Below the pieces are notes generated by a model. That model had not been told where the DNA came from. It saw nothing but the letters and a program-made list of their open reading frames with translations, and ran no database searches. A stretch of DNA of 38,362 nt from an uncultured Flavobacteriaceae bacterium. Lineage in GTDB: Bacteria > Bacteroidota > Bacteroidia > Flavobacteriales > Flavobacteriaceae. The DNA is taken from assembly GCA_937937185.1 (NCBI GenBank), contig CALDCO010000289.1, positions 1 to 38,362 of the forward strand, in the 5' to 3' direction. Positions 1-38,362 of this stretch are shown here, in pieces. Position 1 is the first letter of the stretch. Every line of letters begins with the position of its first letter. The translations under genes and the position numbers were made by a program.

Positions 1-663
1 CTTTTATTAATTACTTCAGCTGGGAATTCAGGAGCAAAAGGTTTAGGAGTACCTGCTGATTCTCCTGGAGTATTCTCTATTGCTGCAGTGGACCACAATG
101 GGATCTATGCCACTTTTAGTTCTCAAGGTAGTGAGGTACAACCCACGCAAAAACCAGATGTTGCTGCGCAGGGTAGCTTTACAGCGGTGATAGATAAATT
201 AGATAGAATAAATACTGCTTTTGGAACTTCTTTTAGTTCACCAATTCTGGCTGGATCTATTACTTGTTTATGGCAAGCGTTACCTAATCTTAGTAATGCT
301 GAGATTATGCAATTAGTTCGCCTGTCCTCTTCTAAATTTGATTCACCAGATTTTAGATTAGGTTTTGGAATACCTGATTTTGAATTAGCGCTTAATGGCC
401 AGCTTTCTACAAACGATAGTAAGGATCTTGCTGGATTAGCTGTATTCCCTAATCCTGCTTCAAATAAAATAAACGTTTCCATCCCTGAAAACGTAGGTGC
501 AGTTAAATTACAACTTTTTAATGTGCTAGGGAAAAAGGTAAAAGAACGCTCAATCTCTAAAGGTAATACAACTTTAGATTTAGCTGATCTTTCAAAAGGG
601 GTATATGTACTTCGTTTTAATTCAAAAAAAGCGGCTATAGCAAAGAAAATTATCATAAAATAA
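1..663 (+). CDS. Subtilisin-like S8 serine protease with type IX secretion sorting domain (5' end missing)
   Basis: The reading frame is open from base 1, so the N-terminus, with the catalytic Asp and His, lies outside the window. The visible 220 codons begin with a SAGNSG stretch, the subtilase oxyanion-hole Asn region, and then carry GTSFSSP with the nucleophilic Ser at about codon 77 (base 229). The family cuts peptide bonds by an Asp-His-Ser triad. The last ~75 residues form a type A sorting domain: FPNPASNKINV, a middle FNVLGKKV block and an ending rich in Lys/Ile (AKKIIIK). Such domains target proteins through the outer membrane by the type IX system and are then cleaved off. The protein is therefore probably a secreted or cell-surface protease. 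A GTG at 88 is only an internal codon, not the start. A strong terminator follows at 711. Confidence 0.9.
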   Translation, partial: LLLITSAGNSGAKGLGVPADSPGVFSIAAVDHNGIYATFSSQGSEVQPTQKPDVAAQGSFTAVIDKLDRINTAFGTSFSSPILAGSITCLWQALPNLSNAEIMQLVRLSSSKFDSPDFRLGFGIPDFELALNGQLSTNDSKDLAGLAVFPNPASNKINVSIPENVGAVKLQLFNVLGKKVKERSISKGNTTLDLADLSKGVYVLRFNSKKAAIAKKIIIK

Positions 664-710
664 CCTTATCGAAGGCTATAAGTTTATATGACCACATTTA
701 AATAGATAAA

Positions 711-740
711 AAAACCACCGTCTTAGACGGTGGTTTTGTT
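711..740 (+). terminator. Rho-independent terminator after the protease
   Basis: A perfect 12-bp stem (711-722 with 726-737, AAAACCACCGTC and its complement) has a 3-nt loop. The stem ends in TTTT and is followed by a T-rich tail. It lies 48 nt after the protease stop codon. Confidence 0.85.
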
Positions 741-930
741 TTATAATAGGCTCTGCCATTTTAGGTTTGCTCTTCAAAATCTATCAAAACCATACCCAAG
801 CTTTAAATGGTATAGTGTCAAACTAAACACAATAATTTATTAATAAGTCTGTATTTAATTGGGCTATTAGTCTTTTGTGAGGTATAGCTAAAGGCTGTTG
901 TTAGTTCGTATTGACACACAACACAGATCA

Positions 931-959
931 AAAAAAATCCTGCAAAAAGCAGGATTTTT
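931..959 (-). terminator. Terminator of the DUF349 gene (bidirectional in form)
   Basis: The stem TCCTGC/GCAGGA, extended by A/T pairs to 11 bp (933-943 with 949-959), has an AAAAA loop. Read on the minus strand it ends in a run of at least seven T, and it lies just past the DUF349 stop at 981. The plus-strand T run is shorter. Confidence 0.75.
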
Positions 960-980
960 ATCTGTAAATACGTTAACACT

Positions 981-3029
981 TTAATACAATTCTTTTATTT
1001 TTTTCAGCTTGTTTTGCCAAACACTTAAATCGTCTTTATGTCTTTTTATGCTCGTATGCACCGATTTAACTAGTGGGTTTGACTCATCGGCGTGTTTAAA
1101 GAATTGCAAGTTATTTTCTAATTGGTTTATTTCAGATTTAATATCCTCTACCTTTTTTCTAATAAACGAGCGTTCATTGTCTAATACTCTAGAATCTTCT
1201 GCATTGGATAAATCTTGAAGTTTGTTTTCAAACTTAATCATTTCAGCATCAGATTTATTGAGATCTAAATCCTTAAAAAGACCATCAAGTGTTTTATTAA
1301 AACTAGCTTCAACTTTACGTTTTTTATAGGGAACGCGACCTAGGCCTTTCCATTTATTAATGTATTCTTTTATTGTTGCTAAATCTGCTTTTTGGTCTCC
1401 AGATAATTTTAAGTCTTTTAGTTCAGCCAAGATAGCTTCTTTTTTAACCAATGTTTCTTCTTCTTCTTCACTAGCAGCATTACGTTGTTCATTAATACGA
1501 TCGAAGTACCCGTTACAAGCTGCTTTAAACTGTTTCCAAATTTTATCACTTTCTTTTCTTGGTACATGTCCAATTTGTTTCCAATCGTTTTGAATTTTCT
1601 TCATTAAAGGCGTAGTTACCTCAAAATCGTCACTGTCTTTATTATCTTCAGCAATTTTAATAAGCGCTAGCTTTTTATTTAGGTTTTCAAATTGATCCTT
1701 TTTTAAATTTTTATAAAAACCATTTTTTTTATGGTTAAACGCTCTAACCGCATCTTTAAAATTGGCCCAAGTGGCTTCATTCAATTTTATAGGTACTTTT
1801 CCAGCTTTAAAAAACTGATCTCTTAAAGCTTCTATTTCATTAATTTTATTTTGCCAACCACTGTGTGAGCTTACTGCTTCATTGGCTTTCGCTTTAATGG
1901 CTTCAATAATTTCATTTTTGCGCTCTAAGTTTTTCTCATAAACGGCATCTAATTCTAAGAAGTACTCTTGCCGTTTGTCGTTAATTTTTTTAGTCGCTGC
2001 CTTAAAGCGTTCCCAAATTACTTCGCGGTATTCTTTAGCAACAGGACCTAAATCTTCTTTCCATAATTTATGAAGTACTTGAAGTTCTCTAAAAGCACGG
2101 TTAGTATTATTGTCTTCAGCTAATTCTTCAGCGCGTTCAATAATTTTGGTTTTCTTTTCCAGGTTATGCTGAAAATCTTTATCACGCAAATCACGATCTA
2201 GGTGAAGTAGGTCATAAAATTTTTCAACATTAAAATGGTAGCTGTTCCATGCATTATTGTATTTGTCTCTAGGAATTGGCCCAGCACTTTTCCAACGTTC
2301 TTGAAGCGCTTTAAATTGTTTGTATTTGGTGTTGATACTGTCTTCAGTATCATTCATTAAGCGCTTTATTTCCTCGATAATTTCAAGTCTATTACTTAAA
2401 TTGTCTTTTAAATTTTTTTCTAAATTTTTATAATGAGCACTAAGTTTTGAACGAAAATCATTGTAAGTATCTTTAAAACTACGTTGTAAAGGACTATTAA
2501 AACGAAAATCTATTTCATTTCCTCCTTTGCTAATAAAGTCTTGCTTTTTTTCTTCTAAAAGTGCATTGAACTTTAAATTAAACTCATTTTTAATGTCATC
2601 AACATGTTTTTTTATGGCCTGTACTTTCTCATTTTTAACAAGCTTTTCTATTTCTAAAACGAGGGTCTCCAAAGACATTTCATGATAGTCTTTTTGTTCT
2701 ATTGTATGACGTTCTTGGTTGCCCGTATCTTCAGCGTCTTCAGCGTTAGAGGCTTCAATTTCATTAAGAACAGTATCGGCTTCATCAGTCTCATTAGCCA
2801 ATTTACTTTCAATCACTTCTTCCTTTTCCGCAGTTTTGTTTTCTTCAGTTTCGTTTATGCTAGAATCCTCATTTGGTGTTTCTTGCTGACTAAGAATCGT
2901 CTCTTTTTCAGGGGTTTTACTTTCTTCGGTTTTGTTTAAGCTTAATGTCTCATTTGATAATTCAGACATTTTCTCTTGAGCTTGATTTTTTATTCCATCT
3001 GCTTTTAGCAGGTTATCCGGCTGTGACAT
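981..3029 (-). CDS. DUF349 repeat protein
   Basis: A 682-residue, highly charged, mostly helical protein. Residues 1-125 are acidic and low in complexity, with a near repeat at 31-43 and 58-70 (NKTEESKTPEKE and NETEENKTAEKE). From about 240 onward there are five DUF349 units, each with a W/F-K-x-x-G-x-(V/I)-P/A core followed about 10 residues later by W and F: WKSAGPIPR, WKEDLGPVAK, FFKAGKVPI, WKQIGHVPR and WKGLGRVPY. There is no signal peptide or membrane segment, so it is cytoplasmic. The biochemical role of DUF349 proteins is unclear to me. The gene is last in a same-strand series with aroE and the two DUF368 genes. A 121-nt gap with its own promoter-like sequence separates it from aroE. 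Confidence 0.85.
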   Translation of the reverse strand: MSQPDNLLKADGIKNQAQEKMSELSNETLSLNKTEESKTPEKETILSQQETPNEDSSINETEENKTAEKEEVIESKLANETDEADTVLNEIEASNAEDAEDTGNQERHTIEQKDYHEMSLETLVLEIEKLVKNEKVQAIKKHVDDIKNEFNLKFNALLEEKKQDFISKGGNEIDFRFNSPLQRSFKDTYNDFRSKLSAHYKNLEKNLKDNLSNRLEIIEEIKRLMNDTEDSINTKYKQFKALQERWKSAGPIPRDKYNNAWNSYHFNVEKFYDLLHLDRDLRDKDFQHNLEKKTKIIERAEELAEDNNTNRAFRELQVLHKLWKEDLGPVAKEYREVIWERFKAATKKINDKRQEYFLELDAVYEKNLERKNEIIEAIKAKANEAVSSHSGWQNKINEIEALRDQFFKAGKVPIKLNEATWANFKDAVRAFNHKKNGFYKNLKKDQFENLNKKLALIKIAEDNKDSDDFEVTTPLMKKIQNDWKQIGHVPRKESDKIWKQFKAACNGYFDRINEQRNAASEEEEETLVKKEAILAELKDLKLSGDQKADLATIKEYINKWKGLGRVPYKKRKVEASFNKTLDGLFKDLDLNKSDAEMIKFENKLQDLSNAEDSRVLDNERSFIRKKVEDIKSEINQLENNLQFFKHADESNPLVKSVHTSIKRHKDDLSVWQNKLKKIKELY

Positions 3030-3067
3030 GATATATTATGTGTTGATTATATTTTAGTGTAAGACTT

Positions 3068-3098
3068 TAAATATACTAAACAAGTTAAGAAATTACAA
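3068..3098 (-). promoter_or_regulatory. Possible promoter of the DUF349 gene
   Basis: On the minus strand TTG (3096-3098) is followed after 20 nt by TATATTTA (3068-3075). This is one base away from the Bacteroidota -7 box TAnnTTTG. It lies 38 nt upstream of the DUF349 start. Confidence 0.35.
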
Positions 3099-3150
3099 GA
3101 ATACTCGCTTTAATCTCTTTTTTAAGCTTAAACAAAACAATGATTTAAGG

Positions 3151-3888
3151 CTAGCAATTCCAAATTTTCCATGCTTTTTCAGCTTGAAATTCTAACATTT
3201 TAAGACCGTTTATAGTTCTAGCTCCACGTTTTTTTCCTTCACTTAGAAAAACCGTTTCTGCGGGATTATAAATTAAATCGAAAAGTAAGTGCTTTTTTGT
3301 AAGTGCATGATAAGGTATATTAGGAGAAGCCTTAACATTGGGGTGAGTACCAAGGGGAGTGCAATTAATAATTAGCCCGTGCTTTTCTATTATCGATGGG
3401 CTTAAAGAATCGTAAGAATAAGTGACTCCCACATTTAAGTTTCGAGAGACAAAAGCATAAGTAATCCCTAATTCTTGTAAGCTGTAAGCAACGGCTTTAC
3501 TTGCCCCACCAGTGCCCAATATTAACGCTTTTTGGTGTCCTGGTAGTAATTGTGGTTTCAACGATTTTGAGAAGCCATAGCAATCGGTATTATGGCCAAC
3601 AAATTTGCCTTTTTTAGTTATTCTAATAGTATTGACCGCACCAATGGCTTTTGCTTTTTTGCTTAATTTATCTAAAAACGGGATAATACTTTCTTTGTAA
3701 GGTATGGTAACATTAAGCCCTTTTAAGTGAGATGTTTTTTTTATTTGATTACTAAAGGCTTCGATCGTATCAATATCAAAATTTACATAAGTCGCATTGG
3801 TGATGTTTTCTTTTTCAAATTTATTTTTAAAATAGCTTCTAGAGAACGAATAGTTAATGTTTTTTCCTATTAATCCAAATTTATTCAT
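3151..3888 (-). CDS. aroE: Shikimate dehydrogenase
   Basis: Reduces 3-dehydroshikimate to shikimate with NADPH in the chorismate (aromatic amino acid) pathway; cytoplasmic. The 245 residues show the substrate-binding loop NYSFSRSYF (about 12-20), NVTIPYKE with the catalytic Lys65, GHNTDCYGF with the catalytic Asp102, and the nucleotide-binding loop LGTGGASKA near 124-132. The C-terminal LKMLEFQAEKAW motif is typical of the family. It is slightly shorter than the E. coli enzyme (272 aa). The ATG at 3888 overlaps the end of the upstream DUF368 gene by 8 nt, so the two are probably translationally coupled. Confidence 0.95.
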   Translation of the reverse strand: MNKFGLIGKNINYSFSRSYFKNKFEKENITNATYVNFDIDTIEAFSNQIKKTSHLKGLNVTIPYKESIIPFLDKLSKKAKAIGAVNTIRITKKGKFVGHNTDCYGFSKSLKPQLLPGHQKALILGTGGASKAVAYSLQELGITYAFVSRNLNVGVTYSYDSLSPSIIEKHGLIINCTPLGTHPNVKASPNIPYHALTKKHLLFDLIYNPAETVFLSEGKKRGARTINGLKMLEFQAEKAWKIWNC

Positions 3889-4900
3889 TGATTTTTCTTG
3901 TTTTTTGTCCGTAAAATTCTAGTGCTAAAACAATAACAATCCCCAAAAGCACATAGCCAACTGCAAGAGAAGTTTCGTTATTTAACTCTGGGATATAGCG
4001 TTTGTAGTTTTTTATAATTTGTGCACCATTAGAATCTAATAAAAAAGTACCATCGGGATTGGTTTTAAATAATGTTTTTTTCCAAGGCCACACCACGCCA
4101 AGAGAGCCAACAATAAAACCTATAATTGAAGCAATGGTGACACTTTTGTAGTGCTTTAAAATATAACTTAATACGTGCGAAAAGCTCACTAAACCTACCG
4201 CAGAGCCTAGGGTGAAAGCGGCTAATACTTTAAGCATTCTTAGGCGTTCTACATTTCTAGTAAAACTAAAATCGCCAATAATTAATTCTGAAAAAGTATC
4301 GTAAAGCGCATTTACCGAGTCGACTAAAAGCAGGACATAATTGCCCAGAAGGATTAAAATAAAAGAACCAGAAAACCCAGGCAAGGCCATTCCAGAGACA
4401 CTTATGATGCCACAAAAAAACACAAAAAAGAGATGATCATTTTGTGTCGCTGGATTCATAAAACTAATACCTAGACCAATCGCAGCGCCAATAAATAAAG
4501 CGAGATAAGTTGTAGGTTTCCAGTCTTTAAAATCTTTACTAATGTAGTAAATGGAGCCTAAAATCATTCCAAAAAAAGCACTCCATACATAAAGCTCGTA
4601 ATTTACAATAAGAAAATCGAGCAGTTTTGAGACACTAAAATAACTAATGAGCATACCTGAGAAAAGCAAGCTTAAAAACCGACCATTAATGTAATTAAAA
4701 AACGATTTAAACCTGCCATTCAGCACCAATTTAAATGCCGTAGAATTTACGCGCTTTAAAGAGTAAATAAACTCTTCATAAAAACCAGCAACAAAAGCCA
4801 CCACGCCACCAGAAACCCCAGGAACTTTATTCGCCGCACCCATTGCTAATCCTTTTAGGATTAGAAATAATTTATCGGAGAATGTTCTTGTACTTTCCAT
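3881..4900 (-). CDS. DUF368 polyprenyl-phosphate translocase, second paralogue
   Basis: A 339-residue multi-pass inner-membrane protein of the DUF368 family. Members were shown in other bacteria to return undecaprenyl phosphate, the lipid carrier of cell-wall precursors, to the cytoplasmic face (the PopT type). Both diagnostic glycine/proline loops are present: AMGAANKVPGVSGG near the N-terminus and ALPGFSGSFILILLGNY in the middle. They are related to each other, as expected for an inverted internal repeat. VWPWKK follows near residue 270. The start overlaps the stop of the upstream paralogue by 1 nt (TAATG), and the end overlaps aroE by 8 nt. The translocase role is inferred from the family. 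Confidence 0.88.
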   Translation of the reverse strand: MESTRTFSDKLFLILKGLAMGAANKVPGVSGGVVAFVAGFYEEFIYSLKRVNSTAFKLVLNGRFKSFFNYINGRFLSLLFSGMLISYFSVSKLLDFLIVNYELYVWSAFFGMILGSIYYISKDFKDWKPTTYLALFIGAAIGLGISFMNPATQNDHLFFVFFCGIISVSGMALPGFSGSFILILLGNYVLLLVDSVNALYDTFSELIIGDFSFTRNVERLRMLKVLAAFTLGSAVGLVSFSHVLSYILKHYKSVTIASIIGFIVGSLGVVWPWKKTLFKTNPDGTFLLDSNGAQIIKNYKRYIPELNNETSLAVGYVLLGIVIVLALEFYGQKTRKINE

Positions 4901-5835
4901 TAGTCGGTTTTTTTAGCCCCTATTTTTTCTAAAATAAAAATGGTTAAGAAGCCCAAAAGCATTAAAATTAATGCAAAGACCAGTTGATGCTCTACATCGT
5001 TTAATTTGGCAAACGAAAACGGAGAAATACTTTCTTGGGTAAGCGGCACTTGTAAACCTTTAGAATTGCTGCGAAAGCTTAAGACTTTTTTCCAAGGCCA
5101 GACTTTATTTAAAGACCCAAGAATAAAGCCACTTAATAAGGCTAAAGTTATGTCGTGATATTGTTTAAATAACCATTTTAAAACACGACTAAACGCAAGC
5201 AATCCAAATACTGCTCCTAAACTAAAGACTATTATTTTTTTTAGATCGATATCATTTACAGCCTCCGAAACGGTTTTATAAGCACCGAGAATTACTAAAA
5301 TAAAAGCACCAGAAATGCCGGGCAAAATCATGGCACATATGGCTAGTGCTCCAGCAAAAAACAAGAAAGGCAAACTATTTGTATCCCCCATAGGCGGTAA
5401 AGTCGTAATGTAATAAGCAATAAAAGCACCAACGCTACCAGTAATAATTGTAGCAGCATTCCAACGGTTTATTTGTTTACTTATAAATAGAATACTGGCG
5501 ATAATAAGTCCAAAAAAGAAAGACCATATTAATATGGGGTGTTCTTCTAATAGATATTTAGCGAGTTTTAAAACGGATAATAAACTAATGGCGATTCCTA
5601 AAAAAAGCGCTAATAAAAAAGAACCATTTATCGCTTTCCAAAAGGCCTTGAAACCTTCTTTTTTTAAAGTTTTAAATACCGAAAAATTAATATTGCTAAT
5701 ACTGGTTATGAGTTCTTCATAAATACCAGAAATAAAGGCAATAGTTCCTCCAGAAACCCCAGGAACGGCATCTGCTGCGCCCATTGCCATTCCTTTTAAA
5801 GCGATAATTAAATAATCGATAAAACGTCTTTGCAT
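4900..5835 (-). CDS. DUF368 polyprenyl-phosphate translocase, first paralogue
   Basis: A 311-residue membrane protein of the same family as its downstream neighbour, and first in the series DUF368-DUF368-aroE. The loops AMGAADAVPGVSGGTIAF and MILPGISGAFILVILGAY occur at matching positions, with VWPWKK further on. The expected role is to flip undecaprenyl phosphate back across the inner membrane for reuse in peptidoglycan and O-antigen synthesis. The two paralogues agree in the loops but differ widely elsewhere, so the duplication is old. The ATG at 5835 has a TACCTTTG -7 box (5858-5865) 22 nt upstream on the minus strand. Confidence 0.88.
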   Translation of the reverse strand: MQRRFIDYLIIALKGMAMGAADAVPGVSGGTIAFISGIYEELITSISNINFSVFKTLKKEGFKAFWKAINGSFLLALFLGIAISLLSVLKLAKYLLEEHPILIWSFFFGLIIASILFISKQINRWNAATIITGSVGAFIAYYITTLPPMGDTNSLPFLFFAGALAICAMILPGISGAFILVILGAYKTVSEAVNDIDLKKIIVFSLGAVFGLLAFSRVLKWLFKQYHDITLALLSGFILGSLNKVWPWKKVLSFRSNSKGLQVPLTQESISPFSFAKLNDVEHQLVFALILMLLGFLTIFILEKIGAKKTD

Positions 5836-5857
5836 GCTTTATTTTTTTACTAAAAAT

Positions 5858-5865
5858 CAAAGGTA
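5858..5865 (-). promoter_or_regulatory. -7 box of the DUF368-aroE operon
   Basis: TACCTTTG on the minus strand matches the Bacteroidota -7 consensus TAnnTTTG, 22 nt before the first ATG of the operon. I see no clear TTTG -33 box at the expected distance. Confidence 0.5.
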
Positions 5866-6036
5866 TGTAAAATTAGTTATACGGTTAATTAGAAACGTTA
5901 TAATCTCTAGTGGTTAGGTTTAATTTATTCTATACTATTTAGCGGATTTAATAAGTTCTTAAAAAAAACAGAAGTCTTTTCTTTTTTTTATTAAGGGAAT
6001 TAAATTTTTTTAGAGAAAAACGACATGTTTTTTGAG

Positions 6037-6120
6037 CGTTATCCTGTCCCAAATCTTTGGAATATTTCAGGATCTCATTCGTTTTCGATATGATGTGATG
6101 CTGATAGGTATCAGTATGAC
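6037..6120 (-). repeat. Dispersed intergenic CGTC-type repeat, copy 1
   Basis: Read on the minus strand, this matches the core of the element at 18282-18372. It starts GTCATACTGATA, has a small CTGATA-GG-TATCAG hairpin, then ATGAGATCCTGAAATAT, and ends GGGACAGGATAACG. The second copy has ATGAGATTCTGAAATAT and GGGACAGAAGGACG at the same places. The spacing is conserved but the middle has diverged. Such short non-coding repeats are common between genes in this family. Confidence 0.6.
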
Positions 6121-6321
6121 AAAATTTGTTTCGTTTGTCAAAGGTCTCTAATAACTTCCTTTCAAAAAAGGGTGCTTTAAAGATAAAACCAGACCATCTA
6201 GCGGTTGCCTTACTAAGAAGCATTTGGAATTAGTTTGTTAAACCGAGAATGAAAGTGACTGTTTTGTTTATAATCAGCTTGATTCGTCTTAGAAATGTTT
6301 TAATTTAATTTGAAGGTAACG

Positions 6322-7296
6322 TCATTTCAAAGCCTCCTCGATAGCACTGCTAAACAATTCTTGCATAGAAATGCCTGCCTTCGTCGCTTGTTGCGGTAAA
6401 ATACTTTCTTTGGTTAACCCCGGTATGGTGTTTATTTCAAGTAAATGCGGCTCTTCATTTTTAAAAATGAATTCACTTCGAGAAAAGCCTTTCATTTTTA
6501 AAACCTCATAAATCTTTTTTGCGACGGCATTTACTTTATGTTCTTGAGTCTTACTTAAACGAGCTGGTGTAATTTCCTGAGATTTCCCTAAATATTTGGC
6601 TTCGTAATCAAAAAAATCATTCTCGCTAACGATTTCAGTTATTGGCAATACCGTTGTTTTTCCTTTATAGGTAATAACACCTACAGAAACCTCTGTACCC
6701 TCTAAAAAAGATTCAATAATAATTTCATTATCTTCTTTAAAGGCAATGGCTATGGCTTTCTTTAAGTCTTCTTTTTTAAGAACCTTAGAAATCCCAAAAC
6801 TACTACCTGCTTTATTCGCTTTTACAAAACAAGGTAATCCTACTTTTTTTACAATGCCATCTTCGTCAATAGCATCACCTAGGTTAAGAAAATAATTATC
6901 GGCAGTTAAAATACCATAAGGTTTTAATGCACTTAAACAATCTCTTTTATTAAAAGTTAAAGCTGCTTGATACATACCGCAACTGGTTTGCGGGAGGTTT
7001 AACAATTTAAAATAGCCTTGCATAAAACCATCTTCTCCTGGCGAACCATGAATGGCGTTAAAAACACAATCGAAAGTAATTTTTTTATTATTTACAACTA
7101 CGGAGAAATCATTTTTGTCGATAGGGAATTCATTATTATCATCGTCGACATAGCACCATCGATCTTTAAATACATGTATTCTATACCCCTTATATTTTTT
7201 GGGATCTAGAAACTCATAGACCACATTTCCACTCTTCAAGGATATTTTATACTCACTTGAATAGCCTCCCATTATTATGGCAATATTTTTTTTCAT
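6322..7296 (-). CDS. ddl: D-alanine--D-alanine ligase
   Basis: Joins two D-Ala with ATP to make the terminal dipeptide of peptidoglycan precursors; cytoplasmic. The 324 residues fit the ATP-grasp fold. The N-terminal IIMGGYSSEYKISLKSG corresponds to the family's GG-S-E-x-x-S signature. HGSPGEDGFMQG follows near 85-95, then the ATP-binding KANKAGSSFGISKV (~157-170), and the C-terminal LEINTIPGLTKESILPQQA with the metal-binding Glu/Asn and the family's conserved end. The length is normal. It is transcribed away from the PASTA protein and stands alone on its strand. Confidence 0.95.
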   Translation of the reverse strand: MKKNIAIIMGGYSSEYKISLKSGNVVYEFLDPKKYKGYRIHVFKDRWCYVDDDNNEFPIDKNDFSVVVNNKKITFDCVFNAIHGSPGEDGFMQGYFKLLNLPQTSCGMYQAALTFNKRDCLSALKPYGILTADNYFLNLGDAIDEDGIVKKVGLPCFVKANKAGSSFGISKVLKKEDLKKAIAIAFKEDNEIIIESFLEGTEVSVGVITYKGKTTVLPITEIVSENDFFDYEAKYLGKSQEITPARLSKTQEHKVNAVAKKIYEVLKMKGFSRSEFIFKNEEPHLLEINTIPGLTKESILPQQATKAGISMQELFSSAIEEALK

Positions 7297-7546
7297 AAAT
7301 CACTACTCTTTCTAGGAACAACTCAATGGAACAATAAATAAATTAAAGTCTTTAAATAAAATTATGAGTATTCGTTTTCAAAAATATCATTTTCTTTTGG
7401 AATAGATTCAAACTCTATAGAGTATAAGGGACATTTTTATTATGAATTTGAAAAAGCTAAAACCAATTCAACAAGAACCCTTATATAGTCAAATATAAAA
7501 AGTCAAGATGAGTTCATTGTATAAACAATAAACCTTTTTGTTTTTA

Positions 7547-7554
7547 TATATTTG
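7547..7554 (+). promoter_or_regulatory. -7 box before the PASTA gene
   Basis: TATATTTG matches TAnnTTTG and lies 19 nt before the ATG at 7574. No good -33 TTTG box was seen. The leader would be very short. Confidence 0.5.
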
Positions 7555-7573
7555 TTATATAAACAGACATTAA

Positions 7574-8125
7574 ATGAGTTTTCTTAGTTTTATTAAAAGT
7601 AAAGTTTTTTTTATACAGCTAGCGCTAGCAATAGTCGCTGTAATAGTCCTTTGTTTTTTAATGTTACAATATTTGAATATCACTACTAATCATGGCAATT
7701 TTGAGGTGGTTCCAGATTTGAAAGGTAAATCTATAGAGGTTGCAAAAATAGAATTAGAGCAGAATAATTTAGTTATGCAAATTCAGGATTCTGCGAATTA
7801 TAATCCTAATTATCCAAGGTTTTCAGTAATAGAGCAAGAGCCGTTAGCAGGCAGCAATGTAAAAGAAAATAGAAAAATATATTTAACACTAAACCCTTCG
7901 GGTTATCCTAAAATTAAAATTCCTAAAAATATCATTGGACTCACTTATAGGCAAGCGAAACCTACCTTATTGCAATTAGGCTTTAAAATTGGGAAGATTA
8001 CTTACGTTAATTATATTGCCAAAGATGAGGTGAGAGGGCTTTACCATAAAGGAAAGGCAATTAAACCTGGAAAAGCTTTGGCTAAAACCGAAACTATTGA
8101 TTTGGTTTTAGGAAACGGAAAATAA
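7574..8125 (+). CDS. Membrane-anchored PASTA domain protein
   Basis: A 183-residue protein with one N-terminal membrane helix (about 13-34) and two extracytoplasmic PASTA domains: about 44-111 (VPDLKGKSIEVAKIELE to KIYLTLNP) and 115-181 (IPKNIIGLTYRQAKPTL to IDLVLG). PASTA domains are known to bind peptidoglycan fragments or beta-lactams. In Firmicutes and Actinobacteria they usually sit on Ser/Thr kinases or penicillin-binding proteins. Here there is neither kinase nor transpeptidase, so it is a free-standing envelope protein. It diverges from ddl and is followed after 35 nt by the pseudouridine synthase gene, which suggests co-transcription. Confidence 0.88.
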   Translation: MSFLSFIKSKVFFIQLALAIVAVIVLCFLMLQYLNITTNHGNFEVVPDLKGKSIEVAKIELEQNNLVMQIQDSANYNPNYPRFSVIEQEPLAGSNVKENRKIYLTLNPSGYPKIKIPKNIIGLTYRQAKPTLLQLGFKIGKITYVNYIAKDEVRGLYHKGKAIKPGKALAKTETIDLVLGNGK

Positions 8126-8160
8126 TAGACTGGCTTCTAAATTTAAAGGAAGCTAAGCAA

Positions 8161-9201
8161 ATGGAACAAGACACCCCGCAAATACCAGACGAAGCCCATA
8201 ACCCACTGTATGAACATTATTCCTTTACCGCTGAAAAAGGACAATCGCCATTAAGAATAGATAAATATTTAATGAATTTTATAGAGCATGCGACGCGTAA
8301 TAAAATACAAGAAGCCGCTAAATCTGGAAATATTTATGTAAACGGAAATCCAGTAAAATCAAGCTATAAGGTAAAAGCAAACGACGTCGTAAAAGTCTTG
8401 TTTCAGCATCCTCCTCATGAAAATTTATTGGTTGCAGAAGACATTCCACTAAATATTGTCTACGAAGACGATACGCTTTTAGTCGTTAACAAACCAGCGG
8501 GAATGGTCGTGCATCCTGGTCATGGTAATTATTCAGGGACTTTAATTAATGCGCTTATTTTTCATTTCGATAATTTACCTAATAATTCTAGTAAACGTCC
8601 TGGTTTAGTGCATAGAATTGATAAAGATACCACTGGTTTATTAGTCATCGCAAAAACAGAAGCGGCGATGGCGCATTTAAGTGAGCAGTTTAAAGATAAA
8701 ACGAGTGAAAGAGAATATGTTGCCTTAGTGTGGGGTAATATAGATCAAGATGAAGGCACTATAGTGGGCAATATAGGCCGTCACCCTAAAAACCGATTAC
8801 AGAATACTGTTTATACTGGTGAAGATGAAGAAAAAGGTAAGCCTGCGGTTACTCATTTTAAAGTATTAGCTCGTTTAGGTTATGTAACACTTGTTGCTTG
8901 TAAACTAGAAACTGGGCGCACACATCAAATACGTGTGCACATGAAGCATATAGGTCATACCCTTTTTAACGATGAACGCTATGGAGGAAACCTTATTTTA
9001 AAAGGCACAACCTTTACTAAATATAAGCAATTTGTAGACAATTGTTTTAAAATCTTACCGAGACAAGCGCTTCACGCCAAAACCTTAGGGTTTAAACATC
9101 CAAAAACAGGTAAGTTTTTACGTTTCGAAGCCCCTATTCCTGAAGATATGGAGGCATGTTTAGAAAAATGGAAACACTATTCTAAGCACATGAATAATTG
9201 A
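8161..9201 (+). CDS. rluD: RluA/RluD family 23S rRNA pseudouridine synthase
   Basis: Converts uridines to pseudouridine, in the RluD subgroup in helix 69 of 23S rRNA. Of 346 residues, about 28-90 form an S4 RNA-binding domain (RIDKYLMNFIEHATRNKIQ, then IYVNGNPVKSSYKVKANDVV). The catalytic domain has VVNKPAGMVVHPG and HRIDKDTTGLLVIAK, whose Asp154 is the nucleophile. The RTHQIRVHMKHIGH motif is near 256-270. The S4 domain and the length fit RluD better than RluA or RluC, but the exact target position is inferred from the family. The gene follows the PASTA gene closely. Confidence 0.9.
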   Translation: MEQDTPQIPDEAHNPLYEHYSFTAEKGQSPLRIDKYLMNFIEHATRNKIQEAAKSGNIYVNGNPVKSSYKVKANDVVKVLFQHPPHENLLVAEDIPLNIVYEDDTLLVVNKPAGMVVHPGHGNYSGTLINALIFHFDNLPNNSSKRPGLVHRIDKDTTGLLVIAKTEAAMAHLSEQFKDKTSEREYVALVWGNIDQDEGTIVGNIGRHPKNRLQNTVYTGEDEEKGKPAVTHFKVLARLGYVTLVACKLETGRTHQIRVHMKHIGHTLFNDERYGGNLILKGTTFTKYKQFVDNCFKILPRQALHAKTLGFKHPKTGKFLRFEAPIPEDMEACLEKWKHYSKHMNN

Positions 9202-9273
9202 TAATTAATGTTATAGATATTTTTTTTGTTATATTTACTATAAATAATACTACTTTATTTAGAAAATAATATT

Positions 9274-9456
9274 ATGAATGGTATTACAATTTCAATAATA
9301 GTATCCCTTATAATAATAATTTTTATTGCAGTTTCAATAAAACGACTTTCTAGGCTAAAAAGAAGGCGAACACTAGGAAGAAGCATTTCTAAAATTAATT
9401 GGTATGATAGGTTATTGTTAAAAAAATTTGCGAAAGAGTATCCTATAGATGAATAG
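9274..9456 (+). CDS. Small single-pass membrane protein, unknown function
   Basis: A 60-codon ORF with an ATG at 9274. Residues 4-22 form an Ile-rich membrane helix, followed by a strongly basic cytoplasmic tail (KRLSRLKRRR) and a short C-terminus with WYDRLLLKKFAKEYP. The charge pattern suggests the N-terminus is outside and the tail inside. I do not recognise the family. It fills most of the gap between rluD and yaaA with ordinary composition, and an orderly hydrophobic-then-basic design is unlikely for a random ORF. No strong promoter is visible. Confidence 0.55.
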   Translation: MNGITISIIVSLIIIIFIAVSIKRLSRLKRRRTLGRSISKINWYDRLLLKKFAKEYPIDE

Positions 9457-9628
9457 GAATACTTTTTTCAACGATAAGCCGAAGTTAAATTTGCGCTCTT
9501 CTTCAATAGTTCTAAATATAAAAGTGGCGATGCTACGGTTTATGTATTCATATAGAACGCATCATTTGATTTTCTGGTAATTTCAAAGTTAAAATGGTTT
9601 TATATCATTTTCTTAGAATAGAAAATTG

Positions 9629-9636
9629 TAATTTTG
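9629..9636 (+). promoter_or_regulatory. -7 box of yaaA
   Basis: TAATTTTG fits TAnnTTTG and ends 13 nt before the yaaA ATG (9650). The leader would be very short. The -33 region is not clear. Confidence 0.5.
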
Positions 9637-9649
9637 TAAAAAAGAATCC

Positions 9650-10408
9650 ATGAAACTTGTAGTGTCTCCTGCTAAATCTTTAGATTTTGAAAGTAAATTG
9701 CCAACCACTTTAACTACTGAAGCACCATTTTTAAGACAGTCTGAACGCTTAAATAAGCTTCTAAAAAGGAAAAGTGCTAAAGGACTATCTAAGCTCATGA
9801 AAATTAGTGATACATTGGGACAACTCAATTACGAGCGTAATCAAAATTGGGAACTTCCTTTTACTAAAGACAATGCCAGACCTGCAGTTTATGCTTTTAA
9901 TGGCGATGTGTACAGAGGTTTAGATGCCTACCATATACCAAGTGATAAAATTAACACTTTACAAAATACAGTAAGGATTCTATCTGGCTTATATGGCGTG
10001 TTGAAACCATTAGATTTAATACAGGCTTATCGTTTAGAAATGGGAACTAAACTCCCCGTAGGAAAGCATAAAAATTTATATGAATTTTGGAAAAAAGACA
10101 TTACTAAAGCTTTAAATGATGAGCTAAAAGAGGGCGAACTGTTCTTGAATTTAGCGAGTATAGAATACTTTAAAGCAATAGATGTGAGTGCTTTAAAAGT
10201 ACCAGTTATACATATCGTTTTTAAAGAGTTTAAAAATGGAGAATATAAAAATATTGCCATTTTTGCCAAATTAGCACGCGGGTTAATGGCGAGATATATT
10301 ATAGATGTTAATGCCAAAACATTAGAAGATCTAAAAGGCTTTAATTATGAGCGCTATGGGTATAGTGAGGCATTATCCTCTCCAAACCAATTAGTCTTTG
10401 TAAGGTAA
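9650..10408 (+). CDS. yaaA: Peroxide stress protein YaaA
   Basis: A 252-residue member of the DUF328/UPF0246 family. In E. coli, YaaA belongs to the OxyR regulon and limits free intracellular iron and oxidative DNA damage during peroxide stress; it also binds DNA. Family hallmarks are the N-terminal MKLVVSPAKSLDF, YAFNGDVYRGLDAY (about 85-98), ILSGLYGVLKPLDLIQAYR (about 110-128), NLASIEYFKAI, and FAKLARGLMARYII near 205. The length is normal. It heads a probable three-gene unit: the next gene starts 11 nt after its stop, and that one overlaps the UDG gene. Confidence 0.93.
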   Translation: MKLVVSPAKSLDFESKLPTTLTTEAPFLRQSERLNKLLKRKSAKGLSKLMKISDTLGQLNYERNQNWELPFTKDNARPAVYAFNGDVYRGLDAYHIPSDKINTLQNTVRILSGLYGVLKPLDLIQAYRLEMGTKLPVGKHKNLYEFWKKDITKALNDELKEGELFLNLASIEYFKAIDVSALKVPVIHIVFKEFKNGEYKNIAIFAKLARGLMARYIIDVNAKTLEDLKGFNYERYGYSEALSSPNQLVFVR

Positions 10409-10419
10409 TTAATTGTGCC

Positions 10420-11142
10420 ATGTTTTATTACCTTATTTTAGGATTACAAGGATACTGTATTTATCACCTCATTAAAAACAGAAATGAATATTATTGGTTA
10501 TTTCTAATCATATTCTTACCTGTAATAGGCTGTATTATTTATTTAGTAACTCAAGTTTATAATAAAAAAGAAGCTAATAAAATACAGGACAACCTTACTG
10601 CACTTCTAATACCAACTAAAAAAGTAAATGATTTAAAAAAGCAATTACAGTTTGCAAACACCTACCAAAACCGAGTAAACCTTGCCGATGCTTATGTGGA
10701 AATGAAAGACTACGAAAATGCCATTCCTCATTACGAAGAAGCACTTAAAGATACGTCTCAAAACGATTTTCATTGTTTAGAACAATTAGTAATTTGCTAT
10801 CATTCCTTAAAAAAAGATGATTTGGCAATTTCTACAGCTGAAAAGATTAAAACCAATACAGCGTTTGTTAAATCTGAAGCCCAGTTTTCTTATGCTTTAG
10901 CATTAAAAAATAAAGGACAATTAGTTGAAGCTGAAGCCGAATTGCGAAAATTAGATCAGCGGTATTCTAATTATGATAAGCGTTTAATACTGGTTAAGTT
11001 TTTAATAGAACAAGATAAAATAGACGAGGCGAAAACTATTTTACAAGAAATGTCTGGTGAATTGCAACATATGAAATCGTCGAATAAGCGTTTACATCGT
11101 AGCACATTTGTTGAGGTAGACCGTTTGCTAAAAACGGTTTAA
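10420..11142 (+). CDS. Membrane-anchored TPR protein with PLDc_N-like N-terminus
   Basis: A 240-residue protein. The first ~45 residues form two membrane helices separated by KNRNEYYWLFLIIFLPVIG, the pattern of the small PLDc_N segment of cardiolipin synthase-like proteins. The remainder is soluble and helical, with TPR-like repeats (AYVEMKDYENAIPHYEEAL near 90-108 and two weaker units to about 210). TPRs bind partner proteins, so this is probably an inner-membrane scaffold. The function is unknown. Its TAA shares one base with the ATG of the next gene, so translation is probably coupled. Confidence 0.8.
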   Translation: MFYYLILGLQGYCIYHLIKNRNEYYWLFLIIFLPVIGCIIYLVTQVYNKKEANKIQDNLTALLIPTKKVNDLKKQLQFANTYQNRVNLADAYVEMKDYENAIPHYEEALKDTSQNDFHCLEQLVICYHSLKKDDLAISTAEKIKTNTAFVKSEAQFSYALALKNKGQLVEAEAELRKLDQRYSNYDKRLILVKFLIEQDKIDEAKTILQEMSGELQHMKSSNKRLHRSTFVEVDRLLKTV

Positions 11143-11822
11143 TGTTTTTACATCAACACCCATACACACCTTTTATTCCCGAGCACACCACCAAGCTTAT
11201 TGTAGGTACATTGCCGCCACCGCGATTTTCTATAGGGAAATTAAAAGAAGGTGATGTTAATTTTTGTTATGGTAGTATTGATGGGTTGTTATGGCCAGTA
11301 TTAAACAAAATATTTAATCTTAATTTAAAATTCGAAACAACGAAAGCGGCTATTAAACAGCGAAAAGACTTTTTACAAAGTAGAAATATAGGAATTTGTG
11401 ATATCGTAGCGAGTGCAGAGCGAGAGAAAATCGATGCTTCAGATTTGGGAATGAAAAACCCAAAACTTAGAGATATTGTTCATTTTTTAAAACAATACCC
11501 CAAAATAGACACGTTAATATTTACTGGGGGCAATAGTAAAAACGGACCAGAATATTTTTTTCGGCAGCATTTAAAAAGTTATAATCTAAAATTAAAAATA
11601 GTTTCAAACGAAGTACCACGTGTGCATGAATTTGTTATGCCAAGCGATGTAATGCAATCACTTAAATTAGGACGGAAAATTAAAACCATTTCTCTAACGG
11701 CGCCTTCAGGAGCAGCAAATAGAGCCATTGGAAGTATGACTTTATATAAACAGCTTAAAGACAAAAACCCTCAGTTTAATACCTTCGATTTTAGAGTCAT
11801 GCAATATAAAAACGTATTTTAA
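11142..11822 (+). CDS. Uracil-DNA glycosylase superfamily protein
   Basis: A 226-residue protein of the UDG superfamily, which removes uracil or other damaged bases from DNA to start base-excision repair. Visible features are the N-terminal LIVGTLPPPRFS, corresponding to the catalytic motif 1 region, DTLIFTGGNSKNGP in the middle, and LTAPSGAANRAIG near 185-197, which resembles motif 2 of MUG/UDG-like enzymes (S/A-P-S-G-x-A-N-R). It is not a classical UNG: motif 1 lacks GQDPYH. Substrate specificity (uracil, hypoxanthine, other) cannot be told. It is translationally coupled to the TPR gene. Confidence 0.78.
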   Translation: MFLHQHPYTPFIPEHTTKLIVGTLPPPRFSIGKLKEGDVNFCYGSIDGLLWPVLNKIFNLNLKFETTKAAIKQRKDFLQSRNIGICDIVASAEREKIDASDLGMKNPKLRDIVHFLKQYPKIDTLIFTGGNSKNGPEYFFRQHLKSYNLKLKIVSNEVPRVHEFVMPSDVMQSLKLGRKIKTISLTAPSGAANRAIGSMTLYKQLKDKNPQFNTFDFRVMQYKNVF

Positions 11823-11867
11823 ACGGTAAAGAAAAAAGAGGTGTAATAAATTTAATAATTAAAAGGG

Positions 11868-12491
11868 TTACGCAATAAAAAAACGATAAGCCTGAACTAA
11901 ACCAATAACAAGTAAAACAATACCCATGGTTTTATTAATTGGAGAACTACTTGTTTTTAATCGGTCTTTTAAAAAATAACTAAGCTTACTAAAAGAAAAT
12001 AAAACAATAAGTTTAGTAATAAAAACCCCTAAAAGAAATACCAATAAATTTAGCGGGGTAAACATCGTTTCAAACTCCTGAGAAATAAAGGTGAGTACAA
12101 AAATCCAGAAAATAATAACTTGCGGATTAATAAGTGAAATAAAAGCCCCTCTAACAAACTCAGAAACCTGTAAGCTATCGTTGGTCCTTAATTTTGGGTT
12201 TGCTTTTCTTATTAAATTGTAGAGTCCCAAACCAATAAAAACAGAGAAAATTAAAATTTGTATCCACGAGTTAGAGGTCAAAAAATGCTCAATACATTTT
12301 CCAAAATAAATAGCAGATATGGCTATTAAAATCTCTACTATAGCAGCCGACATCGAAAATTCCATAGCCTTTCTCATCGATTTTTTTACAGTAATATTAA
12401 CTACCGATAAATTAACAGGACCTAATGGCAACGAACCAGCAATGGTAGTTGCTATTGCAATAAAAAAATAAGTGAGTAAGGTGGTTTCCAT
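11868..12491 (-). CDS. LysE/RhtB family amino-acid exporter
   Basis: A 207-residue inner-membrane protein with about six hydrophobic helices. The family signature PLGPVNLSVVNITVKKS lies near residues 22-38 (the GPxx loop), and LINPQVIIFWIFVLTF near 117-132 matches the conserved NP loop of the LysE fold. Family members export basic or neutral amino acids and related metabolites by proton exchange; the substrate here is unknown. It stands alone, converging with the UDG gene and diverging from the DEAD-box helicase. Confidence 0.85.
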   Translation of the reverse strand: METTLLTYFFIAIATTIAGSLPLGPVNLSVVNITVKKSMRKAMEFSMSAAIVEILIAISAIYFGKCIEHFLTSNSWIQILIFSVFIGLGLYNLIRKANPKLRTNDSLQVSEFVRGAFISLINPQVIIFWIFVLTFISQEFETMFTPLNLLVFLLGVFITKLIVLFSFSKLSYFLKDRLKTSSSPINKTMGIVLLVIGLVQAYRFFIA

Positions 12492-12560
12492 GCTTTAAAA
12501 GTGTCTAGTTATTTAGACGCAATAGTTTAGAGTTTCTAACAAAAAAACATAAATTAGTAG

Positions 12561-12568
12561 TACTTTTG
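12561..12568 (+). promoter_or_regulatory. -7 box of the DEAD-box helicase gene
   Basis: TACTTTTG followed by C matches TAnnTTTG. It would start a transcript near 12575 and leave a leader of roughly 80 nt before the ATG at 12657. Confidence 0.6.
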
Positions 12569-12574
12569 CAGCTC

Positions 12575-12656
12575 AATACAATAGCGATGGATAAATTATC
12601 ATTTGCCAATTATAAGTATTGGTAAATGTCCGTTATGGGCTTTCTAAAAATAATAT
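12575..12656 (+). promoter_or_regulatory. Structured leader with a 12-codon upstream ORF
   Basis: The leader contains the ORF ATG (12587) to TAA (12625), encoding MDKLSFANYKYW. Its second half overlaps a hairpin: CATTTGCCAAT (12600-12610) pairs with ATTGGTAAATG (12618-12628), 11 bp with one G-U pair and a 7-nt loop. The helicase ATG lies 28 nt after the stem. The arrangement suggests leader-based control but could be chance. Confidence 0.4.
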
Positions 12657-13946
12657 ATGTCATTTAAATCTTTAGGCCTGTCCGAAAATTTACTTAAAGC
12701 TATTAGTAAAAAAGGCTATGAAATCCCCTCTCCTATACAAGTAAAAGCAATTCCTCCAATTTTAAAAGGACAAGATGTGTTGGCTTCTGCTCAAACAGGA
12801 ACAGGGAAAACGGCTGGTTTCACCTTGCCATTATTACACTTACTTTCTGAAAATCCTAAACATAAATTTAGACCCATTCGCGCTTTAGTATTAACACCAA
12901 CCAGAGAGTTGGCGGCTCAAGTTTATACTAATGTAAAGGAGTACAGTGCCTTTTTAGATATAAAAAGTGCTGTTATTTTTGGCGGTGTAAACCAAAAACC
13001 ACAAGTCGCAACGATTAGAAAGGGGATCGATATTTTAGTGGCAACATCAGGACGATTATTAGATTTACAAAACCAAGGGCTGTTGTCTCTAAAACGGGTC
13101 GAAATTTTTGTTTTAGATGAAGCCGATAGAATGTTAGACATGGGGTTTCTTCGAGATATGGAACGCATTATGAAATTAATGCCTCCAAAAAGACAAAACC
13201 TAATGTTTTCGGCCACGTTTTCTAAAGACATTCGGAAATTAGCAAATGGAATATTAAATCACCCAGTACGAGTTGAAGCCACACCAGAAAACTCCACAGT
13301 AGATGCAATCTCACAAAAAATACACCGCGTAGCAAAAAGTAAAAAAACAGCGTTGACCATAAAATTAATCTCAGATGGAAACTGGCAGCAGGTTTTAATT
13401 TTTACAAGAACGAAACATGGTGCTAATCGCTTAACTAAAAAATTAATTGGCGCAGGAATTACAGCAGCTGCTATTCATGGTAATAAAAGTCAGGGCGCCA
13501 GAACAAAAGCATTGGCTGGTTTTAAAAATGCAACCATTAGAGTGATGGTGGCTACAGATATTGCGGCTCGTGGTTTAGACATTCCTTTATTACCCCATGT
13601 TATTAATTATGAAATTCCTAATATTTCTGAAGATTATGTGCATCGAATAGGGCGCACGGGTAGAGCAGGAGCTAGTGGAGAAGCAGTTTCTTTAGTAAGT
13701 GCTGATGAGACCTCTTATTTACGAAGTATTGAAAAGTTAGTAGGAATGAAAATCCCTATGGAAATTATTGAAGGTTATGAACCCGATCCTAATGCTTCTA
13801 CTGAACCTGTTAAACAGGGTGGAGGACGAAATAGGAATAGAGGAGAGGGTAGAAATTCAAGCAAAAAACCCAAAGCTTATACATCTAAGCAAAGCAATTC
13901 TTCCAATAAAAAGAAAAGCCGTAATCGAAATCGGCGTGCTAACTAA
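12657..13946 (+). CDS. DEAD-box ATP-dependent RNA helicase (RhlE-like)
   Basis: A 429-residue RNA helicase that unwinds RNA duplexes with ATP, acting in ribosome assembly, RNA decay or cold adaptation. All motifs are present: the Q motif (GYEIPSPIQ), I (AQTGTGKT), Ia (PTRELAAQ), II ([13 protein letters not shown]), III (SATF), IV ([14 protein letters not shown]), V ([12 protein letters not shown]) and VI ([10 protein letters not shown]). The last ~55 residues are a basic, Asn/Arg/Gly/Ser-rich tail of the kind that binds RNA non-specifically. The length and the RMLDMGF motif fit RhlE. Paralogues are common in flavobacteria, so I give no firm gene symbol. It has its own promoter and leader. Confidence 0.92.
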
Positions 13947-14012
13947 CACTTTAGTTTTTTGTACAAAGGGGCTAAATAATAAAATACAACTCCTACCATT
14001 TTAACTTTGAAA

Positions 14013-14045
14013 TTGTCATAAAATAAAATGATAACTTTTTCTTTT
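14013..14045 (+). terminator. Possible terminator after the DEAD-box helicase
   Basis: TTGTCAT pairs with ATGATAA (one G-U pair) across an 8-nt A-rich loop and is followed by CTTTTTC and more T. The stem is weak. It lies 67 nt after the stop. Confidence 0.35.
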
Positions 14046-14125
14046 TTAAGGTTGTTTCAGAACATTAGCTATCATTTTTTAACTCAGTTTTGTCTTTTTA
14101 ATTTTTTTAATATTGGTTATGAATT

Positions 14126-14286
14126 GAAGTGGTTTAAACTTTTTTGATCTAAGTGAAAAATAGTGTTTTTGTGACCAGATAGAGCAATTTTTTAGTTGCA
14201 TCGCAGCGCTACGTAATTCAAAAATTGTGAAATAAGGACGCAAAAAAGCATTTTTTTAGCAAATTGAAAAAAGTTTAAACCACTTC
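14126..14286. repeat. 161-bp element with perfect 20-bp terminal inverted repeats
   Basis: GAAGTGGTTTAAACTTTTTT at 14126-14145 is exactly complementary to 14267-14286. The interior holds a further inverted pair (CAATTTTT near 14192, AAAAATTG near 14221) and no ORF. The right end with its inner flank recurs as a solo arm at 30055-30092, so this is a dispersed, MITE-like element. It occupies much of the 422-base gap before the histidine kinase; the rest of that gap is AT-rich and shows no gene. Confidence 0.8.
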
Positions 14287-14368
14287 ATTATGAAATACTT
14301 TTAAAATTGATTTAAAAATACTATTTTGTTAACATGTAAAAACCCTTTGCTAATTAATTTTTTTGTTA

Positions 14369-17300
14369 TTGAAACACATAGGTATTCTTTCTTTGTCCAT
14401 TTTGATATTGATTTCTACTTCAATTAATGCTCAAAAAACAACCTTATATAAATTTAAATCGATAGGAGAAGATAAAGGGCTTTCTAGTAATTGGGCATAT
14501 AGTATCTTTCAAGATGATTTAGGCTTTATTTGGGTAGGAACAGATGATGGGTTAAATCGATATGATGGCTATAAATACGAATCTTTTAGACCAAAAAATG
14601 CAGAGGGAAATACATTAGGGAATGTACAAATTAATAGCATTTCTAAAAAAAGAAAAGGAGAATTATGGGTCGCTACTTCTAATGGATTATATACTGTTAA
14701 AGAAAACAAATTACTCCCTTTTTCTGGTATACCAAAGTCTAATTACAGAGATGTTTTAAATGAAAACGACTCTATTGCTTGGCTAGTAGGAAACACGGGG
14801 TTCATAAAAATTAATACCATAAAAAACACTTATAATAACTTAAGTGAAGATATTAATCATACATTTTATCAGAAAAAAGGAAGTAAAATATTTAAAGACT
14901 CCAGTAATAACCTTTGGTTTGGATCGAATGGAGTAGTTTATAAGTTCAATCCAAAAAATCAATATATAGAAAAATTTGATGATTTTGAAAACTTAGATAC
15001 CAATACTAAGAATGATATTTTAGCAATAACTCAAGACAAAAATGGTGTAATTTGGGTTGGTTTTGGTCAAAACGGATTGTATTACAAACCTAATGGTTCT
15101 AAAAAATTCTTAAAGAATAGTGATGGTGTTATCCTTAACTTGCATGTAGATAAAGACAACCAATTGTGGATAGGAAGGGGGTCAAATCAAGGACTTCAAA
15201 AAATAGATTTAAACAAAAATAATACTTCTATAACTTTTAAGTATGACATTCGTGATCCCAATAGTATTAGCGATAATTCAATTTATTGCATTTTTGAAGA
15301 TAATGCAGGCGACATTTGGATAGGCACCTTTGCTGGCGGGGTAAATTATATAAGTAAACGCAGTAAAAAAATTCACATTTTAGATAAAAATACCCCTGAG
15401 ACACCACTAAAAAATAATATTGTTAATGAAATTTTAGAAGACGGTGACTTTTTATGGATTGGGACTGAAGCAGGAATTTCAAGACTAAACAAAAAAAACA
15501 ATAGTATAAAATATTATAACTATGACGCCAATGATAATAAAAGTTTAAGTAGAGACCCAATTCATAAAATTTACAAAGATAGTAGGGATAATATATGGGT
15601 AGGAACTTGGGACGGAGGTATAAATTTGTATAATTATGAACAAGATAATTTTAAAAGATTTCCAGTTTCAAATAAAAAAGGAGACCTACATAGTGAACAT
15701 ATATTAGCTATAGCCGAAGATTATAAAAAAAGACTTTGGATTGGATCTGCTTATGGGGGATTATATCAATACGATTACGAAAAAAACCACTTTATTAGCT
15801 TTAAGGATTTGGCCAAAAATGCGAACACATTCCCTAACGATGTTACTACAATACAAGAAACTAACACCAAAGAATTACTTTTAAATACCTATATATCAAT
15901 TGTTTTTCTTGACCCAGACGAAAATACTTATAGAGAATTTCCTATTAATATTGATGAGGTCGTAATTACTAGTTCTTTTCTCGATTCAGATAATGTTTTA
16001 TGGATTGGAACTAATACTGGTCTTTTTCAGTTTGATCGAAAAACGGAAAAATATTTGCCTTATAATGGGGAAAATTATAAAATCAATAATTTATCAATAA
16101 AAGCAATTATCGAAGATGATAATGGTATTATTTGGGTGTCTACTAATAATGGTATTTTTCAGATTAATAAAACAAATAAACAAATTACAAAATATGTAAA
16201 ACAAGATGGTTTTTCTGCCAATGAATTTAAAAGAGAAGCAGCCTATAAAAATAAAGAAGGGGTATTGTATTTTGGAACTGCTACAGGTCTTACTTTTTTT
16301 GATCCTAACACCCTTGATTATAATAAAAAAGTTCCTTCCCTAACCCTTACTGCTTTTGATGTATTATACTCAAAACCAAACGAATATAGAAAACTTCATT
16401 CGATAACAAAAAACCCAAATAATGAAGAAAAAATAGAGCTTAATTCAAAACAATCTAGCTTTTTAATTTCTTATACTGGTTTGAATTACTTGCACCCAGA
16501 AAAAAATAAATACCGATATAAATTAGAAGGTTATGATAAAAAATGGGTTGATGCTGGAGTAACACGCTCTGCCACCTATACCAATGTAAACCCCGGAAAC
16601 TATGTGTTTAAAGTCTTAGGCGCTAACAATGATAATAAATGGGCAACCCAACCTAAAACTTTAAAAATAGTTGTTCATGCGCCTTGGTATAAAACCTCTA
16701 TTTTCAAAATGTTTCTTGGTTTACTATTTTTAATTATTTTAATTTCTATTTATCTCATACGCGTGGCGTTTTATAAAAAGCAGCGTCGGGTATTACAACA
16801 ACAGGTGGATTATAGAACGAAAGCGCTTACAGCTGCAAATAACTTATTATTGGAAAAAACTTCAGAAATTGAAGAACAAAATGTACATCTTTTTCAACAC
16901 CAAAACCACCTTGAAGAATTGGTTCGGGGAAGAACAAAAGCACTTAATAAAGCGAAATTAAAAGCAGAAGAATCAGATAGACTTAAATCGGCTTTTATGG
17001 CTAATGTTAGTCATGAAATCCGTACCCCAATGAATGCCATTTATGGCTTTTCAAATTTGCTTAGCGAAGACAATATTACTAAAGAAGAGCATAAAGAATT
17101 TATTGAAATTATTAATAACAACTGTAATGATTTGCTTTTACTTATAGATGATATCATGGACATGTCTATTTTAGATTCTCAAGATCTTAAATTAAACATA
17201 AAAGAAATTAAGATACAGGAATTTTTAAGTGTTCTTGAAAAAAAATATAAAATAAAGCAAACGAAACAACTTAAATTAAGTTTTATATACAATAATAGTA

Positions 17301-17668
17301 CTAAAGAAGATACTATTTATGCGGATTCTGTTAGACTAAAACAGATATTGTCTAATTTGTTAAATAATGCATTTAAATTTACCGATGAAGGAACCATTTC
17401 ATTAGGCTACACTTTTTCAGAAAACAAAGATAAAGTAACTTTTTATGTAAAAGATACGGGTATTGGGATACCTCAAAATGATATAAACACTATATTTAAC
17501 CCTTTTCGCAAGGTACACAATGGCTCCCAAAAAAAATACCGTGGTACAGGTATAGGACTCTCGATCTCTCAAAAGTTAGTAAAAGCATTTAAAGGCAAAA
17601 TTACAGTGAAATCGAAAGTAGGAGAGGGATCTACCTTTTTTGTCGAAATACCCCAAGGTGTTAAATAA
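14369..17668 (+). CDS. Two-component propeller sensor histidine kinase
   Basis: A membrane sensor kinase of about 1,100 residues. It has an N-terminal signal peptide (ILSLSILILISTSINAQ), then a periplasmic Reg_prop double beta-propeller with many (I/L)W(I/V)G(T/S) blades to about 660. A Y_Y_Y domain follows (YKLEGYDKKWVDAG near 720), then one membrane helix (FKMFLGLLFLIILISIYLI), a coiled coil and HisKA (VSHEIRTPMNA, His about 882). HATPase_c has LSNLLNNAFKFTDEG, DTGIGIP and GTGIGLSIS. It ends right after the ATPase domain: there is no receiver and no AraC output, unlike classical Bacteroidota hybrid systems, which usually sense glycans. The start is a TTG, either 14369 (giving MKHIG, preferred) or 14363; no ATG fits. 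A receiver gene follows. Confidence 0.92.
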   Translation: MKHIGILSLSILILISTSINAQKTTLYKFKSIGEDKGLSSNWAYSIFQDDLGFIWVGTDDGLNRYDGYKYESFRPKNAEGNTLGNVQINSISKKRKGELWVATSNGLYTVKENKLLPFSGIPKSNYRDVLNENDSIAWLVGNTGFIKINTIKNTYNNLSEDINHTFYQKKGSKIFKDSSNNLWFGSNGVVYKFNPKNQYIEKFDDFENLDTNTKNDILAITQDKNGVIWVGFGQNGLYYKPNGSKKFLKNSDGVILNLHVDKDNQLWIGRGSNQGLQKIDLNKNNTSITFKYDIRDPNSISDNSIYCIFEDNAGDIWIGTFAGGVNYISKRSKKIHILDKNTPETPLKNNIVNEILEDGDFLWIGTEAGISRLNKKNNSIKYYNYDANDNKSLSRDPIHKIYKDSRDNIWVGTWDGGINLYNYEQDNFKRFPVSNKKGDLHSEHILAIAEDYKKRLWIGSAYGGLYQYDYEKNHFISFKDLAKNANTFPNDVTTIQETNTKELLLNTYISIVFLDPDENTYREFPINIDEVVITSSFLDSDNVLWIGTNTGLFQFDRKTEKYLPYNGENYKINNLSIKAIIEDDNGIIWVSTNNGIFQINKTNKQITKYVKQDGFSANEFKREAAYKNKEGVLYFGTATGLTFFDPNTLDYNKKVPSLTLTAFDVLYSKPNEYRKLHSITKNPNNEEKIELNSKQSSFLISYTGLNYLHPEKNKYRYKLEGYDKKWVDAGVTRSATYTNVNPGNYVFKVLGANNDNKWATQPKTLKIVVHAPWYKTSIFKMFLGLLFLIILISIYLIRVAFYKKQRRVLQQQVDYRTKALTAANNLLLEKTSEIEEQNVHLFQHQNHLEELVRGRTKALNKAKLKAEESDRLKSAFMANVSHEIRTPMNAIYGFSNLLSEDNITKEEHKEFIEIINNNCNDLLLLIDDIMDMSILDSQDLKLNIKEIKIQEFLSVLEKKYKIKQTKQLKLSFIYNNSTKEDTIYADSVRLKQILSNLLNNAFKFTDEGTISLGYTFSENKDKVTFYVKDTGIGIPQNDINTIFNPFRKVHNGSQKKYRGTGIGLSISQKLVKAFKGKITVKSKVGEGSTFFVEIPQGVK

Positions 17669-17680
17669 GGGGTTTAAAAG

Positions 17681-17710
17681 TTGATTTATAATCATATTTT
17701 CACTACTTTG
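17681..17710 (+). promoter_or_regulatory. Possible promoter of the stand-alone receiver gene
   Basis: TTG (17681-17683), a 20-nt gap and TACTTTG (17704-17710, one base shorter than TAnnTTTG) lie between the kinase stop and the receiver ATG at 17732. If real, the receiver can be expressed apart from the kinase, and in-frame starts upstream of 17710 are excluded. Confidence 0.35.
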
Positions 17711-17731
17711 CAGCGTCCTAAATGCTATACC

Positions 17732-18133
17732 ATGTCAAACTCATTGAATATTTTAATATCTGATGATGAAAAACTTAACTTTATCCTGTTAAAAAAGCTT
17801 TTGCAATTAAACTTAAAATTGCCGCTCAACATTCTACATGCAATTAATGGAAAAGAAGCAGTAGAATTATGCAATGATGGAATTCACCTGATACTAATGG
17901 ACATTGAAATGCCAATATTAAATGGTCTTGATGCTTCTAAAATCATTAAAGAAAAATACGCTAATATTCCCATAATTATACAGTCTGCTTATACCGGTTT
18001 TGAATACCAACAAATAGCTGAAAAATTAGGATGCGAAGGATTTTTAGCTAAACCAATTAGAAAAACAGATTTATTAAAAATGATCACTCAGTTTATTCCT
18101 TGTGCCAACGTTTTAAACGAAAAACCTACTTAA
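17732..18133 (+). CDS. Stand-alone receiver-domain response regulator
   Basis: A 133-residue protein consisting of a single CheY-like receiver. The acidic pocket is SDDE (Asp11, Asp12), the phosphoacceptor is Asp57 in LILMDIEMPILNG, the switch residue is Ser85 (IIQSAYTG), and the conserved Lys107 lies in FLAKPIRK. There is no DNA-binding or enzymatic output domain. Receivers with this DIEMP and KPI pattern often come from hybrid kinases. It follows the propeller kinase, which lacks a receiver, so it is the obvious partner and may act in a phosphorelay. The frame is open further upstream (TTG at 17681), but the ATG at 17732 begins at the family's normal N-terminus. Confidence 0.88.
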   Translation: MSNSLNILISDDEKLNFILLKKLLQLNLKLPLNILHAINGKEAVELCNDGIHLILMDIEMPILNGLDASKIIKEKYANIPIIIQSAYTGFEYQQIAEKLGCEGFLAKPIRKTDLLKMITQFIPCANVLNEKPT

Positions 18134-18257
18134 TCCTTGTTTCATAAAAAAAACTAAGGATTTCAGGTAAATTAAACTCAGGTTTTCTTATCCATTTCCA
18201 ACTTAAATTTTGCGCTAAAATTTTCTTTTTTTTATTTATGCTTCAAAATAAAATATA

Positions 18258-18398
18258 GAGGCTGTCTAAAAAGGTATATTTCGTCAACCTGAACTTGATT
18301 CAGGTTCTCACAAAAGACTAACACGTCACATTATGAGATTCTGAAATATCACGTATTCGGGACAGAAGGACGATTAAAAATACTTTTCAGACAGCCTC
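18258..18398. repeat. 141-bp nested inverted-repeat element (includes CGTC repeat copy 2)
   Basis: GAGGCTGTCTAAAAAG (18258-18273) and CTTTTCAGACAGCCTC (18383-18398) are inverted repeats matching at 15 of 16 positions. Between them lies a second unit (18282-18372) running from CGTCAACCTGAA to GGGACAGAAGGACG, with an internal CCTGAA-CTTGA-TTCAGG hairpin. That inner unit matches 6037-6120. The element lies between the receiver gene and trkH (convergent); the rest of this 348-base gap holds no gene that I can see. Confidence 0.7.
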
Positions 18399-18481
18399 TT
18401 CATTTTTCGCCTTAAACGTCACTTTTTTTCTTTAAATCTTAAGCGCCTTTTTATATGGGTTTGGCTCTATTTAAAAACGTT

Positions 18482-19975
18482 TTATCTATTCCGCCAGAAG
18501 AAAGGAGTTAATAAAATAAGAACAGTAAACAATTCTAAACGTCCTATTAGCATTAAAAAGGCAGACCACCATTTGCCTATTGCGGGTAAAGCAGCATAAT
18601 TATGTACTGGTCCGAAATCACCCAAAGCAGGGCCTACATTGCCTAAACTTGAAGCGGCAATACCAATGGCATTTTCAAAATCAATATTCATTATAGAAAA
18701 GCCTAAAGCGCCAACGATAAATGATAACATGTAAAGAATAAAAAAGCCTAAAATATTAAATACAATGTCTCCAGAAACCGATCGCTTATTATAACGAACA
18801 GGTAAAATAGCATTTGGATGCAATGTTCTTTTAAATTCTAAAAAACCATTCTTTATAGTGATAAGATGTCGAACCACTTTCATACTTCCAGAAGTGCTCC
18901 CAGCAGAGCCACCTAAAAACATGAGTCCGAAGAAAAGTACGGTAAGAAACGCGCTCCACAATGTATAATCTGCTGAAACAAACCCCGTTGTTGTTACAAT
19001 GGCTATAACTTGAAACAAGGCATGCCTAAATGTACTTTCGCCAAACCCCCAAACCATAGGGTGAGGTATTGAAGATTTAGACAAATCTGCTTTGCAATAA
19101 ATAATGATTGCAGCTATACAGGTAAATACGACTATGAATTTAAAATATAATTTAAACTCTTCATCTTGAAATATTTTTTTAATTCGTCCTTTAAAAGCAA
19201 AATAACTCAAGACAAAATTTGTTCCAGCTAGGAACATAAATAGAATAATGATGTATTGAATCATTGGTTTATCGTTCCAGTAGGCAATACTTGCATTTTT
19301 AGTTGAAAAGCCTCCAGTAGACAGCGTGCTTAAAGAATGATTAATGGCATCGAAAAAAGACATTCCTGCAACTTGTAATAAAATGGTTTCGGCCACCGTA
19401 TATCCAAAATAAATAAGCCATAATCGTTTTGCTGTGTCTGTAATTCTAGGATGTAATTTATCTGCACTGGGGCCAGGAGCTTCGGCAGCAAATAACTGCA
19501 TCCCACCTATTCCTAATAAAGGAAGTATGGCTACCGCGAGCACAATAATTCCCATCCCTCCAATCCAATGCGTTAAACTTCTCCAAAACAGCACGCCTTT
19601 GGGAACGGCTTCAATATCATTTAAAATGGAAGCCCCAGTGGTTGTAAACCCAGATATGGTTTCAAAAAAAGCATTAGTAAAATCTGGAATGGCTTCGGTT
19701 AAAATATAAGGCAAACTCCCTGATAATGCCATAACAATCCAGCCAAAAGATACGACGATATAGCCTTCGCGCTTATTGAGTTCTTTCTTATGCTTCCGGG
19801 TATAATACATGGCAAATAAACCACTAAGAAGTATGACTAGTCCAGACAAAAATAATTTAAAAGTAACCCCGTCTTTGTAAATTAAACTAACCAGAGCAGA
19901 AAGCAATATAAATCCTCCATTAAAGAGCAATAAAAGCCCAAAAAAATGAAAAATAATTTTATAATTAAGCTTCAT
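18482..19975 (-). CDS. trkH: Trk potassium uptake system membrane subunit
   Basis: A 497-residue inner-membrane protein of the TrkH/KtrB superfamily, the K+-conducting subunit of the Trk system. The four pore loops are visible: SGFTTTGASIL (about 108-118), LSTLSTGGFST, IVTTTGFVSADY, and ASSLGNVGPALG near the C-terminus, each with the filter glycine. The long first loop with HWIGGMGIIVLAVAILP and the GGMQLFAAEAPG segment are typical of TrkH. Its ATG lies 3 nt after the trkA stop, so the two form an operon in the order trkA-trkH. Confidence 0.95.
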   Translation of the reverse strand: MKLNYKIIFHFFGLLLLFNGGFILLSALVSLIYKDGVTFKLFLSGLVILLSGLFAMYYTRKHKKELNKREGYIVVSFGWIVMALSGSLPYILTEAIPDFTNAFFETISGFTTTGASILNDIEAVPKGVLFWRSLTHWIGGMGIIVLAVAILPLLGIGGMQLFAAEAPGPSADKLHPRITDTAKRLWLIYFGYTVAETILLQVAGMSFFDAINHSLSTLSTGGFSTKNASIAYWNDKPMIQYIIILFMFLAGTNFVLSYFAFKGRIKKIFQDEEFKLYFKFIVVFTCIAAIIIYCKADLSKSSIPHPMVWGFGESTFRHALFQVIAIVTTTGFVSADYTLWSAFLTVLFFGLMFLGGSAGSTSGSMKVVRHLITIKNGFLEFKRTLHPNAILPVRYNKRSVSGDIVFNILGFFILYMLSFIVGALGFSIMNIDFENAIGIAASSLGNVGPALGDFGPVHNYAALPAIGKWWSAFLMLIGRLELFTVLILLTPFFWRNR

Positions 19976-19978
19976 GTG

Positions 19979-21328
19979 CTATAGAAATAATTTTTCAACC
20001 CGCTTTATTGAACGCGGCAAACAGCAAACCACCACTTTATCACTTTCTTGTATTTTAAAATCCCCAAGAGCAATTTGCCCTTCTCCATCTCGAACTACGC
20101 CACCTATTATTGCAGAACGCGGAAAATCGATATCTTTAATACGTTTATTACAAATTAAAGACGAGGGTTTCACTTTAAACTCTAATAATTCGGCATTCAT
20201 ATTATTTAGCTTCGTCATAGCGATAACCTCTCCCTTACGTATGTATCTAAAAATGTTATTCGCAGCTAAAAGCTTCTTATTAATTAAGGTGTCTATTCCT
20301 ATAGATTGAGAAAGTTCAAAATAATCCATGTTTTCTACTAAAGCAATCGTTTTACGAACGCCCCGAGACTTTGCAACTAGGCAGGACATGATATTGGTTT
20401 CAGAATTTTCAGTCACCGCAATAAACGCATCCATATCATCAATGTTTTCCTCTTGCAAAAGTTCTACATTCCTTCCGTCGCCATTAATTACTAAAACACG
20501 TGCTAATTCATCGGCTAAGTTAAAAGCGTGCTCTTTTTGTTTTTCAATAAGCTTTACTTTGTAACCCTTTTCACTTAAATCTCTGGAGGTTTTGTAGCCT
20601 ATTTGGCTGCCTCCTAAAATCATGACTCTTTTAATCTCAGTATTAATCTTTCCAGTCATGCTACACAGTTCGTCGTCACCACCTTCAGTGGTAATGAATA
20701 CCACATTATCGCCTTCTTTAAAAAGGGTGTCTCCTCTTGGAATAATCGTATATTGTGTTCCAAAACGCTGAATGGCGATAGGTACAAAATGAATTTCTGA
20801 AAACAACTGCGCGGCATCTTTCACACTCTTTCCAACAAAATTTGCGGTTCTTGATAAATTTAAACCAACCATGGTTAAGGCGCCTTCGTCAAACTTATAA
20901 CTATCATTAAAAGCCGATTGATCTAAAAGTAATTCAATCTCTGAAGCGGCTAAAGATTCGGGAGAAATTAATTCGTCTATTCCAAACCGGGTAAAACCCA
21001 CTTCATCTTTGTGAGCAATAAACTCTGTATTGGTAATTCTGGCAATGGTTTTTTTAGCCCCTAATTGTTTGGCCAAAACGCAAACGGTAATGTTTGTTGT
21101 CTCAGAAGAAGTTACGGCAATAACCAAATCTGAATTAACCACATTAGCCTCTTTTAGTATTGAAATAGACGTAGCATCACCTTTTAAAACTTTAATGTCC
21201 AGATGTGTGTCGGCATAAGATAAACTTTCCCTATTGGTATCTATTAAAGTAATTTCTTGTGATTCGTAGGATAGTAATTTCGCTAAATGGAATCCTACTT
21301 CTCCTGCTCCTGCAATGATTATCTTCAT
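19979..21328 (-). CDS. trkA: Trk potassium uptake regulatory subunit
   Basis: A 449-residue cytoplasmic protein with two RCK halves that bind NAD(H)/nucleotide and gate TrkH. The first Rossmann motif is IIAGAGEVGFHLAKLL at the N-terminus, with DTN at the end of the second strand. The second is MILGGSQIGYKTSRDL near 230. TrkA-C domains follow each half. I chose the ATG at 21328 (MKIIIAGAGEVG). The ORF extends 8 codons further to 21352, but that extension overlaps a -7 box (21350-21357) and has no family counterpart. The length fits E. coli TrkA (458 aa). Confidence 0.93.
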   Translation of the reverse strand: MKIIIAGAGEVGFHLAKLLSYESQEITLIDTNRESLSYADTHLDIKVLKGDATSISILKEANVVNSDLVIAVTSSETTNITVCVLAKQLGAKKTIARITNTEFIAHKDEVGFTRFGIDELISPESLAASEIELLLDQSAFNDSYKFDEGALTMVGLNLSRTANFVGKSVKDAAQLFSEIHFVPIAIQRFGTQYTIIPRGDTLFKEGDNVVFITTEGGDDELCSMTGKINTEIKRVMILGGSQIGYKTSRDLSEKGYKVKLIEKQKEHAFNLADELARVLVINGDGRNVELLQEENIDDMDAFIAVTENSETNIMSCLVAKSRGVRKTIALVENMDYFELSQSIGIDTLINKKLLAANNIFRYIRKGEVIAMTKLNNMNAELLEFKVKPSSLICNKRIKDIDFPRSAIIGGVVRDGEGQIALGDFKIQESDKVVVCCLPRSIKRVEKLFL

Positions 21329-21349
21329 TTGTTTAGTCGAAATGTGGCA

Positions 21350-21357
21350 CAAATCTA
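21350..21357 (-). promoter_or_regulatory. -7 box of the trkA-trkH operon
   Basis: TAGATTTG on the minus strand matches TAnnTTTG, 21 nt before the trkA ATG at 21328. Its position rules out the longer in-frame start at 21352. Confidence 0.5.
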
Positions 21358-21449
21358 AACAATTTATGCTATAAATTCCTATCCGAAATGGTATAATTAG
21401 TTATCATATAATCGTTTATTTCTAATTTTCATATCGGCTTTATATGGTT

Positions 21450-21457
21450 TATCTTTG
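21450..21457 (+). promoter_or_regulatory. -7 box of menG
   Basis: TATCTTTG followed by C matches the Bacteroidota -7 box. It covers a possible TTG start at 21455, so translation probably starts at the TTG at 21470. Confidence 0.6.
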
Positions 21458-21469
21458 CAAAAAAATAGT

Positions 21470-22198
21470 TTGACGAAAGTAAAGCCATACAAAAATAGTC
21501 CTCTAGGCAAAAAAGAACAGGTTGCTAAAATGTTTGATACGATTTCTAAAGAGTATGATGGATTAAACCGTGTAATCTCCTTTGGGATTGATGTTAAATG
21601 GCGAAAAAAGGTGGTAGAAATCGTTAAAAACAAACAGCCAAAAACGATTTTAGATATTGCCACAGGAACAGGAGATTTAGCCATTAATTTAGCTGAAACT
21701 AATGCTGAAAAAATTATTGGTTTAGATATTAGTAGTGGCATGCTAGAAGTAGGCAAAGAAAAAATTAAAAGAAAAAAACTAGAGCAAACTATCGATATGG
21801 TTCTAGGAGATTCTGAAAACATGCCTTTTGATGATGGCGCTTTTGATGCCATTACTGTGGCTTTTGGCGTTCGAAATTTTGAAACTTTAGAACACGGCTT
21901 AAAAGAGATTCTTCGCGTTTTAAGACCTGGAGGGGTTTTTGTAATACTAGAAACTTCTGTGCCTAACAAGCCTCTATACAAACAAGGGTATAACTTTTAT
22001 TGTAAAAATGTACTCCCAGTTATTGGAAAACTTTTTTCAAAAGATAGAAGTGCCTATAAATACTTAAGCGAATCGGCTTCCGTTTTCCCTCATGGAAATG
22101 CTTTAAACAATATTTTGCGTAATATTGGGTTTACTAATATTGTAGATTTGCCACAAACTTTTGGTGTAGCGACAATTTATACGGCATCGAAAGCGTAA
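21470..22198 (+). CDS. menG: Demethylmenaquinone methyltransferase
   Basis: Also called UbiE. It methylates demethylmenaquinone with S-adenosylmethionine in the last step of menaquinone synthesis, supplying the respiratory quinone. The 242 residues show [20 protein letters not shown] near the N-terminus, SAM motif [40 protein letters not shown], and the family signature [15 protein letters not shown] near 145-160. Only the menaquinone activity is expected in flavobacteria. The start is set at TTG 21470 because the upstream TTG (21455) lies inside the -7 box. The next gene, porT, begins 72 nt downstream. Confidence 0.93.
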
Positions 22199-22270
22199 TT
22201 AAATACATTAATCTTAATATTGTAACTGGATCACTTTGAACAAAAAATAAAAATAACAACAAATAATTAG

Positions 22271-22987
22271 ATGAAATATGTGCATGCCCTATTAATTTTT
22301 GTTTTTTCTTGTCAGGCTATTAATGCTCAGTTGTTTACAAAAGAAAAAGTAAAAAACAATCCAACCATGGATAAGAAAACCATTAGCTGGGGCTATTATT
22401 TTGGCATTAATAATTTCGATTTTAAGTTTGATTATAATGAGAACAAAGGCGATGTTATTAATGAACCAGGATTAGGGTTTAATGTTGGGTTAGCGGGTGA
22501 CGTTCGTGTAAACGATTACATAAATATTCGTTTAGAACCCGGACTAGTAATTACTACCAGAAATTTAACGTATCCTCTAAGTTTCTTTGATGGTATAGCA
22601 GACCTTTCTGAAAATGATTTATTTAGAGAAGTAAGATCTACCTACGTGTATCTGCCTTTATTGTTTAAATTTTCTACAAAGCGCTTTAATAATTTTAAAC
22701 CTTTTGTAATGGGAGGGATTTCAACAGCTTTAAACTTATCGAGTAACGAAGAAAATCCAGATGATAATAGTTCAGGACAATTTCGTGCCAAAGAAGGGGT
22801 TAATTTTTATGAGTTAGGGATTGGTATCGATTTTTATTTATATTGGTTTAAGTTTACGCCTTCTATTAGAGGGGTTTTTGCTTTAAATGATGAATTAATT
22901 CCAGACAAAGATCCGGCTAGTCCTTGGACCAGTAACATCACTTCCATGAAAACCAGAGGAGTGTTTTTTAATTTAACATTTAGGTGA
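22271..22987 (+). CDS. porT: PorT-like outer-membrane protein of type IX secretion
   Basis: A 238-residue beta-barrel protein with a signal peptide (about 1-19, ending INA before QLF). Alternating hydrophobic/polar strands follow (INIRLEPGLVITTRN, TYVYLPLLFKFSTKR, FKPFVMGGISTALNL, NFYELGIGIDFYLYWFKF), and it ends in TRGVFFNLTFR with aromatic/hydrophobic residues typical of a last strand. The size, topology and placement directly after menG/ubiE match PorT, an outer-membrane component needed for type IX secretion of gliding adhesins and proteases. The substrates encoded here at 1-663 and 29164-30024 fit. The assignment is by similarity I recognise plus context. Confidence 0.82.
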   Translation: MKYVHALLIFVFSCQAINAQLFTKEKVKNNPTMDKKTISWGYYFGINNFDFKFDYNENKGDVINEPGLGFNVGLAGDVRVNDYINIRLEPGLVITTRNLTYPLSFFDGIADLSENDLFREVRSTYVYLPLLFKFSTKRFNNFKPFVMGGISTALNLSSNEENPDDNSSGQFRAKEGVNFYELGIGIDFYLYWFKFTPSIRGVFALNDELIPDKDPASPWTSNITSMKTRGVFFNLTFR

Positions 22988-23038
22988 TTGCCCTTGCAAT
23001 GTTCTTAGCTTGATTGTACAAATAAAGCAATGATTTCG

Positions 23039-23776
23039 TTAAGAATTTCTTCTAAATTCGCTCAATAAGATAGCGGTTGCAGTCGCTACATTTAAACTTT
23101 CAGTCTTTTTTAAAGCCCCAAAACGAGGAATAGAAATTCGCTTATTAATGGTGTGTTCTACTTCTTTAGATATTCCATTGGCTTCGTTCCCTAATACTAG
23201 GATGCCTTCTTTTGGTAGTTTATTTTCATAAATATGATCCCCTTTCATGAAAGCGCCGTAAGTAGTCATTTTAGTTTTATTTAAAAAAGAAGGCAAATCT
23301 AAATAACTAACATTCACTCGAGTAATAGATCCCATTGTGGCTTGTATAACCTTGGAATTATAGACATCTACTGTTTCCGTATTACAAACTAAATCACTTA
23401 CTCCAAACCAGTCGCAAAGACGAATAATGGTTCCTAGATTACCAGGGTCTCTAACATTATCTAGCGCAACAATAAATTGATTATTAGATATAGGTCTTGC
23501 TTTGGGAATTTGAAAAAGTGCCAATGCTTTGTTAGGTGTATTAAGACTACTAATTTTTTTTAATTCAGCGGCTGTAATTAAAAATTCTTGCCCAGCTACG
23601 GCAAGATTGGCATTACTATTGAAAGACATCGTTGTGTATAACTCGCGAAGCTTAAAATTAGAATCTAGTAGTTCGTTAATCACTTTAACACCTTCAGCTA
23701 TAAAAAGCCCTTCTTTATACCTGTGCTTTTTATGCTTTAAACGTGTGATTAATTTAATTTGATTTTTAGATAACAT
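23039..23776 (-). CDS. TrmH/SpoU family RNA 2'-O-methyltransferase
   Basis: A 245-residue SPOUT-fold methyltransferase that methylates the 2'-OH of a nucleoside in rRNA or tRNA. An N-terminal substrate-binding domain (KHKKHRYKEGLFIAEGVKVI) is followed by motif 1 (LDNVRDPGNLGTIIRLCDWFG), motif 2 (VLGNEANGISKEV) and motif 3 with the SAM-binding knot (IPRFGALKKTESLNVATAT). The Arg and Asn residues of the family active site are present. The start is the ATG at 23776 (MLSKNQIKLI); the ORF reaches a TTG at 23788, but the shorter form matches the family. The target nucleotide is not known. It diverges from tamL. Confidence 0.9.
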   Translation of the reverse strand: MLSKNQIKLITRLKHKKHRYKEGLFIAEGVKVINELLDSNFKLRELYTTMSFNSNANLAVAGQEFLITAAELKKISSLNTPNKALALFQIPKARPISNNQFIVALDNVRDPGNLGTIIRLCDWFGVSDLVCNTETVDVYNSKVIQATMGSITRVNVSYLDLPSFLNKTKMTTYGAFMKGDHIYENKLPKEGILVLGNEANGISKEVEHTINKRISIPRFGALKKTESLNVATATAILLSEFRRNS

Positions 23777-23929
23777 AAAACGATTCAAGCTAATTTAAAT
23801 TAATCCCAATATATCTATTGAATTTCCTGCGAAAAATAATAACTGATATACCATTTGATAAAGAAAAGCATAAATTTTTATTAGGACACTTTTGTATTCA
23901 GATTATATTTTTTTCACCTGAAAAAAATG

Positions 23930-23937
23930 TACTTTTG
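23930..23937 (+). promoter_or_regulatory. -7 box of tamL
   Basis: TACTTTTG matches TAnnTTTG and ends 57 nt before the TTG start of tamL at 23995. Confidence 0.5.
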
Positions 23938-23994
23938 ACAAGAAATGGTATTCCTTCGTTTTTAGCAACAAAAAAGCTGTAAAAACTCATTACA

Positions 23995-26520
23995 TTGAAA
24001 TTTAAACCGTTTAAAATAGTTGTTTTACTCGCAGTGATCGTCACTGTACAATCTTGCGACTCTGCAAAACGATTATCTCAAAGACAGCATTTATTAACTA
24101 AAAACACAATCACTGTAAACGGGAAAGTAGATAATAGGGAGGGCATTAAAAACCTTATTTATCAAAAGCCTAACACTAATCCGTTAAGTTTGTATTTATA
24201 CAATTTGGCCAGGCCAAATATAGACTCGATAGTGGCCTCAAATTTGGAGAAAAATCCAAAACGAAAAAAACGTTTAGAGCGTTTTTTATCTAAGAAACAA
24301 TATAGGAAATACATAAAGTCTCGAATTAATTTTAACAAGTGGCTAAAAAAAACGGGAGAAGCACCTGTAATTTTAGACGATTTACTCACGAAAAAATCAA
24401 TTAAAAGACTCGAAAGCTACTATTACAATAATGGCTGGTTTGATGTTGAAGCTTCAAATGATAGTGTAGACAAGAGCACTAAAAAAGTAATGGTAGATTA
24501 TATTGTAAAAACAGGCAAACCTTACCTTATAGATAGCATAAAAACACAAATAGCTTCTACTATTATCGATTCGCTTTATCAAGCTAATAAATCTAATTCT
24601 TATCTAAAAACAAATCAACAGTACAAAACAGCCTCGGTACTTGCTGAAAAAGATAGAATAACATCACACATGCGAAATTCAGGGGTCTATCATTTTAACC
24701 AAGATTACTTCAATTTTGAAATCGATACCATTGGACAAACAAAAAAAGCGAATATAGAAATACAAATAAAAAATCGAGCCATTCGACAACAAGATACGAT
24801 CATTAGTGAACCCTTCAATATATATAAAATAAAGGATGTAAATATATACACTAATGGTTCTTTTAAAAATAGGAATAAAGAAATAACAGATTCTATTCGC
24901 TATAATGGCTATAATTTATATAGCGTTGGTAAAATGCGTTTTAAACCAAAAGCACTTACTAATGCGATTTTTATAACACCTAAAGAGGTATTTAGAGATA
25001 TTAATAGAACGAGAACGTATAGAAAAATAAGCGATTTGCGTACTTTTAAATACCCTAATATTGAATATGTTGAAAACCCAGATAATACCTTAACCACAAA
25101 TATTTATTTAACACCAATAAAAAAACTTAGGTTTGGTTTTAGTGCCGAAGCTTCTCAAAGTAACATACAAACGGTGGGCTTATCTTTTAATCCTAGCCTA
25201 TTAATAAGAAATTTATTTAAAGGCGCTGAAACGCTAGAAATTTCAGGAATTGGTTCTATTGGCGCTTCAAAAGAAGCTAATAACGATAGGGATCAATTTT
25301 TTGATATTAACGAGATTGGTGCTAATTTTAGACTAACTATTCCTCGCATATTTTCGCCTTTTGATACCGAAAAGATAATCCCTAAATACATGTTTCCAAC
25401 AACTCGTATTAGCCTTGCAACAACAAGCCAAACTAATATAGGTTTAGATAAGCAAACCTTTACGGGTATTTTTAATTACAATTGGTCGCCTAATAAAAAA
25501 GTGACTAACCGATTAGACCTATTCAATATCATTTACGTGAGAAATCTTAATACTGCAAATTATTTTGGGGTCTATGAAACCTCTTTTAATACGTTAAACA
25601 ATATTGCAATACGATCAAATTATATTGAGGCTGATGCTAGTTTAAGAGATCTATCGCTACCCAGCCCATTTAACCCTGCAGACATATTTATAAGAGATGT
25701 TCTTAATGGTTCGGCAAATGTTTCACAAGAGGATTTCACAACCGTAAATGCCATAAATGAAAGAAAAGAACGATTAACAGAGGACAACTTAATTTTTTCT
25801 TCAAGTTTTAATTATGCAAAAGACACCAGAGATAATTTATTAGATGAAACATTTTCTGTATTCAGATTTAAAATTGAAACGGCTGGAAACATTCTATCTG
25901 CAGCATCTAATTTATTGGGAATAGAGAAAAATAATGACGAAAGACAAGAGGTTTTAAATGTGGTGTATTCTCAATATATTAAAACCGAATTGGATTTTAT
26001 TAAACACTGGGATTTAGGAAATAAAAATGTTTTTGCGCTTAGAAGCTTTATTGGTATTGCCATCCCTTATGGTAATTCTAATAACATCCCTTTTGCAAAA
26101 AGTTTTTTTGCAGGAGGTGCTAACGATAATAGAGCATGGCGACCTTATAATTTAGGACCAGGTAGTTTGGAAACAACAAACGAGTTTAATGAAGCGAATT
26201 TAAAAATCGCTTTTAGTGCCGAACAAAGAACCAACTTATTTGGGCCATTAAATGGTGCTGTTTTTGTAGATATTGGTAACATATGGAATATTTTTGATGA
26301 TGTTGAAGACAGTGCAGCCACCTTTAATTCTTTAAGTTCTCTAAGAGACATTGCTATTGGTTCAGGTTTTGGCTTACGTTACGATTTTAATTTTTTTATT
26401 CTTCGAGGCGATGTAGGGTTTAAAACTTACGATCCCTCTTTTAGTGAAGGCAGTCGTTGGTTTAAAGATTATAACTTCAAAAATGCCGTGTACAACATTG
26501 GTATAAACTATCCTTTTTAA
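23995..26520 (+). CDS. tamL: TamL, lipidated BamA/TamA-family outer-membrane protein
   Basis: An 841-residue outer-membrane assembly factor of the Omp85 superfamily. Unlike proteobacterial TamA it has a lipoprotein signal (ending VQSC, acylated Cys21), the form described in Bacteroidota as TamL. After about 350 residues of periplasmic POTRA-like alpha/beta domains (VNGKVDNREGIKNLIYQ, YYYNNGWFDVEAS, MRNSGVYHFNQDYFNFEID) comes a 16-strand-type barrel. The barrel contains FFAGGANDNRAWRPYNLGPG, the conserved RG-W-like barrel motif, and the chain ends YNIGINYPF with the terminal Phe recognised by the assembly machinery. The start is TTG. Its partner TamB is not in this window. Confidence 0.9.
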   Translation: MKFKPFKIVVLLAVIVTVQSCDSAKRLSQRQHLLTKNTITVNGKVDNREGIKNLIYQKPNTNPLSLYLYNLARPNIDSIVASNLEKNPKRKKRLERFLSKKQYRKYIKSRINFNKWLKKTGEAPVILDDLLTKKSIKRLESYYYNNGWFDVEASNDSVDKSTKKVMVDYIVKTGKPYLIDSIKTQIASTIIDSLYQANKSNSYLKTNQQYKTASVLAEKDRITSHMRNSGVYHFNQDYFNFEIDTIGQTKKANIEIQIKNRAIRQQDTIISEPFNIYKIKDVNIYTNGSFKNRNKEITDSIRYNGYNLYSVGKMRFKPKALTNAIFITPKEVFRDINRTRTYRKISDLRTFKYPNIEYVENPDNTLTTNIYLTPIKKLRFGFSAEASQSNIQTVGLSFNPSLLIRNLFKGAETLEISGIGSIGASKEANNDRDQFFDINEIGANFRLTIPRIFSPFDTEKIIPKYMFPTTRISLATTSQTNIGLDKQTFTGIFNYNWSPNKKVTNRLDLFNIIYVRNLNTANYFGVYETSFNTLNNIAIRSNYIEADASLRDLSLPSPFNPADIFIRDVLNGSANVSQEDFTTVNAINERKERLTEDNLIFSSSFNYAKDTRDNLLDETFSVFRFKIETAGNILSAASNLLGIEKNNDERQEVLNVVYSQYIKTELDFIKHWDLGNKNVFALRSFIGIAIPYGNSNNIPFAKSFFAGGANDNRAWRPYNLGPGSLETTNEFNEANLKIAFSAEQRTNLFGPLNGAVFVDIGNIWNIFDDVEDSAATFNSLSSLRDIAIGSGFGLRYDFNFFILRGDVGFKTYDPSFSEGSRWFKDYNFKNAVYNIGINYPF

Positions 26521-26537
26521 ACGACTTCATAATAAAT

Positions 26538-26564
26538 ATACGATAACGTTTTCGTATTTTTTTT
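26538..26564 (+). terminator. Probable terminator after tamL
   Basis: ATACGA (26538-26543) pairs with TCGTAT (26552-26557), with possible further pairs in the loop, followed by eight T. It lies 17 nt after the stop of tamL. Confidence 0.55.
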
Positions 26565-26749
26565 ACTATCTGTAAGCTAAAAGAAGCCTAAGTATTTAAA
26601 AAAATAATTACATTTGTCCGTTCTTAAAAATATCGAAATAACCTTAAAAAGAACCATTAAGAATTCTATTTACAGCAGGTAAAATGTTTTTTTGGTGAAT
26701 TCTAAATGATAGGCCAGGCAGGTCTAATAGAAATAAATAAAAAATACAG

Positions 26750-27823
26750 ATGAAAATAGCACACCAAATTAAACCCGGAGTTGCAACAGGAGCGGCTGTT
26801 CAGGAAATATTTAATCACGCAAAAGAAAATGGATACGCATTACCCGCTGTTAACGTTATTGGTTCGAATTCAATTAACGGTGTACTAGAAACTGCAAAAG
26901 CACTTAATGCCCCCGTAATTATTCAATTTTCAAATGGTGGAGGTCAATTTAATGCAGGAAAAGGATTAAGTAATGACAACCAAAAAGCTGCTATTGCTGG
27001 GTGTATTGCTGGCGCTAAGCACGTGCATTTAATGGCTGAAGCTTATGGTGTTCCTGTTATTTTGCATACAGACCATTGTGCAAAAAAACTCTTACCATGG
27101 ATAGATGGTTTATTAGATGCCAGCGAGAAACATTATAAAGAAACGGGAATTCCGCTTTATAGCTCTCATATGATTGATTTAAGCGAAGAACCCATTGAAG
27201 AAAATATTGCCATTTGCAAAGACTATTTAGCAAGAATGAGTAAAATGGGAATGACTTTAGAAATAGAATTAGGAATTACTGGCGGTGAAGAAGATGGAGT
27301 AGATAATAGTGATGTCGATGAATCTAAACTATACACACAGCCTGAAGAAGTGGCTTATGCTTATGAAGAATTAAGTAAAGTAAGCGACCGATTTACAATC
27401 GCAGCAGCTTTTGGAAATGTTCACGGCGTGTATAAGCCTGGAAATGTAAAATTAACCCCTAAAATCCTTAAAAACTCTCAAGAATACATTACAAAAAAAT
27501 ATGCTGTAGAAAAAAACCATATCGACTTTGTTTTTCATGGCGGTTCTGGTTCTACAGTTGAAGAAATTAGAGAAGCAATTGGTTATGGCGTTATTAAAAT
27601 GAACATCGATACCGATATGCAATATGCCTTTGCTTCTGGAATTCGTGATTATATGAGTGAAAAAACAGACTATTTACAAACACAAATTGGTAACCCTGAT
27701 GGTCCAGATGTACCAAATAAAAAATACTACGATCCAAGAGTTTGGTTGCGTAAAGGTGAAATTACATTTGTTGAGCGTTTAAAAAAGGCATTCGAAGATT
27801 TAAATAATGTAAATACGCTATAA
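26750..27823 (+). CDS. fbaA: Class II fructose-bisphosphate aldolase
   Basis: A zinc-dependent enzyme that reversibly splits fructose 1,6-bisphosphate into dihydroxyacetone phosphate and glyceraldehyde 3-phosphate in glycolysis and gluconeogenesis; cytoplasmic. The 357 residues are close to E. coli FbaA (359). YALPAVNVIGSNSING is at 29-44, and ILHTDHCAKKLLPW carries the catalytic Asp108 and zinc ligand His109. ELGITGGEEDGV, GNVHGVYKPGNV and FHGGSGSTVEEI (zinc ligand and phosphate loop) follow. NIDTDMQYAFASGIRDYM holds the substrate-binding Asn-x-Asp-Thr-Asp. The next gene is accD, with its own promoter. Confidence 0.97.
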   Translation: MKIAHQIKPGVATGAAVQEIFNHAKENGYALPAVNVIGSNSINGVLETAKALNAPVIIQFSNGGGQFNAGKGLSNDNQKAAIAGCIAGAKHVHLMAEAYGVPVILHTDHCAKKLLPWIDGLLDASEKHYKETGIPLYSSHMIDLSEEPIEENIAICKDYLARMSKMGMTLEIELGITGGEEDGVDNSDVDESKLYTQPEEVAYAYEELSKVSDRFTIAAAFGNVHGVYKPGNVKLTPKILKNSQEYITKKYAVEKNHIDFVFHGGSGSTVEEIREAIGYGVIKMNIDTDMQYAFASGIRDYMSEKTDYLQTQIGNPDGPDVPNKKYYDPRVWLRKGEITFVERLKKAFEDLNNVNTL

Positions 27824-27925
27824 TCTAATACAAATAAGAAGCTCTATTTAAGCAAGATAACGCCCTGTTTCGAATAGTGTTTTTTTGCTTTAGTAACTTT
27901 TAAAAATCCAGAGACGATATCAAAT

Positions 27926-27957
27926 TTTGAGTTTAACTAATAAATGTGGTAATTTTG
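27926..27957 (+). promoter_or_regulatory. Promoter of accD
   Basis: TTTG (27926-27929), a 20-nt spacer and TAATTTTG (27950-27957) closely fit the Bacteroidota -33/-7 consensus. The leader before the ATG at 28038 would be about 75 nt. Confidence 0.7.
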
Positions 27958-28037
27958 CTTTCTTTGCATAAAGCAAGAACTACTAATAAAGAGAAATGTT
28001 TTTTATATAAATGCAACTCAAAAAATCAGAAATCGAC

Positions 28038-28895
28038 ATGGCTTGGTTTAAAAGAAAAGAAAAAGGAATCCAAACAACCACGGAGGACAAAAAAGACATT
28101 CCTAAAGGGCTTTGGTATAAATCCCCTACTGGTAAAATAGTAGACTCTAAAGAGTTAGAAAAAAATTTTTACGTAAGTCCTGAAGATGGTTATCATGTTA
28201 GAGTAGGTAGTAAAGAATATTTTGAAATTCTTTTCGATGATAATAAATTTAAAGAATTAGATGCCAATTTAATTTCTAAAGATCCTTTAAAGTTTGAAGA
28301 CACTAAAAAGTATACCGAACGTTTAAAGAATGCACAAGAAACAACACAATTAAAAGATGCCGTTCGCACCGCCGTAGGAAAATCTAAAGGGAAAGACCTC
28401 GTCATTGCATGTATGGATTTTTCTTTTATAGGGGGCTCAATGGGAAGTGTTGTTGGTGAAAAAATTGCTCGCGCAGCAGATTATGCCATAAAAAAGAAAC
28501 TCCCTTTTATGATTATTTCAAAATCTGGAGGCGCACGAATGATGGAAGCGGCTTTATCGTTAATGCAACTTGTAAAAACATCTTCTAAATTAGCCCAATT
28601 AGCGAATGCGCGTTTACCATACATTTCTTTATGTACAGATCCCACAACAGGTGGAACCACAGCATCATTTGCAATGCTAGGCGATATAAATATTAGTGAA
28701 CCAAGAGCATTAATTGGTTTCGCAGGGCCTCGAGTGGTTAGAGATACGACTGGCCAAGAACTTCCTGAAGGATTTCAAACCGCCGAATTTTTATTAGATC
28801 ATGGGTTTCTAGATTTTATTACCCATAGAAAATCTTTAAAACACAAGGTAAATCAATATATCGATTTAATAACGAACCAGCCTTTAAGGGTATAA
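28038..28895 (+). CDS. accD: Acetyl-CoA carboxylase carboxyltransferase subunit beta
   Basis: With AccA it transfers the carboxyl group from biotin to acetyl-CoA, giving malonyl-CoA for fatty acid synthesis; cytoplasmic. The 285 residues carry the crotonase-like core: [55 protein letters not shown] and [11 protein letters not shown]. The N-terminal region aligns with the E. coli zinc ribbon ([10 protein letters not shown] against [20 protein letters not shown] against EVCPKCDHH), but all four Cys are replaced. The start chosen is the ATG at 28038 ([11 protein letters not shown]); the ORF reaches an ATG at 28011, but those nine extra residues lie outside the family pattern. Confidence 0.95.
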
Positions 28896-29103
28896 AAAGA
28901 GACAACTTCCTCTGGCATAGCCCACAAAGGTTAGTTGTTAGAAAAAATAGAGGCAAACCGTAGTGTATTAAAATCTTAAATTTCGAGTAAACACTTACAC
29001 TGTAATATGGTGTAACTCTTTTTATCGGTTAACTTGATTGCGAAAAACGAAATACAGACCTACAATAATTAAAAAAAATGCTGTAAACTAAGAAAATAAG
29101 TTA

Positions 29104-29111
29104 TAATTTTG
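29104..29111 (+). promoter_or_regulatory. -7 box of the secreted protein gene
   Basis: TAATTTTG followed by C fits TAnnTTTG, 52 nt before the ATG at 29164. No clear -33 box was seen. Confidence 0.5.
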
Positions 29112-29163
29112 CGTTTTTACTAATACATAAATCTTTTTCAAGGATTTAAAAAATAAAATTACA

Positions 29164-30024
29164 ATGAAAAAAATTACTTTTTTACTTTTACTTTTAGTAG
29201 TGACAGTATCCCACTCACAAATTGATGAAGGGTTTGAAGATGTCGCAGGATTAACAGATTATCTTTTTATAAACTCAAGTGACCAGCCAGATTTTGATGC
29301 CGCGCAGGGACTTCCACCAGCCTCTGGTTTTTTTAATGCTTTTGAAGGTAGTCCCAATTCTTACCTGTTAATGGATTTCGAAGTTTCCCTGGGGACAATA
29401 GCTGATTATTATGTTATGACGCCAAAACTACGCATCAAAAATGGAGATGTTATTTCTTTTTATACGCGTGCCATAGAAGGTTCTGAGAACCCTGACCGTT
29501 TAGAAGTAAGAATAGGAGATGGCACTGATGTATTACCAACAAGAGGAAATCCAGATAATGTAGGCTCATACACGAATTTATTATTATCTCTCAATCCTGA
29601 TTTAGAAATAGGAGGATATCCCGAAGTATGGAAAAAGCTAACCATAGAAATCTCTGGCCTAGCAGCGCCAGTTGAAACTAGGGTAGCCTTCAGATATTGG
29701 ATAACAGATAATGATATCGTAAATGGAGACGCTATTGGAATAGATAGTTTTACAGTAAGTTCTGATATTTTATCTACTGATGAAGTCACTTTAAATGATT
29801 TTTCAAAATACTACGATGCAGAAAACGATAAATTACATATCACAGCTGCCAATGCATTCAAAGCAATTGAAGTCTACAGTTTACTGGGGCAAGAAGTCAT
29901 AAATAAATCACTTTCTAGTGCAGAGGAAGTTATCGATTTTTCTAATATTTCTGATGGCGCTTATATTGTTAAGGTATTATCTGAAGAGGGTATCGCTCAA
30001 AACTTTAAAATAATAAAATATTAG
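29164..30024 (+). CDS. Secreted choice-of-anchor J-like protein with type IX sorting domain
   Basis: A 286-residue exported protein with a signal peptide (about 1-18, ending SHS before Q). A jelly-roll domain begins IDEGFEDVAGL and contains YYVMTPKLRIKNGDVISFYTR and VAFRYWITDNDI with IGIDSFTVSS; this pattern is typical of choice-of-anchor J domains (MAM-like folds). The C-terminal ~75 residues are a type A sorting domain (IEVYSLLGQEVINKSL, ISDGAYIVKVLSEEG, ending FKIIKY). It is therefore expected to reach the cell surface or medium through type IX secretion. It has no catalytic motif that I recognise; adhesion or glycan binding is a guess. It lies between accD and rpsO with no operon link. 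Confidence 0.85.
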   Translation: MKKITFLLLLLVVTVSHSQIDEGFEDVAGLTDYLFINSSDQPDFDAAQGLPPASGFFNAFEGSPNSYLLMDFEVSLGTIADYYVMTPKLRIKNGDVISFYTRAIEGSENPDRLEVRIGDGTDVLPTRGNPDNVGSYTNLLLSLNPDLEIGGYPEVWKKLTIEISGLAAPVETRVAFRYWITDNDIVNGDAIGIDSFTVSSDILSTDEVTLNDFSKYYDAENDKLHITAANAFKAIEVYSLLGQEVINKSLSSAEEVIDFSNISDGAYIVKVLSEEGIAQNFKIIKY

Positions 30025-30054
30025 AGAGATTTGGTTGTTTGATATTTCCATTTA

Positions 30055-30092
30055 GAAGTGGTTTAAACTTTTTTAAAGTTGCTAAAAAAATG
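30055..30092 (+). repeat. Solo arm of the 161-bp inverted-repeat element
   Basis: The first 20 bases are identical to the terminal repeat at 14126-14145. The next 18 match the inner flank of the right arm (complement of 14249-14266) at 15 positions, ending GCTAAAAAAATG. It lies 19 nt upstream of the rpsO -7 box. Confidence 0.7.
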
Positions 30093-30111
30093 TAATTCTT
30101 TAAAATTTAAC

Positions 30112-30119
30112 TATATTTG
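30112..30119 (+). promoter_or_regulatory. -7 box of rpsO
   Basis: TATATTTG followed by C matches TAnnTTTG. A start near 30125 leaves a leader of about 73 nt before the ATG at 30198. Confidence 0.6.
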
Positions 30120-30124
30120 CCGCT

Positions 30125-30166
30125 TGGAAGAAAAACTTCCATTAGCTACTCAACGGCGATTGAGTA
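30125..30166 (+). promoter_or_regulatory. Two-hairpin leader of rpsO, candidate S15-binding site
   Basis: Hairpin 1 pairs TGGAAG with CTTCCA across AAAAA (30125-30141). Hairpin 2 pairs TACTCAA with TTGAGTA across CGGCGA (30147-30166). Both lie in the predicted transcript just before rpsO. S15 represses its own mRNA in several bacteria through leader structures. Whether this leader does so is inference. Confidence 0.45.
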
Positions 30167-30197
30167 ATACATAAAAATCATTTAAAATAATATTGGA

Positions 30198-30467
30198 ATG
30201 TATTTAGACAAAAAAGAAAAGTCAGAAATTTTCAAAAAACATGGTAAAGATGCTAAGAACACAGGTTCTGCTGAAGGGCAAATCGCATTATTTACATACA
30301 GAATTAATCACTTAACAGAACACTTGAAGAACAATCGTAAAGATTTTAATACAGAACGTTCTTTAGTAAAGCTCGTAGGGAAAAGAAGAGCGTTATTAGA
30401 TTATTTAACGAAGAAAGATATCTTAAGATATCGTGCAATAGTAAAGGAATTAGGATTAAGAAAATAA
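30198..30467 (+). CDS. rpsO: 30S ribosomal protein S15
   Basis: An 89-residue primary 16S rRNA-binding protein of the small subunit platform. It also forms a bridge to the 50S subunit. Family hallmarks are NTGSAEGQIALFTYRINHLTEHL (given here in two parts: NTGSAEGQIALF at 22-33, then TYRINHLTEHLK), KDFNTERSLVKLVGKRRALL and the C-terminal YLTKKDILRYRAIVKELGLRK. The length is exactly that of the family. It is followed by a strong terminator and then by pnp, the usual bacterial order. Confidence 0.97.
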   Translation: MYLDKKEKSEIFKKHGKDAKNTGSAEGQIALFTYRINHLTEHLKNNRKDFNTERSLVKLVGKRRALLDYLTKKDILRYRAIVKELGLRK

Positions 30468-30470
30468 TAT

Positions 30471-30499
30471 AAAAGAGAGGTTTTTTGCCTCTCTTTTTC
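30471..30499 (+). terminator. Rho-independent terminator between rpsO and pnp
   Basis: AAAAGAGAGG (30471-30480) pairs with CCTCTCTTTT across TTTTTTG and is followed by a T-rich tail. It starts 3 nt after the rpsO stop. Confidence 0.85.
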
Positions 30500-30631
30500 T
30501 TTGAATACGCACTCAATCGTAAGAGTTTAAAATTCGAATTGAAGAAGCTCATTATAGTTTTTCATTGGTCTCAACAACAACTACACACAACAACACAACG
30601 ACCATTGTTTAATTAGAATTAAAACTATTTT

Positions 30632-32881
30632 ATGATTCCAAAAGTTTTTAGAGAGGTCATCGACCTTGGTGATGGAAGAGAAATTTCTATCGAAACCGGA
30701 AAATTAGCCAAACAGGCACATGGTTCTGTGGTTGTTCAGTCGGGAAAATGCATGTTATTATGTACCGTTGTATCCAATTACAAACAATCTGATGTCGATT
30801 TTTTACCTTTAACAGTAGATTATCGTGAGAAATTTGCGGCAGCAGGTCGCTATCCTGGCGGTTTCTTTAAAAGAGAAGCAAGACCCAGTGATGGCGAAGT
30901 ATTAACCATGCGTTTGGTAGATCGTGTTTTACGACCTTTATTTCCAAAAGATTACCATGCAGAAACGCAAGTGATGATTCAGTTAATGTCTCATGATGAG
31001 AATGTCATGCCAGACGCCATGGCGGGTTTAGCTGCATCAGCAGCCATTCAGTTATCTGATTTTCCTTTTGAATGTCCAATTTCTGAAGCCAGAGTGGCGC
31101 GTGTAAATGGGGAATTTGTTATTAATCCTACTCGAGCGCAATTAGAAGAATCTGACATTGATATGATGATAGGTGCATCAGCAGATTCTGTAATGATGGT
31201 TGAAGGTGAAATGGATGAGATTTCTGAAGAAGAAATGGCAGAAGCCATTAAGTTTGCTCACGAAGCCATAAAAGTACAATGTGCTGCGCAAGTAAAATTA
31301 GCAGAAGCTTTTGGTAAAAAAGAAGTTCGGGAATACGATCCTGAGCGAGAAGATGAAGACTTGGCTAAGAAAATTCACGATATGGCCTACGACAAAGTGT
31401 ATGCCATAGCAAAAGCAGGCTCTTCAAAAAAAGAACGCGGATTGGCTTTTTCTGAAATTAAAGAAGAAATTACAGAGACCTTTTCTGAAGAAGAAATAGA
31501 AGATTATGGCGATTTAATCTCTAAATATTATGCCAAAGCTGAAAAAGCTGCGATTAGGAACCTAACCTTAGAGGAAGGTTTACGTTTAGATGGCCGTAAA
31601 ACCGATGAAATTAGACCCATTTGGTGTGAGGTAGATTACCTTCCATCTACACACGGTTCTTCCATATTTACTCGTGGTGAAACTCAAGCCTTAGCAACAG
31701 TAACTTTAGGAACCTCTAGAGATGCCAATCAAATAGATATGCCATCGTTTGAAGGAGAAGAGCGTTTTTATTTACATTATAACTTCCCGCCGTTTTCAAC
31801 GGGAGAAGCCAGACCTATTCGTGGCACCTCACGTCGTGAAGTGGGCCATGGTAATTTAGCACAGCGTGCTTTAAAGGGCATGGTTCCTGAAGATTGCCCT
31901 TACACCGTTCGAGTAGTCTCGGAAGTGTTAGAATCTAACGGTTCGTCTTCTATGGCAACAGTATGCTCGGGGACTATGGCACTAATGGATGCTGGTGTAC
32001 AACTTAAGAAGCCCGTTTCAGGTATTGCAATGGGGTTAATTTCTGACGCCGAATCTGGAAAATATGCCGTATTATCTGATATTTTAGGTGATGAAGACCA
32101 TCTTGGCGATATGGATTTTAAAGTAACGGGCACAGCTGATGGGATTACTGCTTGCCAAATGGATATTAAAGTAAAAGGATTGAGCTATGAAATTTTAGTA
32201 AATGCGCTAAAACAAGCTCGCGAAGGCCGTTTACATATCTTAACAAAATTAACCGATACGATTGCAGCTCCTGCGGCCGATGTTAAACCGCACTCTCCAA
32301 AAATGGTGACCAGAAGAATTCCTAACGAATTTATTGGGGCTTTAATTGGGCCTGGCGGAAAAGTAATTCAAGAGTTGCAAAAAGAAACCGAAACCACTAT
32401 TGTAATTAACGAAGATCCAGTAACTGAAGAGGGCGTTGTAGAAATTCTAGGTGTAGGCCAAGAAGGTATTGATGCTGTTTTAGCCAAAATAGATTCTTTG
32501 TTATTTAAGCCGGAAGTAGGTAGTGTCTATGAAGTAAAAGTCATAAAAATGTTAGATTTTGGTGCTGTTGTAGAATATATGGACGCACCAGGAAATGAAG
32601 TCTTATTGCATGTTAGTGAATTGGCATGGGAACGCACGGAAAATGTTAGCGATGTGGTAAACATGGGCGACGTTTTTGACGTTAAATATTTTGGTTTAGA
32701 TTCAAGAACGCGAAAAGAAAAAGTATCGCGAAAAGCCATCTTACCAAAACCAGAAGGTTATGTTGCAAGACCGCCTAGAGATAAAAATCGAGGAAATCGT
32801 GATAACAGAGGTCGCGATAATCGTGGTCGTGATAGCCGTCGTGACGATAGAAAACCAAGAGAAGAAAAGCAAGACAGTTAA
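30632..32881 (+). CDS. pnp: Polyribonucleotide nucleotidyltransferase (PNPase)
   Basis: A phosphorolytic 3'-5' exoribonuclease that degrades mRNA and can add tails; a trimer and part of degradosome-like complexes. The 749 residues are in normal order. The first RNase PH domain has [18 protein letters not shown] at about 72-90. A helical linker and the second RNase PH domain follow ([53 protein letters not shown]). The KH domain is [20 protein letters not shown] near 565-585, then the S1 domain [19 protein letters not shown] with LLHVSEL. The last ~45 residues are a basic, disordered [16 protein letters not shown] tail, probably RNA-binding. A terminator follows. Confidence 0.97.
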
Positions 32882-32906
32882 TTAAGCATTGTTTTCTAAT
32901 AAAACC

Positions 32907-32935
32907 AAAGGCCATCAAGAAATTGATGGCTTTTT
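32907..32935 (+). terminator. Rho-independent terminator of pnp
   Basis: GCCATCAA (32911-32918) pairs with TTGATGGC (32923-32930) around a GAAA tetraloop, followed by TTTTT. It lies 30 nt after the pnp stop. Confidence 0.88.
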
Positions 32936-33169
32936 AAATTATTATAATAACGATTAAAATACGTGAACTTTAAAATAAATTTAGAAGAAAAAACATGACT
33001 TAATCACTCTTTAAATTATTGTAATGATTATAAAAATTAAACGACAATTATTATGTTTCCCTTTTACGATAAAAAATTAATATCAAAAATTTTGTAACAA
33101 ATTGTAACTATTTCACGTATAACTATTGATAGCAAATTATTCACCCAATACAAATCACTTTATTTTTAG

Positions 33170-34033
33170 ATGAGACAACTTAAAATTACCAAGCAGGTTA
33201 CTAATAGAGAAACCGCTTCATTAGATAAATATCTTCAAGAAATAGGTAAGGTTGACTTGATTACTGCTGACGAAGAAGTAGAATTAGCGCAGCGTATCAA
33301 AGCCGGCGATCAAATCGCTCTTGAAAAATTGACTAAAGCCAATCTGCGTTTCGTTGTCTCTGTAGCTAAGCAATACCAAAATCAAGGACTTACCTTACCC
33401 GATTTAATAAATGAAGGAAATTTAGGTTTAATTAAAGCCGCACAGCGTTTTGATGAAACACGTGGTTTTAAGTTCATTTCGTATGCAGTATGGTGGATTC
33501 GCCAATCGATATTACAAGCCTTAGCAGAACAATCGCGTATTGTGCGCTTACCGCTTAATAAGATTGGCTCTATTAATAAAATAAATAAAACCTTTGCATT
33601 CTTAGAACAAGCGCATGAGCGTCCGCCAAGTGCTGAGGAAATAGCAAAAGAACTAGACATGACTATTAACGACGTAAAAGAGTCGATGAAAAACTCTGGT
33701 CGTCATGTAAGTATGGATGCACCATTAGTGGAAGGTGAAGATTCTAACCTTTATGATGTATTAAATAGTGGGGAGTCACCAAATCCAGATCGTGAATTAT
33801 TGCATGAATCACTGCGAACTGAAATTGAACGTGCCTTAGAAACATTAACCCCTCGTGAAGCCGATGTTATTCGTTTATACTTTGGTTTAGGAAACCAACA
33901 CCCAATGACTTTGGAAGAAATTGGAGAAACTTTCGACTTAACTCGTGAGCGTGTAAGACAAATTAAAGAAAAAGCAATTCGCAGATTAAAACATACATCT
34001 AGAAGTAAAATATTAAAAACATACTTAGGATAA
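33170..34033 (+). CDS. rpoD: Primary RNA polymerase sigma factor, Bacteroidota type
   Basis: A 287-residue sigma-70 family protein that directs RNA polymerase to housekeeping promoters. Region 1.2 is [20 protein letters not shown]. Region 2 has [37 protein letters not shown] (core binding) and [17 protein letters not shown] (-10 recognition). Region 3 includes [14 protein letters not shown], and region 4 has [16 protein letters not shown] and [20 protein letters not shown] (helix-turn-helix). Region 1.1 and the long non-conserved insert of E. coli RpoD are absent, as usual in Bacteroidota, whose sigma reads TTTG and TAnnTTTG. The many such boxes in this window fit. Confidence 0.95.
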
Positions 34034-34053
34034 AATTCCTAATAACGGTAACA

Positions 34054-34081
34054 AACAGTTATTCATAACTGTTCGTTTTTT
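34054..34081 (+). terminator. First of two tandem terminators after rpoD
   Basis: AACAGTTA (34054-34061) pairs with TAACTGTT (34066-34073) around TTCA, followed by CG and six T. It lies 20 nt after the rpoD stop. Confidence 0.65.
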
Positions 34082-34092
34082 GATTGATGAAA

Positions 34093-34127
34093 GAACCCAG
34101 GGCTGATTACCTTGGGTTCGTTTTTTA
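34093..34127 (+). terminator. Second terminator after rpoD
   Basis: GAACCCAGGG (34093-34102) pairs with CCTTGGGTTC (34110-34119), 10 bp with one G-U pair, followed by GTTTTTT. It is stronger than the first hairpin. Confidence 0.85.
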
Positions 34128-34242
34128 TATAAACTAAAGAATGAATCATTTATGAAACTTAAGTACAAGCCTCACAAAGTCGCCTGATATAAGATGACTT
34201 TTTTATTAATTCAGTACACTAGAAAAATATTTTTGCATTTTA

Positions 34243-34273
34243 TTTGTATACATTTTATTTAAATGTATATTTG
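34243..34273 (+). promoter_or_regulatory. Promoter of the PadR operon
   Basis: TTTG (34243-34246), a 19-nt spacer and TATATTTG (34266-34273) match the Bacteroidota consensus. The start point would fall close to the ATG at 34278, implying a leaderless or nearly leaderless mRNA. Confidence 0.75.
34247..34269 (+). promoter_or_regulatory. Probable PadR operator
   Basis: A perfect 9-bp dyad, TATACATTT and AAATGTATA, with a 5-nt spacer, fills the space between the -33 and -7 boxes and overlaps the latter. ACAT/ATGT half-sites are typical of PadR-family operators, so autorepression is likely. Confidence 0.65.
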
Positions 34274-34277
34274 CACT

Positions 34278-34610
34278 ATGTATAGCAAAGAACTCACAAA
34301 AGGCACTCTACAACCTATCATTTTAAAGTTATTAAGTCAGCATGATAAAATGTATGGATATGAGATTACAAAAAAAGTAAAAGAACTAACTAAGGGGAAA
34401 ATAGATATTTCTGAAGGTGCATTGTACCCAATTTTGCATAAAATGGAAAGCAACAAAATATTAGAAACAGAAAAAGTATATATAGGCAAACGCATTAGGA
34501 AATATTATTCGGTAACCAAATCTGGCAAACAACTAATTACAGATCAAACCAATCAAATCAATGACTTTATAAAAACATTGTCTTTAATATTTAATCCTAA
34601 AACTATTTAA
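34278..34610 (+). CDS. PadR family transcriptional regulator
   Basis: A 110-residue winged-helix repressor with a short C-terminal dimerisation helix (PadR subfamily 2-like). Visible are LTKGTLQPIILKLLSQHDKM, MYGYEITKKVKELTKG (recognition helix region), EGALYPILHKMESNKILE and the wing RKYYSVTKSGKQLI. Such proteins repress their own operon until a ligand, often a toxic compound, binds. The ATG at 34278 is preferred over the in-frame ATG at 34263 because the latter lies upstream of the -7 box and inside the dyad. The stop is 2 nt before the next gene, so the two are coupled. Confidence 0.93.
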   Translation: MYSKELTKGTLQPIILKLLSQHDKMYGYEITKKVKELTKGKIDISEGALYPILHKMESNKILETEKVYIGKRIRKYYSVTKSGKQLITDQTNQINDFIKTLSLIFNPKTI

Positions 34611-34612
34611 AA

Positions 34613-35038
34613 ATGAGACTTACAGAACAAGACATCGCTTTTATCTCTAAAAATTTAGAGCTGTATGGGTTAAAAAGTTTAGAGCTTAAAGAAGACATTT
34701 TAGATCATATTTGTACGCATATAGAAAACTCTGAGGAAGACAAGTTCGATAAAGCCTACCAAGCTGCAATACAGCAATTTGGTGGCTACTTAAATATAAA
34801 GAATATTCAAAGAGAAACCAACTTACAGTTATATTTTAAATCTGCTAAAAATTTTAATAGATTATTATTTATAATAGGTTATATAAATACAATATTATTT
34901 ACAACAGGAATACTCTCTAAAATTATGCATTGGCCATATTTAGGTATATTATTAATACTAGGATTTGCAACCTTTATTTTTATTACACTGCCAATTTATT
35001 TTTACACTGAATATAGGGACAAATTACTTAAATATTAA
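34613..35038 (+). CDS. PadR-associated membrane protein with helical N-terminal domain
   Basis: A 141-residue protein. Residues 1-70 form a soluble helical domain (LTEQDIAFISKNLELYGLK, LKEDILDHICTHIE, AYQAAIQQFGG) like the DUF1700/HAAS domains that often accompany PadR regulators. Two membrane helices follow (about 82-104 and 110-132), with KIMHWPYLGILLILG between them. The same (H/S)WP turn occurs in the next protein, and related MHWP turns occur in flavobacterial GldL-like membrane proteins. The function is unknown; it may sense or respond to membrane stress under PadR control. It starts 2 nt after padR. Confidence 0.8.
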   Translation: MRLTEQDIAFISKNLELYGLKSLELKEDILDHICTHIENSEEDKFDKAYQAAIQQFGGYLNIKNIQRETNLQLYFKSAKNFNRLLFIIGYINTILFTTGILSKIMHWPYLGILLILGFATFIFITLPIYFYTEYRDKLLKY

Positions 35039-35063
35039 TGCTAACATTAAAATAAATCAAAAA

Positions 35064-35252
35064 ATGAAAAAATCAGTTTATGTTTTAGGTTTTTTAACCT
35101 TTTTCTTCTTTAATACAGCATTATTATTTGAAATTTTGAGTTGGCCTCACTCTGCCATCTTTATATTAACAGGCTATATACTATTCAATTTTGGTTTTTT
35201 ACCAACATTATTCTACAAGCTATATAAAGCAGAAAAAAAAAGATTGGCATAA
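35064..35252 (+). CDS. Small two-helix membrane protein, third gene of the PadR operon
   Basis: A 62-residue protein starting at the ATG 35064, 25 nt after the previous stop. It has two membrane helices (about 4-22 and 29-50) joined by FEILSWPHSAIFILTG, which mirrors the KIMHWPYLGILLILG segment of the preceding protein. It ends in a basic tail (YKLYKAEKKRLA). It looks like a truncated paralogue of its neighbour's membrane part, without the soluble domain. The longer in-frame ORF from 34965 overlaps the previous gene and lacks family-like sequence, so I reject that start. Confidence 0.72.
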   Translation: MKKSVYVLGFLTFFFFNTALLFEILSWPHSAIFILTGYILFNFGFLPTLFYKLYKAEKKRLA

Positions 35253-35301
35253 AATAACGGTATTATTTATATAAATATACTAGGTTTTTAAAATCAATAT
35301 T

Positions 35302-35344
35302 TATTTAGTTGCTCCTTAAATAATATTTAAGGAGCAACTAAATA
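35302..35344. repeat. Perfect 43-nt palindrome
   Basis: Two 21-bp arms (35302-35322 and 35324-35344) are exactly complementary around one base. The core is GTTGCTCCTTAAATA and its complement, flanked by TATTTA. It lies between convergent operons (PadR cassette and desaturase). As RNA it would form a long hairpin in either direction, but there is no T run after it, so it is not a standard terminator. Confidence 0.85.
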
Positions 35345-35433
35345 CAAAAACTGCTTTAAAGTCGCCCAAATTTATACTAAGTAAACCCTACCTTAAGGCT
35401 TTTATATTTTTCAATATTCACCTATTTTTTAAA

Positions 35434-36537
35434 TCATATTTCTTGATGTAGAAAGCCATGTTCCCAACCTTCTCTTTTAAGTAATTGAATATGAGACTTA
35501 AAGACATTAATCAAGTTTTCTTCAGATTTATAGTTTATATTATATCTTCTTGATAATTTTTTTAAAATGGGTGTTAAATGCACATAGTGAACATGATTAA
35601 TTTCTGGAAACAAGTGATGTATAACATGATGATTAAACCCTCCAAAAAACACATTAGCGAACACACTTAGAGTACAAAAATCCGATGTTGTTGCAATTTG
35701 GTGTTCTGACCAACTATGATTAAAATTTCCGTTTTCATTAGGAACAGGAAATTTGTGATTCTCCCCAACATGCGTCGATATCAAAGCTATACTAATTACC
35801 AATCCAGAAAAAATATTCATTATAAAAAAACCAAATAACACTGTTTTCCATAGCGGAATAATTAATATAGGAACTATTAAAATAAACGCTATGTATAAAA
35901 GTTTAAAGAGTATTAAACTTCTAAATGTACCTTTAGGGTGCTTGTTAATAATTTTTTTACCAAACCGTTGCGTATAAAAATCTTGAAAATCTCGAATTAG
36001 AAACCAATTAATGGTGTAGCCAAAGATTAGCAAAATTGGCATGTAAAGATGTTGATATTTATGAAATTTAGAAAAAGAATCCTCAGGAAAAATACGGACA
36101 AGCTTAGACTGTTTAATATCACTATCATATCCCATAACATTTGGATATGGGTGATGCGCGTATATATGTCGCATGCGCCATATATATGAATTCCCGCCAA
36201 GTAAATCGAAAATTAAGCTGTATTTTTTGTTAACACCTCTTTTTTTTGAAATCGTGCCATGTGCACCATCATGCCCAACATTTAAGCCAAGTAAAATTGC
36301 AAGTACTCCTAAGATAGCATAACAAGAAAATAGTACCGATTGATAATTTCCAAAATTAATCAATATACTATACATAAATACATACAGTATTATTAATCCC
36401 CAAGCCTTTATATACCATAAAGATGTTGCTTTTTTTGATAAATTATGTTTCAAAAAAAAACTATTTATCTCATCACGCAAAACCCGATAAAACAGATCTT
36501 CTTTTACGAATGCAAGTTGCGGTTCATTATTTTTCAT
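35434..36537 (-). CDS. Membrane fatty acid (acyl-CoA) desaturase
   Basis: A 367-residue membrane di-iron desaturase with the three His boxes: GHDGAHG (about 109-115), HIYAHHPYPN (about 144-153) and HHVIHHLFPEINHVHY (about 312-327). Four to six hydrophobic helices lie between. The third box and the NHSWSEHQIATTSDF segment resemble linoleoyl-CoA or front-end desaturases and other flavobacterial acyl-CoA desaturases; no cytochrome b5 domain is fused. It inserts a double bond using O2 and electrons from a separate carrier. The substrate and position are unknown. The ATG overlaps the upstream GNAT gene by 11 nt, so the two are probably expressed and used together. Confidence 0.88.
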   Translation of the reverse strand: MKNNEPQLAFVKEDLFYRVLRDEINSFFLKHNLSKKATSLWYIKAWGLIILYVFMYSILINFGNYQSVLFSCYAILGVLAILLGLNVGHDGAHGTISKKRGVNKKYSLIFDLLGGNSYIWRMRHIYAHHPYPNVMGYDSDIKQSKLVRIFPEDSFSKFHKYQHLYMPILLIFGYTINWFLIRDFQDFYTQRFGKKIINKHPKGTFRSLILFKLLYIAFILIVPILIIPLWKTVLFGFFIMNIFSGLVISIALISTHVGENHKFPVPNENGNFNHSWSEHQIATTSDFCTLSVFANVFFGGFNHHVIHHLFPEINHVHYVHLTPILKKLSRRYNINYKSEENLINVFKSHIQLLKREGWEHGFLHQEI

Positions 36538-37111
36538 AATCTCGTTTTAAAAGCCAAAGCTTATAATTTCCATTTGGTATCTCCTTGTAACATTCGAAAC
36601 CATAATGTTCAAACAAAATTTTATTACGCATTAAAGATGTTTGCACATATATTGGAAGCTTCTTTTTTTGGCTTTGTTGAAATAAAAAATCTCTTAATTG
36701 AATAATTGTTTGTGTACTCTTTTGATTTGGTTTTACTGCAATTATTAAGCAATAGAGGTGTGGCGTTTTAGGGGTAAACTTTTGGATCTTATTTTGAAGT
36801 TTACAAATCAAGAATAGCTTACTTATTTTAATAGCGTTAAAAATAAATGGCGTATAAATTTGAAGCCCTTTTATTTGTCGAAAAAATGAACTTGACGCCC
36901 CTCTTTTATAAAAGAGGACAATGCCTTTTTTGTCAGAATTGAGATAAGCTCCTTTATATAACATCGCCAGACGCAAGCAAAACTTATAAAAGTTAATTAA
37001 TCGATTGGAATTCCCTCCAGTCATCCAGCTAAGATTTGGATTAGATCCCATTGCTTCTTGCATGATGCTAATAGCAATATTTCTGTTTGTTTTGTTTATT
37101 GAAAAAATCAT
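36527..37111 (-). CDS. GNAT-like N-acetyltransferase
   Basis: A 194-residue protein that looks like a divergent GCN5-related acetyltransferase. The central strand HLYCLIIAVKPNQKSTQTI (about 112-130) corresponds to strand 4 and the acetyl-CoA loop, with PNQKST in place of the usual R/Q-x-x-G-x-G/A. YVQTSLMRNKILFEHYGFECYKEI near the C-terminus is the typical strand 5 plus 'N-x-x-x-Y/F-x-x-x-GF' end. The N-terminal half (NPNLSWMTGG, LAMLYKGAYLNSD) has no motif I can place. The substrate is unknown. It overlaps the desaturase gene by 11 nt, which suggests a joint role in making an acylated or modified lipid; this is inference. Confidence 0.7.
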   Translation of the reverse strand: MIFSINKTNRNIAISIMQEAMGSNPNLSWMTGGNSNRLINFYKFCLRLAMLYKGAYLNSDKKGIVLFYKRGASSSFFRQIKGLQIYTPFIFNAIKISKLFLICKLQNKIQKFTPKTPHLYCLIIAVKPNQKSTQTIIQLRDFLFQQSQKKKLPIYVQTSLMRNKILFEHYGFECYKEIPNGNYKLWLLKRDYEK

Positions 37112-37290
37112 ATTAAGAATTATTGAAGTATTTCTCAGGATGCTCGCTAACTAGAAAGAGGTTTCATTGTTATAGAAAACTTATTACCTAATTCTGAAAT
37201 ACGAGTTTCTCTTTTTACTTGAAAAAATTTATACTTGAAGGTGTGAAAACAAGATGAAATAATAATGGTTTAGATCACTGGTTAATGAAA

Positions 37291-37905
37291 TTAATTAAAA
37301 TGATATTGAATTAGGAAACTTGCAGAGTAACCAATTTTTAGTTTGTAAATAGCTGAGTGTACACCACGCCTAGATAGATTAATATTTGCATTAGGATTTA
37401 ACCCAATACCAAATCTTTTTAGTGGATAGTAAAGTAATTTTGCTCTTATTGGCATACCTAGAGCTGCATGAAAATAAGGAAAAGGAAAAGGAAAATCAAA
37501 ACGACCAGGTGGTAACTCCATACCATACGTAAAAACACCTAAACCCAAATGGCCTTCAAGACATAGTTTTTCCCTAAGTATCCATTTTCTTCCATAGGTA
37601 AAACTTGCCTCAACGAAGCCTTTTTGAAGATCATCAGGACGTTTTAAACTAAATTTATTTGAGCCAAAGTTTGTGTAAATAGAAATAATATGCTTGTTAA
37701 CAATAGTAGATAAGTCTATTACATTACTTCTAACAATACCTACGGTAGGAGACGAAGATGAAGAAGCAACGCCATAACCAACGCTAATCGCATGTAATTT
37801 TAGTTTATTATTTGGTTTATTTTTATTTTCCTGAGCCATTGCACTATTTTGCACCAGAAATAAACTTGCAAGGACTATAAATAATTTTAAGGTTAGTGAT
37901 TTCAT
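37291..37905 (-). CDS. Outer-membrane beta-barrel protein, unknown function
   Basis: A 204-residue protein with a clear signal peptide (about 1-24, ending AMA before QEN), a short polar linker (NKNKPNNK) and then alternating strands (HAISVGYGVAS, HIISIYTNFGS, VEASFTYGRKWIL, LEGHLGLGVFTYGMEL, YFHAALGMPIRAKLLYYP). It ends in YSASFLIQYHFN, with aromatic residues as in outer-membrane barrels. A PPGRFDFPFPFPY loop is unusual. I do not recognise a family beyond small flavobacterial outer-membrane proteins. It stands alone on its strand, about 180 nt upstream of the GNAT gene. Confidence 0.65.
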   Translation of the reverse strand: MKSLTLKLFIVLASLFLVQNSAMAQENKNKPNNKLKLHAISVGYGVASSSSSPTVGIVRSNVIDLSTIVNKHIISIYTNFGSNKFSLKRPDDLQKGFVEASFTYGRKWILREKLCLEGHLGLGVFTYGMELPPGRFDFPFPFPYFHAALGMPIRAKLLYYPLKRFGIGLNPNANINLSRRGVHSAIYKLKIGYSASFLIQYHFN

Positions 37906-38362
37906 AATAATGTGTTTTAGTTATAATTTTGACCGTTTTTCACAGGCTACTGAAGATGAAAAATTTTCAGTGTTGCTCAATGCCAAAATGTTTTATTAAT
38001 TTTTTGGTGTATTCATTCTTATTAAATAAAGAATCATATTAATTTCCTAAAGCCGCTTCTACTCTTGCAATCATGATAAAAAAGTAGAAACTGCGTCGTT
38101 AAGTTCAACTTTAAGAGCGGCATTTTCAATAATTAAAATGCGTTCGATTAACTTGAATATTAACCTTTATTTTCCCTTTACTTTAAAAGCTTTTTTCTAA
38201 AATTACGTGAGTTCGACATAGGAAAATTTACGTCAGTCAGAGTGATTTTCGGTAGAAAATTGTATCGAAGACCAATAAATTTTCAATCAAAAGCCTAATT
38301 TCGATACCATTTTTCTTCGTTTCACTTTGAAAAATCACTCAATTTGACGGCTTTTTCATTCT
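37906..38362. other. Gene-free right end with repeat and possible gene remnant
   Basis: No intact ORF is seen. On the minus strand, 38165-38071 can be read as IENAALKVELNDAVSTFLS followed by a stop. A shifted frame then continues as MIARVEAALGN with a stop at 38039-38041, which could be a decayed gene. Bases 38231-38349 form an inverted-repeat element. The region may also include the promoter of the outer-membrane protein gene. Confidence 0.35.
38231..38349. repeat. Imperfect inverted-repeat element with CGTCA/TGACG ends
   Basis: The left arm (38231-38269) runs from CGTCA through AGTGATTTTC and AGAAAATTG to TATCGAA. The right arm (38300-38349) reads TTCGATACCATTTTTCT, AAATCACTC and TTGACG, the complement of the same blocks. 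The spacer is about 30 bases. The ends resemble those of the elements at 6037 and 18282, but the interior differs. Confidence 0.65.

Follow-up and report, generated by a model that had tools for sequence, protein, structure and literature searches.

A PadR cassette of Flavobacteriaceae that probably pairs a HAAS-like domain with a GldL-type membrane hairpin

Introduction

What does a PadR-family regulator do with two small membrane proteins encoded immediately behind it? The question is raised by a three-gene cassette in the DNA of an uncultured Flavobacteriaceae bacterium, of which a stretch of 38,362 nucleotides (the window) was analyzed. A prediction made earlier from the letters of this DNA alone (the original prediction) suggested that the cassette could be an uncharacterised membrane-stress or export module. 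Sections of Ravi et al. (2024, PMC11237479) describe a dyad in which a gene for a PadR-like wHTH protein lies beside one for a membrane protein with an N-terminal HAAS-like domain, mention uncharacterised 2TM, 4TM, and 6TM partners, and offer a model, itself a computational proposal, in which a conformational change of HAAS is relayed to PadR. A PadR/DUF1700 operon of Listeria has been tested genetically, as parts of another paper report (PMC6624303). The word uncharacterised therefore suits this cassette and not the dyad as such. Here, we argue that the cassette is very probably a HAAS-PadR dyad with a GldL-type hairpin as its membrane part.

Results

Layout and conserved linkage of the cassette

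All three genes lie on the plus strand: padR (34278-34610), ORF2 (34613-35038), and ORF3 (35064-35252). The padR gene begins with the ATG at 34278, with a second in-frame ATG at 34263, and its stop ends at 34610; 2 nt later the ATG at 34613 opens ORF2 (141 amino acids), and ORF3 (62 amino acids) runs from the ATG at 35064 to 35252, as the original prediction had it. The 110-residue PadR is a winged-helix repressor matching PF03551 of Pfam with 73.3 bits against a cut-off of 27 (E 1.6e-20), which places it in the PadR family, and it matches 48 distinct PDB sequences at E<=0.001, mostly named PadR. The window's own genome holds two PadR genes at E<=0.001, the second of which (C204) is distant from the cassette PadR.

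Upstream, a terminator-like hairpin at 34093-34119 on the plus strand (a 10-pair stem with 6 G-C pairs and a T tail) lies between a sigma factor gene and the cassette; the region holds 2 terminator-like sites, compared with a shuffle mean of 0.4. Downstream, a perfect 21+1+21 nt palindrome (35302-35344) separates the cassette from a convergent fatty-acid-desaturase-like gene; it has a terminator score on the minus strand alone, the desaturase side. No further exact copy of these 43 nt is present in the window's own genome, and there is no Rfam match at the gathering score in 33900-35500. The names of both flanking genes were read from the sequence.

A first search for relatives found full-length ORF2 (E<=1.2e-15) in 5 of 99 genomes, the window's own included. 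We then ran a profile search of 397 genomes of the same family, in which at most about 10 candidates were scored per genome, so that the counts are lower bounds: at least 78 genomes had some match at E<=1e-5, many of these being partial or other proteins such as GldL, and at least 20 carried full-length ORF2 (E<=2.1e-22). The cassette is thus patchily distributed in the family. A genome of the window's own genus (G001) has no full-length ORF2, and the window ORF2 is closer to its homologues in three genomes of other genera (G211, G322, and G109; 64-65%) than to that of G002, a member of its own genus (45%), which makes transfer or old paralogy likely.

Comparison of gene neighbourhoods, which had been put forward with the original prediction, showed that the linkage is conserved: padR lies directly upstream of ORF2 in all 20 carriers of the family and in both carriers from other families (G062 and G089). 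The position of the third gene varies. Among the 20 carriers, 13 have a linked ORF3, 2 a fused one, and 1 an unlinked one, and in 4 none was found nearby. It stands directly behind ORF2 in 10 (the G030 copy is without an in-frame start codon at the expected place), ahead of padR in G002, and behind a serine hydrolase gene in G208 and G384, where a stop shortens the G384 copy; the unlinked gene is that of G235. The fused form is that of G120 and G317, whose ORF2 contains a second hairpin, as does the ORF2 of G089 in another family. ORF3 was not found near ORF2 in G401, G375, G328, and G118, nor in G062 outside the family; in G375 a hairpin gene of weak similarity lies in another place (L090, E 8.3e-6), and ORF2 contains an internal stop. 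The distances of PadR, ORF2, and ORF3 were correlated across 11 trios, from which G030, G384, and G235 were left out (r 0.83, 0.61, and 0.80; 0, 1, and 1 of 2000 permutations as high), a correlation that shared ancestry alone can produce.

A HAAS-like domain as the apparently constant partner of PadR

ORF2 consists of an N-terminal helical domain followed by a two-helix hairpin. The original prediction had called the first part HAAS/DUF1700-like, and direct scans gave only sub-threshold matches: the HAAS half had no match to Pfam HAAS at E<=1, and its match to the NCBIfam model for permease prefix domain 1 (NF038403) reached E 0.023 and 14.5 bits against a cut-off of 30, the one perm_prefix_1 match among 21 ORF2 members. 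Plain Pfam and NCBIfam scans leave this half of the protein unnamed. For the related model PF08006 (HAAS_TM), a sample of 296 genomes from the phylum yielded one genome with a match at E<=0.001 and none with a match over the cut-off, and the 14 control genomes yielded none.

A link came from plasmids. A search for PadR relatives there gave 10 records, 7 of which were examined; the gene following padR was annotated in 5 of the 7, and in L130 and L134 an open frame was chosen by script. In six of these plasmids, from other phyla, a permease-prefix-1 protein comes next. All six proteins exceed the cut-off of perm_prefix_1, with E-values from 1.2e-8 to 1.2e-12, and three of them also match PF22564 HAAS, one over its cut-off; the Spirosoma protein (L131) had no NCBIfam match and was excluded from the profile. 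The ORF2 N-terminal profile matched that of the six plasmid proteins with an hhalign probability of 89% (E 2.3e-6 for the pair), none of 100 shuffles scored as well, and a reversed control gave 0.07%. Residues 5-57 of ORF2 (34625-34783, plus strand) are thus HAAS / permease-prefix-1-like by profile comparison, an assignment that lies below the curated thresholds and was reached only in this way. For the GxP motif that goes with a kinked third helix in the HAAS domain of the dyad, the window ORF2 sequence reads FGGYL, with no proline, and GxP-like letters occur in 2 of the 6 plasmid domains; the structure model of ORF2 was weak (pLDDT 65.9).

Nine further loci (L092-L100, here called A5) encode a PadR with one to four HAAS-like proteins of 180-239 amino acids; in 7 of the 9 padR is the immediate upstream neighbour, and in L094 and L099 it lies upstream at a distance of 0.65-0.8 kb. 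In L095 and L098 the PadR gene is followed by three or four tandem genes for HAAS-like paralogues of about 220-240 amino acids. The N-terminal domains of ORF2 and A5 aligned at 98.7%, but 2 of 100 shuffles were as high, and in both ORF2-A5 comparisons the top shuffled score was near 131, perhaps through a failure of the script or program, so that this control is not clean. Most A5 loci, L096 excepted, show by eye a similar site, ATACATAA...TTATGTATATTTG. Comparison of the A5 membrane part with GldL gave no match (hhalign 0.3%, with 5 of 100 shuffles doing as well). Because the membrane part varies between the ORF2 and A5 cassettes, it looks exchangeable, with HAAS and PadR as the constant part.

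This constancy bears on the main rival explanation, in which PadR could itself bind a small molecule. A hydrophobic antimicrobial or dye would then be the inducer, ORF2 and ORF3 would be mere resistance effectors, and HAAS would not touch PadR. There is precedent in the parts of the Listeria study that concern the PadR protein LftR, which responds to the antibiotic aurantimycin, and the lltR operon, whose mutant phenotype is brought about by its DUF1700 membrane protein (PMC6624303). Ligand sensing leaves unexplained, however, why the HAAS-like domain stays with PadR while the membrane part varies from a GldL-type hairpin to the A5 part without a GldL match, VanZ, and MacB/ADOP. We regard it as a possibility of limited weight, behind signalling through the HAAS-like domain.

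Two membrane hairpins related to GldL

The second half of ORF2 (residues about 80-135; 34850-35017, plus strand) is a two-helix hairpin of the GldL_N type with a KIMHWP turn, and ORF3 is the same kind of hairpin on its own. The (I/L)(M/L)(H/S)WP turn between helices that the original prediction described in both membrane proteins is present in each, and its view of ORF3 as the membrane half of ORF2 held up: tblastn with ORF2 in the window's own genome picked up ORF3 at E 5.7e-6, and profile-profile comparison of the two hairpins gave a probability of 99.3%, with none of 100 column shuffles as good. Judged by their profiles, the hairpins are related beyond chance, and the two proteins do not fall into unrelated families. 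The WP pair is found in the first hairpin of 16 of the 21 ORF2 rows and in all 12 ORF3 rows, and the hairpins of G328 and G118 are without the motif. Because no ORF3 was found nearby in 4 of 20 carriers and these two lack WP, neither is essential to the dyad.

The tblastn search with ORF2 also found GldL, encoded behind a GldK-like gene and scoring 114 bits in GldL_N, and C64, a 198-residue protein with two HWP-type hairpins. A relation to GldL, one of the families named for comparison in the original prediction, emerged from several searches. The window ORF2 matches GldL_N (PF22827) at E 6.9e-4, below the cut-off; among 21 ORF2 homologues 15 match GldL_N (best 5.1e-8) and 14 match TIGR03513 (best 1.5e-7) at E<=0.1. 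Weak GldL_N matches call for caution, as matches under the cut-off at E<=1 turn up in 5 of the 14 control genomes too. Three of 12 ORF3 members match GldL_N, the window ORF3 not among them. With the ORF2 profile the PDB gave three matches at E<0.1, all of them GldL/PorL chains (best 7sat_C, E 0.0011). Finally, the ORF2 hairpin aligned with 10 GldL N-termini at 98.1% (E 1e-13 for the pair; 0 of 100 shuffles as good) and ORF3 with GldL at 92.5% across 22 columns; the GldL rows came from loci that the ORF2 searches had brought in and were picked by motif, which favours a match, and the Pfam, NCBIfam, and PDB matches are independent of that choice. Taken at the level of sequence profiles, the ORF2/ORF3 hairpin shares ancestry with the one at the N terminus of GldL, a motor protein of type IX secretion. 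Weak matches to DUF2207_C in 9 of the 21 ORF2 members (best E 0.0027) were set aside as probably generic membrane-helix matches; the PspC, Toastrack, and LiaI models of Pfam and NCBIfam matched neither ORF2 nor ORF3. Structure models made without an alignment were weak (pLDDT 65.9 for ORF2 and 81.7 for ORF3).

In Flavobacterium johnsoniae GldL, E49 of TM2 is required and K27 matters, as stated in parts of PMC9127263. The window ORF2 has Phe where GldL has the TM2 glutamate, none of the 21 ORF2 or 12 ORF3 rows has an acidic residue there, and both proteins are without a GldL-type cytoplasmic tail, so they do not qualify as GldL motor subunits. The KIMHWP turn has a Lys that may be read as the equivalent of GldL K27; this residue is retained in 14 of 21 ORF2 rows and in 3 of 12 ORF3 rows.

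Hairpins of this type also occur in other small proteins. A family of 174-198 amino acids (C64, at L002 1123-1719, and L104-L108) has two GldL-type hairpins (hhalign to GldL 98.4%), and in 6 of 6 loci they are preceded on the same strand by the homologue of a gene that we take to be LysE-like, which is the immediate neighbour in 4 and no more than about 0.5 kb away in L107 and L108. Flavobacterium sp. SM15 has a lone 63-residue hairpin (L031 4989-5180, LSKIMHWPYA), with no PadR recognized among the ORFs listed around it. A scan of genome contigs gave two loci, one with a lone 63-residue hairpin gene and the other with the end of an unrelated transporter; at E<=1e-3, ORF2 had no match in plasmids or phages.

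The homology invites the idea that the cassette regulates the type IX / gliding motor, its hairpins mixing with GldL and modulating the motor when the operon is on; GldL is indeed present in this genome. We consider this very improbable: the TM2 glutamate position is non-acidic in every ORF2 and ORF3 row, no gld/por gene was recognized among the ORFs listed at the loci read, and the lone hairpin and the 174-198-residue family make the hairpin look like a general module. An export module, the other half of the original prediction, is unsupported for a similar reason, since the TM2 glutamate is missing and no exporter or secretion gene recurs in the limited set of neighbours compared; a membrane-stress or envelope function stands as the likely class.

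At 8 loci the cassette lies between sufS- and sufD-like genes (names given from sequence; the other loci are non-suf as far as the query genes show), and at 7 of these (L034, L072, L074, in two pieces, L077, L078, L080, and L082) a homologue of a serine hydrolase, presumably S12-like, follows in the same direction. That this hydrolase is the true effector of a cell-wall or drug-resistance operon, with the hairpins as accessories, is likewise very improbable: G062 and G317 do have homologues close to the cassette too, but the two query hydrolases have none in 13 of 22 loci, among them the window, where the convergent desaturase-like gene follows instead.

A conserved site in the padR promoter

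The sequence ahead of padR fits what we take to be the Bacteroidota-type promoter consensus, TTTG-19 nt-TATATTTG (34243-34273, plus strand). Inside it lies a putative operator (34247-34269), a perfect inverted repeat TATACATTT-5 nt-AAATGTATA; its right arm shares positions with the -7 box TATATTTG. Between the end of this box and the padR ATG there are 4 nt, from which we predict that the padR mRNA is leaderless or nearly so. A TANNTT(T/A)(G/A) box stands 4 nt ahead of the ATG in 20 of 22 padR genes, 5 nt ahead in G002, and is not present in G317; this apparently leaderless start (34266-34278 in the window) is conserved in the homologues. The best 9-nt arms upstream of padR are perfect in 8 of 22 genes and have 6 to 8 matches in the rest, in a scan run without a shuffle control; some perfect-arm sites lie farther upstream of padR than in the window.

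We searched 18 genomes (16 of the 20 carriers of the family, G062, and the cassette-less G001) for ATRCATTN7AATGTATATTTR with at most 1 mismatch. The 15 occurrences comprised 12 at padR, 2 at displaced orf3 genes (G002 and G235), and 1 stray site with one mismatch in G295; the reversed pattern gave 0 over the 18 genomes, and in the window's own genome the pattern with a -7 box occurs once, at padR. Five of the 17 cassette carriers (G002, G211, G322, G109, and G062) lack the pattern at padR and have variants or a degenerate site; G001, G211, G322, G109, and G062 have it nowhere, and G002 only at orf3. The pattern was itself built from cassette loci, which in part accounts for its turning up at padR; what is informative is that it is nearly absent from other places and that it occurs at the orf3 genes that have moved. 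Since the site is nearly confined to the cassette and moved orf3, the regulon is probably the operon alone. In G002 (L033 about 1010-1060) a short reading frame lies right behind the site and -7 box, ahead of the displaced ORF3; by eye, it is perhaps a relic of the padR start.

Discussion

The domains, the homology, the linkage, and a conserved site nearly confined to the operon lead us to favour, on balance, an autoregulated one-operon membrane switch in which a membrane hairpin oligomer controls PadR through HAAS. PadR would sit on the palindrome in its own promoter and keep the operon low. ORF2 would be an inner-membrane protein with both ends inside, and its cytosolic HAAS-like domain may dock on PadR, as the published HAAS-PadR proposal and the constant linkage suggest. 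The ORF2 hairpin and the HAAS-less ORF3 could form an oligomer that answers a disturbed membrane or envelope; the signal would pass via HAAS to PadR, which would release the operator, and more ORF2 and ORF3, in some genomes also the serine hydrolase, would be made. The extra hairpin proteins would then buffer the membrane until the signal stops. On this model the autoregulated module probably senses or buffers membrane stress.

A bolder version, which we think unlikely, would make the proton-channel hairpin of the gliding / type IX motor one use of a membrane-sensing hairpin of Bacteroidota and would have ORF2 and ORF3 join in a mixed GldL-like ring, which would sense proton motive force or the state of the membrane and signal via HAAS to PadR; if true, it would be a one-operon sensor without a kinase. 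The cassette would widen the range of HAAS-PadR stress dyads: they would reach a Flavobacteria-type family, the one to which the window's genome belongs, in a form whose membrane part is akin to the GldL motor. Its three genes and one site offer a very small closed system for direct study of the proposed HAAS-to-PadR signalling. The hairpins also suggest that the GldL hairpin is a wider module, which bears on the origin of the rotary type IX motor.

The dyad as such was known already; the GldL-type membrane part, the extra hairpin gene, and the fused forms appear to be new. Our literature searches of open-licence papers did not find these three features, and the main text of PMC11237479 has 0 mentions of GldL, gliding, type IX, or Flavobacter. 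Like the published dyad, the cassette has a PadR gene adjoining one for a membrane protein with an N-terminal HAAS-like domain; it differs in its GldL_N-type hairpin and stand-alone hairpin gene, which, where displaced, carries the same site. The permease prefix domain 1 (NF038403) proteins beside PadR share the N-terminal domain, gene order, and short spacing, whereas they are fused to VanZ, a MacB/ADOP permease, or other parts. With the N-terminal hairpin of GldL/PorL (PF22827, TIGR03513) the cassette proteins share two helices and an LFK-x-x-HWP-like turn; they lack the motor's cytoplasmic tail and TM2 glutamate and have after helix 2 a conserved LP-x-x-FY-like end that is absent from the GldL rows. 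The closest parallel in regulation is lltR-lmo0600-lmo0601 of Listeria, where, in the sections of PMC6624303 that describe the RNA-seq data, LstR and LltR 'mainly regulate their own operons': there, as probably here, a PadR chiefly controls its own operon with a downstream membrane protein of the HAAS class (DUF1700), but that protein has another membrane domain, and the third gene encodes DUF4097 in Listeria and a hairpin in the cassette.
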